In this document: piece after piece, positions 1 through 64,000 of the stretch
How positions within the stretch are numbered: position 1 is the stretch's first letter
Layout: each line of letters starts with the position of its first letter
NCBI RefSeq assembly: GCF_035920445.1
Contig: NZ_CP109162.1
Span: forward strand, 5,952,001-6,016,000
Origin: Nocardia sp. NBC_01730
GTDB lineage: Bacteria; Actinomycetota; Actinomycetes; Mycobacteriales; Mycobacteriaceae
Length of the DNA stretch: 64,000 nt
Reading direction: 5' to 3'
The notes under the pieces: model-generated
Told to the model about the DNA's origin: nothing
Databases searched by the model: none
The model's input: only the letters and a program-made list of their open reading frames with translations
Position numbers and translations under genes: made by a program

Positions 1-146
1 AGCGCGTCGTCGGCGAAGCCGTCACCGTCGAAGTCCAGCCCGACCGCGTCGGCCATGCCGGTGCCGGTGAGCTGCAGATCCGCCTCGCTGGTCCAGACGT
101 GCACCCTCCCGTCACCGGTACCGAACACGTACTCGATCTCGTTCAT
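1..146 (-). CDS. DUF6802-like calcium-repeat protein, N-terminal fragment
   Basis: The first 48 codons of a leftward gene cut by the window edge. The ATG lies at 146-144 and reads MNEIEYVFGTGDGRVHVWTS, followed by an acidic Asp-Gly repeat (GLDFDGDGFADDAL) of the kind seen in calcium-binding or FG-GAP-like repeats. Short proteins that open this way are common in Nocardia and Mycobacterium and are usually labelled DUF6802; that assignment is from memory of the family. The function is unknown. It is transcribed away from the DUF4185 gene, so 147-281 should carry divergent promoters, although no clear core promoter was recognised there. Confidence 0.6.
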   Translation of the reverse strand, partial: MNEIEYVFGTGDGRVHVWTSEADLQLTGTGMADAVGLDFDGDGFADDA

Positions 147-281
147 ATGTGTTTGGACGCGCACACCGTGACACCGGTTCCATTTCTCGAGTAATTCTCC
201 GATTCCGTCGTCCCACATTCACAGACGCTATTCGGGTAAGTTGCTCTTTCTGCGGCCCGATTCGATAGGAGTCAACACGAG

Positions 282-374
282 ATGGGTTTTTCGGCGAATA
301 ACCCCGACGCGGTGCGAGAACTGCTGGGCGCGTGGAATATTCGATCGGCCCTATCCGTCCGGGATGCCGAATAG
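282..374 (+). CDS. possible 30-aa leader ORF before the DUF4185 gene
   Basis: A 30-codon ORF (ATG at 282, TAG at 372-374) begins MGFSANNPDAVRELLGAWNI. AGGAG at 267-271 lies 10 bases upstream, a better ribosome site than the downstream DUF4185 gene has. It stops 18 bases before the GTG of that gene, which lacks an obvious ribosome site, so translational coupling is possible. It could equally be a chance ORF or the decayed start of another gene; no homologue is recognised. Confidence 0.25.
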   Translation: MGFSANNPDAVRELLGAWNIRSALSVRDAE

Positions 375-392
375 CCGATCGGCCGAACCGAC

Positions 393-2036
393 GTGATGCG
401 CGAATCCCGAATCACCTCCCCTTGTGCGCCCGCGCTGTTCGGCGCCCTACTCGCCGGAGTGCTCACTCTGCCGATGCCCGCGGCGCAGGCCGCACCGTTC
501 CCGTGGGCGCCGCCACCGGTGAACAGCTGCGGCGAGGCCGGATTCGACCCACTCGATCGCGAGCCCGATCCCGCACAGCCGCCTCCACCGCCGCTGCCGC
601 CGCAGATCGACATCCCGGTACCGATTCCGGAGCTCACACCGGTTCCGGTGCCCGACCCGCCGCAGGACAACACGCGGATCGTCCCCGCCCCGCTGCCGAC
701 CGATCCGTGCGAGAACCCGTGCCCCGACATCCGGGACACCCCGAAGCCACCGGAACCGGATCCCGACCCCAGCCCGACGCCGGACAACGGCATCGACGAC
801 GGGACCGGCTCGAGTTCGGGCTCCGCCTCCGGTTCCGGCTCAGGCAGCGGTTCTGGTTCGGGTTCCGGCTCAGGCAGCGGTTCCGGCGAGCCGATCAAGC
901 TGCCGCGCATCGAGTTCGAGCCGGAGACCGAACCGATTCCCATCCCGGTGCCCGGCGTCCCCGGCGATGAACCGCAACCCGCCCCGCCGCAGGTGGTGCA
1001 CCCGGCTGCACCGGGTCCGCTCGCGGCACCGATCGACGGGCCGCGCGTCGAGTCGGTGCGGCTGGTCGGGCAGGTGACCGGGCACGGCTCGGAGAATCGC
1101 ACCGACATGCGCTGGCAGGTCGACGGCACCGACCTCGGCCTCATGTGGGAGACCGAGCCTGGCGAGGTCGCCGTGGTCTTCGGCGACACCTTCGGCAAGG
1201 GTTGGGGCGGCGGTGGCGCGGGCCACGACGACCAGGACTGGCGCAGCAACGTGATCGGCTTCAGCTCCGACCGCGATCTGTCCGACGGTCTGACGCTGGA
1301 CACGTTCGCGCAGGACACCCGCTGCCACGCCGCGGAGATCCTGGGCAGCCGCAAGGTCAAGAACTGGGAGACCACCACCATCCCCACCTCCGGGTTCGCC
1401 ATCGGGGACCGGCAGTACCTGAGCTATATGTCGGTGAACCGGTGGAGCCGCATCCCCGGCCTGTGGTGGACCAACTACGGCGGCCTGGCCTACTCCGACG
1501 ACAAAGGGCGCACCTGGAAGAAGGACCAGCACGCCAAGTGGGACAACCTCTTCGGTGTCGGTCGGTTCCAAGTGGCGGCGATGGTGCCGCAGGGTGACCA
1601 CGTCTATATGTTCGGCACGCCCAACGGTCGCATCGGCATGATCGGACTGGCCAGGGTGCGGAAGGACGAGGTGCTGAACAAGTCCGCCTACCAGTACTGG
1701 GTCGGCGGCACCTGGGCGCCCGCGGCCGAAAACCTGGCTACTCCCCTTGTGCTCGGCATGGCCAGCGAGCTGTCGGTGCGCTATGACCGGGAAACCGCGC
1801 GGTGGCAGATGGTCTACCTCGATTCGGCGCGGGGCGCGATCGTGCTGCGCACGGCCGCGAGCCCGCAGGGCGTATGGACAGACGCGATCCCGCTGGTGTC
1901 CACGAGCGACTACCCGAAGTCCTACGGCGGGTTCATTCACCCGTGGTCGACCGGCAAGGATCTGTACTTCATGCTCTCGGCGTGGGACAGCTACAACGTG
2001 TACTTCATGCATGCCCGGCTGGATTCGGGCCGCTGA
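393..2036 (+). CDS. secreted DUF4185 domain-containing protein
   Basis: A 547-aa exported protein. Residues 1-34 form a signal peptide ending in an Ala-rich AQA site. Residues 35-140 are a proline-rich spacer that starts with Cys-containing segments, and about 140-166 is an almost pure Ser-Gly run, apparently a flexible linker. From about residue 225 to the end it reads as a DUF4185 domain: aromatic and Gly/Asp-rich repeats such as VVFGDTFGKGWGG, WWTNYGGLAYSDDKGRTWKK and YGGFIHPWSTG, which resemble blades of a glycosidase-like beta-propeller. DUF4185 proteins are widespread in mycolic-acid bacteria; a role on cell-envelope polysaccharide is plausible but unproven. The start is GTG 393 or the adjacent ATG 396. 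Confidence 0.82.
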   Translation: MMRESRITSPCAPALFGALLAGVLTLPMPAAQAAPFPWAPPPVNSCGEAGFDPLDREPDPAQPPPPPLPPQIDIPVPIPELTPVPVPDPPQDNTRIVPAPLPTDPCENPCPDIRDTPKPPEPDPDPSPTPDNGIDDGTGSSSGSASGSGSGSGSGSGSGSGSGSGEPIKLPRIEFEPETEPIPIPVPGVPGDEPQPAPPQVVHPAAPGPLAAPIDGPRVESVRLVGQVTGHGSENRTDMRWQVDGTDLGLMWETEPGEVAVVFGDTFGKGWGGGGAGHDDQDWRSNVIGFSSDRDLSDGLTLDTFAQDTRCHAAEILGSRKVKNWETTTIPTSGFAIGDRQYLSYMSVNRWSRIPGLWWTNYGGLAYSDDKGRTWKKDQHAKWDNLFGVGRFQVAAMVPQGDHVYMFGTPNGRIGMIGLARVRKDEVLNKSAYQYWVGGTWAPAAENLATPLVLGMASELSVRYDRETARWQMVYLDSARGAIVLRTAASPQGVWTDAIPLVSTSDYPKSYGGFIHPWSTGKDLYFMLSAWDSYNVYFMHARLDSGR

Positions 2037-2154
2037 CGGCGACGTCACCGGGCTCGGTGGACCACCATGCTGCTGGTCGATGTGACGGACCGCCGTTCGG
2101 TATCGTGCGCGGTGTGATCGACCGGCGTGTATGCACTCAGAACGGGAGATTCCG

Positions 2155-5100
2155 GTGACCGAGACAGGCACGACGACCTCCGGTCCGGGGGAGCCGGGCT
2201 GGCAGTTCTGGATCGACCGAGGCGGCACCTTCACCGATGTGGTCGCCCGACGCCCGGACGGCAGACTCGTCACGCACAAGCTCCTGTCGGAGAACCCCGC
2301 GCGTTACGCCGATTCCGCGGTGGCGGGGGTGCGCGAAATCCTCGATGCCGCGGCCGACGGCGCGACCGGCACCGAACGCCGCATCGACACAGTCCGGATG
2401 GGCACTACGGTCGCCACCAACGCCCTGCTGGAACGCAAAGGTGAAGGAACTGTCCTGGTGATAACCCGGGGTTTCCGGGATGCCCTGCGGATCGCGTATC
2501 AGAATCGCCCGCAGATCTTCGCCCGCGAGATCGTGCTACCGGAACTGTTGCACGAGCAGGTGATCGAGGTGGATGAACGGGTCACAGCGGACGGTACGGT
2601 GCTGACACCGCCGGACCTGGAAACTCTCGCCGCCGAGCTGAAACGGGTGTACGCCGACGGTATTCGCGCCGTCGCCGTAGTGTGCATGCACAGCCACCTC
2701 TATCCCGCGCACGAAAGGGCGATCGGCCAGGTCGCCAGCGACATCGGATTTCCGCAGATCTCGCTGTCCAGCGAGGTGAGCCCGCTGATGAAGCTGGTTC
2801 CACGGGGGGACACCACCGTAGTGGATGCGTACCTTTCGCCGGTACTGCGCCGGTACGTCCAACAGGTCGCCGACCAGCTCATGGACGTACGGCTGATGTT
2901 TATGCAGTCCAACGGCGGACTCACCGAGGCCGGGAAGTTCCGTGGTAAGGATGCCATTTTGTCCGGACCGGCCGGCGGGATCGTCGGCATGGTCCGGATG
3001 TCCCAGCTCGCCGGGTTCGACCAGGTGATCGGCTTCGATATGGGCGGAACATCCACGGATGTCTCGCATTTCGCCGGCGAGTACGAGCGGGTGTTCAGCA
3101 CGCAGCTCGCCGGTGTGCGACTACGAGCCCCGATGCTGGATATCAACACCGTCGCGGCCGGCGGAGGTTCGATCCTGCATTTCGACGGCAGTCGCTACCG
3201 CGTCGGGCCCGACTCCGCAGGCGCTCTGCCGGGGCCGACCTGTTATCGCGGTGGCGGACCACTGACCGTGACCGACGCCAACGTGATGCTCGGCCGCATC
3301 CAATCCGCCTATTTTCCCAGCATTTTCGGTACGAACGGCGATGAACCGCTCGACGATGAGCTGGTGCGAACCCGGTTCGCCGAGCTGGCCGCCGAGATAG
3401 CCGAAAGCACCAGGGACGATCGCACCCCGGAGCAGGTCGCCGAGGGCTATCTGCAGATCGCCGTCGCTAATATCGCGGCCGCCATCAAACGGATCTCGGT
3501 GCAGAAAGGTCACGATGTCACCCGGTACGCGCTGACCACGTTCGGTGGTGCCGGCGGCCAACTCGCCTGCGCGGTTGCAGATGCCCTCGGCATCCGCACC
3601 GTTCTCGTCCCGCCGATGGCCGGCGTGCTGTCGGCGCTCGGCATCGGGCTGGCCGACACGACGGCCATGCGCGAGCAGTCCGTGGAACTGCCGCTGCGTC
3701 CCGGGTCGATGCCGCGTGTCGCCGACACCGCCGACGCGCTCGAGTCCGCCGCTCGCACAGAACTGCTGGCCGAGGGCATCCCCGAGCAGCGAATCCGCGT
3801 GGTGCGGCGAGCTCAGCTGCGCTACGACGGCACTGACACCACCCTCGCCGTGCGGCTCACCGAACCCATGGGGATGACAAGGGATTTCGAGGAACGCCAC
3901 CGCGCCACGTACTCCTTCACTATGGACCGCCCGATTGTTCTCGAAGCCCTCTCCGTCGAGGCGACCGGGCTCACCGAACAACCCGAGCTGTCCAGTCTCG
4001 CCCAACGCGCCGCAAGCGAGGCAGGTCCAGAAACCGTTCGAATGCACACGGGTGGTGTCTGGCGCGACGTCTTCCTCTACCGACGTGCGGAATTGGTGCC
4101 GGGCGAGACCGTACACGGGCCCGCCGTGATCACCGAGGCCAACGCGACCTCCGTCGTCGACGACGGCTGGCAGGCATCTGCGAACGGCATCGGGCACCTG
4201 ATCATGGAGCGGACGACCGTGGTCGCGAGACCGGAGGCGGGTACCGAGGCGGACCCGGTGCTGCTTGAGGTTTTCAACAACCTGTTCATGTCCATCGCCG
4301 AGCAGATGGGTGCGCGTCTGGAGTCGACGGCTCAGTCGGTCAATATCAAAGAGCGCCTGGACTTCTCATGCGCGCTGTTCGATCCTGACGGCAATCTCGT
4401 CGCCAACGCCCCACACATCCCCGTCCATCTCGGATCCATGGGCACCAGTGTCAAGGAGGTCATTCGGCGTCGGCGGGAAGGATCGAAGCGACCCGGGGAT
4501 AAGCACCGGGAGATCATGCGCCCCGGAGACACCTACGCGGTCAACGACCCTTACCATGGCGGCACCCATCTGCCCGACGTCACAGTAATCACGCCAGTCT
4601 TCGACTCGGCGGGAGAGCGGATCCTCTTCTACGTCGCTTCCCGCGGCCATCACGCCGAAATCGGCGGCATCGCACCCGGTTCCATGCCAGCGAACAGTCG
4701 CCGTATCGAAGAGGAGGGTGTCGTCTTCGACAACTGGCTGCTCGTGGAGAGCGGAAAGTTCCGGGAGGAGGAGACCCACCGGCTGCTGACCGAGGCGCTG
4801 TACCCATCCCGCAACCCGGCTACCAACCTCGCCGACTTGCGCGCGCAGATCGCCGCCAACGCCAAGGGCGTCGAAGAAGTCGGGAGGATGATCGAGCACT
4901 TCGGGCTAGACGTCGTCGAGGCATACATGCGCCACGTCCAGGACAACGCCGAAGAATCGGTGCGCCGCGTCATCGACGCGCTCGACGACGGTTCATACGC
5001 CTACGAGACCGACCTGGGCGCCATCATTCGGGTACGCGTCACGGTAGATCGCGAAAACCGCAGCGCAACTGTCGATTTCACCGGTACATCGGCACAGCTG

Positions 5101-5808
5101 CCTGGCAACTTCAACGCCCCCTATGCCGTTGCCAATGCGGCGGTCCTGTACGTCTTCCGCACGCTGGTCGATGACGACATCCCGCTCAACGACGGCTGTC
5201 TGCGGCCGCTGCGGATCATCGTCCCCTCCGGATCCATGCTCGCTCCCGCACCACCTGCCGCCGTCGTCGCGGGCAATGTCGAGACTTCACAGGCGATTAC
5301 CGGCGCACTGTACGCGGCACTTGGCGTGCAGGCCGAGGGGTCTGGCACGATGAACAACATCACCTTCGGCAACGACCACAGCCAGTACTACGAGACCATC
5401 GGTTCCGGTTCCGGTGCTGGCGACGGCTTCGACGGTGCCAGCGTCGTCCAGACCCATATGACCAACTCCCGGCTCACCGACCCCGAGGTCCTCGAGTGGC
5501 GACTGCCGGTGTTGTTGGAGGAATTCTCAGTGCGCGCTGGCAGCGGAGGAGCCGGTCGCTGGCGCGGCGGAAACGGTGCCGTGCGCCGCCTGCGGTTCAC
5601 CGAACCGGTGACGGTCTCCACCCTGTCGAGTCACCGCAAGGTCCCGCCGTACGGCATGGCGGGTGGTGCGCCGGGAGCGTTGGGCGTCAACAGGATCGAA
5701 CGCACCGACGGTACGGTCGTGCACCTGAGCGGCGCGGATTCGGCGCAGCTTGGACCCGGCGACGTACTGGTCGTCGAGACTCCGGGCGGCGGCGGATACG
5801 GGTGCTGA
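2155..5808 (+). CDS. 5-oxoprolinase (ATP-hydrolysing), HyuA-HyuB fusion
   Basis: A single chain of 1217 aa that should open 5-oxo-L-proline to L-glutamate with ATP. The N-terminal half is a hydantoinase A-type ATPase: the opening [18 protein letters not shown] and the second phosphate motif [12 protein letters not shown] near residue 295. The HyuB half starts near residue 700 ([17 protein letters not shown]) and carries the [12 protein letters not shown] and [11 protein letters not shown] motifs, ending [17 protein letters not shown]. The length fits eukaryote-type OplAH rather than separate bacterial HyuA and HyuB. GTG 2155 is preferred because CGGGAGA at 2143-2149 is well placed; an in-frame ATG lies at 2131. 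Acetone carboxylase or hydantoinase specificity cannot be excluded, but the fused layout favours oxoprolinase. Confidence 0.88.
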
Positions 5809-6047
5809 ATATTCCTGAGGCTCGGCGCGCCCACTAACGGGGCGGGGTGCGATGGCGAAGATACCTGCACTGGGTGGGGGTGGAGGGCAATCAGAAATCA
5901 AAGCACAAAGCGACAGCGTGGCACTGATGGCCAAGCTGTCGGCTTCACGCCTGCGCCCACCGTCCGGCGGACACCCCCGCGCAGAATGCGAGCCGGCGCA
6001 CAGCATCATGGCTGTGTTCTCCGCCGCCAAGTACGCTCGGAGCAATC

Positions 6048-6863
6048 ATGGCCATGTATTTCGATCCGAAGTCCTGGTCGCCGTGGCGCGCCGTCGATCT
6101 CGGGAAACGCCTGTTCGATCGATCCTGGCTGGAACAGTGGATCTCCCTCGGGACCGCATGGATGGACCCGGTGGCCGATCTCGGCGCCGGGACCGCCACG
6201 GCGCTGCTGCCGGACGTCCTGATGACTATGCTCAGCGAAGGTATCCTGAGCCGGTTCGGCGGGCAGGAGGTCAGCGCGACTCTACTCGGCCACAACCTCG
6301 ACGCCACCCTGCAGGTGCTGAAGGTGCGCCGCCGTGGCGCGCACTTCCAAACCAAGACGGTGCTGTCGCGGCTGCGCTGGGACGACCACCGGATCGAGGC
6401 CGTGACGGTCATCGCCCACGGCGTCCGTCTGATCCCCGGCATGCCGACCAAGTTGCGCGCCGCACAGCTCGACATCGACGGCACCGTCACCACCGCCGCA
6501 GTGGTCGGCTGGCTCAACACCCAACCGCTGAGCTGGGCGCTCGACCTGCACAAGACCGGATTGATCCTGGCACGGCACCGGCGAATGCGAATGACCGCCC
6601 TGGTCGATGCGTCCGTGACAGACAACCGGCTCGGCATCGAAGTCCGCAAGGCCGCCTGGTTCGGCATCCGGATACCGCGCAGGATGGTCGGTATCCCCAC
6701 AATGCCGCTGAACCGGCTGCCCAACAACGCCCGGATCATCTCCACCCAACGCGAAGACGATCTGATCCGGTTCCGGATCGAATTACCGGAGATCACCGGT
6801 TCGTTCGATCTGGCCCAGATCCGCTCCGCAATACTCGCGGGCAGCACCCTGATCGTCTTCTGA
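6048..6863 (+). CDS. hypothetical protein, possibly lipid-binding (DUF2993-like)
   Basis: A 271-aa protein starting MAMYFDPKSWSPWRAVDLGK, with a CGGAG ribosome site a few bases upstream. No signal peptide or membrane helix is evident. The body alternates short beta-like stretches with basic residues (LLGHNLDATLQVLKVRRRG, VRLIPGMPTKLRAAQLDIDG), a pattern reminiscent of DUF2993/LmeA-type envelope lipid-binding proteins. This is only a resemblance; no diagnostic motif was found. It ends 5 bases from the convergent CCA-adding enzyme gene, so the two 3' ends nearly touch. Confidence 0.7.
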   Translation: MAMYFDPKSWSPWRAVDLGKRLFDRSWLEQWISLGTAWMDPVADLGAGTATALLPDVLMTMLSEGILSRFGGQEVSATLLGHNLDATLQVLKVRRRGAHFQTKTVLSRLRWDDHRIEAVTVIAHGVRLIPGMPTKLRAAQLDIDGTVTTAAVVGWLNTQPLSWALDLHKTGLILARHRRMRMTALVDASVTDNRLGIEVRKAAWFGIRIPRRMVGIPTMPLNRLPNNARIISTQREDDLIRFRIELPEITGSFDLAQIRSAILAGSTLIVF

Positions 6864-6868
6864 CTCGG

Positions 6869-8329
<1,461 letters not shown>

Positions 8330-8530
8330 GAATGAGCAGCTTACCGAGGCGCGGCAACGAATATCGCGGCGCTACCCGCGCAGCACCCCCAGACATATAG
8401 AGCCATCCGCATCAACCGAGGCAGCGGCACCCGCCGTCCGGCGCAATTCGAGTCGCACCCGATCACCACGCACCGCCGCCCCACCACTCGCGGCCTACCT
8501 CCAGCCACCCGGACACCAACCGCCCGGCAG

Positions 8531-8820
8531 CCACCCCCTCCACCAGCCAAAACAACCGGTACCTCAGTTTCCTACCCAACGCATCCACCCGGCCCGGCCC
8601 CCGCTTTCGAGCGCAGCGAGACCAAGCATTCCCGTTCACGGCCCGGCTCGCGTCCGCTCCATCGACGCGCCCACGACGAAGTCACCACCGGCAACCACCC
8701 CCTCACCAGCCAAAACAACCGGTGCCACAGTTGCCCACCCAAACGCATCCACTCGGCTCTACACCCAGTTCCGAGCGCAGCGAGACCAAGCATTCCCGTT
8801 CACGGCCCGGCTCGCGTCCG
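8531..8820. repeat. two-copy direct repeat, offset 162-164 bp
   Basis: A 49-bp block is identical at 8608-8656 and 8772-8820 (it begins CGAGCGCAGCGAGACCAAGC), an offset of 164 bp. Upstream of it the block CCAGCCAAAACAACCGGT is repeated at 8543-8560 and 8705-8722, offset 162 bp. The sequence between the two blocks is diverged but related in places. This looks like an old tandem duplication or two insertions of a dispersed intergenic repeat. Confidence 0.8.
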
Positions 8821-8891
8821 AGCGGCCGCCGCGTCCGCGACGAAGTCGCCAGCGGCGGCCGCTCGGACGCGAGCCATCAAGGGGCCGTGAA
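8799..8891. repeat. large imperfect palindrome upstream of the Nudix gene
   Basis: Perfect 24-bp arms lie at 8809-8832 and 8852-8875, with a 19-base loop. Outer arms GTTCACGGCCC (8799-8809) and GGGCCGTGAAC (near 8882-8891) extend the stem past a short bulge. It overlaps the second direct-repeat copy; the first copy has the left arm but not the partner. It could act as an mRNA hairpin, an extragenic palindromic element or a small non-autonomous mobile repeat. Confidence 0.75.
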
Positions 8892-8937
8892 CACGCCGCG
8901 CCGCAGGCGCGGCAATTCAACACAGTAGGATTGCCAG

Positions 8938-9474
8938 GTGTCTCCGGCCGATCGTGCGAACAGTCGACGCCGCCAGCCTCGGCGCCGCGGTTCGGCCGCC
9001 AATGCCGCGAAGTCGCGGATGCGAACGGTCCGCGAGACCTCGGCGGGCGGACTCGTCGTCGACGGCTTGGACGGTCCTCGGGAAAAGCGCAGCGCGGCCC
9101 TGATCGGGCGCACCGACCGCCGCGGACGGTTACTGTGGTCGCTGCCCAAGGGGCATATCGAAGAAGGCGAGACCGCCGAGCAGACCGCGATCCGCGAGGT
9201 CGCCGAGGAGACCGGCATCAACGGTGTCGTAGTCGCCGAACTCGGCAGCATCGATTACTGGTTCGTTACCGACGGCCGGCGGGTACACAAAACGGTGCAT
9301 CATTATCTGCTGCGATCGGTCGGTGGTGAACTGTCCGACGCCGACGTGGAGGTAACTCAGGTCGCGTGGGTTCCGTTGAGCGAGTTGAATTCTCGGCTGG
9401 CCTACGCCGACGAACGGCGACTGGCCGAGATGGCGAATAAACTGATCGACCGGATGGAGACCGGCAAGCGATGA
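8938..9474 (+). CDS. Nudix hydrolase (MutT4-like)
   Basis: A 178-aa protein with a complete Nudix box at residues 72-94 ([20 protein letters not shown] then TGI), which coordinates Mg2+ for cleavage of a nucleoside-diphosphate-linked substrate. The basic N-terminus (RRRQPRRRG) precedes the conserved start of the fold at [13 protein letters not shown]. Position and sequence match mycobacterial MutT4 (Rv3908), also placed between pcnA and the Rv3909-murJ genes. The substrate cannot be read from sequence. The start is GTG 8938; a shorter start at the internal Met 28 is possible. The stop overlaps the next ATG in ATGA. Confidence 0.9.
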
Positions 9475-12041
9475 CGCGTGGACTGTTCCGGATCTTCGTG
9501 GCGGTCCTGACCATCCTCGGCCCGATGACGACGCTACCGCTGCTGATTTCCCCGGCAGCCGAGGCGCAGCCCACCGGGTCCGGGTCCTCCTCGAACCCGA
9601 AATTCCTCAAGCTGTCCCTGGATTCGGTGTCGCCGACCGCGGTGACCACAACCAGCGATCCGCTGCTCACCGTTTCGGGCACGGTCACGAATATCGGCGA
9701 CCGCGTGGTGGACGACGTCAGCATCCGTATCCAGCGGGCGGCGGCCATTACCGCACCGAGCGGGCTGCGGGCGACGCTGCGCCTCGACCAGATCAACTAC
9801 GACGTGACCGGCAGCTTCGAGGATGTCGCGCAGCGGCTGAATCCGGGCCAGCGCATGCAGTTCACGCTGAGCATTCCGTTGCGCTCCGAGAGCGGCTTGC
9901 CGTCGCTGAGCATCACTACCCCGGGCGTCTACCCACTGTTGCTGAATGTGAACGGCGAACCGGCGTACGGCACACAGGCCAGGCTCGACGACGCCAGGTT
10001 CCTGCTTCCGGTGGTCGGCGTGCCGCCCGCGGCGGGCGAAGACTCGTCGGGTGCGGCCGCCGAGCCGGTATCCGCGCCTACCGGCGCCCCGGTGGCAACG
10101 ACGTTGCTGTGGCCACTGGCTGACCGCCCGAGGCAGGTCGCGGGCCGTCCGGGCAGTGTCGACGGCAAGGTGGAACTTACCGACGACGAACTGGCCGCCT
10201 CGCTCGGTAAAGGTGGCCGCCTCGATCAGCTGCTGGCCGCGCTGGAGGGGATGCTCAGCGCCGATGGCGGCCGGGACCGCGCCCTGGCCTCGGCGGTATG
10301 CCTCGCCATCGACCCTGACCTGCTCCTGACGGTACGCGCGATGACCAGGGGCTATCGCGTGCTGGCCAGTCCGTCCGACCCCGACGGCGCGACCAGGGCG
10401 GGCGCAGGCGCCGAACAGGCGCAGGCCTGGCTGGATCGGCTGCGCGCGCTGGCCGGGTCGATGTGCACGGTGGCGCTGCCGTTCGCACAGGTCGATCTCG
10501 CGGCGCTGGCCGCGGTGAACGATCCGGCACTGTCCGCGCGCGCGATCAACGAACCCGCCGACATCGTCGACTCGATTCTGACCACCCGCTCGGTGCGCGG
10601 GGTCAGCCTGCCGGATTCCGGCAGCATCGATGACGGCGCCGGACTCCTGTTGCGGAGCCACGGTTTCGGGACCGCTGTGCTCGCCGACACTGCGACCGTT
10701 CCGGAGGGCACCGCGGACTCGGCACAGTTGACCGAAAGCAGCCAGCCCACCGGCAATTCGAACTCACCTATCCAGACTGCGGACCCCGCGGGGCCGGAAG
10801 TCGTTCGGATGCCCGAGATCACCGCGATCCAGCCGTCCAACCCACCCGAGGCCGTGCCGCCGGTCAACGGCGCCGCGACGCCTTCGCCCAGTCCTGCGGC
10901 CGATCCTGCGATGCACACCGCGACCTTCGATATCTGGTCCGCGACGGCGCTCGCCGCGGTCGGCTCCAATCCGCCGACGCCGTCGTTCACCCCGTCCCGG
11001 GTCCGCTACGACGTCACCAACGATTCGCGTGCCGCGCGGCTGCAGGACGCGCTGGGGGCGGTGTCCTGGAGCGCACTCAACCCGGAGGCGAACGGCCCGC
11101 GCTCGCTGTTGCTCGTCCCACCGCAGCAGTGGGGTGCGAACCGGGACGAGGCGACCGCGCTGCTGCGTCAGGTCGACCTGCTGTTGCGCGCCAACCTCGC
11201 CACCGCTCGCCCGTTCCCCGACCTGGTGACGCTGCCGCCGGACCCGCAGCCCTACGAGCTGAACTACCTTGCGCAGGCCGCGCAGGACGCGGTGCCGGGC
11301 CGGTTCGTGCTTCCGGTGCGCGATCAGGGCCGTCGGATCACCGAGATGATGCGTGCGCTGGTCGACGTGCCAGAGGCCGAGCCGACCTCGCACGATTTCC
11401 TCACCCCGTTGCGAGACGACCTGATCCGCGTACTGAGCCTGTCGGATCGGCGCGCGGGCGACGCCGCGCAACCGGACACGTTCGCCCAGCGAAGGCTGGA
11501 CCAGACCACCCGGACGATGGACAGCCTCTACCGTTCGGTCACCGTGCTCCCGCCGGGCGGGGTATATACGCTCGCGTCCGAGCAGAGCCCGTTGCTGCTG
11601 GTCGCGCGCAATGACCTGCCGGTTGCCATCCGGGTCCGGTTCCGGATCGGGGCCCCGTCGGAGACGAAGATCACGGATCCCGGCGAGCAGCAGCTCCCGG
11701 CGAAAGGGACGCGCTCGTTCCAGGTTCCGACCGAGGTCAGTGACAGTCGCAACTTGGTCATTCCCATCTCGCTGACCACGCCCGACGGGATCCCGCTCGG
11801 TAATCCCACGCAAGTCTCGGTGCGTTCGAACGCCTACGGCCAGGCTTTGGCGATAATTACCGCATGCGCGGGACTCCTGCTGTTCTTCCTGGCCGGCCGC
11901 CGTTTGTGGCGTCGGTTCCACGGGCAGCCCGATCCGGCGGACGAGGGCTTCGACCCCAGCACTCGGCGGCGGGTCAACCGCTACCGGCGCGCACGGAGAC
12001 GGGTTCTTCGAGAGCAGGAGCAGCACCAGGAGGCCCGGTGA
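9471..12041 (+). CDS. DUF6049 family secreted/membrane-anchored protein
   Basis: An 856-aa orthologue of mycobacterial Rv3909. Residues 1-33 form a signal peptide ([20 protein letters not shown]), then a large extracytoplasmic region begins with a beta-sandwich-like segment ([20 protein letters not shown]). One C-terminal membrane helix near residues 803-825 ([20 protein letters not shown]) is followed by a basic cytoplasmic tail. A Ser/Pro/Thr-rich linker lies near residues 405-490. The gene overlaps the Nudix gene by four bases and precedes murJ, so the three are probably co-transcribed. A peptidoglycan-related role is inferred only from this conserved neighbourhood. Confidence 0.9.
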
Positions 12042-12258
12042 GCGGGCCCGCACCGACGGGCCCTCGCAAACCGCCTTTCACCTGCGTTGATGTGGTCTGC
12101 CGCAGTGTCGTATGGCACGGTGGAGGACAATCACAGTGTTCCCGTGCCGATACGGACCGGAGGGCGGCGATGGGCAGAGCGTTCACCGGTCACGGTGTCG
12201 GCGAGACGCGGCTCACCGCACCGACGGGGATGCGGATATCCCGGCGGGTACAGGAGGC

Positions 12259-15200
12259 ATGATGAGCGACGATGACATATCGGCTCATCGGCCCATACCA
12301 GCAGATCGGCGTGACGGGCCATCCCCGCGCCGGGCGCCGGTCGCGCCATGGGAACGCCGCCCGCCTCTGCCTCAGGCCGAGTCCGAGGATCCGGACGTGA
12401 ACGTCGGCCCGTACAGCGGTCAGATGCCGAGGGTGCCGCAGATCAGTCATCCTTCGGCCCCACCGCAGCAGCCGAGGCCGGGCCAGCGCATCCCGCCGCC
12501 ACCGCAGCAGCAACCGAGACCCCAGCGGCCGCCGCTGCCGCCCCAGCGTCCCGGTCCCGTACAGCACCCCGGCCAGCGGCAGTACCCGCCGGGACCCCCT
12601 GGCCCCGCACAGCCGCGCTCGGTGCCGCCCCGTCCAGGGCCGGGACAGCCCGGTGCACTACCCATAGGACCACGGCCCGCGCAATCCGGCCCGCCCCCCG
12701 CCGCCGGGCCGCGGCCGGGCCCATCCCCGGCGCCCCCACGTCCGGGGCAGTCAGGTCCGATTCCGGCGACTCCGCGTCCGCCGCAGTCGGGCCCGATTCC
12801 AGCGGCCCCGCGTCCGCCGCACTCGGGCCCGATTCCGGCCACCGCGCCGGAGTCCGGCCGCGTGCCGCCGCCACGGTATGCCTCTCCGCAGCCGTACCCT
12901 CCGCCGCAGCGTCCGCCCGCTCCGGTCCGACGCGAGCCCGCCTCGCCGCACCGCCCCCGGACCCAGGAGTGGCCCGCTGCCACCGAGACCGCGGAGAAGC
13001 CCGCCGAGCCGAAGCAGACTTCGAGTTCCCGACTGCTCAGTGACTCCGGATCGATCGCCTTCGCGACGCTGATCAGCCGCATCACCGGGTTCGGTAAGCA
13101 GCTGCTGCTGCTGACTGTGCTCGGCCCAGCCATCGCGAGTGCGTTCACCGTTGCCAGCCAGATCCCGAACATGATCGCCGAGCTGGTGCTGGGCGCGGTG
13201 CTCACCGCGATCGTCGTGCCGACCCTGGTGCGGGCCGAGCAGGAGGACCCCGATCGCGGGGAGGCCTTCGTCCGGCGCCTGGTGACCGCCGCCTTCGTGG
13301 TCCTTGCCACGGCGGCGCTGTTGGCGACCGCGGCGGCACCGCTGCTGACCACGCACGTCTTCCTCTCCGACGACGGCAAGGTGAACACCGGCCTGACCAC
13401 GGCGCTGGCTTTCCTGCTGCTACCCGCGATCCTGTTCTACGGAATGTCGGCGCTGCTCACGGCTATCCTGAACACACGGCAGATGTTCAAGCCCGGCGCG
13501 TGGGCTCCGGTGCTGAACAATCTGGTCGTCCTGACCGTGCTCGGCATGTATGTGCTGATGCCCGGCGAGATCACGCTGGACCCGGTCCGGATGAGCGACC
13601 CGAAGCTGCTGGTGCTCGGCGTGGGCGTCACGGTCGGTGTGGTGGTGCAGGCGGTCAGTCTGGTGCCGGCGATCCGCAGGGCAGGCATCGACCTGCGCCC
13701 GTTGTGGGGTATCGACGCGCGGCTCAAACAGTTCGGCGGCATGGGCGCTGCCATCATCCTGTATGTCCTGATCAGCCAGTCGGGTTTCATCTTCGCCACC
13801 CGCATCTCCTCGCATGCCGATGCGGCGGGTCCGGCGATCTACAACAACGCATGGCTGCTGCTGCAACTGCCCTACGGCGTACTCGGCGTCACGGTGCTCA
13901 CGGCGATCATGCCGCGGCTGAGCCGCAACGCCGCGGCCGACGACACGCCCGCGGTGGTCGACGACCTCTCTGCCGCGACGCGATTGACCATGATCGCGCT
14001 GGTCCCGGTAGTCACGTTCCTCACGCTGGCCGGTCCGCAGGTCGGCCAGGCACTGTACGGGTACGGCAATTTCGGCGGCTCGGATGCCGCGCGTCTCGGG
14101 CTCGCGGTCAGCTGGTCGGCGTTCGCGCTGATTCCGTATTCACTCGTGCTCATCCACCTGCGCGTGTTCTATGCCAGGGAGCAGGCGTGGATTCCGACCT
14201 GGATCATCCTGGGCATCACCGCCGCGAAGATCGTCTTCTCCGCGCTTGCCCCCGTCGTCACCGATGCCGAGCATGTGGTGATCGCGCTGGGTGTCGCGAA
14301 CGGCCTCGGCTTCGCGGTCGGCGCAGTGGTCGGCGGCTATCTGTTGCACCGCAGTCTGGGCGATCTCAGGATGGCCAACGTCGGCCGCACGGTGACACGT
14401 GTCGTACTCGCGTCACTCGCGGGCGGGGCGGTGATGTGGATAATCGACCGGGTACTCGGCCTGGATCGGCTGACCGAGTCCTTCGGTGGCCCCGGTTCGC
14501 TGGTCCGGGTGGCGATCACCGCGATAGTCATGTTGGCGGTGGCCTTCGGCCTCATGCGACTCGCCGGTATTCCAGAAATCGTCGCCATCACCGTGGCCAT
14601 CTCGCGGCGCCTCGGCTGGACCCCGCCCGCACCGGATCTCGATCTGGAGAGCCCGGTCGAAGATCCCTATGTCACACAGGTGCTCCGCAGGCCCGACCCG
14701 TATCTGGCCTACCCGCGCTTCGACGCGTACATGGACGCCCAGACCATGGTGCTGCCAGTGATCAGAGCCGACGCCGTTGACATCACCGGTGTGGGCGAGT
14801 TCCCGTACCCTGTTCGGCAGAGAAGCACAAGTGGCGAATTCGCCGAAACCGCGACATATCAGGGCGAAGGAGGACCGAGGGTGAGCGACGACGCGGTGGG
14901 CGGCGTCCCAGCCGCCGATTCTTCTGCGACCACGGCCGGCGGACTGTATACGGATGTTCCGCCGACCGCGGGGGAGCCGTTGGATCCCGCGTACGCGAAC
15001 AAGGCGCCGGGGACGACTCCGCCGAATCAGGACGCGGCGAGACCCCAGGACGGCCATATGCCGCCCCGCGATCCGATGTACGACACCGGGATGATCCCGA
15101 TCGGGTCGCCGGAAATGCCGCCGATGGGTGGTGAAAACCTGGGCGCACGGCGAATTCCGCGCGGCCCCAAGCTGATTCCTGGCGCCTCGGTGGCCGGTGG

Positions 15201-16686
15201 CCGTTACCGGCTGCTGGCCGGCCACGGCGGCGCACGCGGCCTGCGGTTCTGGCAGGCGCTCGATATCAAGCTCGACCGCGAGGTCGCGCTGACGTTCGTC
15301 GACGCCGACCAGAAAGCCACCGACAACTCCGGCCACGACGGCCCGCAGGCGATCCTGTCGCGCACGCTACGCCTCGGCCGGATCAACTCGCCCGGCCTCG
15401 CCCGTGTGCTCGACGTCGTGCGCGGCAGTTCCGGCGGCATCGTGGTGGCCGAGTGGACGCCGGGCCGTTCGCTGCGCGAGATGGCGGAGACGGTGCCCTC
15501 GCCGATCGGCGCGGCGCGCGCGATCCGCGCTCTCGCCTCCGCGGCCGAGCTGGCACACCGAGGCGGCGGATCACTGTCCATCGATCACCCGGATCGGGTG
15601 CGCATCAGCGCGTCCGGCGACGCGGTGCTCGCCTTCCCTGGAACGCTGTCCGACTCGGATGCCCAGTCCGACGTACGAGGTCTCGGCGCGATGCTCTACG
15701 CGCTGATCACCGCGCGTTGGCCGATCCGCTTCGGCGGAGTCTCCGGCACCACAGCGACGATCGGCGGATTGCACCTCGCAGACCTCGGCCCGGACGGCAC
15801 CCCGGTCGAGCCCAGGCAGATCCGTCCCGAAGTGCCATTCGAAATCTCCGCGGTCGCCGTGCGATCGCTGGAGTCGAACAAGGGCGTGCGCACCGCCGCC
15901 ACCGTGCAGCATGTGCTCGAGCAGGCGTCGGTGGTCGACCAGAAGACCGATTTCATCCCGGTGCTGCGACTGGGCCAGCGCGCACCAGCGCGCACCGACG
16001 ACTCGCTCGCCGATCCGGAACTGCTTGCGGCGGAGCGGGAACGGTCTCAGCGCATGATGTGGATCATGGTCGGGCTCGGCATCCTCGCCGCACTAGTTGT
16101 CGGAATCGTCATCTGGTGGATGGTCAGCGTGTTCGCGCCTGGCGCATCGGACGCGCCGCTGAACGAACAGCGCAACATCGGTCTCACGACCAACAGCCAG
16201 CCCTCACCGACACCGGCAGCCGCGGGCCCGAACATCGCGTCGAACGGCGTCCCGGTGCCGGTGACCGGTGTATCTGTGTTCTCGCCGGAAGGCACCCCCG
16301 ATGGCGTCGGCCACGTCCAAGCGGTGCTGGACAACGATCCGGGCACCGAGTGGCGCACGGATCAGTACTTCCAGCAGTTCCCGGCCCTCAAGAAGGGGGT
16401 CGGCCTGCTGGCGACGCTACCCAGCCCGACCAAGCTGACGAACGTCTCGATCAACTCGCCCAGCTCCGGCACCTCGGTGGAGATCCGCACCTCGCCGACC
16501 GGCTCACCAACCCTGGATCAGACCCAGCTGATCGGCTCCGCCCGATTAGGCGACGGCGTCACCGACATCCCGGTGCACGCCGACCAAGCCGCCCGCTACG
16601 TGCTCGTCTGGATCACCGGACTGGGGAACTCCGGAGGTCAGTTCCAAACCGCTGTCACCGATATTCGTTTCGACGCCGCGCCTTAG
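12259..16686 (+). CDS. murJ: lipid II flippase MurJ fused to a pseudokinase and an outer domain
   Basis: A 1475-aa multidomain protein matching mycobacterial MviN (Rv3910). Residues about 50-250 are Pro/Arg/Gln-rich with a repeated 12-residue unit (RPPQSGPIPAAP). Residues about 257-790 are the MurJ/MviN transporter with some 14 membrane helices (it begins SGSIAFATLISRITGFGKQ), which flips lipid II for peptidoglycan synthesis. Residues about 970-1225 form a kinase-like fold with no HRD catalytic loop (HRGGGSLSIDHPDRVRIS), hence a pseudokinase. One helix follows at about 1265-1294, then a beta-rich outer domain (WRTDQYFQQFPALKKGVG). In mycobacteria PknB phosphorylates this cytoplasmic domain and FhaA binds it. 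ATG 12259 has AGGAGG at 12252-12257. Confidence 0.95.
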   Translation: MMSDDDISAHRPIPADRRDGPSPRRAPVAPWERRPPLPQAESEDPDVNVGPYSGQMPRVPQISHPSAPPQQPRPGQRIPPPPQQQPRPQRPPLPPQRPGPVQHPGQRQYPPGPPGPAQPRSVPPRPGPGQPGALPIGPRPAQSGPPPAAGPRPGPSPAPPRPGQSGPIPATPRPPQSGPIPAAPRPPHSGPIPATAPESGRVPPPRYASPQPYPPPQRPPAPVRREPASPHRPRTQEWPAATETAEKPAEPKQTSSSRLLSDSGSIAFATLISRITGFGKQLLLLTVLGPAIASAFTVASQIPNMIAELVLGAVLTAIVVPTLVRAEQEDPDRGEAFVRRLVTAAFVVLATAALLATAAAPLLTTHVFLSDDGKVNTGLTTALAFLLLPAILFYGMSALLTAILNTRQMFKPGAWAPVLNNLVVLTVLGMYVLMPGEITLDPVRMSDPKLLVLGVGVTVGVVVQAVSLVPAIRRAGIDLRPLWGIDARLKQFGGMGAAIILYVLISQSGFIFATRISSHADAAGPAIYNNAWLLLQLPYGVLGVTVLTAIMPRLSRNAAADDTPAVVDDLSAATRLTMIALVPVVTFLTLAGPQVGQALYGYGNFGGSDAARLGLAVSWSAFALIPYSLVLIHLRVFYAREQAWIPTWIILGITAAKIVFSALAPVVTDAEHVVIALGVANGLGFAVGAVVGGYLLHRSLGDLRMANVGRTVTRVVLASLAGGAVMWIIDRVLGLDRLTESFGGPGSLVRVAITAIVMLAVAFGLMRLAGIPEIVAITVAISRRLGWTPPAPDLDLESPVEDPYVTQVLRRPDPYLAYPRFDAYMDAQTMVLPVIRADAVDITGVGEFPYPVRQRSTSGEFAETATYQGEGGPRVSDDAVGGVPAADSSATTAGGLYTDVPPTAGEPLDPAYANKAPGTTPPNQDAARPQDGHMPPRDPMYDTGMIPIGSPEMPPMGGENLGARRIPRGPKLIPGASVAGGRYRLLAGHGGARGLRFWQALDIKLDREVALTFVDADQKATDNSGHDGPQAILSRTLRLGRINSPGLARVLDVVRGSSGGIVVAEWTPGRSLREMAETVPSPIGAARAIRALASAAELAHRGGGSLSIDHPDRVRISASGDAVLAFPGTLSDSDAQSDVRGLGAMLYALITARWPIRFGGVSGTTATIGGLHLADLGPDGTPVEPRQIRPEVPFEISAVAVRSLESNKGVRTAATVQHVLEQASVVDQKTDFIPVLRLGQRAPARTDDSLADPELLAAERERSQRMMWIMVGLGILAALVVGIVIWWMVSVFAPGASDAPLNEQRNIGLTTNSQPSPTPAAAGPNIASNGVPVPVTGVSVFSPEGTPDGVGHVQAVLDNDPGTEWRTDQYFQQFPALKKGVGLLATLPSPTKLTNVSINSPSSGTSVEIRTSPTGSPTLDQTQLIGSARLGDGVTDIPVHADQAARYVLVWITGLGNSGGQFQTAVTDIRFDAAP

Positions 16687-16788
16687 CCCGGCCCAGGTAG
16701 GACTTCTGCCGCACGCATCGTTCGTGCAGGCCATTCGCTCGCGCGCCATGTGTCGCGCACTCCAATCAAGCTCAGCCCGATCGGTTTG

Positions 16789-16818
16789 TTGCTGCCAAAT
16801 CGTTACGGACGATATGAT
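16789..16818 (+). promoter_or_regulatory. candidate sigM promoter
   Basis: TTGCTG at 16789-16794 and TATGAT at 16813-16818, spaced by 18 bases, read as a housekeeping-type promoter between murJ and sigM. It was assigned by eye. An auto-regulatory ECF-type promoter (GGAAC...CGTC) was not found in this gap. Confidence 0.3.
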
Positions 16819-16940
16819 CTTCTCGCGCTCTCAGCAGGGGAGCTTCCCGGGTTCTGGTGTCTCGTTCCTGGATGCTGCGAAATTTCGGCGATGGTCTACG
16901 GTGCCCGTCGCTGCTGTGAGCGTTGTCCAAGGGGTTGGCA

Positions 16941-17573
16941 TTGTCGTCCGAATTGAACGAGGAACTTCGCGGGGGGACGTCGCGGCCGGTCGCGCACCGC
17001 GAACGCTCGTTCGTACCCGACGAATACTCTGATATCGAACTGCTGCAGGCGCATGTCCGCGGCCAGCGGCACGCGTTCGCGGAGCTGCTGCGCAGGCACA
17101 ACGACCATCTCTGGCAGACCGCCCTGCGCGCGTCCTATACCCGGGAGGACGCGGCCGACTCGCTACAGGACGCGCTGCTATCCGCCCACCGCAGGGCGGC
17201 CTCGTTCCGCGCCGAGGCCGAGGTGCGCAGCTGGCTGCACGCGATCGTGGTGAATGCTTGCCTGGACCGGATCCGGCGCAACAAGACCAGGCGCGCGTTC
17301 TCGCTCTCACCCGAGACCATGCCCGAACCCGGCGATGACCGCGACGAGATGGCCGAGCTGGAGATGTCCATGATCATCGATCACGCGCTGTTCTCGTTGC
17401 CGCCGGAGCAGCGCACTGCGCTGGTGGCGATCGATCTGGAGGGGTATAGCGTGTCCGAGGCGGCAGCGATGCTCGGTGTGCCCGAGGGGACGATCAAGAG
17501 CCGGTGCGCCAGGGCGCGGCAGCGTTTGAAAGAGCGGTTGGAGTTTCTGCGTGATCCGGGGAACCGGAGGTAG
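16941..17573 (+). CDS. sigM: ECF RNA polymerase sigma factor SigM
   Basis: A 210-aa extracytoplasmic-function sigma factor. Region 2 is seen in AFAELLRRHNDHLWQTALRA and YTREDAADSLQDALLSAHRR, and region 4 in LPPEQRTALVAIDLEGYSVS and LGVPEGTIKSRCARARQRLK, the helix-turn-helix that reads the -35 element. It lies downstream of murJ and upstream of a membrane anti-sigma factor, then trxB-trxA-cwlM, exactly as in Mycobacterium. In mycobacteria SigM controls a small regulon of secreted Esx-type proteins and lipid genes. The start is TTG 16941, chosen because AAGGGG at 16929-16934 is 6 bases upstream; TTG codons at 16923 and 16935 are in-frame alternatives. Confidence 0.92.
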   Translation: MSSELNEELRGGTSRPVAHRERSFVPDEYSDIELLQAHVRGQRHAFAELLRRHNDHLWQTALRASYTREDAADSLQDALLSAHRRAASFRAEAEVRSWLHAIVVNACLDRIRRNKTRRAFSLSPETMPEPGDDRDEMAELEMSMIIDHALFSLPPEQRTALVAIDLEGYSVSEAAAMLGVPEGTIKSRCARARQRLKERLEFLRDPGNRR

Positions 17574-17674
17574 CTGAGATGCGTCATTAATAGTGACGAA
17601 CCACTGAACGATGTCCATGTAGTCCCCGTCGTCGAGGGATCCCCGTGATGTCAGATCCAAACAACGGAGGTGCG

Positions 17675-18484
17675 ATGGCGACCCGGTCCGTGCCGCAGCC
17701 TCCGTTCACCGCCGACCTGCTCGCCGACCTGCACGCCGGCAATGTGACGCCGGAGCAGCGCGAGCAGTTGTGGCCGGTGGTGTCGCGCGATCCGGAGGCG
17801 CTGCGCTTTCTGCGCTCGCTCGACGACGTCACCGCGGAACTGCGCGCTCTCGGCCGCGACGAGCACATCATCCACGCCATGCCCGGGGACGTGGCCGCAC
17901 AGCTCGCGCGGGTCGTCGATGAGTTGGACCTGTCCGAGCCTCCTACCGAGCCGAGGACCGCTATCCACCGGCTGTCATCCGGTTCCGAGGCTGAATCCGA
18001 CGGCGAGTCAATGGTTTCCCAATCCGTTCCCGCACCGCTGGTCTCGCTCGACGAGCGACGCCACAGCAGGCGTCGCTGGCTCGCCGCGGCGGCCGCGATC
18101 GCGATGGTGGCGTGCGCAGGAGTTGCCGTGACGACGCTGCGCGACGACGACGACGTCGCGCCGACCGCTCAGCCGACCGTCCAGCCGACCGCAGGCAACA
18201 ATGACGAACTGGGCGACGACCTCACCGCCACGGCCGCGCTCAGCGCGCTGGGCCGCCACGACATCTCCGGCTCGCTCGCGAGGCCGGGAGCGCTCGACCG
18301 CTGCGTCCACGCGAACGGACTGGACCGTGCGGTGCTCGGCTCGACCGACATCAGGTTCCAGGGCCGCGACGCGGTTCTCATCCTGCTCCCCGGCCCGCGC
18401 CCGCCCAAGATCACCGCCCTGGTCGTCGGGACCGGTTGCCGCACAGACGATCCTCAGCGGAGAGCGCTGCAGGACATCGGCTGA
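17675..18484 (+). CDS. rsmA: anti-sigma-M factor, membrane-anchored
   Basis: A 269-aa protein matching mycobacterial Rv3912. The cytoplasmic N-terminal 140 residues (ADLLADLHAGNVTPEQREQL) would hold SigM. One membrane helix lies near residues 128-148 (RRWLAAAAAIAMVACAGVAV), followed by an acidic and Thr/Pro-rich outer linker and a small folded C-terminal part with two Cys residues (LDRCVHANG and VVGTGCRTDD). No CHCC zinc motif is visible, so this is not a classic ZAS anti-sigma factor. ATG 17675 is chosen for the GGAGG at 17666-17670; GTG 17645 is an upstream alternative. It follows sigM by about 100 bases. Confidence 0.82.
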   Translation: MATRSVPQPPFTADLLADLHAGNVTPEQREQLWPVVSRDPEALRFLRSLDDVTAELRALGRDEHIIHAMPGDVAAQLARVVDELDLSEPPTEPRTAIHRLSSGSEAESDGESMVSQSVPAPLVSLDERRHSRRRWLAAAAAIAMVACAGVAVTTLRDDDDVAPTAQPTVQPTAGNNDELGDDLTATAALSALGRHDISGSLARPGALDRCVHANGLDRAVLGSTDIRFQGRDAVLILLPGPRPPKITALVVGTGCRTDDPQRRALQDIG

Positions 18485-18518
18485 CACTGCGATCTCGGCC
18501 ACGCTCGTGGTGTGACCC

Positions 18519-18558
18519 GGTCAACGTGGGAACAACAGCCATTACCCTGTTGTTGACC
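18519..18558. promoter_or_regulatory. inverted repeat upstream of trxB
   Basis: AACAACAG at 18531-18538 and CTGTTGTT at 18547-18554 form perfect 8-bp arms around an 8-base loop, and GGTCAAC/GTTGACC (18519-18525, 18552-18558) extends the symmetry. It lies between the anti-sigma gene and trxB. It may be an operator for trxB, or a weak terminator separating the sigM-rsmA unit from trxB-trxA. It has no T-tract. Confidence 0.4.
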
Positions 18559-18590
18559 GCTACGTCCACCGATTCTCCCCGGAAGGCCCC

Positions 18591-19577
18591 ATGAGCACGC
18601 CAGTTTCCGACCTGATCATCGTCGGCTCCGGCCCTGCCGGCTACACGGCGGCCGTGTACGCGGCCCGCGCGGAGCTCCAGCCGCTGGTGTTCGAGGGAAC
18701 CCAGTTCGGCGGCGCACTGATGACCACCACCGAAGTGGAGAACTTCCCAGGCTTTCGCGACGGCATCATGGGCCCGGATCTTATGGACGAGATGCGCGAG
18801 CAGGCCAAGCGGTTCGGTGCCGACATCCGCACCGAGGACGTGGATGCCATCGATCTCAACGGTCCGATCAAGAAGGTCACCGTCGGCGATCAGACCTACC
18901 AGGCGCACGCCGTGATCCTCGCCATGGGCTCGGCCGCCCGCTACCTGAACGTGCCGGGTGAGCAGCGGCTGCTCGGCCGCGGTGTCAGCGCTTGCGCCAC
19001 CTGCGACGGCTTCTTCTTCAAGGGCCAGGACATCGTCGTGGTCGGTGGTGGCGACTCGGCGATGGAGGAGGCCATCTTCCTGACCAAGTTCGCCTCCAGC
19101 GTCACCATCGTGCACCGCCGAGAGGAGTTCCGCGCCTCCCGCATCATGCTGGAGCGGGCAAGGGCGAACGAGAAGATCGAGTTCGTGCTGAACTCCGAGG
19201 TGCTCGAGGTGCACGGCGAGAACAGCGTCACCCACCTGACCCTGCGCGACACCCGCACCGGCGAGATCTCCGAACTGGCCGCGACCGGCCTGTTCGTGGC
19301 GATCGGCCACGATCCGCGTAGCGAGTTGGTCGAGGGCCAGGTCGAGCTGGACGACGAGGGCTACGTGCAGGTGCTGCACCCGTCGACCGCCACCGATGTG
19401 CCTGGCGTTTTTGCCGCGGGCGACCTCGTCGACCACACCTACCGTCAGGCGATCACCGCCGCGGGGACCGGCTGCCGCGCGGCTATCGATGCCGAGCGCT
19501 GGCTCGCCGAACATGGCGACATCACCTCGAACCGCCTCGAGAACGCGGGCGACTCGGTTTCCGTACCCGCCAACTGA
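18591..19577 (+). CDS. trxB: thioredoxin-disulfide reductase
   Basis: A 328-aa flavoenzyme that reduces thioredoxin with NADPH. An FAD-binding [16 protein letters not shown] opens the protein. The redox pair CATC sits near residues 134-137 ([11 protein letters not shown]), the NADPH site is [16 protein letters not shown], and the C-terminal FAD motif is [16 protein letters not shown]. The length and layout are those of bacterial low-molecular-weight TrxB. It is followed 36 bases later by its substrate gene trxA, and the pair lies between sigM and cwlM as in Mycobacterium. Confidence 0.97.
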
Positions 19578-19613
19578 GCTTCCGTCTCGTTTCACCGCAA
19601 GGAGAGAGAATTT

Positions 19614-19946
19614 ATGGCCGAGTCTGCCAAGACGGTCACCGTCACCGACGCGTCCTTCGCCGACGACGTGCTGCTCAGCGAGAAGCCCGTCCTCGTCGAC
19701 TTCTGGGCCGACTGGTGCGGACCGTGCAAGATGGTCGCCCCAGTCCTGGAGGAGATCGCAGGGACACATGCGGACAAGCTGACCATCGCGAAACTGGACG
19801 TGGATGCAAACCCCGGCACCGCCCGCGATTATCAGATTCTTTCGCTGCCTACTATGATGCTGTTCCGCGGCGGTAAGCCGGTCAAGCAGATCGTCGGAGC
19901 GAAGGGCAAAGCCGCCCTTCTGCGGGAACTCGAAGGCGTCATCTGA
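19614..19946 (+). CDS. trxA: thioredoxin
   Basis: A 110-aa thioredoxin with the active site WCGPCK at residues 34-39 (Cys35 and Cys38) and the cis-proline loop LSLPTMMLFRGGKPVKQIVG. It is the partner of the reductase immediately upstream and reduces cytosolic protein disulfides. AAGGAGAGAG lies a few bases before ATG 19614. It corresponds to TrxC of M. tuberculosis by position. Confidence 0.97.
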   Translation: MAESAKTVTVTDASFADDVLLSEKPVLVDFWADWCGPCKMVAPVLEEIAGTHADKLTIAKLDVDANPGTARDYQILSLPTMMLFRGGKPVKQIVGAKGKAALLRELEGVI

Positions 19947-19976
19947 CGACGCGATTCGACGACGCGCCGTAGGATG

Positions 19977-20009
19977 CCTGGACCCGGGATTGCCGAAATC
20001 CGGTCCAGG
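19977..20009 (+). terminator. hairpin after trxA
   Basis: CCTGGACC at 19977-19984 pairs with GGTCCAGG at 20002-20009, with inner partial pairing of CGGGAT and ATCCGG. There is no T-tract, which is usual for actinobacteria. It separates trxA from cwlM. Confidence 0.5.
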
Positions 20010-20104
20010 TTTGAGACAATCGACCGACGCTCCGGTCGTGCGAGGGTGTGTGCCATCGCATGAGTGGGTACCCGCGGGTTGACGGAAGGAAAGGGCTCTC
20101 ACGC

Positions 20105-21298
20105 ATGCACCGACTTCGTCACGGCGATACCGGTCCAGCCGTAGCAGAGGTTCGGAGCACCCTGGCAAGCCTCGGGTTCCTACACGCCCATGTCAGTACC
20201 GGGCGCGCGGGCGCGCGCGAGTACTGGATGGACAAAGACGCTATCTTCGACCATCACCTCGACTCCGCGGTGCGCGCGTTCCAGCAGCACCGCGGGCTCT
20301 TGGTCGACGGCGTAGTCGGCCCCGCGACCTACCGTGCACTGAAGGAAGCGTCCTACCGGCTCGGTGCGCGGACGCTGATCTACCAACTCTCCGCGCCGCT
20401 GTACGGCGACGACGTGGCCACGCTCCAGCGCAGGCTGCAGGACCTCGGCTTCTACGTCCACCGCGTGGACGGCTACTTCGGTCCGCATACCCATGACGGG
20501 CTCACGGCCTTCCAACGGGAGATCGGGCTGGCCGCCGACGGCATCTGCGGTCCCGACACGCTGCGCTCGCTCGACCTGCTCGGTGCAAGGGTCACCGGCG
20601 GCAACCCACACCGGATCGCCGAGGAAGAGGTGGTACACCGCGCGGGTCCGCAGCTCACCGGCAAACGGATCGTCATCGATCCGGGCCTCGGCGGACCGGA
20701 CAAGGGCTACGTGGTGCCCACCGAGTACGGCGACGTCTACCAGTCGGAAGTCCTGTGGGACTTGGCAAGTCGCCTGGAGGGCCGGATGGCGGCGACCGGT
20801 ATGGAGACCTTCCTGTCCCGGCCGTGGGGCGCCAATCCGACCGACTCCGAACGCGCCGACACCTCGAACGCGTTCGACGCAGATCTCATGATCTCGCTGC
20901 GTTGCGCCGTCAACCCGAGTCCGCTGGCCAACGGCGTTGCCGGATTCTACTTCGGTAACTCGCACGGCTCGGTGTCGATGATCGGCCAAGTGCTGGCCGG
21001 ATTCATCCAGCGCGAGGTCGTAGCGCGAACCTCGTTGCAGGACTGCCGAACCCATGCACGAACCTGGGATCTGTTGCGACTCACCAAGATGCCGACCGTC
21101 CAGGTCGACATCGGTTACCTGACAAACCCGTACGACGCCTCGGTGCTCACCAACCCGCGTATGCGCGACGTGATCGCCGAAGCCATCCTGATCTCGGTGA
21201 AGCGGCTGTACCTGCTCGGTCAGGATGACCAGCCCACCGGCACCTACACTTTCGCGGAGCTGCTGGCAGAGGAGCTTGCCGCGGCGGATCGGATGTAG
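20105..21298 (+). CDS. cwlM: CwlM, amidase-fold regulator of MurA
   Basis: A 397-aa protein with two peptidoglycan-binding repeats (VRAFQQHRGLLVDGVVGPAT and LTAFQREIGLAADGICGPDT), then an amidase_3 fold. The zinc ligands of a working amidase look lost: the expected DPGHGG reads DPGLGGPDKG, and the usual SIHAN segment reads SLRCAVN. This agrees with mycobacterial CwlM, which does not act as a hydrolase but, once phosphorylated by PknB, stimulates MurA. The C-terminal PTGTYTFAELLAEEL keeps the Thr-rich site that PknB targets in mycobacteria. ATG 20105 follows AAGGAAAGGG; the frame is open upstream to 20048, but the extension lacks similarity. Confidence 0.93.
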   Translation: MHRLRHGDTGPAVAEVRSTLASLGFLHAHVSTGRAGAREYWMDKDAIFDHHLDSAVRAFQQHRGLLVDGVVGPATYRALKEASYRLGARTLIYQLSAPLYGDDVATLQRRLQDLGFYVHRVDGYFGPHTHDGLTAFQREIGLAADGICGPDTLRSLDLLGARVTGGNPHRIAEEEVVHRAGPQLTGKRIVIDPGLGGPDKGYVVPTEYGDVYQSEVLWDLASRLEGRMAATGMETFLSRPWGANPTDSERADTSNAFDADLMISLRCAVNPSPLANGVAGFYFGNSHGSVSMIGQVLAGFIQREVVARTSLQDCRTHARTWDLLRLTKMPTVQVDIGYLTNPYDASVLTNPRMRDVIAEAILISVKRLYLLGQDDQPTGTYTFAELLAEELAAADRM

Positions 21299-21318
21299 TA
21301 GGGGTCCCAATCGAATCA

Positions 21319-21360
21319 CGAAGCGCTACTTGCCATTTCCTATCGGCAAGTGGCGCTTCG
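21319..21360. terminator. bidirectional terminator between cwlM and the GNAT-like gene
   Basis: CGAAGCGCTACTTGCC (21319-21334) pairs with GGCAAGTGGCGCTTCG (21345-21360) over 16 bp with one G-T pair and a 10-base loop. It sits between two convergent genes, so it should end transcription from both sides. Confidence 0.85.
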
Positions 21361-21374
21361 GATATCGATTCGGT

Positions 21375-22145
21375 TCAGCATGCTCCGACGCGGGCCGGAG
21401 GAGCCATCGAGGCGGCGGCGAGCAGCTGGTCCAACGCCCGTTCGACGTCTTCCTTCCAGCCGTGATCGGAATTGAGCTCCAACCGCAGCCGCGGGAATCT
21501 GTGGTGGGGAGCGACCACCTCGAAGCCGACGTCCTCCAAGAAGTCAGCGTCGACCATGCAGGTCTCGGGCGAGCATTCGGTCATTGCGCCCGGCACGCCT
21601 GCGCCCTTGATCGGCGCGATGATCCGCTCCATCAGGGTCATCGAGCCGAATCGCTCCGACAGCGCCCGCGCCGGTGGGTCGGTGCGAATACCGAACGCCT
21701 CCAGCGCGCGGACACCGCGGCGCACCAGATCGGCCACGACAGCCTGGATCAGCCGGTGGGCGATGTCGGCATCCTGATAGGGGAATTCGGCCCGCAGCGT
21801 GGTCAGCAGGACCGCGTCTGGGCTCACCGGAGATGTGGGGAAGAGGGTGGCCCGCGGCACCGCGCTCGGCGGCGCGTACAAGGCGCAGCCAGCGATGTTG
21901 CCGTCGACATTCGCCACCTGCCCGCACGAGCCCCACTCCAGCATCACCGTCGACAACCAGGCTTCCTTCTCGAAGACCGGATCGCTGAAGTTGCGGGAGT
22001 CCTCGGCCACGGCAGGATCTATCTCCCAGAACACGCAGCGCCGCGCATGTGCGGGGAGCTTCTCCAGTCCACCGAGGGTTAGTGCTGTGACGCTGGTCGA
22101 CACCGCTCTGCTCAGCCTCCAGCTGTCCGATTCATCCACGCTCAT
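21375..22145 (-). CDS. GNAT-like protein (Rv3916c orthologue)
   Basis: A 256-aa protein in the position of mycobacterial Rv3916c, between cwlM and parB. The middle has an acetyltransferase-like pattern: a beta strand near VDGNIAGCALYAPPS, then the helix HRLIQAVVADLVRRGVRALE that often contains the acetyl-CoA loop. The canonical Q/RxxGxG/A motif is replaced by QDADIAHRL, so activity is uncertain. A Cys-containing stretch, MTECSPETCMVDADFLEDVG, precedes the C-terminal strands. No substrate is known. Its promoter should lie in 22146-22354, where nothing else was recognised. Confidence 0.78.
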   Translation of the reverse strand: MSVDESDSWRLSRAVSTSVTALTLGGLEKLPAHARRCVFWEIDPAVAEDSRNFSDPVFEKEAWLSTVMLEWGSCGQVANVDGNIAGCALYAPPSAVPRATLFPTSPVSPDAVLLTTLRAEFPYQDADIAHRLIQAVVADLVRRGVRALEAFGIRTDPPARALSERFGSMTLMERIIAPIKGAGVPGAMTECSPETCMVDADFLEDVGFEVVAPHHRFPRLRLELNSDHGWKEDVERALDQLLAAASMAPPARVGAC

Positions 22146-22354
22146 GCCGCATCAATGGTTTCTCGCCAGCAAGAATAAGCGATCAAAGAGAACCCGCCTC
22201 ATTCCATATCGCTGTGCTGTTGGTCGGAGAACTTGTGGTGTTCCGCGGGGAGCCGTGCAACGCCCCGCGACCCACGTGAACCCACGCCGTCACAGTGACG
22301 TTTCGGCAGCGGATCCACACCCATCGGAATCACAAGCTATTTTTGTCACTTCTG

Positions 22355-23371
22355 TCACACAGTGGGAGTGTTCTGCTCCATCAGGGCGACGATGCGCTCG
22401 AGGTCTTCGACCGATCCGAATTCGACGACGATCTTGCCCTTGCGCTTGCCCAGACTCACGGTGACCCTGGTGTCGAACGAACCGGACAACCGTTCCGCCA
22501 CGTCTTGCAGCCCGGGCATGTGAATCGGTTTCCGCTGGGGAGCGGGGGAGGGCGCTGTGGCGTCCGGATCCCGGTTCGCCAGCGTGACGGATTCCTCCGT
22601 GGCGCGAACCGAGAGGCCCTCGGCGACGATGCGGGCGGCGAGCACCTCTTGAGCATCCGCACCCGCCTCGAGACCGAGCAGTGCCCGCGCGTGTCCGGCG
22701 GACAGCACGCCCGCTGCGACCCTGCGCTGCACCGGAATAGGCAGCTTCAACAGACGGATCATATTTGTCACCACGGGGCGGGAACGACCGAGCCGGGCCG
22801 CCAATTCCTCGTGCGTAACGTCGAATTCCTCCAGCAGCTGCTGGTAGGCGGCCGCCTCTTCGAGCGGATTCAGCTGTACCCGGTGAATGTTCTCCAGCAG
22901 GGCGTCGCGGAGCATCGACTCGTCCGCGGTCTCCCGGACGATCGCGGGGATGATTGCCAGGCCGGCCTCCTGACAGGCCCTCCAGCGTCGCTCGCCCATG
23001 ACGAGCTGATAGCGGTCGGCGCCTGGCACGACCCTGCGCACCACGATCGGCTGCATCAGACCGAACTCGCGGATCGAATGCACCAGCTCGGACAGCGCTT
23101 CTTCTTCGAAGACCGTGCGCGGCTGCCTGGGGTTCGGCTCGATCTGATCCGGCGGAATCTCTCGGTAGATCGCGCCACCGGCCGCGAGTTCGGCGCTGTC
23201 GTCGGTGGGGTCGGGAACCCGGTGCAGGTAGGTTGAGGCGGGCTGCGGCCCGATCGGATCCAGACCGATGACGCTTGCCGCGGCGCTGCTGAGGCCCGGC
23301 GTGGCCGCCGGTGCCGTCGGTATCAGCGCGGCTAGACCGCGCCCTAGCCCACCCTTCTTCGCCTGACTCAT
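22355..23371 (-). CDS. parB: chromosome-partitioning protein ParB
   Basis: A 338-aa centromere-binding CTPase. The N-terminus has the ParA-stimulating segment ([14 protein letters not shown]). The CTP-binding boxes are [17 protein letters not shown] and [13 protein letters not shown], and the helix-turn-helix that reads parS is [20 protein letters not shown]. The C-terminal dimerisation segment ends [14 protein letters not shown]. It loads on parS, slides along DNA and, with ParA, separates replicated origins. parA lies 69 bases upstream and the two are probably co-transcribed. Seven parS-like sites in this window are its likely targets. Confidence 0.96.
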
Positions 23372-23440
23372 CGGTCTATCGACCCCTTCCTCGTTCCGCC
23401 ACCAAACCGGACTTGCCGAGCATCAGATCGGCACGCCGAG

Positions 23441-24448
23441 TCACTCCACCGACTTCGTCGCGGGGCCAAGCACTATCGCGCGGGCCGCGATCTCGCGACC
23501 AGCATCCAGGTAGCTCATCGCGCCCCGGGAGCCTGGATCATAATCGAGAACCGTCATGCCGTAGCCCGGCGCCTCCGACACCTTCACACTGCGCGGAATC
23601 ACCGAGCGCAGCACCACATCGCCGAAGTGCCCACGGACCTCCTCGGCGACCTGGTCCGCCAGCTTGGTCCGGCCGTCGTACATCGTCAGGATCACGGTCG
23701 ACACATGAAGCTCCGGATTCAGGTGCGCCTGCACCAGACCGATGTTGCGGAGGAGCTGACCGACGCCTTCCAGCGCGTAGTACTCGCACTGGATCGGGAT
23801 CAGCACCTCCTTAGCCGCGACCATCGCGTTGACGGTGAGCAGACCCAGTGAGGGCGGGCAGTCGATCATCACGTAGTCGATGTCGTACCCGGCGATGTTC
23901 GCTTCTTGAATAGCAGCCTTCAGTCGCCCCTCCCGGGCCACCATCGACACCAGTTCGATCTCGGCGCCCGCCAGATCGATAGTCGCGGGAACGCACAGGA
24001 GTCGTTCACTATGCGGGCTCTGCTGGATCGCGTCCCTGATGGAGACCTCGCCGATGAGGAGCTCGTAGCTAGAAGGGACGCCCGAGTGATGCTCGATACC
24101 GAGGGCAGTACTGGCGTTGCCCTGCGGATCGAGATCGATCACGAGCACCGTCATCCCCTGATGAGCCAGAGCGGCCGCCAGATTCACCGCGGTGGTCGTT
24201 TTCCCGACGCCGCCTTTCTGATTGGCGATCGTGATGATGCGTTGCTCGTGCGGTTTCGGCACAGTCACCTTTCCTGGATGGAGGACCTGACTTGCACGTT
24301 GAGCTTCGGCGGCTATCGGGGTCTCACTGGGGGAGATGTGCCCGAACGGTGTGCTTCCGAATGCTTCCGCGTCGAAATTGCTGGAGTCCAGCATCCCCGG
24401 CACGCGCGACGTCGTTTCCCGTGAAACATTCGCCGGACCGCTCGACAT
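23441..24448 (-). CDS. parA: chromosome-partitioning ATPase ParA
   Basis: A 335-aa Walker-type ATPase. The deviant Walker A, KGGVGKTTT, is at residues 78-86, Walker A' is VLVIDLDPQGNAS, and Walker B is YVMIDCPPSLGLL. The N-terminal 70 residues are a low-complexity extension. The frame stays open for 259 further codons upstream, but that stretch is not protein-like. ATG 24448 has AAGGAG in front of it and is chosen. Residues 8-12 (VSRET) are encoded by a parS-like site, so the gene start doubles as a centromere element. The next gene upstream, rsmG, is 1.3 kb away, further than in mycobacteria. Confidence 0.95.
   Translation of the reverse strand: MSSGPANVSRETTSRVPGMLDSSNFDAEAFGSTPFGHISPSETPIAAEAQRASQVLHPGKVTVPKPHEQRIITIANQKGGVGKTTTAVNLAAALAHQGMTVLVIDLDPQGNASTALGIEHHSGVPSSYELLIGEVSIRDAIQQSPHSERLLCVPATIDLAGAEIELVSMVAREGRLKAAIQEANIAGYDIDYVMIDCPPSLGLLTVNAMVAAKEVLIPIQCEYYALEGVGQLLRNIGLVQAHLNPELHVSTVILTMYDGRTKLADQVAEEVRGHFGDVVLRSVIPRSVKVSEAPGYGMTVLDYDPGSRGAMSYLDAGREIAARAIVLGPATKSVE
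24413..24428. promoter_or_regulatory. parS-like site inside the parA 5' end
   Basis: CGTTTCCCGTGAAACA matches the parS consensus TGTTTCACGTGAAACA at 14 of 16 positions. The right half is perfect. Read on the minus strand it encodes VSRET of ParA. Confidence 0.75.
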
Positions 24449-24736
24449 AGACAGCTCCTTACCCGAGAACTTCAGACGACGTGTACGCGCCAGGCGGGGA
24501 CGGCGCCGTGTCTGGCAACAGCCTTTGTCGAGATCGAACATGATGCTCAACCGGGTTCGCGGCGCCCGATCGACCGAGCGGAGCCCTTGCCGATGTGACA
24601 ACCAGATTCCTCCGTGGCATCTACGCTCACGCCCAACGCCCACTAGCTTGCCAGCACTGAGCGCGATAAGAAAGCTGAATCGCGGCGACGCGCAAAGGGA
24701 CACGCAAAACCGCAGGATTCGAGACTCGGTGTTCGC

Positions 24737-24752
24737 TGTTTCACATGAAACA
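24737..24752. promoter_or_regulatory. parS-like site
   Basis: TGTTTCACATGAAACA matches the consensus at 15 of 16 positions; only the central G is changed to A. It lies in the parA-rsmG spacer, about 290 bases upstream of the parA start. Confidence 0.85.
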
Positions 24753-25142
24753 TTGGTGCCACAAGAGGCTTCCGGCGGATCGGCCCCCTTGGCTTTCCGT
24801 CCCAACGTGCATCCCATGCGCGGTGGAGCACGGGTGAGTGGACGGGACCTTGATGTGCCCGCACCAAATGGTCGTCGGAGTTGCCGTGGCCCAACGGCCT
24901 GATCCTGGCGGAAGCGGTACTGCGAGTGGGATCGAATCACGATGCGAGGATGCGGCGTTGGCTTCTGCATGATTCCAGGAGAGTCGGCGGGGCCGAACCG
25001 GTGTGGCGGCGCGGACCAGTGCAGGGTTATGCCGCAAGCGGCTCGGCGGATTCGATCCCGATTGATCGGGGGAGCGAGCTGCGCCCCGCCACACAGACTG
25101 GCACTGCTCTGCGGAATTTTCCTGCGACGCGCCTCAGGCAGA

Positions 25143-25158
25143 TGTTTCACGTGAATCC
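25143..25158. promoter_or_regulatory. parS-like site
   Basis: TGTTTCACGTGAATCC has a perfect left half and two changes in the right half (14 of 16). It lies in the parA-rsmG spacer. Confidence 0.75.
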
Positions 25159-25330
25159 ATTCGGGCGAGCTAGATTTCTTCGACACTGAGCCAACCGGTA
25201 CCGCCGCTCGGATCGCAACTTCCATACTGGCGCGCCCCGGAAGCCCTCGCGTCGTCTGAAACCTGAGAGTCGCCTCGTTAGCCCCCTGTCATGCAATGCG
25301 ACGGACTAGGTGCCGACATGGCGCCGAGGT

Positions 25331-25346
25331 TGATTCACGTGAAACA
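25331..25346. promoter_or_regulatory. parS-like site
   Basis: TGATTCACGTGAAACA matches the parS consensus at 15 of 16 positions. It lies in the parA-rsmG spacer, 188 bases from the previous site. Confidence 0.85.
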
Positions 25347-25776
25347 TCGGCGAGTCACCACAGAACAGTTCGTCAAGCAGCTCCAGATCTGGTCCGCTGC
25401 CTCTTCCCATGCGATCGGACAAGAACCTGAAGAACCCCAGCTACTTCAATCACGAACGCTGTTGCGACGAATGGACTGCAGGAATCAACCTTGCGGGAAC
25501 ATGGACACGGCCGGAGACGGCGAAAGCCACTGTGGGTCGCCTCTCGGTGTCGAGGTAGCAACGGATGCACGGCGCTTCCAGTCGGGGAGTGATGCGAGAG
25601 TGACTCGGATCCACACCGCTTGTCCCGCGGGTCCGCTACCTTCCGTCAGAGTGACGAAATGCGCCGCCCCTCAGAGGCGCCCGTCCGCTACCCGCAATCG
25701 ACCGCACCTGTTAGGCCAGCACGAGGTGCCCGATGGAACGGACCTCACACGCACCCGTTGGGCGAACCGAATTCTC

Positions 25777-26574
25777 CTACTTGGCCTTCCGAGCCGAACG
25801 CCTCACTCGCCCACGCTCGTCCGTCCCGCTGCGGCCTGCGCCCTTCGCTCGGCGCTCGACCGTCCGCTCTACCCGCCGCCGCGAGCTCCGCTCGGCACGG
25901 GGAAGCCGCTCGGCGCTGATCACCATCGTCGGCGTGGACACCAACCCGACACCGCACTGGAGAACGATCGCGTTACCCGCGCCGGCCCGAGCTAGCGCTT
26001 CTCCATCGCGTTCAAGTTCCTCCGCCGCGCTGGCTCCCTTGAGCGCGAGCATGTGTCCGTGGTCGCGGAGGAGAGGGAGCGACCACTGGGCCAGCTTCCC
26101 GAGGGGGGCGACCGCGCGCGACGTGACGACGTCGGCTCCGCCCGCCTCCTTCATCACGCCCGATTGCTCGGCGCGGCCGCGCACAACGGTCATGTCCAAC
26201 CCGGCCGACTCGATGAACTCGCTCAGGAAGATCGTGCGGCGCAGCAGCGGCTCGACCAGGGTGATCCGGAGGTCCGGTCGAGCGATCGCGAGCGGGATGC
26301 CAGGCAGCCCGGCGCCACTACCGATGTCAACCACGGACGCGCCCTCGGCGATCAGATCGCCGAGCACCGCGCAATTGAGGATGTGCCGATCCCAGAGGCG
26401 TGGCACCTCACGGGGGCCGATCAACCCGCGCTCCACACCGGCGGTTGCGAGCGCCGCGCAGTATCGCCGCGCGAGATCGAGTCGGTCACCGAAAACGGTT
26501 GCCGCCGACGCGGGTGGCTCCAGCTCTGTTGGCACCGCGGTGATTCCACCGAGATCTCGTTCCACGTGAAACAT
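25777..26574 (-). CDS. rsmG: 16S rRNA (guanine-N7) methyltransferase RsmG (GidB)
   Basis: A 265-aa SAM-dependent methyltransferase for G527 (E. coli numbering) of 16S rRNA; loss in mycobacteria gives low-level streptomycin resistance. The SAM site is [20 protein letters not shown], preceded by the conserved [14 protein letters not shown]. The start [10 protein letters not shown] is encoded by a parS-like site that contains the ATG. The C-terminal 40 residues ([20 protein letters not shown]) are Arg-rich and longer than in the usual 210-225-residue family members, perhaps from read-through into former non-coding DNA. Confidence 0.94.
26558..26573. promoter_or_regulatory. parS-like site overlapping the rsmG start
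   Basis: CGTTCCACGTGAAACA matches parS at 14 of 16 positions. It covers the rsmG start region and encodes its first residues (MFHVE). ParB bound here could affect rsmG expression. Confidence 0.75.
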
Positions 26575-26629
26575 CCTTCCGAACTCGAGTCGATCAGCGA
26601 GCGAGCAGTCGGGCGCCGGGCACGAATAA

Positions 26630-26655
26630 GGCCCCCGGTCCGAAGACCAGAGGCC
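26630..26655 (-). terminator. UUCG-tetraloop hairpin after jag
   Basis: On the minus strand GGCCTCTGGTC pairs with GACCGGGGGCC through a TTCG tetraloop (11 pairs, two of them G-T), followed by TTATTC. It ends the leftward jag transcript before rsmG, so rsmG needs its own promoter. Confidence 0.7.
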
Positions 26656-26714
26656 CTATCCAACCACTACCCGTCCCCGCCGCGAAACATGACGCCCTCG
26701 GGAAAGTCTGATGT

Positions 26715-27266
26715 TCAGGAGGGAACGACCACCACGTGACGGTTCGGCTCGACACCTTCGCTCTCGCTGCTGACACCATCGACCGCGGCCACCGCGTCGT
26801 GCACGATCTTGCGTTCGAACGGCGTCATCGGCGCCAGCGGCTCCGGCGCACCCGAATCCAGCACGCGCTGCGCCACGGCCACGCCGAGCGCGCTCAGCTC
26901 CGACCGACGCTTGGCACGCCACCCCGCCACGTCCAGCATCAACCGACTGCGCACACCCGTCGCCTGCTGCACGGCCAGGCGAGTCAGCTCCTGCAGAGCA
27001 TCGAGTACCTCGCCGTTGCGGCCGACGAGCTTCGCCAGGTCGCGGCCGCCGTCAATACTCACGATGGCGCGATCGCCTTCCACGTCGAGATCGATGTCGC
27101 CGTCGAAGTCCAGCACATCGAGCAACTGCTCGAGGTAGTCGCCCGCGATCTCGCCTTCTTCGATGAGTGCATCCTCTGCATCGTTCACGACATCGCCGGT
27201 GTCCGTCTCGGCGTTCACCATCGTCGTCGCCACTGTGGCGTCCCCTCCGTCAGTCTCAATAGTCAT
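26715..27266 (-). CDS. Jag/KhpB family RNA-binding protein
   Basis: A 183-aa protein with an acidic N-terminal third, a KH-type domain (VSIDGGRDLAKLVGRNGEVL with the GRNG loop, then LDALQELTRLAVQQATG) and an R3H domain (PMTPFERKIVHDAVAAVDGV with Arg-x3-His). It ends EPNRHVVVVPS, typical of Jag/SpoIIIJ-associated proteins. Family members bind RNA and affect cell division or elongation in Gram-positives. It follows yidC in the conserved rpmH-rnpA-yidD-yidC-jag order. KhpB/EloR is an alternative name. Confidence 0.92.
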   Translation of the reverse strand: MTIETDGGDATVATTMVNAETDTGDVVNDAEDALIEEGEIAGDYLEQLLDVLDFDGDIDLDVEGDRAIVSIDGGRDLAKLVGRNGEVLDALQELTRLAVQQATGVRSRLMLDVAGWRAKRRSELSALGVAVAQRVLDSGAPEPLAPMTPFERKIVHDAVAAVDGVSSESEGVEPNRHVVVVPS

Positions 27267-27379
27267 TTGATTTCCTTCATCTGCTCATCGCGCGCGCCGG
27301 GCACTCGCCGCCGGGCGGTATTCGCGATCAAGGTTTGCTCAGCGATCGCGGCGGACCAACTAGCCCGCCGATCATGTAG

Positions 27380-28471
27380 TCAGCGCCTGCGCTTCTGGTT
27401 CGGCCTGCCTCGGTTGCCCGACCGTTTCTGGCTGCTCGAACGGCGTTGACCCGCGGCTTGTTTCGTCGGCTTGGCGGTGCCGTTCGTGGACGGAGCGGCG
27501 TCGGCCGCCTCCGACGGCTCGGCCTCTGTCGCAGGCGCCGGCTTCTTCTTCACGTTGACCGGCTTGGCGCCCGGCTTCGGAGCGTTCTGCGCGCGCTGCT
27601 CCAGCTTCGCCTGCTTCTTGGCTTCCTCTTCCTTCGCCATGCGGCCGAAGACGAGGTGCTGCTGCCCATAGGTCCAGATGTTGTTGGAGACCCAGTACAG
27701 CAGGATCGCGATCGGCAGGAAGGGACCACCGACGAGCACGCCGAGCGGGAACACCCACAGTGCGAGCTTGTTCATCATCGCGGCCTGGGGGTTGGCGGCG
27801 GCCTCAGGGGTTTGCCGCGTGACCGACGCGCGCGCGTTGAAGTGGGTCGCCAGACCGGCGATGACCATCAGCGGGATGGCGACCAGCGCGATGCTCAGCT
27901 TGCTCGGCACGCCGCCGAAGTCGGCGAACGCCTGCAGTTCGTTGACCGGCGTGGTGATGAACGCCGAGATCGGCGCGCCGAAGATACGGGCGCTCAGGAA
28001 GGACTGGACGTCAGCGGCGCTGAAGACGTAGTTCGCGGTATTCGCGTTCTGCTCGGGTGTCAGGCCGAGCTGGCCGAAGGCGTGACCGGTCCGGTTGAAC
28101 GAGCGCAGCACGTGGAACAGCCCGAGGAACACCGGCACCTGAGCGAGGATCGGCAGGCAGCCCATCAGCGGGTTGAAGCCGTTGTCCTTCTGCAGCTTCT
28201 GCATCTCGACCGCCATCTTCTGGCGATCGTTCTTGTACTTCTTCTGCAGCTCCTTGATCTGCGGTTGCAGCTCCTGCATCTGTTTTGTGGTGCGCACCTG
28301 CTTCACAAACGGCTTGTAGAGCACCAGACGCAATGTGAACACCAGAAACACCACGGCCAGCGCCCAGGTGAGGCCGTTGTCCGCGCCGAACGCGAACCCG
28401 AAGACCCGATGCCAGAACCAGAGGATCCAGGACACCGGGTAATAAATGAAGTCGAGCACGGCTCTATGCAC
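27380..28471 (-). CDS. yidC: membrane protein insertase YidC
   Basis: A 363-aa Oxa1/YidC insertase that places proteins in the cytoplasmic membrane alone or with SecYEG. Five or six membrane segments are visible: the first near residues 5-30, the basic cytoplasmic loop [20 protein letters not shown], then [20 protein letters not shown]. The late helices include [20 protein letters not shown]. The C-terminal 80 residues are Lys/Arg/Ala-rich ([15 protein letters not shown]) and probably bind ribosomes. It overlaps yidD by 8 bases. Confidence 0.95.
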
Positions 28472-28862
28472 TCCCGTCGTTCGTGTCGCCGATCACCGCG
28501 TGCGGCGATCCTTTACAAGCGTTCGGCCCCGACGGAGGCTCGGCAGGCAGGTTCGGTTCCTGCGGCGCCGCGTCGGTAGCTGCCTCGTCTGCCGGATCGG
28601 TGCGAAGGGTGCTCCGCTTCCGTTCCGGGACGGGGTCCCACCCACCAGGGTGCCAGGGCGCGCATTTGGCCAAGCGCACGACCGTCAATCCGAGCCCGAT
28701 GAACAGGCCGCGGGTGCGAAGTGCGGTGACCGCGTACTCGCTGCAGGTCGGGGTGAATCGACACACCGGCATGCGGGTGGGGGAGATATAGGTCCGATAC
28801 AGCTCGATCAGAAAGATCAGTGCGTTCACGGGCAGGCGGGCGATCTGCGCGGACACGCTCAT
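28464..28862 (-). CDS. yidD: membrane protein insertion efficiency factor YidD
   Basis: A 132-aa YidD-family protein with the signature [19 protein letters not shown] and the following [13 protein letters not shown]. The N-terminal amphipathic helix is [17 protein letters not shown]. It helps YidC insert membrane proteins. The C-terminal 50 residues are a disordered extension rich in Pro, Ala and Thr that most YidD proteins lack. It overlaps rnpA by 4 bases and yidC by 8 bases, so the operon is tightly coupled. Confidence 0.93.
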
Positions 28863-29284
28863 GCCGGACCGCCCGAGACCGTGGCGGCGACGCCGAGCTT
28901 GCGTAGTGCGCCGTGAAGCTGGCGGAAGAGGTCATCCGAGGACACTGTCGCGGCGCCCGGCAACGCGCGGATCACGACGTCCGTCCCGGCGGGCAGTTCG
29001 GCAATCACCTGGGCGCACATATGACGCAGGCGGCGGGCGATGCGGTGTCGAATCACCGCATTGCCCACCGCCTTGCTGACGATCAACCCGAATCGCGGCC
29101 CACCTACGCGGATCAGCGCATCGTTCGGGATCGGATCGTCGTGTCGTCTATCAGCGCCCACGACTCCGTCATACCCGTGAACGAACGCATGCACGACCAG
29201 ATCCCGCCTCCCGATTCGCTGGCCGCGGCGCACCGTCCGGGAGAAGTCGGCACGATGATGCAACCGATACGGCTCAGGCAACAC
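28859..29284 (-). CDS. rnpA: ribonuclease P protein component
   Basis: A 141-aa basic protein subunit of RNase P, needed with the catalytic RNA to mature tRNA 5' ends. The start LPEPYRLHHRADFSRTVRRG and the RNR motif GNAVIRHRIARRLRHM are diagnostic. It is longer than usual because of an Asp/His-rich insert near residues 38-55 (YDGVVGADRRHDDPI). It lies 21 bases downstream of rpmH. Confidence 0.95.
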   Translation of the reverse strand: MLPEPYRLHHRADFSRTVRRGQRIGRRDLVVHAFVHGYDGVVGADRRHDDPIPNDALIRVGGPRFGLIVSKAVGNAVIRHRIARRLRHMCAQVIAELPAGTDVVIRALPGAATVSSDDLFRQLHGALRKLGVAATVSGGPA

Positions 29285-29305
29285 CCGAGCGTCCGAGAGC
29301 GAGGA

Positions 29306-29449
29306 TCAGGCTGTGAGTTCTGCGCGGCCCTTACGGCGACGCGCCGATACGATGGCGCGGCCCGCACGGGTGCGCATCCGGAGGCGGAAGCCGTGAACCC
29401 GCGCCCGACGACGGTTGTTCGGCTGGAACGTCCGCTTGCCCTTGGCCAC
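29306..29449 (-). CDS. rpmH: 50S ribosomal protein L34
   Basis: A 47-aa highly basic ribosomal protein, GTG start at 29449, beginning [20 protein letters not shown] and ending [10 protein letters not shown]. The near-invariant L34 core (RTFQPNN...HGFRLRMRT) is complete. It heads the rpmH-rnpA-yidD-yidC operon, which diverges from dnaA as in most bacteria. Confidence 0.97.
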
Positions 29450-30097
29450 GGTCAACACTCCTCGAGTAGGTGGGCACCAGGTAGTGCCCGAAGCTTGTCG
29501 GTGATACGTGTATTGCGCGAATGAATCGCAGGTCTGGTCATCATCAGCGCGCGTCGGTCCTGGCGCACAGTCGGTCGATCACGACCTAAACGCGGTCAGC
29601 ACAAGACCGCCACCGCACCAAGGGGTGACTGTACGAGGGTACTGATCGGCCCGTGACGGGTCAAACTCGCCCCACCCGACCGGATCAGGCCGCTCGACCA
29701 GGCAGTATCCGGCGCCGAAGAGCATCGGCGTCCTCGCGGTAACCGTGAGTTCGTCTATACCCCTGGTCACAGCTCACTTCGACCACCACCGTACTTAGCC
29801 AGGCGATTGCTAAAGAACCGCAGGTCGTAGCGTTGTGGTCGACACGCGTGTGCGCGTTTCCCTGTTCCCCAAGGTTCTCCACATCTGTGGATAATTGTGT
29901 GGAAAGACCCCCGGAGTGGCATATTCGTAGGGCCGACGGTGCCACGCCGCCGCCTGGACGGGGGACCCGGGCAGTGTCTGAACCGGTTACGGACGTACGC
30001 AGGATCACGGTACCGACCTCGAGAACGGTCGCATCACACCCTCCCCGCGTGCTCCGGCCGTCTGCTCCTATCGACCTACTTCCGGGGAGGAAACTGC
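29450..30097. other. rpmH-dnaA divergent promoter region with DnaA boxes
   Basis: 648 bases with no gene. DnaA boxes cluster at TTCTCCACA (29875-29883, plus) and TGTGGATAA (29886-29894, the minus-strand form of the perfect TTATCCACA), followed by TGTGTGGAAAG. DnaA probably represses its own promoter from these boxes, as in other bacteria. The dnaA leader ends with GGGGAGG at 30084-30090. No core promoter was assigned with confidence. Confidence 0.7.
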
Positions 30098-32041
30098 ATG
30101 GACGACGAGCAGAACGTGTTGGCCACGGTGTGGCCCGAGGTTGTGACCGAGCTGACCACCGGCTCACCGGACGGTGCAATCCCCCCGGTGACCAGAGCAC
30201 AGCAGGCCTGGCTGAAACTGGTCAAGCCGCTGACGGTCGCACAGGGTTTCGCCCTGCTCTCAGTCCCTTCGTCGCTGGCACAAGAGGCCATCGAACGCGA
30301 TCTGCGCGAGCCCATCCTGCGCTCGCTCGCCCGCCGGCTCGGTCCCCAGGTGGAGGGACTCGGTGTCCGGATCGCCGCGCCGACCGCGCCGACCGCCGAC
30401 CGGCAGAGCAGCAATCCTCGGCACGCCAGGATGACGAGCAGACCTGAACGCGCACGCGACACCGGCCGCAGCCCCGCCGGATACCCGAGGTCCGACTTCT
30501 CTGGCCGCGACGAGTACCCAGCACCCCGTTATGCACAGCCCCCGGACTTCGCACCTGCCGCGTCCTACAGCGACGCCTCCGAGTATGCCGTCGCCGAGTA
30601 CGGGCAGGAGTACATGCCGCAGGAGGAGTATCCCCAGCCGGAGTACTCCCATACCGACTACCGGCCCCGTGGCGATTACTCGGCGACAGCCGAGTTGCCC
30701 TCGGTATCGGCCCAGGACCCCGCCCCGCGGCGCGAGCCAGGACTTCCTCCGCGCCGTGAGCAGGCGATCCCGCCCGGGCAGGAGTCGTTGTTCAACCCCG
30801 ACCCTGGTCCCGGCACGGTGCGCGGTCCGGTCCGCGCACCGGTGCGCGAAGCGCCGGAAGCCGACGACACGGGACTGGCGCACAATCCAGTACGTGAGCC
30901 GGTGGGCGACAACCCCCGCGGCGACCGTGACGACGAGCCCGTGGTGAACGTCCGCAATTCCTGGCCGACCTACTTCACCAAGTCACAGGAGACACCGGCA
31001 CCCGCGACCTCCTCGGCCAGTTTGAATGCGAAATACACGTTCGAAACTTTCGTCATCGGTGCGTCCAACCGCTTCGCGCATGCCGCGGCCGTCGCGATCG
31101 CCGAGGCCCCCGCGCGCGCCTACAACCCCCTGTTCGTCTGGGGCGCCTCGGGACTCGGCAAGACACACCTGCTGCACGCGGCAGGCCACTATGCCCAGCG
31201 CCTGTTTCCTGGCATGCGGGTGAAGTACGTCTCGACCGAAGAGTTCACCAACGACTTCATCAACAGCCTGCGTGACGACCGCAAGGTCGCGTTCAAGCGC
31301 CGGTACCGGGAGACCGACATCCTGCTGGTCGACGACATCCAGTTCATCGAGGGGAAGGAAGGTATCCAGGAGGAGTTCTTCCACACCTTCAACACCTTGC
31401 ACAACGCGAACAAACAGATCGTCGTCTCCTCTGACCGTCCGCCCAAGCAGCTTGCCACCCTGGAGGAGCGGCTGCGGACGCGGTTCGAGTGGGGACTGAT
31501 CACCGACGTGCAGCCGCCCGAGCTGGAAACCCGGATCGCCATCCTGCGCAAGAAGGCGCGGATGGACCGGCTCGATGTGCCGCACGACGTGCTGGAGCTG
31601 ATCGCCAGCCGGGTCGAGCGCAACATCCGCGAGCTGGAGGGCGCGCTGATTCGCGTGACCGCGTTCGCCTCGTTGAATGGTCAGCCGCTGGATCTGCCAC
31701 TGGCCGAGGTGGTGCTGCGCGATCTGATGCCCGACACGGCGGCGCTGGAGATCAACGCGGCGACGATCATGGCCGTCACCGCTGAGTACTTCAATACCAC
31801 TCTGGAAGAGCTCACCGGCCCCGGCAAGGCGCGGCCACTGGCTCAGGCCCGGCAGATCGCCATGTACCTGTGCCGTGAGCTGACGGATCTGTCGCTGCCG
31901 AAGATCGGCCAGGCGTTCGGCCGCGACCACACGACCGTGATGTACGCGGAGAAGAAGGTGCGCAAGGAGATGACCGAGCGGCGCCGAGTCTACGACCAGG
32001 TGCAAGAACTCACAGCTCGGATCAAGCAGCGCTCGCGCTGA
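30098..32041 (+). CDS. dnaA: chromosomal replication initiator DnaA
   Basis: A 647-aa initiator. Domain I covers about residues 1-110 (helicase and protein contacts). Domain II (about 110-310) is unusually long and rich in Pro, Tyr, Glu and Arg ([20 protein letters not shown]). Domain III is the AAA+ ATPase with Walker [12 protein letters not shown] near residue 350 and Walker [15 protein letters not shown]. Domain IV has the DNA-binding signature [14 protein letters not shown] near residue 607. ATG 30098 follows GGGGAGG; the frame is open upstream to 29897, but that lies in the promoter. It binds the boxes in the flanking gaps. Confidence 0.98.
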
Positions 32042-32057
32042 GCGCCATACACAGCTG

Positions 32058-32090
32058 AGCACCGCCCCTGACCTGGGGCGGTGCTTTTTT
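32058..32090 (+). terminator. intrinsic terminator of dnaA
   Basis: AGCACCGCCCC (32058-32068) pairs with GGGGCGGTGCT (32075-32085) across a 6-base loop and is followed by a run of T to 32090. This classical terminator protects oriC from dnaA transcription. Confidence 0.92.
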
Positions 32091-32095
32091 GTGGG

Positions 32096-32139
32096 TTGTG
32101 GATTCCTCGAGGAATCCCTGTGGATTCCTCGAGGAATCC
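32096..32139 (+). repeat. oriC palindrome module, copy A
   Basis: A 44-bp module with two GGATTCCTCGAGGAATCC palindromes (32100-32117 and 32122-32139), each preceded by a TGTGGA DnaA half-site. The second palindrome extends to 22 bp (32120-32141). The module recurs at 32271-32314 with one mismatch. Confidence 0.9.
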
Positions 32140-32270
32140 ACTGGTTTGTCCACCGATTCGCTCACAGGCGGGAAGGGCGTCCACAACTGGAAACTCACAG
32201 GTCGAATTCAACAGCTTCCACATCGATGGTTGTCCACACCCGCTGACCAGCATGGTGTCCGAATCGAGCC

Positions 32271-32314
32271 TTGTGGATTCCTCGAGGAATCCCTGTGGAG
32301 TCCTCGAGGAATCC
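32271..32314 (+). repeat. oriC palindrome module, copy B
   Basis: It is 43 of 44 bases identical to copy A, 175 bp downstream, with palindromes at 32275-32292 and 32297-32314 (the latter with one mismatch). A further CTCGAG (32314-32319) and a CTGTCCACG box (32320-32328) follow directly. Confidence 0.9.
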
Positions 32315-32383
32315 TCGAGCTGTCCACGATTCCGTGCACACATGGAACAACCCGGCGAATCTGGTGGAACAACTCGAGGAGCA

Positions 32384-32444
32384 CTCGAGGATGAACGGGG
32401 GATAACCAGAGAGCGTCCACAGACGCCTCGCGTTCATCCTCGAG
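32384..32444. repeat. oriC inverted repeat
   Basis: CTCGAGGATGAACG at 32384-32397 and CGTTCATCCTCGAG at 32431-32444 are exact inverted copies, 33 bases apart, with a DnaA box (32413-32421) in between. Confidence 0.88.
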
Positions 32445-32498
32445 ACACCCCACGGTCATCCCCACCGCACCACGCTCACTGACCAGCGGATTCGGCCG

Positions 32499-32566
32499 CA
32501 GTCCACAGAATCCACAGCACCTATTACTACTTCAGTTCTTCTCATTAGAGATCTCTCTTCAAAACA
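32499..32566 (+). other. DnaA-box/DnaA-trio unwinding element
   Basis: Two tandem boxes, CAGTCCACA (32499-32507) and GAATCCACA (32508-32516), then a 4-base GC spacer, then CTATTACTACTT (32521-32532). On the complementary strand this reads 3'-GAT-AAT-GAT-GAA, three or four DnaA-trios. An AT-rich stretch follows to about 32566. This matches the basal unwinding layout described for B. subtilis. Confidence 0.75.
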
Positions 32567-32955
32567 GGGTGTGTGGAAAGTTGGTCGCACAACGCACCTT
32601 CGGAGCGGCTCCGGTTTTCGGCACGGAGAAGAACGCAGACCAATCTCCACACATCGCTTCGCCCTCGACACCGATCAACCGACAGACCGACGGGAGACGC
32701 CGGATCGATCCAGAGCACGCTGCCGCCCGCCGCCCGACTCGATCCCCCTCTTCCCGGCACACCTGTCAGCGCTCACGGCACAGACAGCCGGAACCACCGG
32801 AGGGTCGGGCTAGGTACACGTCTCACACGCGGGTACGGTTTGATGTCGGTCGCCTGTGCCAGACTTCGTAGACGGCCGATCGGCAGAACCCTTTCGAGAA
32901 CCGACACTGACGAGCCGACAACAGATCACGGAACCGGGAGAGGACAGATCGGGCG

Positions 32956-34131
32956 ATGGAGCTTGCAGGCATGAAGTTTCGGGTCGCCCGAGAGGATTTC
33001 GCCGAGTCCGTCGCCTGGGTGGCGCGTAGCCTCCCGTCCCGTCCTCCCGTCCCGGTGCTCGGTGGTGTGCTGCTGGTCGCGAGCGATGACGGTCTGACCG
33101 TCTCCGGCTTCGACTACGAGGTCTCCGCGCAGATGCGGGTGGCAGCCGAGGTCGCGGGGCCCGGCGAAGTGCTCGTTTCCGGTCGCCTTCTGGCCGACAT
33201 CACCAAGGCGCTGTCCAACAAGCCCGTCGACGTCGCGTTGGACGGCACCCGCGTGCTGATCACCTGTGGCAGCGCGAAGTTCTCCCTGCCCACGATGCCG
33301 GTCGAGGACTATCCCCAGCTTCCCGAAGTGCCGCAGCAGACCGGTGAACTGAGCGTGGATGTCTTCGCCGAGGCCGTCGGCCAAGTCGCCGTCGCCGCGG
33401 GCCGTGACGACACCCTCCCGATGCTCACGGGTATCCGGGTCGAGATCGACGGTCAGCAAGTCGTCCTCGCGGCCACCGACCGGTTCCGCCTCGCCGTCCG
33501 GCACATCGAATGGCGGCCCGCCCGCGCCGATATCGAGACCGCGGTACTCATTCCGGCCAAGACGCTGTCCGAGGCCGCCAAGACCCTCGGAGCGTCCGAC
33601 GCCCCCGTGCAGCTGTCCCTGGGCACCGGAGCGGGATCGGACGGACTGCTCGGCATCGTGAACGCGGGCCGCAGGACGACCACCCGCCTGCTCGACGCGG
33701 AATTCCCCAAGTTCCGCCAGCTGCTCCCGAAGGAACACACTTCGATCGCCACACTCACGGTGGCCGCACTGACCGAAGCCATCAAGCGCGTCGCGCTGGT
33801 TGCCGAGCGTGGCGCCCAGGTACGACTCGAGTTCTCCGCCGAGGGCCTGCTTTTGTCCGCGGGCGGTGACGACGCGGGACGCGCAGAGGAGTGGCTGGAA
33901 GCCGATTTCCGCGGCGAATCGCTGACCATCGCCTTCAACCCCGGCTATCTCATCGACGGGCTCTCCGCGCTGCACGCGGACCGGGTCACCTTCGGCTTCA
34001 CCACGCCGAGCAGGCCCGCGGTACTGCTGCCCGCCTCTGAGGAAGAGCCCGAGGCGCTCGACTCCGGCGCGTTCGCGGCGCTGGCCAGCCCGTACATCTA
34101 TCTGCTGATGCCGGTCCGGCTCCCGGGCTGA
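32956..34131 (+). CDS. dnaN: DNA polymerase III beta subunit (sliding clamp)
   Basis: A 391-aa clamp of three related domains that form the dimeric ring tethering the replicase. Conserved stretches include [67 protein letters not shown] and the C-terminal [12 protein letters not shown], where clamp-binding peptides dock. ATG 32956 follows GGGAGAGGA; the next Met, eight codons in, is an alternative. It lies downstream of oriC, and no gnd gene separates it from recF, unlike in some nocardiae and rhodococci. Confidence 0.97.
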
Positions 34132-34258
34132 TCACCGGTGTGTGGTCGGGTATCGTGCGGATCCACATCATGTGATCGGGTGCGGACAATCGCCCGCACC
34201 GCTTCGAGACCGGCAGCGACCTCCTGGAATTCGGTCGCACGGCAGGTGAACGCAAAAT

Positions 34259-34278
34259 TTATCCACAGGTATTCCACA
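34259..34278 (+). promoter_or_regulatory. DnaA box pair before recF
   Basis: TTATCCACA (34259-34267) is a perfect box, and TATTCCACA (34270-34278) follows after two bases. They lie in the dnaN-recF gap and may regulate recF or titrate DnaA near the origin. Confidence 0.65.
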
Positions 34279-34374
34279 GGGGGTCGGCGCGTGGAAAACC
34301 GGCCGACGCGGGTGCGGATGGTGTCCAGACCAGCAGAAATGACCGCTTCGCTCCAGGTAGGGGCTCGATAGCGG

Positions 34375-35595
34375 ATGTTCATCCGGTCCATGTCGCTGCG
34401 CGACTTCCGCTCATGGGAGCATGTGGAACTCGAATTATCCCCAGGTCGCACAGTCTTCTTGGGATCGAACGGCAACGGCAAGACCAACCTGCTGGAGGCG
34501 ATCGGCTACCTGGCGACGCTCGGCTCGCACCGGGTGTCCGCCGATGCCCCGTTGATACGGCTGGGCACCGAACGCGCCCGGGTCGGCGCGACGGTGGTCA
34601 ACACCGGTCGCGAGCTGCGGATCGATATCGAACTGAACCAGGCAGGCGCCAATCGCGCACAAATCAATCGCTCACCGGTCCGCCGGACCCGCGAAATACT
34701 CGGCATCCTGCAGATGGTGTTGTTCGCGCCGGAGGACCTCGCGCTGGTGCGCGGCGATCCTGGGGAGCGCCGTCGCTTCATGGATGAGTTGTGCACAGCC
34801 CGGCTGCCCAGGTTGGCCGCAGTCCGCAGCGATTACGACCGTGTGCTGCGCCAGCGCTCCGCATTGTTGAAATCCGCTGGGCGGCAAGCCCGGTCGAAGG
34901 CGGATCTGAGCACCCTCGACGTGTGGGATGGGCATTTGGCTATCCACGCGTCGGTGCTGCTTGCACAGCGGCTGCGCCTAGTGCACGACCTCGCTCCGTA
35001 TCTCGGGCAGTCCTACGCCTCGATCGCTCCCGAATCGCGTCCTGCCTCGATCGCCTACCGCAGCGCCGCGGTGCCGCCGGAGTTTCTTGATCCGGACAGG
35101 GAACCACGGCCGGAGGACCCGGAGGCGCTGGAGGCGATCATGTTGCGCCAACTCGCCGCGGCCAGGACCAAGGAACTCGAGCGCGGCGTGTGCCTGGTCG
35201 GCCCACATCGCGACGAGCTGGAGCTGACGCTGGGGGATGCGCCGGCGAAGGGGTTCGCTAGTCACGGCGAATCATGGTCGTTCGCGCTGGCCCTACGGCT
35301 CGGGTCGTTCGAACTACTGCGCACCACAGGAGCCGAACCCGTGCTGCTGCTCGACGACGTGTTCGCCGAACTCGACCACCGGCGCCGCACCGCACTCGCC
35401 GCTGTGGCCGCCGGGGCGGAGCAGGTGCTGATCACCGCCGCGGTGCCGAAGGACGTGCCCGCCGAACTCGCCGCAGTGCCGCTGCGGGTCGAGACCATTG
35501 GAGGGCCCGACGGCCGGATTTCGCGTATCACCGACTCGGCCCAGATCACGGAACTGCCGGAGGATTCCGTGGCCGGCGCCGAGCCTGATTCGTAG
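34375..35595 (+). CDS. recF: DNA replication and repair protein RecF
   Basis: A 406-aa SMC-like ATPase that loads RecA at gapped DNA with RecO and RecR. The start [20 protein letters not shown] is typical. Walker A is [20 protein letters not shown], the ABC-type signature region is [20 protein letters not shown], and Walker B is [20 protein letters not shown]. The length is normal; the C-terminal 30 residues are acidic and variable. It is followed by a 441-base gap that carries DnaA boxes. Confidence 0.97.
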
Positions 35596-36036
35596 GTCCG
35601 CGCCCGTGTTTGTCCACAGTGGTTTCGGGTCGACGCTTCCCGACAGCGGAGCCGATGGTGGTGCTCGCAGCAGCTCCGCCGATAAGCGATTCGGGCGCCC
35701 GTGCCGCGTCCGGCAGCGACCGGTGCGGTCCACTAAAGTGACCCTTCGTCGGGACCACCGCCCCGCACGTGCGAACAGCCGAGTTCGATCAACCAATACC
35801 TGTGGAGAACTCAGCTCGGCCATCTCCGCTGAATCGGTGAAATCCGGTTCAGCAACAGCTGAGCGAGCGACCGTTCTCGTCCGCAAATGCCCGATATGGG
35901 CGTCGAACAGGTCGTTTTACCGCTTGTCCGCCACTGGGCAACATGCGAATTCCCTCGGTTGGCAACATACGGCAGCAGTTGGGGACAACTCGGCCAGAAC
36001 TGGGGACAAACGAGTGTCCGGGAAGCGAGAGGGGCG
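35596..36036. other. recF-dciA spacer with DnaA boxes
   Basis: 441 bases with no gene. A perfect TTGTCCACA lies at 35610-35618. Two TGGGGACAA sites (35980-35988 and 36001-36009), the minus-strand form of TTGTCCCCA with one change from the DnaA consensus, are 21 bases apart and end 28 bases before dciA. They fit DnaA control of dciA. No core promoter was assigned. Confidence 0.6.
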
Positions 36037-36597
36037 ATGAGCGATCAGCCCGGAGCCGCCGAATCCGAAGGCAAGGAACCTGAGCTGCGCGGCATCGATC
36101 TGGCGCGCCGCGCGCTGGAGGAAGCCCGCGCCGCGGCGCGGGCCAGCGGCAAGGCTGTCGGCCAGGGTCGTTCCTCACCACAGCGCAGGTTCCGTGCCGG
36201 AGCCCGCAGGCGCACCGGATGGTCCGGCGCGCGGCCGGACGATCGCGATCCCCAGCTGTTGTCCAAGCTGACGGGGTCCATCGCGAAGAGCCGTGGGTGG
36301 TCGAACAAGGTCGCCGAGGGCATGGTGTTCGGCCGCTGGTCGAGCGTCGTCGGCGAGGACATCGCCGGGCACGCCACACCGGTCACCCTGAAGGACGGTG
36401 TATTGAGCATCGCCGCCGAGTCGACCGCGTGGGCTACCCAGCTTCGCATGCTCCAGGGCCAGATCCTGGCGAAGATCAATGCCGCCGTCGGTCAGGGGGT
36501 GGTCACATCGCTGAAGATCTCCGGTCCGGCCGCGCCGAGCTGGCGCAAGGGTGACCGGCACATCAAAGGCCGCGGGCCGCGCGACACCTACGGATGA
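36037..36597 (+). CDS. dciA: DciA-like helicase operator (DUF721)
   Basis: A 186-aa DUF721 protein, orthologue of mycobacterial Rv0004. The conserved core follows a basic, disordered N-terminus ([20 protein letters not shown]): [40 protein letters not shown] and [20 protein letters not shown]. DciA proteins load or activate the replicative helicase DnaB in bacteria that lack DnaC or DnaI. ATG 36037 follows GAGAGGGG; the frame is open upstream to 35887 without similarity. The C-terminal tail [16 protein letters not shown] is also conserved. Confidence 0.92.
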
Positions 36598-36646
36598 GCG
36601 CACTGGTCAATATCTGATACCCAGTGTTACGTTTACGCGACACGGG

Positions 36647-36662
36647 CGTTTCACGTGGAACG
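36647..36662. promoter_or_regulatory. weak parS-like site
   Basis: CGTTTCACGTGGAACG matches the parS consensus at 13 of 16 positions with an intact central TTTCACGTG. It lies between dciA and the alpha/beta hydrolase gene. Confidence 0.5.
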
Positions 36663-36730
36663 CCTCGGCCCGATGTCGCGCCCGGAGCCTCCGGCGTCGG
36701 ATCGAAAGCGTCCGGGCAGAAGGGGTTTCG

Positions 36731-37639
36731 ATGGCAACCACCACCGGCGGTCCGTTTCCCGCGTCCGCGACGCGCACCGTTCGCCGCGGCGCGGTCGAAC
36801 TCGCCGTGTACGAATGCGGCGAACCCGCGGCGCAGCCGGTCCTGCTGGTCCACGGCTGGCCCGATACCCATCTGCTGTGGAACCGTGTCGCCGCGCTGCT
36901 CGCGGGCCGTCTTCGTGTGATCGCCTTCGACAACCGCGGGGCGGGCGATAGCTCGGTGCCCGCGGGTGTCGCCGCCTACCGCGTCGAGGAGCTCGCGGCC
37001 GACGTCCGCGCGGTGATCGAGGCTGTCGCGCCGGGCGAGCGGGTACACGTCCTCGGCCACGACTGGGGTTCGGTGATCGGCTGGGAGTTGGTCTCCGCCC
37101 CGGACGCCGCGTCCGCGATCGCGTCGTTCACCTCGGTGTCCGGTCCCAATCTCGACTTCCTCGGCGCCTACCTGCGCGGCCCCTTCTCCCCGGTATGGCT
37201 ACGTGGCGCATTGTCCCAAGCGATCGCCTCGGCTTACACCGTCGCCTTCCAGATTCCCGGCCTGCCGAATCCGGCGCTGCGAGTGCTGTCCAACCGCTGG
37301 CCGCGCTTCCTCGCCCTATTCGACGGCCTGAACCCCGAACTGGTGGTGACGGCCCCTACGCTGCGCGCCGACATGATCAACAACCTGAAGCTCTATCGCG
37401 CAAACATCCGGACCCACCTGCGTAATCCCCGGCCGCGCCGGATCGACGTGCCCGTGCAGGTGATCGTCTCGACTGGCGACCGCGCGGTGCGGCCGGTGGT
37501 GAATGCCGCGGCCGACCGGTGGGTGGCGAACCTGACCCGGTCCGAGATCCCGGCGCGGCACTGGTCGCCGATCTCACATCCGGCCGACCTGGCTCGCCGC
37601 ACTGCCGCCTTCGTCGACCGGATCGGCGCCGACCGCTGA
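36731..37639 (+). CDS. alpha/beta hydrolase, epoxide hydrolase-like
   Basis: A 302-aa hydrolase with the oxyanion motif VHGWPDTHLLW and a nucleophile elbow, GHDWGSVIGWEL, that has Asp rather than Ser. That residue is typical of epoxide hydrolases and haloalkane dehalogenases. A cap region (LRGPFSPVWLRGALSQAIAS) and a late catalytic His (ARHWSPISHPADLARRTAAF) are visible. Substrate unknown. It lies between dciA and gyrB, where mycobacteria have no gene, so it appears to be a lineage-specific insertion. ATG 36731 is chosen because the longer reading frame runs through the parS-like site without similarity. Confidence 0.85.
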   Translation: MATTTGGPFPASATRTVRRGAVELAVYECGEPAAQPVLLVHGWPDTHLLWNRVAALLAGRLRVIAFDNRGAGDSSVPAGVAAYRVEELAADVRAVIEAVAPGERVHVLGHDWGSVIGWELVSAPDAASAIASFTSVSGPNLDFLGAYLRGPFSPVWLRGALSQAIASAYTVAFQIPGLPNPALRVLSNRWPRFLALFDGLNPELVVTAPTLRADMINNLKLYRANIRTHLRNPRPRRIDVPVQVIVSTGDRAVRPVVNAAADRWVANLTRSEIPARHWSPISHPADLARRTAAFVDRIGADR

Positions 37640-39996
<2,357 letters not shown>

Positions 39997-40054
39997 CCGG
40001 CGTGAGTTCCGCTGCTGCACAGCCCCTCCACGCCAGGCCCTGTAAGGAGACCGC

Positions 40055-42574
<2,520 letters not shown>

Positions 42575-42613
42575 CCCAACAGCGGCGGCAACGAACGGAT
42601 CTAAGGATTCCCA

Positions 42614-43771
42614 TTGACCACTCCGAATCAGCCGAATGACGAGCGGCACCAGACGAACGGTGTGACCGAAAGGATCGCACCGTCACCGATCCCGCCGCGG
42701 CCGATCCCACGGCCGGTCGCCTCGGCTGAGAACGGTCAGCCGGGCGGTCAGCAAGGTGGCGGTCAGCCCGGCGGTCACCAAGGTGGCGGCCAGCCTGGCG
42801 GTCACCAGGGCGGCGGCCAGCCAGGCGGCAATCAGCCGGGTGGCAACCAACCCAACGCCCAGCCGCACGAGATCCGTGACCAGAAGGGTGATTTCGCACC
42901 CAAGCAGGGGACGCCGGACCAGGCGCCCGGCGGCAACCGCCAAGAACAGTTCGACCAGCCGTTGCGGATCAACAACCCGGTCGAGCAGTCCGCGCCCGAG
43001 GGCGGGGACAAGTCCGCGTCCAACGGTGGCCAGTCGCCATACCAGGACGGGTGGTCGCAGCTCCCGCAGCGGGAGCCGCAGTCCAATCTGTACCGTCCGG
43101 GTCAGGCGCCGGTCACCGGGCGCCCGAACTCGGCTGCGCCGGTCGGCCTCGGTGGCGGCGCCGGCAACGCGCGCACCACCGCCGATCTGGCGGCAAAGGC
43201 TGCGCGCAAGGAAGCGGCGATGGTGAAGTCCGTCGGCATCGACGGACCCACCCGCAGTATCGCTCGCCCGGAGCTGATCAAGGACATGCCCGACCTGTCC
43301 GACATTCGCCACCCGCTGCCGCCTACCGAAAGTGCCGTTCCGCAGTCGTCGCCGCTTTCGCCACTTTCGCCCGCGGTCCCGGTCGCGGTCGCTGCGGCCG
43401 TTGCCACTGGTGAGCCGCTACGGGCCACGGTGCAGATCCGTCGCATCGACCCGTGGTCGACGCTGAAGATCTCGCTGGTGATCAGCGTGGCGATGTTCTT
43501 CGTATGGATGCTGGCGGTCGGACTGCTCTACATCGTGCTCGAAGGCATGGGCGTGTGGGAGCGGCTGAACAACACTTTCACCGACATGGTGTCGCAGGAC
43601 AGCGGGTCGGTGGGTCTGATCGATGCGGGCACAGTGTTCGGCTACGCCGGCGTGATCGGTCTGATCAACGTCGTGCTGTTCACTGCGCTCGGCACCGTCG
43701 GCACGTTCATCTACAACCAGTGCTGCGACCTCGTTGGTGGAATCCAGGTGACCCTGGCCGATCCCGACTAG
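42614..43771 (+). CDS. DUF3566 transmembrane protein
   Basis: A 385-aa orthologue of mycobacterial Rv0007, always found downstream of gyrA. The first 270 residues are low complexity, including a Gly-Gln repeat of about 11 residues ([11 protein letters not shown]). The C-terminal DUF3566 domain has [20 protein letters not shown] and a second helix near [20 protein letters not shown], so there are two or more membrane segments. The function is unknown, although a link to division or the cell envelope is often proposed. The start is TTG 42614, with TAAGGA 6 bases upstream. Confidence 0.9.
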
Positions 43772-43782
43772 GTCGGCTTACC

Positions 43783-43827
43783 GAACGGCCGGTGCCCGCC
43801 CACACGGTGGGTCGGTACCGGCCGTTC
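43783..43827 (+). terminator. hairpin after the DUF3566 gene
   Basis: GAACGGCCGGT (43783-43793) pairs exactly with ACCGGCCGTTC (43817-43827), and the loop has a further partial stem (CCCGCCCAC/GTGGGTCGG). There is no T-tract. It separates the gyrase operon from the tRNA pair. Confidence 0.7.
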
Positions 43828-43958
43828 CAGGTAGTCGGCCAATCACCCGAAGGTCGCTACCAGCTGTTTTGGCCGTTCTCGGGGGCGTCGGGTAGTCTCT
43901 GTTCTCGGTCGATGAGTTGTGTGTAAGCAATTGAGTGCATGCGACACAACACCGGTAC

Positions 43959-44032
43959 GGGCCTATAGCTCAGGCGGTTAGAGCGCTTCGCTGATAACGA
44001 AGAGGTCGGAGGTTCAAGTCCTCCTAGGCCCA
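43959..44032 (+). tRNA. tRNA-Ile (GAT)
   Basis: A 74-base cloverleaf. The acceptor GGGCCTA pairs with TAGGCCC, the anticodon stem CTTCG/CGAAG encloses CTGATAA with anticodon GAT, and the T arm is GGAGG-TTCAAGT-CCTCC. The final A at 44032 is the discriminator; CCA is not fully encoded. It matches the mycobacterial ileT position after Rv0007. Confidence 0.97.
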
Positions 44033-44095
44033 CTCCCCATACTCCTGGTCATCCACCATTCAGATGGTCTGGATTCCGCGTCGTGCACGCGGTAA

Positions 44096-44168
44096 GGGGC
44101 CTTAGCTCAATTGGCAGAGCACTGCCTTTGCAAGGCAGGGGTTAGGGGTTCGATTCCCCTAGGCTCCA
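44096..44168 (+). tRNA. tRNA-Ala (TGC)
   Basis: A 73-base cloverleaf. The acceptor GGGGCCT/AGGCTCC contains the G3-U70 pair that identifies tRNA-Ala. The anticodon arm CTGCC-TTTGCAA-GGCAG carries anticodon TGC. The T arm is AGGGG-TTCGATT-CCCCT. It follows the tRNA-Ile as alaT does in Mycobacterium. Confidence 0.97.
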
Positions 44169-44261
44169 CAACTCGTTTCGCTGGCAACTCCGGTTCGAAT
44201 CGTCGGCCGGAGTTGCGAGCAGAGTAGCGGCCACCTTCCAGCTCCCGCGAAGGAGTCTCGG

Positions 44262-44345
44262 TCAGCCGCCCAGCGTGGCGAGCAGTCGCTGCGCGGTGGC
44301 GACGCTGGACTGCGGGTTCTGGCCGGTGATGGGGTTGTTCGTAGT
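44262..44345 (-). pseudogene. C-terminal remnant of a DJ-1/PfpI-type gene
   Basis: On the minus strand, a stop at 44262-44264 ends a frame reading NNPITGQNPQSSVATAQRLL then ATLGG. This closely resembles the end of type 1 glutamine amidotransferase (DJ-1/PfpI) proteins. The upstream part of such a gene is absent and the frame breaks near 44345, so this is a truncated remnant just beyond the tRNA-Ala gene. Confidence 0.5.
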
Positions 44346-44403
44346 GGGCCGTGCGATACGGCGATCATGGTGTCCTCGAATTCATGAGTATGCGGGGATC
44401 AGT

Positions 44404-45456
44404 TCAGAGTTCGAGGTCGGGGAGGATCACGACCTTGCCGGTGACAGTGCGGGATTCGGCCAGCTCCAGGGCTTGAGCTGCGTCCGAGAGCGGGAAGCGG
44501 GCGGCCACCTGGGCATGCAATCGGCCCTGGGCAGCTAGAACGAATACGGAGCCCAGGTCCTCCGCGACCCGTCGGCGGAACCGGGAGAGGCGGCGTTTGC
44601 CCGCCCAGATGTTGTAGAAGTGCGCGGATCGGCTGTTGGGCAGTAAATTCCACCACAGTAGTCGCGTGAACAGCTTCAGCACCGGCAGCCGGGAGTTACC
44701 CGCATGGTCCTTCGTCGAGGCGCTGCCGTAGGCGACCAGCGTGCCACCGGGTGCCAGCAGACGGAATGAATCCACGATCCCGGGACCGCCCACGTGATCG
44801 AACACCGCGTCCACCCCCTCGGGTGCCATCGCCCGAACCTGCTGCGGCACATCGCCGCGGTAGTCGACCGGGATTGCCCCGAGCGCGTCCACGGCCGTGG
44901 CATTGCGCGCCGATGCGGTGCCGATCACCCGAATTCCCGCGATGCGGGCCAGTTGGACCAGCGTCGAACCGACCCCGCCGCTCGCGCCGTGCACCAGGAT
45001 CGTCTGTCCCACACCCACCCTGGCGATCCGGTGCAGCATCTGCCAGGCCGTGATCCCGTTGGCGACGAAGGTCTCCGCCTCGGCGGCGTCGAGGCCCTCC
45101 GGGACGTCCACCAGGTCGGCGGCCTCCAGCACAATGTGACTGCTCCAGCCGCCGATCTTGGTCAGCGCGGCAACGCGCCGACCAAGAAGTGTCCGGTCGA
45201 CTCCGGCGCCGACGTCGACGACGGTGCCCACCAGGTCGTAACCGGGTACGAAGGGAAAAGGCGGCTGGTCGTAGTACTTTCCGCGCCGCATCTGCTGCTC
45301 GGCGAACGAGACGCCGGTGGCGTCGACTCGTACCAGAGCCTGTCCGGACCCCAGCGGCGGCAGACTACGACGGGTGATCACCAGTTCGTCCGGCTCGACC
45401 CGGCCGGGCAGGACGACCTCGACGGCAGTGGTAGGGGACGTGGCTTCTGTTGTCAT
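44404..45456 (-). CDS. zinc-independent medium-chain dehydrogenase, quinone oxidoreductase-like
   Basis: A 350-aa medium-chain dehydrogenase/reductase. The N-terminal GroES-like domain includes FVPGYDLVGTVVDVGAG, and the NADPH-binding loop is VHGASGGVGSTLVQLARIAG. The Cys pairs of zinc alcohol dehydrogenases are missing, so it is probably a quinone or enone reductase. An internal Gly/Ser segment (YGSASTKDHAGNSRLPV) follows the cofactor domain. AGGAGAAACACCG leads into ATG 45456. It lies downstream of a tetR gene on the same strand, with a matching palindrome upstream of each gene, so it is probably controlled by that repressor. Confidence 0.9.
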   Translation of the reverse strand: MTTEATSPTTAVEVVLPGRVEPDELVITRRSLPPLGSGQALVRVDATGVSFAEQQMRRGKYYDQPPFPFVPGYDLVGTVVDVGAGVDRTLLGRRVAALTKIGGWSSHIVLEAADLVDVPEGLDAAEAETFVANGITAWQMLHRIARVGVGQTILVHGASGGVGSTLVQLARIAGIRVIGTASARNATAVDALGAIPVDYRGDVPQQVRAMAPEGVDAVFDHVGGPGIVDSFRLLAPGGTLVAYGSASTKDHAGNSRLPVLKLFTRLLWWNLLPNSRSAHFYNIWAGKRRLSRFRRRVAEDLGSVFVLAAQGRLHAQVAARFPLSDAAQALELAESRTVTGKVVILPDLEL

Positions 45457-45570
45457 CGGTGTTTCTCCTCTTTCGGGATGGGGTCGACGGTCCCCGCGTC
45501 GTCAGGGCGGCGGGCAGGACCGCTAGGGCGGTGCGCTCGGGAGCACGATCGGCGCGCATGCATATGGTGT

Positions 45571-45586
45571 GTGATTGATCAATCAC
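45571..45586. promoter_or_regulatory. palindromic operator upstream of the oxidoreductase
   Basis: GTGATTGATCAATCAC is an exact 16-bp palindrome about 115 bases upstream of the oxidoreductase start. It resembles the palindrome upstream of tetR (46285-46300), so it is a candidate TetR binding site. Confidence 0.7.
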
Positions 45587-45691
45587 CCGTTGGTCAAAGA
45601 ATGGCCCCGGAATTGGGGCGGCGGGAAGATCTTGGCCCAGGCTATCGCCCGGTCCGCGGCGGGTGTGGGTAGGTGCGCTTGCTCATCGCGT

Positions 45692-46279
45692 TCACTTCCT
45701 TTCGGGCGTCTCGGGGGCCTTCGGATGGCGGATGCCCGCGGTGAGGATTCCTGCCCACCCGCCGTCGTGCCCGTCCAACTCGAGGGTGGTGATCAGATGG
45801 CACAGTTGGCCATAGGCCATGAACCGCTGTACCTGGTCGTCTTCGGCGCCCGAACGGGCCTTGGCATGCTCGGTCACTCCCCGGAGTCCCCGGCGCACCG
45901 CCTCGGCGATCTCGGGGATGTCGGCCGCCGACTGGGCGTGCACTTGCAACATCAGCAGACTCTTGTCGACGATCAACTGGGCATAAGCGCCGCCCATTTC
46001 GTGGAGAATTTGCTCCGGGTCGCCATCACCCGCCCGCGTGGCTCCCGTGGCCAGGGCTTGCTGGACCAGCTCGTAGCAGTGATCCAGTGCGGCCACGAAC
46101 AGCTCCACCTTGCTCGGAAACAGTTTGAACACATACGCCGGCGAGATCCCCGCCCGCATTGCCACGGTATTGATCGGCGTCCCGTGAAACCCTGACCGAG
46201 CGAACTCGGCGATAGCCGCATCGACAACGGCTTCGCGCCGGATGTCCGATGTGGAGAGGGTGACACTCCGCTTCGTCAT
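45692..46279 (-). CDS. TetR/AcrR family transcriptional regulator
   Basis: A 195-aa regulator. The N-terminal helix-turn-helix reads VVDAAIAEFARSGFHGTPIN and VAMRAGISPAYVFKLFPSKV, the classic TetR recognition helix. The C-terminal ligand-binding part (ILHEMGGAYAQLIVDKSLLM) is helical and unassigned. The start is ATG 46279; the frame is open to 46585 but runs through the palindrome and the divergent DLW-39 gene. It probably represses itself and the oxidoreductase downstream through GTGA..TCAC palindromes. Confidence 0.92.
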   Translation of the reverse strand: MTKRSVTLSTSDIRREAVVDAAIAEFARSGFHGTPINTVAMRAGISPAYVFKLFPSKVELFVAALDHCYELVQQALATGATRAGDGDPEQILHEMGGAYAQLIVDKSLLMLQVHAQSAADIPEIAEAVRRGLRGVTEHAKARSGAEDDQVQRFMAYGQLCHLITTLELDGHDGGWAGILTAGIRHPKAPETPERK

Positions 46280-46284
46280 AGTGA

Positions 46285-46300
46285 GTGACTGTACAATCAC
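46285..46300. promoter_or_regulatory. palindromic operator at the tetR start
   Basis: GTGACTGTACAATCAC is palindromic except for one base pair and sits 6 bases upstream of the tetR ATG. It shares GTGA-TG..CA-TCAC symmetry with the 45571 site. It may also act on the divergent DLW-39 gene. Confidence 0.7.
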
Positions 46301-46360
46301 TGCCTCTATACGGTCAATCCTCCTGGGCTGACACTCGGTCATCACAGTAGGGTGGGAACC

Positions 46361-46465
46361 ATGAAACTTCTCCTCACAGTCGGTGTCGCGGTTCTGGTCC
46401 TTGTCGGAATCTCCAAGCTGCGCCGGCGCGGCGACGACATGTGGCACGAGGTCACCACCCGCTGA
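46361..46465 (+). CDS. DLW-39 family micropeptide
   Basis: A 34-aa peptide, ATG 46361, starting MKLLLTVGVAVLVLVGISKL and ending with RRR and DDMWHEVTTR. It has one membrane-spanning helix and a charged tail in which Asp, Trp and the Glu-x-Thr pattern match the small DLW-39 family found in this part of actinobacterial chromosomes. GGTGGGAACC precedes the start. The function is unknown. It is divergent from tetR, with the palindrome 46285-46300 in the shared promoter. Confidence 0.75.
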   Translation: MKLLLTVGVAVLVLVGISKLRRRGDDMWHEVTTR

Positions 46466-46526
46466 CACGGGGCCCTTGCCGCGGTGGTGGCGTCGCTCTG
46501 CGCTGCGCCTTGTCGTCGCGGGAGGC

Positions 46527-47717
46527 TCAGGGGGAGACAGCCGCAGCCCGCAGTTGTGCCAACGTCCCGGCGTCGGGCCACTCACGGATCTCGTACCTGC
46601 GGGGCAACAGATCCGGGATCGGCGTCAGCCCCGCGAGATCGGCAACGGCGGGAAAAGGGACTTCGAAAAGTCGCTCCAGCTCGCCGTTTTCGTCGTTTCG
46701 ACAAAACGCGACGTAGTCGGCTTCCGGGAGCAGATAGTCGACGCCCTCGCCCCAGACGGTCATTGTGTAGGGGCCGTTGTCGCCGTGGCCGTACATGACC
46801 GAAGCGACATAGGCGGGCTCGATGTCATAGGGCGTGAACTCGAAATCGCGCTCGACGATCTCGTTGAGCAACTGGGCCTGGGCGTCGTATTCGGTGACTG
46901 CCAAACCACACCGAGCGCGCTGCACCGCGGGCAGGTGGCGATGCGCGGGTGAGTGGTCGAGCGGAATAACCGCTCCCTCGCCGTCGACGGTATAGCCCTG
47001 CGGCGAGATCGGGCGGACGGCGTCGCGGTACTGCTCCTCGACCACCTCGAAGACGTCCTCCAGCTCGGCACCGCTGGGAGCGATGATCAAGGTGTCGACA
47101 TCGGGCATAAAGGCGACAGCCGGCTGGGCGCTGTCGCCGGAGCCCGCGAGCCAGCCGGGGATGAGCGGCCAGGAGGCGCAGTAGCCGTCACCATCGTCGA
47201 CGAATTGCAGGATGCCCGGCTCCTTGATTCCGGTGAAACCAACCATAGCTTCGAGGTTTTCGCGCGCGGCCGTGAACACCTCGTCGGCGGTGATGCCCCA
47301 TCGTTCCAGCGTTGCGTAGGAGACGATCGAGCGGGCGTCGGGCATGTCGATGGCGACCATCTCGTCGACGAACGGGAAAGCGGGCCGCGCGACTGGTCGC
47401 ATATCGAGCTCGGGAACGTCCATGCCGAAGCTGTTGGGCCGCAACACAGGTCGCAGTGCCGACCTCGCGGATGCCCAGTCCTGCTCCGGATCGCACGCAT
47501 CCTGCATGGCGTCGAGGTGCCGGGCGATGCGGGCGTCACGCTCCTCCGCGTCGAGCCCGCGGGTCTCGCGAAAGATATTGTGCAGGTTGAGGACCAGATC
47601 ACCGCTGTTTAGCGCGAACGCGTCCTCGTCGTACTCGACCTCGTTCTCGCCGCGTGCGGACAGGTGTTGCACGACGAGTGCGGCGAACGCGGCGGTTTCG
47701 TCTTCGATACTTTCCAC
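46527..47717 (-). CDS. hypothetical protein, DUF1444-like
   Basis: A 396-aa cytoplasmic-looking protein with no signal peptide or membrane helix. It is acidic at the N-terminus (ENEVEYDEDAFALNSGDLVL) and contains the repeated motif ALRPVLRPNSFGMDV and FPFVDEMVAIDMPD. The pattern of short beta strands with FVDDGDGYCASWPLIPG and DVDTLIIAPSGAELEDVFEV resembles DUF1444 (YtpQ-like) proteins, but I am not sure. There is no recognised catalytic motif. Operon context: leftward, separate from tetR. Confidence 0.6.
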   Translation of the reverse strand: MESIEDETAAFAALVVQHLSARGENEVEYDEDAFALNSGDLVLNLHNIFRETRGLDAEERDARIARHLDAMQDACDPEQDWASARSALRPVLRPNSFGMDVPELDMRPVARPAFPFVDEMVAIDMPDARSIVSYATLERWGITADEVFTAARENLEAMVGFTGIKEPGILQFVDDGDGYCASWPLIPGWLAGSGDSAQPAVAFMPDVDTLIIAPSGAELEDVFEVVEEQYRDAVRPISPQGYTVDGEGAVIPLDHSPAHRHLPAVQRARCGLAVTEYDAQAQLLNEIVERDFEFTPYDIEPAYVASVMYGHGDNGPYTMTVWGEGVDYLLPEADYVAFCRNDENGELERLFEVPFPAVADLAGLTPIPDLLPRRYEIREWPDAGTLAQLRAAAVSP

Positions 47718-47762
47718 GCGGCCACCGTAGCCGCGGACACCGACAGGCGCAGCCCGCCGGCT

Positions 47763-48467
47763 TCACCGCGTAAGGGGTCCGTGCCGGTCCAAGTGCAAGT
47801 AGGTGACGCCGGTGACGATCAGGCAGACAGTGGTGGCGGTGATCAGCATGGCCCAGCCCGCGACCACCATGCTCAGCAGTCCGCCGAGCAGGGCGCCGAG
47901 CGCGAAGCTCGCGTAGAGCAGGAAGTATCCGAGCCAGTCGGCGTAGTCACCGCCGCTGACGTGGCGCTCGATGCCTTGGCCCATCTTGACCAGCGTGCCG
48001 GTGACGTAGCTCAACGGCACCGAAACCTCGCCGTTCTGCACGAACGAGGTGTTGAGGGCTCCGACACCGAACGCGACGAACATGATCGGCACCAAGTCGA
48101 TCCGGTCGGTGTCCGCCTGGTACAGGATGGTGTCGACAGCCGAGCCGACCGCCAGACACAATGTGGTCAGCAGGGTGGGGCCGTGCGGGTGCCCGGACCA
48201 GTAGCGCCTGCGGCACCATGACGCGACCACGACACCGGACAGGAACGACACCAGAAGTCCCGTGGCCGCGACCGCTAGGTCGGGCTCATCGTGGAAGTAC
48301 CCGAGCACGGCCCGTTCGGTATTGCCCGTCATGAACGTGACGAAATAGCCAGCGGTGTGCATGAACGCTGCGGCACCGATGAGACCGGCGAGCGCGGCGA
48401 GCACCCAGGACAGCCTGGCTTCTGCGTCGAATAGTGCCTTTCGGCGATCTTCGTCTGGCTTCGGCAC
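47763..48467 (-). CDS. YoaK family (DUF1275) membrane protein
   Basis: A 234-aa protein with six predicted membrane segments, among them LSWVLAALAGLIGAAAFMHT and LLSMVVAGWAMLITATTVCL. The family motif GYFVTFMTGNTERAV and the later SYVTGTLVKMGQGIE are typical of YoaK. The function is unknown. It starts at 48467, about 270 bases from the divergent acyl-CoA dehydrogenase-like gene. Confidence 0.88.
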   Translation of the reverse strand: MPKPDEDRRKALFDAEARLSWVLAALAGLIGAAAFMHTAGYFVTFMTGNTERAVLGYFHDEPDLAVAATGLLVSFLSGVVVASWCRRRYWSGHPHGPTLLTTLCLAVGSAVDTILYQADTDRIDLVPIMFVAFGVGALNTSFVQNGEVSVPLSYVTGTLVKMGQGIERHVSGGDYADWLGYFLLYASFALGALLGGLLSMVVAGWAMLITATTVCLIVTGVTYLHLDRHGPLTR

Positions 48468-48739
48468 CGGTCAGGCTCCTTCCGCCATGGAGTGGATCAC
48501 TCAGTGATACAGGCTCGCCCGGAGAATTCTCTTGCGCAGCGCCGCGGTTGCCAGCGGATCACCAGCGGCCTCCGGGTGTGTGTGGGACTGTTTTTGTCAG
48601 CCGACACACGTCACCGAGTGCCGGATCCATCCGTGGCATGGACCAACATGGACCAACGCAGCCGGATCTGGCAGGTCTCCGCCGCGCTGTGGCAGGCCGA
48701 TCCAGCAGAATCGGCACGCGCACGGGCTACCGTGCTGAC

Positions 48740-49669
48740 GTGGACTCTCTGCTCGACTTCCTGCTGACCGAGCCCGCGGCGACTGCTCCGCTCGACGATA
48801 TCGCCGCGGCGTGGATGTGCCATCAGGTGGCGGCGAACCGGTTCGAGCGGCCGGTCGATGTCGCGATCGCGGCCGGATTCGGCGCCGACCGGCTCGGCTT
48901 TGCGTTCCTGTCCGGCTATCAGGAGGCGTTGCGTGCGCTGATCCCGGATCTGCCGGACGACGAGCTGGTCGCGATGTGCGCGACCGAGGAGGGCGGCGGC
49001 CATCCGTCGGCGATCCGCACGACGCTCACTGAGTGCGGCGGTGCGTGGCTGGTGAACGGTACGAAGTCGTTCGCGACCATGGGTGTGCTCGCTCAGCGAC
49101 TGGTGGTGATCGCGAGCGTCGGCACGGCGTCCGATGGACGGAATCGACTGCGCGCCACCATGGTCGACGCGAAGGAAACGGGGGTGCGAGTGACGGATCA
49201 GCCCGCGCTTCCGTTCGCGCCGGAGATTTCGCACGCATTGGTGCGGCTGACCGATGTGCCGGTGCGGGTGCTGCCCGGCGACGGATACCTGGACTACCTG
49301 AAGCCGTTCCGCACGATCGAGGATATCCACGTGCTGGCCGCCACCCTCGGCTGGCTGCTGCGCGTGGCCCGTGCGTCGGGCTGGCCGCAGGCAAGTCGGC
49401 AGCGATTGCTGACCGCGATAGCCGCCGTGCGTGGGCTGGATATTGATGCGCCGAGTTCCCCGGGCGTACATATCGCGCTCGGCGGGACCTTCGAGTTGTT
49501 CGGCGAAGTGTTGGTCGAGCTGGTCCCACTGTGGGAGTCCGTGGACCCGGAGACACGGCAGCGGTGGGCGCGCGACCGCCCCTTGCTCGCGACGGCGAGC
49601 CGGGCGCGCGACCAGAGGTTGGCCGCGGCGTGGCGGTCCGTGTTGCCGGAAGCCGACCGGCCGGAATAG
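48740..49669 (+). CDS. acyl-CoA dehydrogenase-like protein
   Basis: About 309 aa with an acyl-CoA dehydrogenase fold. ATEEGGGHPSAIRTTLTECG and GAWLVNGTKSFATMGVLAQR correspond to the flavin/substrate-site strands, and FRTIEDIHVLAATLGWLLRV is in the helical part. The catalytic base and the usual C-terminal length are reduced, so an unusual or inactive member is possible. GTG 48740 is chosen as the start because similarity begins there (VDSLLDFLLTEPAATAPLDD). In-frame ATG 48638 is an alternative, and the frame is open further to 48434, inside the YoaK 5' end. Confidence 0.75.
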   Translation: MDSLLDFLLTEPAATAPLDDIAAAWMCHQVAANRFERPVDVAIAAGFGADRLGFAFLSGYQEALRALIPDLPDDELVAMCATEEGGGHPSAIRTTLTECGGAWLVNGTKSFATMGVLAQRLVVIASVGTASDGRNRLRATMVDAKETGVRVTDQPALPFAPEISHALVRLTDVPVRVLPGDGYLDYLKPFRTIEDIHVLAATLGWLLRVARASGWPQASRQRLLTAIAAVRGLDIDAPSSPGVHIALGGTFELFGEVLVELVPLWESVDPETRQRWARDRPLLATASRARDQRLAAAWRSVLPEADRPE

Positions 49670-49694
49670 ACCTGACCTGGTCCAGAAATGGGGA

Positions 49695-49733
49695 GCGGGC
49701 CTCGGCGAAGGGGGGGAGTTAGCCGAGGCCCGC
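49695..49733 (+). terminator. hairpin after the acyl-CoA dehydrogenase-like gene
   Basis: GCGGGCCTCGGC (49695-49706) pairs exactly with GCCGAGGCCCGC (49722-49733) around a 15-base loop. There is no T-tract. Confidence 0.7.
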
Positions 49734-50115
49734 GTAGGGTCGGCCCGGGGGGGAGGGGCCGACGTGAATGATGCTACTCGATGATCTGCATTTCCGCGTG
49801 CGTGGGGCCTGCCACTTTTCCAAGTTTTTTCGGGTCGGCCTACCCCCTGAACTACTGGTAGCCGGAACGGCTGAGAGACCACCTGTTCCCGCTGCTCGAG
49901 TCCGGTGGCTTGTTGTTTGCCAAAAGCTTTCACGAGCAGGCTGTTCGGCATCTTCCGCCGCGTGATCTGGTGCTGCGATCGACGTGAAAACACGCCCACC
50001 AGCCGCTGTGTGTCGCTGCCGGAATACGCTGTCTGCGCGTATACCCCGGGCCGATCGGCGCCGCGTGTCGAATAGTCCCGGCATGTCGCGACGGCGAAAC
50101 TGTCGTACCCAGATG

Positions 50116-50129
50116 CGAACATGTGTTCG
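50116..50129. promoter_or_regulatory. orphan LexA-type SOS box
   Basis: CGAACATGTGTTCG is a perfect 14-bp match to the Gram-positive LexA core (CGAAC-N4-GTTCG). No damage-response gene is adjacent; the nearest coding gene is the ABC transporter about 390 bases to the right. Confidence 0.6.
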
Positions 50130-50517
50130 TGTCCACCAACTCGACCACTTCGACCGACCGCGCCCGCTCGGCGGGTCATAGTTCGCCTGAGCGCACCCGC
50201 CGCGAGTATCGGTCGGCGCCGAATCGGGTAGTTCGCGACACACGGACCCGGCGCGCCGGCACATCGGATCATGGAAACGGTCGCATTCCGATCCGGTGCT
50301 CCGAGCACGGCCTGAATCGGAATGGGGCCCTTTTCTTGCCACTCATGCGTCCAGTCACGCCCAACGAGCCGAACAAATCGGATGAATTTGTCGACGGGCG
50401 CAGCAATACTGACTCGGGTATCGGCCGGTCGACCGATCCAGCGAATCAGCAGGCCCTGGAAGCTTCCTGGCGCCGCACATCACCGACATCGAAAACTCAC
50501 GAAACCTCAGGAGAATC

Positions 50518-51537
50518 ATGCCCGACGCAATAGTCGCCGAGGGTCTGGTCAAACGATACGGCCAGCTGGTCGCCCTCGACGGCCTTGACCTCACAGTCCC
50601 GGAGGGGACCGTTACCGCGCTGCTCGGACCCAACGGTGCAGGTAAGACCACTACCGTCCGAGTGCTCACCACATTGTTGGTGCCGGACGCGGGTCGCGCG
50701 ATTGTCACGGGAATCGACGTGCTGCGCGAGCCCCAGGCATTGCGCTCACGGATCGGGGCGTCGGGTCAATACGCCGCCGTCGACGAATATCTCACCGGTT
50801 TCGAGAATTTGGAAATGGTGGGACGTTTGTATCACATGGGCGTGCAGCGGAGTAAAGAACGCGCTCGCGAGCTGCTCGAGCGATTCCGGCTGACCGATGC
50901 CGCGGACCGGCCGGTCAAGGGCTATTCCGGCGGCATGCGACGTCGCCTCGACCTCGCGGGCGCCCTGGTCGCGAACCCGCCGGTGCTGTTCCTCGACGAG
51001 CCGACCACCGGGCTCGATCCCCGTGCGCGCCTCGATCTCTGGGATGTCATCGAGGAATTGGTCGCGGGTGGCACCACGCTGCTGCTCACTACGCAGTACA
51101 TGGAGGAGGCCGACCGGCTCGCCGACTCCATCGCGGTGATCGATCACGGCAAGGTGATCGCCAAGGGCACCGCGGACGAACTCAAGACCCTGGTCGGTGG
51201 TGACCGCATCGAACTCACCGTCGACCACGCCGACAACCTCGCGACCGCCGAGGCCGCGCTGAAGAGCCTGGCCGACGGCGAGATCCACCTCGAGCCGGGG
51301 CTGCGCCGGATCACCATACCGGTCTCCGACGGATCGCAGGCGTTGGTCGAGGCGGTCGGCAAGCTGGCGGAGCACAACGTGCAGATCCACGACGTCGGCC
51401 TGCGGCGTCCTTCGCTCGACGACGTCTTCCTCACCCTCACCGGCCATGAGGCCGAGGCGCTGACCAACGGCGACGGCCCCGCCGCGACCGACAACGCGAA
51501 CGACAAACTGGAAGCTACGGAAGGAACGACCCGATGA
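50518..51537 (+). CDS. ABC transporter ATP-binding protein (DrrA-like)
   Basis: A 339-aa nucleotide-binding subunit of an ABC-2 exporter. Walker A is LLGPNGAGKTTTVRVLTTLL, the signature is KGYSGGMRRRLDLAGALVAN, and Walker B is PVLFLDEPTTGLDPRARLDL. The C-terminal DUF4162-like extension (from about residue 225) carries NVQIHDVGLRRPSLDDVFLT, typical of drug-exporting daunorubicin-type subunits. The ATGA overlap with the permease gene shows co-translation. The substrate is unknown; a DrrAB-like drug or lipid exporter is likely. Confidence 0.92.
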   Translation: MPDAIVAEGLVKRYGQLVALDGLDLTVPEGTVTALLGPNGAGKTTTVRVLTTLLVPDAGRAIVTGIDVLREPQALRSRIGASGQYAAVDEYLTGFENLEMVGRLYHMGVQRSKERARELLERFRLTDAADRPVKGYSGGMRRRLDLAGALVANPPVLFLDEPTTGLDPRARLDLWDVIEELVAGGTTLLLTTQYMEEADRLADSIAVIDHGKVIAKGTADELKTLVGGDRIELTVDHADNLATAEAALKSLADGEIHLEPGLRRITIPVSDGSQALVEAVGKLAEHNVQIHDVGLRRPSLDDVFLTLTGHEAEALTNGDGPAATDNANDKLEATEGTTR

Positions 51538-52382
51538 CCGCGGCAGCTCCGGTCCTGGAACGACTCTCGATGGGAGAACGACTGTCGATCGTGGTCAGCG
51601 ACAGTCTGACCATCGCGAAGCGCAACGTCATCAAGATCAAGCGGGTACCCGACGTCCTGATCTTCTCGACGCTCTCGCCGATCATGTTCGTGCTGCTGTT
51701 CGCCTACATCTTCGGCGCGGCCATCGACGTGCCCGGCCTCTCCGGCGGTTACCGAGAGTTCCTCATCGCCGGCATTTTCGCCCAGACCGTGGTGTTCGGC
51801 GCGAGCTTCACCGGCGCTGGCCTGGCCGAGGACATGCAGAAGGGCATTATCGACCGCTTCCGCTCGCTGCCGATGGCGTCGTCGGCGGTGCTGGTCGGCC
51901 GCACCCTGAGCGACGTGGTGATCAATGTGGTCAGCCTGACGGTGATGTCGCTGACCGGCCTGGTCGTCGGCTGGCGGATTCGCGGCTCGTTGCTGGACGC
52001 GGTGGTGGCGTACGTGCTGTTGCTGCTGTTCGCGTACGCGGTGTCCTGGATCATGGCCGTGGTTGGCCTACTGGTGCGAGCGCCGGAGGTGTTCAACAAC
52101 GCCAGCTTCATGGTGGTCTTCCCGCTCACCTTCATCGCCAACACGTTCGTGCCCAGTGACAAGCTCCCCACCGTGTTGCGGGTGGTTGCGGAATGGAACC
52201 CGGTATCCGCGCTCACCCAGGCGACGCGAGAGCTGTTCGGCAACACCAGCCCGCTGGCGCCCAAGTCGGATGCCTGGTCGATGCAGCACCCGGTGGCCAC
52301 CTCGTTGATCTGGGTGGTAGTGATCCTGGCGGTGTTCGTGCCGCTCGCCCTGCGTCAGTACAAGAAGACGGTCAGCCGCTGA
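51534..52382 (+). CDS. ABC-2 type transporter permease (DrrB-like)
   Basis: A 282-aa membrane subunit with six predicted helices, including VLIFSTLSPIMFVLLFAYIF, a second near residues 95-115, and TSLIWVVVILAVFVPLALRQ at the end. The periplasmic loop and NPVSALTQATRELFGNTSPL match ABC-2 permeases of the DrrB type. It overlaps the ATPase gene by 4 bases and ends with a short basic tail. With the ATPase it forms a minimal exporter. Confidence 0.92.
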   Translation: MTAAAPVLERLSMGERLSIVVSDSLTIAKRNVIKIKRVPDVLIFSTLSPIMFVLLFAYIFGAAIDVPGLSGGYREFLIAGIFAQTVVFGASFTGAGLAEDMQKGIIDRFRSLPMASSAVLVGRTLSDVVINVVSLTVMSLTGLVVGWRIRGSLLDAVVAYVLLLLFAYAVSWIMAVVGLLVRAPEVFNNASFMVVFPLTFIANTFVPSDKLPTVLRVVAEWNPVSALTQATRELFGNTSPLAPKSDAWSMQHPVATSLIWVVVILAVFVPLALRQYKKTVSR

Positions 52383-52394
52383 CCCGCGGCGGTA

Positions 52395-52607
52395 TCAGCG
52401 GCCATTCTCCGCGCCGGCCTCCGTCAAGGGCGTCGGCGCGGAGCCGTTCCGGGAGTAGCCGATCCGCGGCGGCGCGGGTGCGGGTTCCGGCGGCTGGGGC
52501 CGCCGGTTGCGTACCAACCAGGCCACGCCACCCGCCAGCGCGACGGCGGCCGTGACAATGAGTCGATTACGCGAACGTGCAGAGACATGTAGGCGCCCCA
52601 AGGTCAT
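52395..52607 (-). CDS. small single-helix membrane protein
   Basis: A 70-aa hypothetical protein. The basic N-terminus TLGRLHVSARSRNRL is followed by one hydrophobic helix (LIVTAAVALAGGVAWLV) and a Pro-rich tail (PQPPEPAPAPPRIGY). It is convergent with the ABC permease and divergent from ppiA. Similar small proteins occur upstream of ppiA in related genomes, but it is not a named family. Confidence 0.55.
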   Translation of the reverse strand: MTLGRLHVSARSRNRLIVTAAVALAGGVAWLVRNRRPQPPEPAPAPPRIGYSRNGSAPTPLTEAGAENGR

Positions 52608-52703
52608 TGGACCACTCTGGCACAGCCCGGCGATTCGCGCAGGAGGCCCAGCTCACAGCGCGGTCCCATCCGGTTTCCCGCCTGCACCGACGGTCGTGGC
52701 ACG

Positions 52704-53240
52704 ATGGGCGGCGTGACCTCACCGAATCAGACGTCCGTGGCAACGTTGCACACGAATCACGGCGATATCAAGATCTCGCTCTTCGGTAACCACGCCCCCA
52801 AGACGGTTCGCAATTTCGTCGGGCTCGCCGACGGTTCGGCAACGTACACCACCGCGAACGCCGGCGGGGGCCATACTGGCCCGTTCTACGACGGCGCCCT
52901 ATTTCACCGGGTTATGGACGGCTTCATGATTCAGGGCGGCGATCCCACCGGCACCGGACGCGGCGGTCCGGGCTACGAGTTCGGTGACGAGTTCCACCCG
53001 GAACTGCGCTTCGACCGCGGCTACCTGCTGGCGATGGCCAACGCCGGACCGGGCACCAACGGCTCGCAGTTCTTCATCACGGTCGGGCCGCAGCCACACC
53101 TGAACCGTAAGCACACGATCTTCGGCGAAGTGGTCGACGAGGATTCGCGCAAGGTGGTCGACGCGATCGCGACCACCAGGACCGATCGCAACGACCGTCC
53201 GCTCGACCCTGTCGTCATCACCAGTATCACGATCGAATGA
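52704..53240 (+). CDS. ppiA: peptidyl-prolyl cis-trans isomerase (cyclophilin)
   Basis: A 178-aa cyclophilin with HTNHGDIKISLFGNHAPKTV, FHRVMDGFMIQGGDPTGTGR and MANAGPGTNGSQFFITVGPQ, which contain the Arg, Phe and Gln of the active site. It isomerises prolyl bonds in the cytoplasm; no signal peptide is present. Mycobacterial ppiA (Rv0009) has the same neighbours. ATG 52704 is taken; GTG 52713 is an alternative start. Confidence 0.95.
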   Translation: MGGVTSPNQTSVATLHTNHGDIKISLFGNHAPKTVRNFVGLADGSATYTTANAGGGHTGPFYDGALFHRVMDGFMIQGGDPTGTGRGGPGYEFGDEFHPELRFDRGYLLAMANAGPGTNGSQFFITVGPQPHLNRKHTIFGEVVDEDSRKVVDAIATTRTDRNDRPLDPVVITSITIE

Positions 53241-53244
53241 GACT

Positions 53245-54117
53245 ATGAACCCTCAGCCGCCCGCACCGACGTGTGTCCGCCACCCGAATCGCCCGACCGG
53301 CCTGGCCTGCACTCGGTGCGGGCGGCCGTCCTGTGCGGAGTGCCTGCGTCCAGCGGCGGTAGGCCAGCATTGCGTGGATTGCCTGCGCCAGGACCAGCGC
53401 AGCGCGTCGGCGGTGCGCACGGTCGCCGGCGCCCAGACGGCAAGGGCGCCGATGCCGTATGTGACCTATGCCCTGATCGCGGTCAACATAGTCGTCTTCG
53501 CGATCACGGCAGCACAGTCGGAGAGCCTGTTGGACAACCAGCGGGGCTCATCGCTGTTCCTGGATTGGGTGCTCTTCGCTCCTGCTGTCGCGGACGGCGA
53601 GTGGTGGCGGGTGCTCGGTTCGGGATTTCTGCACTACGGTCCGATCCATCTGCTGCTCAACATGTTCGCGCTGTATGTGGTTGGCCGAGACGCTGAGCTG
53701 GTGCTCGGGCGGATGCGCTACCTTGCGGTGTACTTGGTCTCGCTGCTCGGCGGCTCCGCCGCTGTCATGGCGTTGGCGCAGAACACCGTGACGGCAGGCG
53801 CGTCCGGTGCGGTGTATGGCCTGTTCGGCGCGATCACGGTCATCCTGATCCGGTTGCGGCAGAGCCCGAACCAGATGTTGATCGTCATCGGCATCAACGT
53901 GTTCATCAGTTTCTCGCTGCCCGGAATCTCGCTCTGGGGACACCTCGGCGGTTTGGCCGCAGGCACTCTCGCGACGCTCGGCATCCTGTTCCTGCCGAGC
54001 TGGTTGCGGGCGAAATCCCAGGAAACCGCCCGGATGATCGGTTGGGTGGCAGTGGCTGTCGTTGCGATCGTGGCGTTATCGGTGGTGGGCGCGACCGCGG
54101 TGACACTGACTTCCTGA
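53245..54117 (+). CDS. rhomboid family intramembrane serine protease with B-box-like zinc finger
   Basis: A 290-aa protein, the Rv0110-type rhomboid. The first 55 residues are a Cys/His-rich B-box-like zinc region (CVRHPNRPTGLACTRCGRPS, then CAECLRPAAVGQHCVDCLRQ). Six membrane helices follow. The catalytic Ser is in VTAGASGAVYGLFGAITVIL, and the His partner lies in the later GHLGGLAAGTLATLG. The helix-1 loop has WWRVLGSGFLHYGPIHLLLN, typical of the family. It starts 4 bases after ppiA and may be co-transcribed with it. The substrate is unknown. Confidence 0.93.
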   Translation: MNPQPPAPTCVRHPNRPTGLACTRCGRPSCAECLRPAAVGQHCVDCLRQDQRSASAVRTVAGAQTARAPMPYVTYALIAVNIVVFAITAAQSESLLDNQRGSSLFLDWVLFAPAVADGEWWRVLGSGFLHYGPIHLLLNMFALYVVGRDAELVLGRMRYLAVYLVSLLGGSAAVMALAQNTVTAGASGAVYGLFGAITVILIRLRQSPNQMLIVIGINVFISFSLPGISLWGHLGGLAAGTLATLGILFLPSWLRAKSQETARMIGWVAVAVVAIVALSVVGATAVTLTS

Positions 54118-54129
54118 CCCGGGAATTCG

Positions 54130-54145
54130 TGCTTCACGTGAAACA
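54130..54145. promoter_or_regulatory. parS-like site
   Basis: TGCTTCACGTGAAACA matches the parS consensus at 15 of 16 positions. It lies just beyond the rhomboid stop, about 28 kb from parAB, so the ParB domain of this origin region may be wide. Confidence 0.8.
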
Positions 54146-54194
54146 TCCGCGTGTGCGGTACGCCGTGGTTCCTCATCGATCCGCGGCTGCGGAT

Positions 54195-54689
54195 TCAGCG
54201 GGTGTTGTCCTCGGACAGGCGCAAGGCCTCGACCAGGTCGCGGTACACGAATTCGGGATTGGCGCCCAGATCCCAGCGGCCGAAGATCAGCAGTCGCTCG
54301 GCGCCCGCATGCTCGACGTCGAGCTCCAGCATTGGCACCTTCCGCCCGAGGCGGCGGTAGCTGACCACCCGGGCGCGGAGGATCTGATCGGGAGAGTATT
54401 CGTCGGGGCCGGTCAGAGTGCGGACCACGAGGCGCGGCTCCGCGCCGGGCAGCACGGACAGTCGTGGCCTCTGCCGGAATCCGAGCCCGGCAAGGGCGAG
54501 CAGGCCGACCGCCGCGAGCCCGACGAGCAGGCGACTGGCGGCGTCGGTGCCGAGGATCGCGGCACCAGCCAGGATGACGCCGCCTACCGTGACCGCGACG
54601 AGTGCGGGGGTTGGGGTGGTCCAGGCGATGCGGGGCTCGGTATCCCGTGGTCCAGGATCCCCAGGTTCAGGAGTCAAGACGCTCCCCAA
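54195..54689 (-). CDS. PH domain-containing membrane protein (Rv0010c-like)
   Basis: A 164-aa protein with two predicted membrane helices near the start (PALVAVTVGGVILAGAAILG and ASRLLVGLAAVGLLALAGLG) and a bacterial PH-like domain (VPMLELDVEHAGAERLLIFG). It is the orthologue of Rv0010c, next to crgA, in the same order. TTG 54689 is annotated; TTG 54677, closer to a GGGGAG, is an alternative. The upstream gap carries a CTCGAG-DnaA-box composite (54694-54710), so expression may respond to DnaA. Confidence 0.85.
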   Translation of the reverse strand: MGSVLTPEPGDPGPRDTEPRIAWTTPTPALVAVTVGGVILAGAAILGTDAASRLLVGLAAVGLLALAGLGFRQRPRLSVLPGAEPRLVVRTLTGPDEYSPDQILRARVVSYRRLGRKVPMLELDVEHAGAERLLIFGRWDLGANPEFVYRDLVEALRLSEDNTR

Positions 54690-54693
54690 TCGC

Positions 54694-54722
54694 TCCTCGA
54701 GTTGTCCACAGGTTCATCCACA
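54694..54722 (+). promoter_or_regulatory. CTCGAG-DnaA-box composite upstream of the PH-domain gene
   Basis: TCCTCGAGTTGTCCACA (54694-54710) joins a CTCGAG site to a perfect DnaA box, and TCATCCACA (54714-54722) adds a second box. The first 17 bases match oriC 32312-32328 at 15 positions, and the minus strand around 32363-32379 has a third related copy. Confidence 0.75.
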
Positions 54723-54758
54723 GGTGTGCATGAATGACACGTCTGTAATCCGTCGCGA

Positions 54759-55022
54759 TCAGCGCCAGCGCATGGTCATGATCAGGCCGACCACCATCAG
54801 GCCGAATCCGATCAGGAAGTTCCATGCGTTGAGGTCGTTCATCCAGCTGATGTGCTCGGCGGCCAAGTAGTAGACGAGCAGCCAGACGAGCCCGGCCAGC
54901 ATGAACCCGAGCATGATCGTGACATACCAGACCGGCGACGGCCCTACCTTCACCTTCACCGGGGTCCGGCTGGCGGGGTTGATCGTATAGTCGGTCTTCT
55001 TACGGACCTTCGACTTGGGCAT
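54759..55022 (-). CDS. crgA: cell division protein CrgA
   Basis: An 87-aa two-helix membrane protein of the divisome, orthologue of Rv0011c. It begins [20 protein letters not shown], then has [20 protein letters not shown] and [18 protein letters not shown]. In mycobacteria it interacts with FtsZ, FtsQ, PBPs and CwsA to bring septal peptidoglycan synthesis to the site. The length and helix order are those of the family. It is convergent with nothing and diverges from pabA across a short gap. Confidence 0.95.
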
Positions 55023-55198
55023 GACGTCCTCGTATTCGGCGTACAGGTCGGTACCAGCAGGGCGGATTCAGTTCGGTTCATCTGCCGAGCCCACTCGCCG
55101 CTGTGGACGAGGCTCCGGCGCCCTCCGGTGTGCCTCTAGGCTATCCCAACTGCTAATGGATGCGACGTGGTGCCGGGCGGGGACGTAATCTCGATCCC

Positions 55199-55843
55199 AT
55201 GCGTGTTCTGGTCGTCGACAATTACGACAGCTTCGTCTTCAATCTGGTGCAGTACCTCGGACAGCTCGGTGTCGACGCCGTGGTCTGGCGCAACGACGAT
55301 CCGAACCTGGCCGATGTCGACGCGGTCGTGCGCGATTTCGACGGCATCCTGATCAGCCCCGGGCCAGGCACCCCGGACCGCGCGGGGGCCAGTATCGCTC
55401 TTGTGCGCGCCTGCGCCGCGCACAACGTTCCGCTGCTCGGCGTGTGCCTGGGCCATCAAGCGTTCGGCGAGGCGTTCGGCGCCACCGTCACCAGAGCCCC
55501 CGAACTGTTGCACGGCAAGACGAGTTCGGTGTTCCACATCGGCGCCGGCGTGCTGGTAGGTCTACCCGACCCGTTCACCGCCACTCGGTATCACTCGCTC
55601 ACGGTTGTCGAGGACTCCCTGCCGGAGGAGATCGAGGTGCTCGGACGCACCGAGAGCGGGATCGTCATGGCCATGCGCCACCGCACCCTGCCGATCCATG
55701 GCGTGCAGTTCCATCCCGAATCGGTGCTGACTCAGGGCGGTCACCGCATGCTCGCCAACTGGCTCGGCGTGTGCGGCGAGCGTCCGACCGAGGGGCTGGT
55801 GGAGAGGCTGGAGGCGGAGGTCGCCGCTCTGGTGCTGCAGTGA
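55199..55843 (+). CDS. pabA: anthranilate/aminodeoxychorismate synthase component II (glutamine amidotransferase)
   Basis: A 214-aa class I glutamine amidotransferase. The nucleophile Cys is in GVCLGHQAFGEAFGA and the His-Glu pair is in PIHGVQFHPESVLTQGGH. It supplies ammonia to a chorismate-using partner for p-aminobenzoate (folate) or anthranilate synthesis. It is the orthologue of Rv0013 (trpG/pabA), beside pknB. ATG 55199 is chosen; the frame is open to 55160 without similarity. Its stop overlaps the GTG of the next gene. Confidence 0.94.
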   Translation: MRVLVVDNYDSFVFNLVQYLGQLGVDAVVWRNDDPNLADVDAVVRDFDGILISPGPGTPDRAGASIALVRACAAHNVPLLGVCLGHQAFGEAFGATVTRAPELLHGKTSSVFHIGAGVLVGLPDPFTATRYHSLTVVEDSLPEEIEVLGRTESGIVMAMRHRTLPIHGVQFHPESVLTQGGHRMLANWLGVCGERPTEGLVERLEAEVAALVLQ

Positions 55844-56535
55844 CCCGTCCGCATGTACTGCTGTCGGTCGCGATGAGCGTCGACGGATACATCGACGACG
55901 CGAGCCCTGAGCGGCTGCGGCTCTCGGACGCCGCAGATTTCGATCGCGTGGACCAGGTGCGCGCGGACTCCGACGCGATCCTCGTCGGCGCGCAGACCCT
56001 GCGCAGGGACAACCCGCGGCTGCTTGTCGACAGCGCCGACCGTAGGGCCGCGCGTGTCGCGGCGGGCAAACCGGAGTATCCGCTCAAGGTGACAGTGTCG
56101 GCGAGTGGCGACCTGGATCCCGGCTTGCGGTTCTGGCACCATGGCGGCGGCAAGCTCGCCTACACCACCGACGCGGGCGCAGCACGGCTCACCGATCGGT
56201 TGGCTGGTCTGGCCGAGGTGACGAGCCTCGGCGCCGACCTCGACTTCGGCGCGTTGCTGGACGACCTGGGTCGGCGTGGCATCGCCCGCCTCATGGTGGA
56301 GGGCGGCACCCGCGTCCACACCGCCTTCCTCGCGGCCGATCTGGCCGACGAACTGCACTTGGCCGTCGCCCCGATCCTGGTCGGCGACGTCGCGGCGCCA
56401 CGCTTCCTCGCCGCCGCCGACTACCCGGGCGCGCCGCACCGCAGGATGCGGCTCGCGGACGTGACCCGAGTGGGCGACGTCGCCGTGCTGCGCTACCTAC
56501 CGAAAGCGAATAGTGCCGATCGGCGGATCGGTTGA
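55840..56535 (+). CDS. RibD C-terminal / dihydrofolate reductase-family protein
   Basis: A 231-aa protein with the RibD-C/DHFR-like fold: RPHVLLSVAMSVDGYIDDAS, DAILVGAQTLRRDNPRLLVD and RGIARLMVEGGTRVHTAFLA. It resembles the NADPH-dependent pyrimidine reductase of riboflavin synthesis, but other family members act on unrelated nucleotides. GTG 55840 overlaps the pabA stop in GTGA, so the two are co-translated. The last codons and stop lie within a tandem 16-bp repeat (56518-56549). Pairing with pabA hints at folate or flavin metabolism. Confidence 0.9.
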   Translation: MTRPHVLLSVAMSVDGYIDDASPERLRLSDAADFDRVDQVRADSDAILVGAQTLRRDNPRLLVDSADRRAARVAAGKPEYPLKVTVSASGDLDPGLRFWHHGGGKLAYTTDAGAARLTDRLAGLAEVTSLGADLDFGALLDDLGRRGIARLMVEGGTRVHTAFLAADLADELHLAVAPILVGDVAAPRFLAAADYPGAPHRRMRLADVTRVGDVAVLRYLPKANSADRRIG

Positions 56536-56549
56536 TCGGCGGATCGGTT
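56518..56549 (+). repeat. 16-bp tandem duplication at a gene end
   Basis: GATCGGCGGATCGGTT is present twice in tandem at 56518-56533 and 56534-56549. The TGA stop of the RibD-like gene lies at the junction (56533-56535), so slippage here could change the gene end. Confidence 0.85.
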
Positions 56550-56741
56550 GATCGGAATGCGTCGTGCGGTGACGCCCCAGGTGCTAGAGCGCACTGCGAC
56601 GCAACGGTCGCGCGTTTCCTGGCTGATGGCTGTCCGTGACGACGAGCCACATGCTCGAAACTACGGCAGCATGGTGTCGAGTTGGTCGAACCGGCCCAGG
56701 CGGCGATGTCTACGAACCGCCACCTGGACCTGTCCTGGAAC

Positions 56742-57161
56742 CTAAGGCCGTCCGTAGACCGCGGTCACGAACTCGCCGAGCTGATTGTCGTCCAGATGCC
56801 TGGCCAGGTCCGCCTCGCTGATCATGCCGACGAGCCTCTTGTTCTCGATCACCGGGATCCGCTTGACCCGATGACTTTCCATCTCGTCGAGCACGACCTC
56901 GATGTCGGCGTTCGCGTCGACCCAGCGCGGCGTCGCCTCGCACAGGTCGGCGACCCGGGTTTTGCCCGGGGGCAGACCCTGGGCAATGCACTTCACAACG
57001 ATGTCGCGGTCGGTGACGATGCCACACATCCGCTCGTTCTCATCCGAGATGACCAGGGATCCGACGCCGAGTTCGGCCATGATGCGGGCGGCCTTTTCGA
57101 CGGTCTCGTCCTTGGAGATCCACTGTGCGCCGGGTTTCATGATGTCCCTGGCGGTGGTCAT
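56742..57161 (-). CDS. CBS domain-pair protein (Hrp1-like)
   Basis: A 139-aa protein of two CBS domains, starting MTTARDIMKPGAQWISKDET and containing MCGIVTDRDIVVKCIAQGLP and VLDEMESHRVKRIPVIENKR. It resembles hypoxic response protein 1 of mycobacteria (Rv2626c). CBS pairs usually bind adenine nucleotides. It is transcribed leftward between pabA-ribD and pknB, where mycobacteria have no such gene. No DosR-type box was looked for in detail. Confidence 0.9.
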   Translation of the reverse strand: MTTARDIMKPGAQWISKDETVEKAARIMAELGVGSLVISDENERMCGIVTDRDIVVKCIAQGLPPGKTRVADLCEATPRWVDANADIEVVLDEMESHRVKRIPVIENKRLVGMISEADLARHLDDNQLGEFVTAVYGRP

Positions 57162-57258
57162 GAGCTACCTCCTCGTGCTCAGCTGCGCTGATTGGGATGA
57201 AGCACGCTCATTCTCCCGCACTTTCACACCGAGTGGTCTCGTTTTTCTCGATACCAGA

Positions 57259-57288
57259 CGTTTCCGTGGGGACGACCCCACGGAAACG
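57259..57288 (-). terminator. terminator of the pstP-rodA-pbpA-pknA-pknB operon
   Basis: CGTTTCCGTGGGG (57259-57271) pairs exactly with CCCCACGGAAACG (57276-57288) around a 4-base loop. It lies just beyond the pknB stop and is one of the strongest hairpins in the window. Confidence 0.88.
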
Positions 57289-57298
57289 GCGACACCAT

Positions 57299-59200
57299 TC
57301 ACGGCGGGCCGATAACTCCCACGCCGACCGCAATGGACCCGTTCTTCTGGACCGAACTTCCGGCGGACGGTTGCTGGCTGAGGACGCGGCCCACGTTGCC
57401 CGCGTCGAAAGTGCCCTGCGGGGACTGGCTGACCTGGCTCGTGCTGCCGGTCCAGCCCTCCGCGCGGAGCTTGTCCACCGCCTGCGAGACCGTGAGACCG
57501 ATCAATGAAGGCATCTTCAGATCGCCTGCGGACACCTGCACGGTAACCGTGGATCCCTTGTCCGCCGTGCTGCCGCCCGAGGGGCTGGACGCGATCACTT
57601 CGCCTTTCGGCTTCGACGACTGCACTTCTTGGACGAACACTTTGAAGCCGTTGCCCTCGATATTCGGCTCGGCGACATCGATTTGCTGTCCGACGACGTA
57701 GGGAACGCGAACCGCTTCGGGGCCGGTGCCGACGGTGACGATCACTTCCCAATCGACATCGACCTTCGAACCCGGCGACGGGTTCTGCTCGATCACCGTG
57801 TCCTTCTCCGCGGTGCTCGACGGCTTGCGGTCGACGTTCGAGTTCAACCGCAGACCCTTGGCGTTCAGCTCCTGCTCGGCTTGCTGCTGCGACAGGCCCG
57901 TCAGCTTCGGCACCTGAACCTGTGCGGGACCGGTGGAGACCTGGACCGTGATGGTGCTGCCCTTGTCGATCCGCGATCCGCCGAGCGGCTGGGTGGCGAT
58001 CACATTGCCCGTCGCGACCTTGCTGTCCGGCTTCTGCTGGATCGCCACCGTGAACCCGAGCTTCTGCAGCGAGTCCTGTGCCTGCTGGGAAGACTTGTTC
58101 GACATGTCGGGAACGGCTACCTGGTCCGGTCTGCTTCCCGGGCCGAGTAACACCCAGAACAGCGCGAACACCACCGCGATCGCGGCGGCGGCGCCGATCG
58201 CGATGTAGGCGGTGCGGCGCTGATTGGCAGGATCGGTCGGGTCCTGCTCCGCGGTGTCGTCGTTGCGCTCGATGGTGCGGTAGCTGCGCGGCGCGGGCTC
58301 GTCCGCGCCCATGATGGTGGTGCGGTCCTCCTCGGTCATCACCATCGGGGCGCTCGGCTTCTGGCCGCCGAGCACCCGGATCAGGTCGGCGCGCATCTCG
58401 GCCGCGGTCTGGTACCGGTTGGCCGGGTTTTTGCTCATCGCTTTGAGCACGACCGAGTCGAGCTCGCGTGGCACGCCCGAGTACACGTGCGAGGGAAGCC
58501 GTGGGTCCTCCCGGACATGCTGGTAAGCGACCGCAACCGGCGAGTCGCCGGTGAAAGGTGGTTCCCCGGTGAGGATTTCGAACAGCACGCAGCCGACGGA
58601 GTAGACGTCCGAACGCGCGTCCACCGTCTCGCCGCGGGCCTGTTCCGGCGAAAGATACTGCGCTGTCCCGATGACCGCGGCGGTCTGCGTCATCGGGTTG
58701 GCGCTATCGGCGATCGCACGGGCGATGCCGAAGTCCATCACTTTCACAGCGCCGGCTCGGTTGATCATGATGTTCGCGGGCTTCATGTCGCGGTGCACGA
58801 TTCCGGCCTTGTGGCTGAAATCCAATGCGGCACAGACATCGGCGACAACTTCCATCGCGCGGCGCGGCGGTAGTGGACCCTTGCCGCGGACGATGTCGCG
58901 CAGCGTGTCACCGTCCACGTACTCCATCACGATGTACGGCAGCGGACCGCCGTCCACCTCGGCCTCGCCGGTGTCGTAGACCGCGACGATGGCCGGGTGG
59001 TTGAGCGCGGCGGCGTTCTGCGCCTCGCGCTTGAACCGGAGGTAGAACGTGGGGTCGCGCGCCAGGTCGGCGCGCAGCACCTTGATCGCCACGTCCCGGC
59101 TCAGCCGGACATCGCGCGCCTTGTGCACCTCGGACATTCCGCCGAACCCGATGATCTCGCCCAGCTCGTAGCGGGAGGAGAGATTCTTCGGGGTCGTCAT
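57299..59200 (-). CDS. pknB: serine/threonine-protein kinase PknB
   Basis: A 633-aa receptor kinase. The kinase domain (residues 10-275) has [13 protein letters not shown], catalytic [17 protein letters not shown] and activation-loop Thr residues in [21 protein letters not shown] juxtamembrane linker and one helix near residue 335 ([20 protein letters not shown]) lead to four extracellular PASTA repeats, for example [20 protein letters not shown], that bind peptidoglycan precursors. In mycobacteria it phosphorylates CwlM, MurJ and FhaA. ATG 59200 is chosen; it overlaps the pknA stop by 4 bases. Confidence 0.98.
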
Positions 59201-60720
59201 GGTTGTCCTTGCCAAGGAGTAGCGGGCACGCTGACGGTGGCCGAGGGTCCTCGGGCACCAGGAATCTCCGGAAATGGTAAGTCGAAGGTGGGAATTCGTG
59301 GCCGCGTGGTGGTGGTCGGCGCGGTCGGGGTCGGCTTCGTCGTGCTCGGTGCCGTGGTGCTGGGCGGCGGGGTGGTCGTCGTCTGCTCCGGGGTCGTAGT
59401 CGGTGGCTCGGTGGTTGTCGGTTCCGGGACGGTCGTGACCACCGGCGGCGGTGCGGGTTTGGGGGTGGTCGTGGTGACGATCGGCGGCACCGGCTTCGGA
59501 CTCGGCGCGGTCGTCGAGGTCGGTGACGGCGTCGAATTCGGGTTGGTGTCACCGCCGAACAGCAGGTAGAGCGTGAGGGCACCGACCAGGACGGCGCCGA
59601 TGCCGAGCCCGGCGAACCACTTCTGCGTCGCGGTGAATCGCTTGCCGTCATCGGGGGGCCGGGTATCGCCGCCGGTGCCATGGCTCATCAAAGTCGCCGG
59701 CGCCGCGGCGGGCGCACCCGCATGGCCCGCCGCGCCGATCGCCCCAGCCGCGGGCGTCGAGTAGCGCACCGTAGCACCGTCGAAATCATGTGCTGTGGAG
59801 GGAATGACGGCGGTGGGGCCGGGCGGCAGCACCCGGGTGGCTCCGGTGAGGGGGGTGGAGGGATGGGAGCCGCTCGGCGGCGGCGGGCGGCGGCCCGCGC
59901 GCACCGCGGCAACCGCGTCGGCGAACTCACCGCCGCGGGCGTAGCGGCGCCCCGGCTCCTTGGCCATGGTGATCTCGATCAGCTCGCGGACGTTGCCGGG
60001 CAGATCGGACGGCATCGGCGGCGGAGTCTCCCGAACATGCTTCATCGCCACCGTGATCGCGCCGTCGCCGATGAAGGGCCGCTGCCCGGCGAGCGCCTCG
60101 TAGCCGACCACGCCGAGCGAATACACGTCGCTTGCCGCGGTGGCGTCCTCGCCGACCGCCTGCTCAGGCGCGATGTACTGGGCGGTGCCCATCACCATGC
60201 CGGTCTTGGTCACCGGGGAAGCGTCCACCGCCTTGGCGATGCCGAAGTCGGTGATCTTCACCTGGCCGGTAGGCGTCACCAGGATGTTGCCCGGCTTCAC
60301 GTCGCGGTGCACCACGCCTGCGCGGTGCGCCACCTCGAGCGCGCGCCCGGTCTGCTCCAGCATGTCCAAGCCCTGGGCCACCGACAGTCTGCCGAGCCGG
60401 TTGAGCACCGTGTTCAGCGGCTCGCCCTGGACCAATTCCATGACCAAGTAGGCGGTTTCGCTGCCCTGCGGGTCGATGGTCTCGCCGTAGTCGTAGATAC
60501 CGGCGATACCGGGGTGATTCAGCTGGGCGGTGGTCTTCGCCTCGGTGCGGAATCGATGCCGGAACGTCGGGTCGGCCGAGAACTCCGACTTGAGCACCTT
60601 GACCGCGACCCGGCGGTCCAGCCTCGTATCCAGGGCTTCCCAGACCTGGCCCATGCCGCCGGTCGCGATCAGTCTCTGCAGCCGGTACCGGTCGGCGATC
60701 ATCGCACCGTTGTTCAGCAT
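59197..60720 (-). CDS. pknA: serine/threonine-protein kinase PknA
   Basis: A 507-aa transmembrane kinase. Kinase residues include [24 protein letters not shown] and [14 protein letters not shown] Pro/Ala linker precedes one helix near residues 395-415 ([19 protein letters not shown]). The C-terminal 90 residues are a Thr/Pro-rich outer tail without PASTA repeats. It starts at ATG 60720; the frame is open to 60831 but overlaps pbpA. In mycobacteria PknA acts with PknB on division and cell shape. Confidence 0.97.
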
Positions 60721-60757
60721 CGAGGTCCCCGTACCTTCACTCGCACATCCATATCGT

Positions 60758-62224
60758 TCAGCCCCCTCGAAGACCCGCGTCCAGGACCGCACGAGCCACC
60801 GGCGCGGCCACCGAGCCGCCGGTCGCGGCAAGCGCCCGATCCCCGCCGTTCTCCACGATCACCGCGATGGCGATCTTCGGGTTCTGCGCGGGGGCGAACG
60901 CGATGTACCAAGCGTGCGGCGGCGTGTTGCGCGGGTTGGACCCGTGTTCCGCGGTGCCGGTCTTGGACGCGATCTGATAGCGGGACTGGGCACCTCCGGC
61001 GGTGTTGTTCTCCGACGCGATCATCAGGTTGGTTACGGTCGACGCTACCTGGGCGCTGACCGCCTGTCCGACCGAGACCGGCTTGGTCTTGGAGAGCTCG
61101 CTCAAGTCCGGGCCCTGCAGCTGATCGACCAGGTAGGGCTCCATTCGGACGCCCCCGTTGGCGATGGTCGCCGCGACGACCGCGTTGTCCAGCGGGGTCA
61201 ACGCCACGTCCCGCTGGCCGATGCTGCTCTGGGCCAGCGCGGCGTTGTCCGAGATCGTGCCGACGGTGCTCTCCGCTACCGGCATCGGGATCCCACGGTG
61301 CGGGCCGATGCCGAATGCGGCCGCCTCGTCCTTGAGGTTCGCGGCGCCCACCTTGACTCCGAGTTCGGCGAACGCGGTGTTGCAGGACAGCCGGAACGCG
61401 TCGTAGAGCGAGGCGGTCGGGTTCGGCCCGCAGGTGGAGCCGTTGTAGTTCTCCAGCGTGGTGGTGGTGCCGGGCAACGTGATATTCGGCGCCGCGGTGA
61501 ACTGGTCCTCCGGGGTGGCGGTGCGGTTGGCCAGCGCGGCGGCGGTGACCACCACCTTGAACGTGGAGCCGGGCGGGTAGGTCTGTGAGATAGCCCGATT
61601 CAACATCGGATGGCGCGGATCCGCACTCAGGGTTTCCCATGCCTGGGTGCCGCGCGCGCCGTCGTGCCCCGAGAGCAGGTTCGGGTCGTAGCTCGGCGTG
61701 GAAACCATGGTGAGAATCTTGCCGGTACTCGGCTCGATCGCCACCACCGAGCCGGTGTAACCCTTGCTGGTCAGCTGGTCATAGGCGACCTGCTGCATCA
61801 CCGGGTCGAGGGTGGTGAGCACGTTGCCGCCGCGTGGATCCCGGCCGGACACGAGGTCGACGAGACGGCTGCCGAACAGCTGACTGTCGGACCCGTTCAG
61901 CAGCGCGTCCTCGGCTCGCTCCAGCCCTGTGCTGCCGTACTGCATCGAGTAGAAGCCGGTGGCGGGCGCGAATGCCTCGGGGTCGGTCGGGTAGGTGCGC
62001 AGGTATTTGTAGCGGTCGTCGGTGGCGACCGAGCTCGCCAATACGGTGCCGCCCGCGGAGATCTGTCCGCGCTGGCGGGAATACTCGTCGAGCAGCACCC
62101 GCGAGTTGCGCGGGTCGTTGCGGTAATCGTCGGCCTTGATCACCTGAACGTAGGTGGCGTTCAGCAGCAGACCGACGATCATCAGCATCACCGCGACCGC
62201 GACTCGGCGTAGCGGAGTGTTCAT
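60758..62224 (-). CDS. pbpA: penicillin-binding protein PbpA (transpeptidase)
   Basis: A 488-aa class B PBP. It has one N-terminal membrane helix ([20 protein letters not shown]) and the transpeptidase motifs STFK ([16 protein letters not shown]), SCN ([14 protein letters not shown]) and KTG ([11 protein letters not shown]). It cross-links peptidoglycan in division or elongation. It overlaps rodA by 4 bases (ATGA), the usual RodA/PBP pairing. The next gene, pknA, follows after 37 bases. Confidence 0.97.
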
Positions 62225-63705
62225 GTCACGGGCCCCGCTTCCGGTCGTGCCGCGTCGCGGCGCAGCAGTTCGGTCTGCGCATCGGCGATCGGCGCTGGTT
62301 CCTTCTTGCGCACCGGGGCGGGCGCCCGTGCGGCGTCCGAAACCTTGATGAGCAACGCGAGCAGCGCGTAATTGGCGAGCAGGGAGGAGCCGCCGTAGGA
62401 CATGAACGGCGTGGTGAGACCGGTCAGCGGAATCAGCTTGGTGACGCCGCCGACCACTACGAACAGCTGGATCGCGATGGTGAACGACAGGCCGGCGGCG
62501 AGCAGTTTGCCGAAGCTGTCGCGCACCGCGAGCGCCGTGCGCAGGCCGCGTACCACGAACACCAGGAACAGCACGAGCACCGCGGCTAGCCCGATCAGCC
62601 CGAGCTCCTCACCGATCGTGGTGATGATGAAGTCGGTCTTGGCGAAAGGCACCTGGTTGGGCCTGCCGCTGCCGAGCCCTGTCCCCGCGAGGCCGCCGGT
62701 GGCCAGGCCGAACAGTGACTGCGAGATCTGGTAGCCGGTGTTGTTGTAGTCGTCGAATGGGTGCAGCCAGGTTTCCACCCGGACCCGGACGTGACCGAAC
62801 AGCTGGTAGGCGAAGAAAAAGCCGAGCGCGAGCAGCCCGCCTCCGATGATCAGCCAGCCGACACGCTCGGTGGCGATGTACAGCATTACCAGCACGGTGC
62901 TGAAGATCAAGAGCGATGTACCGAGGTCCTTCTCGAACACCAGCACGCCGATGCAGACGAGCCAGACCACCAGGATCGGGCCGAGGTCGCGGGCGCGGGG
63001 GAACTCCATGCCGAGCACATGGCGCCCGGCGGCGGTGAACAGATCGCGCTTGGCGACCAGCACGGACGCGAAGAAGATGATCAGCAGGATCTTGGCGAAC
63101 TCACCCGGCTGCACGCTGAATCCGGGCAGGCGGATCCAGATCTTCGCGCCGTTGGTCTCCGAGAACTTGCTGGGCAGGATGGCCGGAATGGCCAGTGCGA
63201 CAAGTCCGATGAGGCCGAGTGTGTAGCTGTAGCGAGCCAGCGTGCGGTAATCGCGCAGCGCGATCAGCAGCACGATGAACACGGCCGTGCCCAACGCGGT
63301 CCATAGGATCTGCTGGTTGGCGTCGGGAGAGGGAACCGCCCATGAGTTGTACGCGGCGGTCTGCTCGTCGGCGAGGTCGAGCCGATGGATCAGCACCAGG
63401 CCGAGGCCGTTGAGCAGCGCGACGATCGGCAGCAGCAGCGGGTCGGCGAACGGCGCGAATCGCCGCACGGTCAGATGCGCGACACCGAACAACGCCAGAT
63501 ACGCCAGACCGTACTTGGCGATCTCCCAGGTGATCGACTGCTCCTGACTGGCCTCGACCAGAAACAGAGAGCCTGTGGTGATCACTGCCGCCCCGGCAAG
63601 CAGCAACAGTTCGACGTTGCGTCTGGTGCTCGGCGGGGGCGCGGGAGCGAATCCGCCCGGGGGACTGGGAAAGGCCCCCGCGGACGGCGGTGACGGTGCG
63701 GACAT
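62221..63705 (-). CDS. rodA: peptidoglycan glycosyltransferase RodA/FtsW
   Basis: A 494-aa SEDS-family polymerase with about 10-12 membrane helices. The GQ-type and PQ-like motifs appear as [20 protein letters not shown] and [20 protein letters not shown], and the substrate region includes [20 protein letters not shown]. It polymerises lipid II and works with PbpA. The Pro-rich N-terminus ([20 protein letters not shown]) is longer than in most homologues. Its ATG overlaps the pstP stop by one base. Confidence 0.96.
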
Positions 63706-64000
63706 CAGTCCGTCACCCGGCAGTTCTCCCCCGCGGTCTGGGGGTTCGACGACGTGCTCGACGGCGGGGCAGGAGCCTCCGACTTCGTCGGTGTCTTGAT
63801 CTCGGTGCCCCTGATGTCACCCTCGCCGGGCGCGGGCGCGGGCGTGGTGGTCGGGGCAGGCGCCGCGCCGGCGGGTCCCGGCGGCGCGGGCTCGGTGGAC
63901 GGGATGACCCCCGGCTGCGGCACTGACCCCTTGGCCGGGCACGGCGGCAACAGTTCTCGCTGGGCGAGATAGGTCATCGAGTCCTTGGCCTTGTCCAGCG
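63705..64000 (-). CDS. pstP: serine/threonine phosphatase PstP, C-terminal part
   Basis: The last 98 codons of a leftward gene that continues past the window edge. The visible part is [20 protein letters not shown], then a Pro/Ala/Thr-rich extracellular tail ending [13 protein letters not shown]. No catalytic residue is in view. The assignment rests on position next to rodA and on the known layout of mycobacterial PstP, a PP2C phosphatase that reverses PknA/PknB phosphorylation. Confidence 0.85.

Follow-up and report, generated by a model that had tools for sequence, protein, structure and literature searches.

Why does the interval between dnaA and dnaN in Nocardia sp. NBC_01730 carry eight copies of one palindromic hexamer, CTCGAG, and what acts on them? 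In the window (the whole stretch of 64,000 nucleotides that was analysed) dnaA lies on the plus strand (30098..32041), its start being taken at MDDEQN..., with the listed ORF opening earlier, at 29897. In the ORF listing dnaA stops at 32041 and the frame of dnaN begins at 32956 (32956..34131, plus strand), and these delimit a gap of 914 bp (32042..32955), the oriC region. An earlier note on this DNA had read the hexamers as sites for a second, dimeric and cooperatively binding origin factor; the eight positions and the gaps it gave between them (22, 153, 22, 11, 59, 11 and 55) are exactly as found here.

Site 1 (32106..32111) is the centre of a perfect 18-bp palindrome (32100-32117), site 2 (32128..32133) of a 22-bp palindrome (32120-32141) and site 3 (32281..32286) of another perfect 18-bp palindrome, while the 18-bp palindrome around site 4 (32303..32308) is imperfect, with one mismatch. 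The view that each of the first four sites centres a palindrome thus holds in full for three of them, as the fourth is imperfect. Site 5 (32314..32319) lies 11 bp from site 4, and site 6 (32373..32378) is followed at 11 bp by site 7 (32384..32389) and then by site 8 (32439..32444). The sites stop approximately 510 bp before dnaN, on the dnaA side of a partly conserved A+T-rich stretch (32520..32570), which is a candidate unwinding element.

The gap has eight CTCGAG against 0.39 expected from the density in the remainder of the window (Poisson P ~1e-8), and the enrichment is confined to it, since the whole window has 35 against 30.9 expected from shuffles. The earlier estimate of about 0.1 was fair, 0.145 being expected in 339 bp. 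The 18-bp palindrome GGATTCCTCGAGGAATCC occurs at oriC only in the 8.68-Mb single-contig genome (three exact copies and one with one mismatch); elsewhere it is approached in four places, each with three mismatches, and nothing with two or fewer was found outside oriC. Close pairs of CTCGAG as such are not unique to oriC, the pattern CTCGAGN{5,16}CTCGAG having 28 forward matches genome-wide, four of them in oriC, against 13 for a reversed control pattern. The genome also has four CTCGAG hexamers placed head-to-tail away from oriC (G000:C1:8300854-8300877).

With the DnaA box nonamer, which we take to be TTGTCCACA/TTATCCACA-like, the gap has only two boxes at one mismatch or less, namely TTGTCCACC (32146..32154, plus strand; one mismatch to TTGTCCACA) and an exact TTGTCCACA (32230..32238, plus strand), both depending on this presumed consensus. 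CTCGAG is no part of the box, in agreement with the earlier note.

Conservation, spacing and exactness of the sites

The C-terminal 280 aa of DnaA were matched in 59 of 60 relatives. The first draw included 36 genomes of the same genus, 35 of them with a dnaA match, and persistence of the array in close relatives, on which the earlier note had staked its reading, was looked for and found: 34 of the 35 have at least four CTCGAG downstream of dnaA. Of these 34, 29 are complete gaps with 4-12 copies each. The named species Nocardia aurea, macrotermitis, nova and ignorata (L031-L033, L035) have 6-8. Seven more same-genus genomes came from the family draw, six with 4-10 copies and one (G153) with none, its contig ending after 642 bp. 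Gaps in which dnaN was not found (L030, L044, L055, L059, L065, L104, L186-L189) received no count, L030 and L186-L189 being counted afterwards without reaching dnaN. There is also a side clade (G003, G004, G014, G015, G030, G031; L030, L184-L188) in which dnaA and dnaN stand some 1.6 kb or more apart, the sequence of four of its six members not reaching dnaN; five members have 4-6 CTCGAG and the sixth, G004, has two. Many DnaA-box-like repeats are visible in L184 of this clade.

In 32 aligned Nocardia gaps, an alignment which omits L006, L020, L025 and L026 (divergent length) as well as L035, identity is 0.93 in the hexamers, 0.90 in the 6-bp flanks and 0.70 elsewhere in the array region. All 32 have sites 3 and 4 in exact form; site 6 is exact in 31, site 8 in 30, sites 1 and 2 in 29 each, site 7 in 26 and site 5 in only 15. 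Beyond the genus, CTCGAG is the top palindromic hexamer at oriC in g1 (Nocardia), g27 (which includes a record called Rhodococcus sp. 1168), g31, g36, g41 (which includes Aldersonia), g44 (which includes Rhodococcus tibetensis) and g48, G153 being omitted from this comparison. We infer that g31 and g48 are Rhodococcus-type. Upstream of dnaA, the N-terminus of which was placed by tblastn, only 10 of 62 loci have any CTCGAG within at most 350 bp, and a conserved upstream element was set aside for this reason; among the Nocardia loci, many of which have less than 350 bp there, only the genome of the window has such a site, at -80. In g31, five of the eight genomes with an upstream region (L223, L226, L227, L231, L232) carry three CTCGAG within 350 bp upstream of dnaA, and a sixth (L235) carries one.

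The earlier note had most of the sites facing one side of the helix. A helical repeat of 10.5 bp does not bear this out (Rayleigh R 0.33, P ~0.42); a repeat of 11.0 bp raises R to 0.54 (P ~0.10), and periods of 10.3 and 11.5 bp give nominal P values of 0.02 and 0.01, uncorrected for the seven periods tried. The commonest gaps in Nocardia are 11 and 22 bp, seen 45 and 60 times (28 distinct patterns in 37 gaps, L035 and L012 being the same genome), and therefore represent a real local repeat. Mean phase coherence at 10.5 bp is 0.36 in Nocardia and 0.32 in g31, g44 and g48 against 0.30 for random positions, so near to chance that one-face phasing was rejected; at 11 bp it is 0.43 in Nocardia. Genera g31, g44 and g48 keep the hexamer at steps of 10, 12, 15, 18 or 32 bp, with 11 bp occurring too. 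Rhodococcus tibetensis (L034) has 11 sites and a Rhodococcus MAG (L036) has 13, in tandem runs mostly of 12-bp steps, G132 has five 15-bp steps, and in the five genomes compared one unit's spacer differs from the next.

What is constant is the hexamer itself. Exact CTCGAG is found 257 times in the 32 Nocardia gaps against 8.8 expected (29-fold), and 94, 111 and 86 times in g31, g44 and g48 (ten gaps each) against 1.8, 2.1 and 1.6 (53-fold). None of the nine classes of one-base variants exceeds 2.9-fold, the highest being ATCGAG (1.9) and TTCGAG (1.7) in Nocardia, ATCGAG (2.9) in g31 and GTCGAG in g44 (1.0) and g48 (2.2), with several classes at zero in g31, g44 and g48. TTCGAA, a palindrome two changes away, is enriched 5.1-fold in g44, from five sites. 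Typical protein-binding sites are degenerate, and because only exact CTCGAG is strongly enriched, an enzyme with a fixed target is a better fit than a variant-tolerant binding protein.

With regard to DnaA, 121 of the 257 Nocardia hexamers (0.47) have a TCCACA/TGTGGA core no more than 8 bp away, compared to 0.23 for random positions. The corresponding values are 0.37 and 0.28 in g48, 0.12 and 0.18 in g31, and 0.13 and 0.14 in g44. A general link between CTCGAG and DnaA-box cores was rejected, as proximity is not raised in g31 or g44; interference with DnaA is possible in Nocardia, where it is raised.

The methyltransferase gene and its neighbours

The genome of the window was searched for methyltransferases with the profiles PF07669, PF01555, PF00145 and PF02384, PF01555 giving no match in it. 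A cytosine-5 (m5C) methyltransferase gene lies on the minus strand at G000:C1:6206750-6208039, outside the window and approximately 222 kb from oriC, its product scoring 142.6 bits with PF00145 (cut-off 22) and 133.3 with TIGR00675 (cut-off 100.65). The frame has 430 codons; its relatives start at Met54 of this frame, which would give 377 aa. Other methyltransferase-like genes of this genome are a type I HsdM-like gene (L150), a tandem m5C pair (G000:C1:3847763-3849768), a second PF07669 match in a 1535-aa frame (L112) and an m6A gene (G000:C1:8193405-8195108; L111, L115) with M.BseCI as its best PDB relative (E 3e-103). The HsdM-like gene and the m5C pair were weighed as possible writers of the mark and put aside, their comparison being confined to this genome.

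The m5C gene is present in all 36 same-genus genomes, with best matches 76-100% identical, and is in pieces in G026 and G006. The family draw comprised 161 genomes, in 110 of which oriC was examined, namely all 62 with a strong homologue (E < 1e-140) and 48 of the 99 others, weaker homologues (e.g., G069, 49%) being counted as 'without'. At least four CTCGAG were found in 44 of the 62 genomes with a strong homologue against one of the 48 without, counts which are not corrected for relatedness. The sole array lacking a strong homologue is that of G073, a 66%-complete genome. Genus g43 offers a contrast of its own, with 10 sites in G138, its single carrier of the gene, against 0-1 in G080, G105, G121, G152 and G165, none of which gave a match.

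An orthologue (P0133) carries in one source the name 'putative BsuMI modification methylase subunit YdiP'. The BsuM methyltransferase is described as an m5C enzyme with the target CTCGAG (PMC9973331), and its methylation target is elsewhere given as mCTCGARB (PMC7261158). Homologues are also present in Nocardia sp. BMG111209 and BMG51109 (P0178, 83%; P0207, 81%), two strains which Blow et al. (2016) name for another motif, ATCGAT (PMC4752239). As for a phage or plasmid origin of the gene, plasmid matches are at most 52.5% identical among those listed, apart from one large Nocardia farcinica plasmid-filed record at 84.5%, and the phage matches listed are 25-26% identical; such an origin was rejected on this low identity, save for the N. 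farcinica record.

Directly downstream of the m5C gene in the window's genome, with an overlap of 4 bp, is vsr, a mismatch-endonuclease gene (TIGR00632, 116.7 bits against a cut-off of 97.85; PF03852, 58.1 against 27), and vsr is found near the m5C gene in 75 of 76 loci, G086 being the one without. In most carriers of the m5C gene that lack an array, the methyltransferase and vsr are separated by a third gene, some 270-290 codons long. It lies beside the m5C gene in nine of ten g27 genomes, in all four of g37 (which includes Antrihabitans) and in the single genomes of g47, g49 and g52 (which includes Skermania), its carriers in these genera having fewer than four CTCGAG each except G094, with four. 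It is also present in both g41 genomes (four and six sites) and in two of eight in g44 (nine sites each). It is absent from beside the m5C gene in all 30 Nocardia loci, all six of g31, all eight of g48, six of eight of g44 and G138, and also in the array-less G197, G176, G043 and G056. A profile of the third gene separates the loci cleanly: 20 of the 76 score at least 481 bits, and the remaining 56 give no match even at E <= 1.

Among 74 loci, 50 have an array without the third gene, five an array with it, 15 the third gene without an array and four neither (Fisher 2e-8, not corrected for relatedness). The table leaves out L154, which duplicates the genome of the window, and L167, with no oriC; in it the site counts for G015, G030 and G031 are those made downstream of dnaA. 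On the methyltransferase tree, the state of array without third gene needs three changes, of which at least two are forced. G140 and G211, with both array and third gene, sit inside the array clade of g44, so in this genus the array may predate the loss of the gene, or the gene may have returned.

Profile and sequence searches with the third gene gave no family match and no PDB sequence match, and four of the at least 120 relatives listed in UniRef are called 'Restriction endonuclease'. The predicted model (pLDDT 83.5) gave nothing at E <= 0.001 with Foldseek alone; its best structural alignments are to nucleases, largely type II restriction enzymes, namely BbvCI (9.4), NucC (9.2), PspGI (8.7), BstEII (8.1), NgoMIV (8.1), EcoRI (7.4) and BsoBI (7.3). 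By predicted fold the product thus resembles restriction enzymes and is a putative PD-(D/E)XK type II enzyme. Two f9 genomes, G043 and G056, have an unrelated frame of 285-297 codons between methyltransferase and vsr (L342:3206-4096, L343:3241-4095), with no Pfam or PADLOC match, which is perhaps another restriction gene.

What the array may be for

Taken together, the CTCGAG sites of the array are probably the clustered targets of an orphan cytosine-5 DNA methyltransferase that is itself conserved, and we infer that CTCGAG in the window's strain is methylated by this m5C enzyme. The earlier proposal stands in so far as a second factor would act on the origin; the dimeric, cooperatively binding, phased protein is not supported, because of the bias to the exact hexamer, the other spacings in other genera, the way the array follows the m5C gene and the link to an orphan methyltransferase published by Blow et al. 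(PMC4752239). Some protein may nonetheless bind these sites as well.

In the proposed mechanism, the enzyme would methylate CTCGAG at the array, which would be left hemimethylated after each initiation. This transient state might be read by a further protein or felt by DnaA itself, and could time the next initiation as Dam and SeqA do in E. coli. As to its likely history, a CTCGAG restriction-modification-Vsr system may have lost its restriction gene and, before or after that loss, the target of the remaining methyltransferase may have increased in number at oriC. We tentatively suggest, in an account a little more apt to fail than to hold, that such a system lost its restriction gene independently in Nocardia and among Rhodococcus-type lineages and was thereby turned into a cytosine-methylation clock of the origin, of which the array is the trace; the surviving stages would be the system without array, the system with array and the orphan with array.

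The array could also be methylated by the m5C enzyme and serve dnaN promoter control, origin segregation or a leftover role from restriction-modification, instead of the timing of initiation. This we regard as unlikely, albeit deserving of real weight. Its position between dnaA and dnaN would suit such a role, and the carriers of the putative restriction gene are mostly without arrays, with exceptions. However, the sites end well short of dnaN, from which the A+T-rich element separates them, and the best-known precedent, Dam and GATC at oriC of E. coli, acts on initiation (PMC13076061).

The sequence-specific dimeric regulator of the earlier note, binding the CTCGAG palindromes cooperatively to control initiation, appears improbable. 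The Nocardia flanks are nearly as conserved as the hexamers, the extended palindrome of four sites is found in this genome at oriC only, and the 11- and 22-bp gaps recur, all of which such a protein might explain. Against it, one-base variants of the hexamer show no enrichment beyond the 2.9-fold maximum, spacing and spacers differ in g31, g44 and g48, and at 10.5 bp the sites are hardly more coherent in phase than random positions.

A different writer of the sites, the BseCI-like m6A methyltransferase in place of the m5C enzyme, is very unlikely. The m6A gene lies in the same genome, with M.BseCI as its best PDB relative, and M.BseCI recognises ATCGAT, likewise a hexamer centred on TCGA. Nevertheless, it was set aside as the writer of CTCGAG, being absent from seven of the 36 same-genus genomes (no match in G001, G011, G019, G024, G025, G027 and G028), all with at least four CTCGAG. 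There was also no match in G122 and G190, with 10 CTCGAG each, and good matches in the family draw were confined to nine of 11 same-genus genomes and G075, with none in g31, g44 or g48. A better match for the gene is the ATCGAT orphan described in Nocardiaceae by Blow et al. (PMC4752239). Present in most same-genus genomes, it is perhaps that very orphan.

Neutral tandem expansion is scarcely credible: in the window's strain the copies of the 22-bp unit hardly differ, but the same hexamer occurs with different units and spacers in other genera, and at least four copies are kept in nearly all same-genus genomes.

Comparison with known systems

The array read here as a cluster of m5C targets is already in print, since a CTCGAG cluster was reported by Blow et al. 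(2016; PMC4752239). In that study the motifs of orphan methyltransferases were searched for conserved non-coding clusters, and the four found were all at putative origins. One of these is a CTCGAG cluster of Nocardia/Nocardiaceae, flanked by dnaA and a DNA polymerase III gene, whose presence correlates with that of an orphan methyltransferase (PMC4752239). Motif, place, taxon and proposed link to replication are the same as here. The portion of its text available names neither the gene nor the modified base for CTCGAG, does not describe spacing or flanks, and is silent on Vsr and on a lost restriction gene (PMC4752239). The cluster has therefore been known since 2016; the assignment of a gene and the lost partner are what the present analysis adds. 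In the open-access literature (REBASE being outside the scope) nothing earlier was found on which m5C gene is involved, on its pairing with vsr or on the absence of the third gene, and for CTCGAG with oriC or Nocardiaceae the paper of Blow et al. was the only seemingly relevant one. The main text of a 2026 review, in the portion available, has no Nocardia, Rhodococcus or Arthrobacter (PMC13076061).

Blow et al. also describe an actinobacterial origin cluster in Arthrobacter, of TTAA with an orphan m6A methyltransferase, from which the present array differs in motif and base (PMC4752239). TTAA may not be universal as an origin cluster in Arthrobacter, as its content differs between gaps (10, 4 and 9 in L076-L078, five in L082 and one in L094).

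BsuM of Bacillus subtilis has an m5C methyltransferase directed at CTCGAG, as the Nocardia enzyme would be, and it is after its YdiP subunit that a Nocardia homologue is named. It differs in being an active restriction-modification system with no origin array, and is likened here by target and name, not by sequence. In E. coli, the Dcm m5C methyltransferase gene has vsr beside it, and its target is CCWGG. The Nocardia locus has the same pairing of m5C gene and adjoining vsr; the proposed target differs, and Dcm-Vsr has no origin cluster.

The range of gene arrangements among the relatives allows a test of the general question of how restriction systems give rise to orphan regulatory methyltransferases, and if the proposed reading is true, one gene is named whose removal would test the marking of the origin. 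A parallel in function would be Dam/GATC-SeqA, which likewise has dense short palindromic methylation targets at the oriC of E. coli, and an orphan methyltransferase, as the m5C enzyme is presumed to be. It differs in the base, m6A, where m5C is predicted here, in the enzyme family, and in having a known reader, SeqA. The Nocardia/Rhodococcus group would then have a cytosine-based, methylation-marked origin outside the Dam and CcrM groups.
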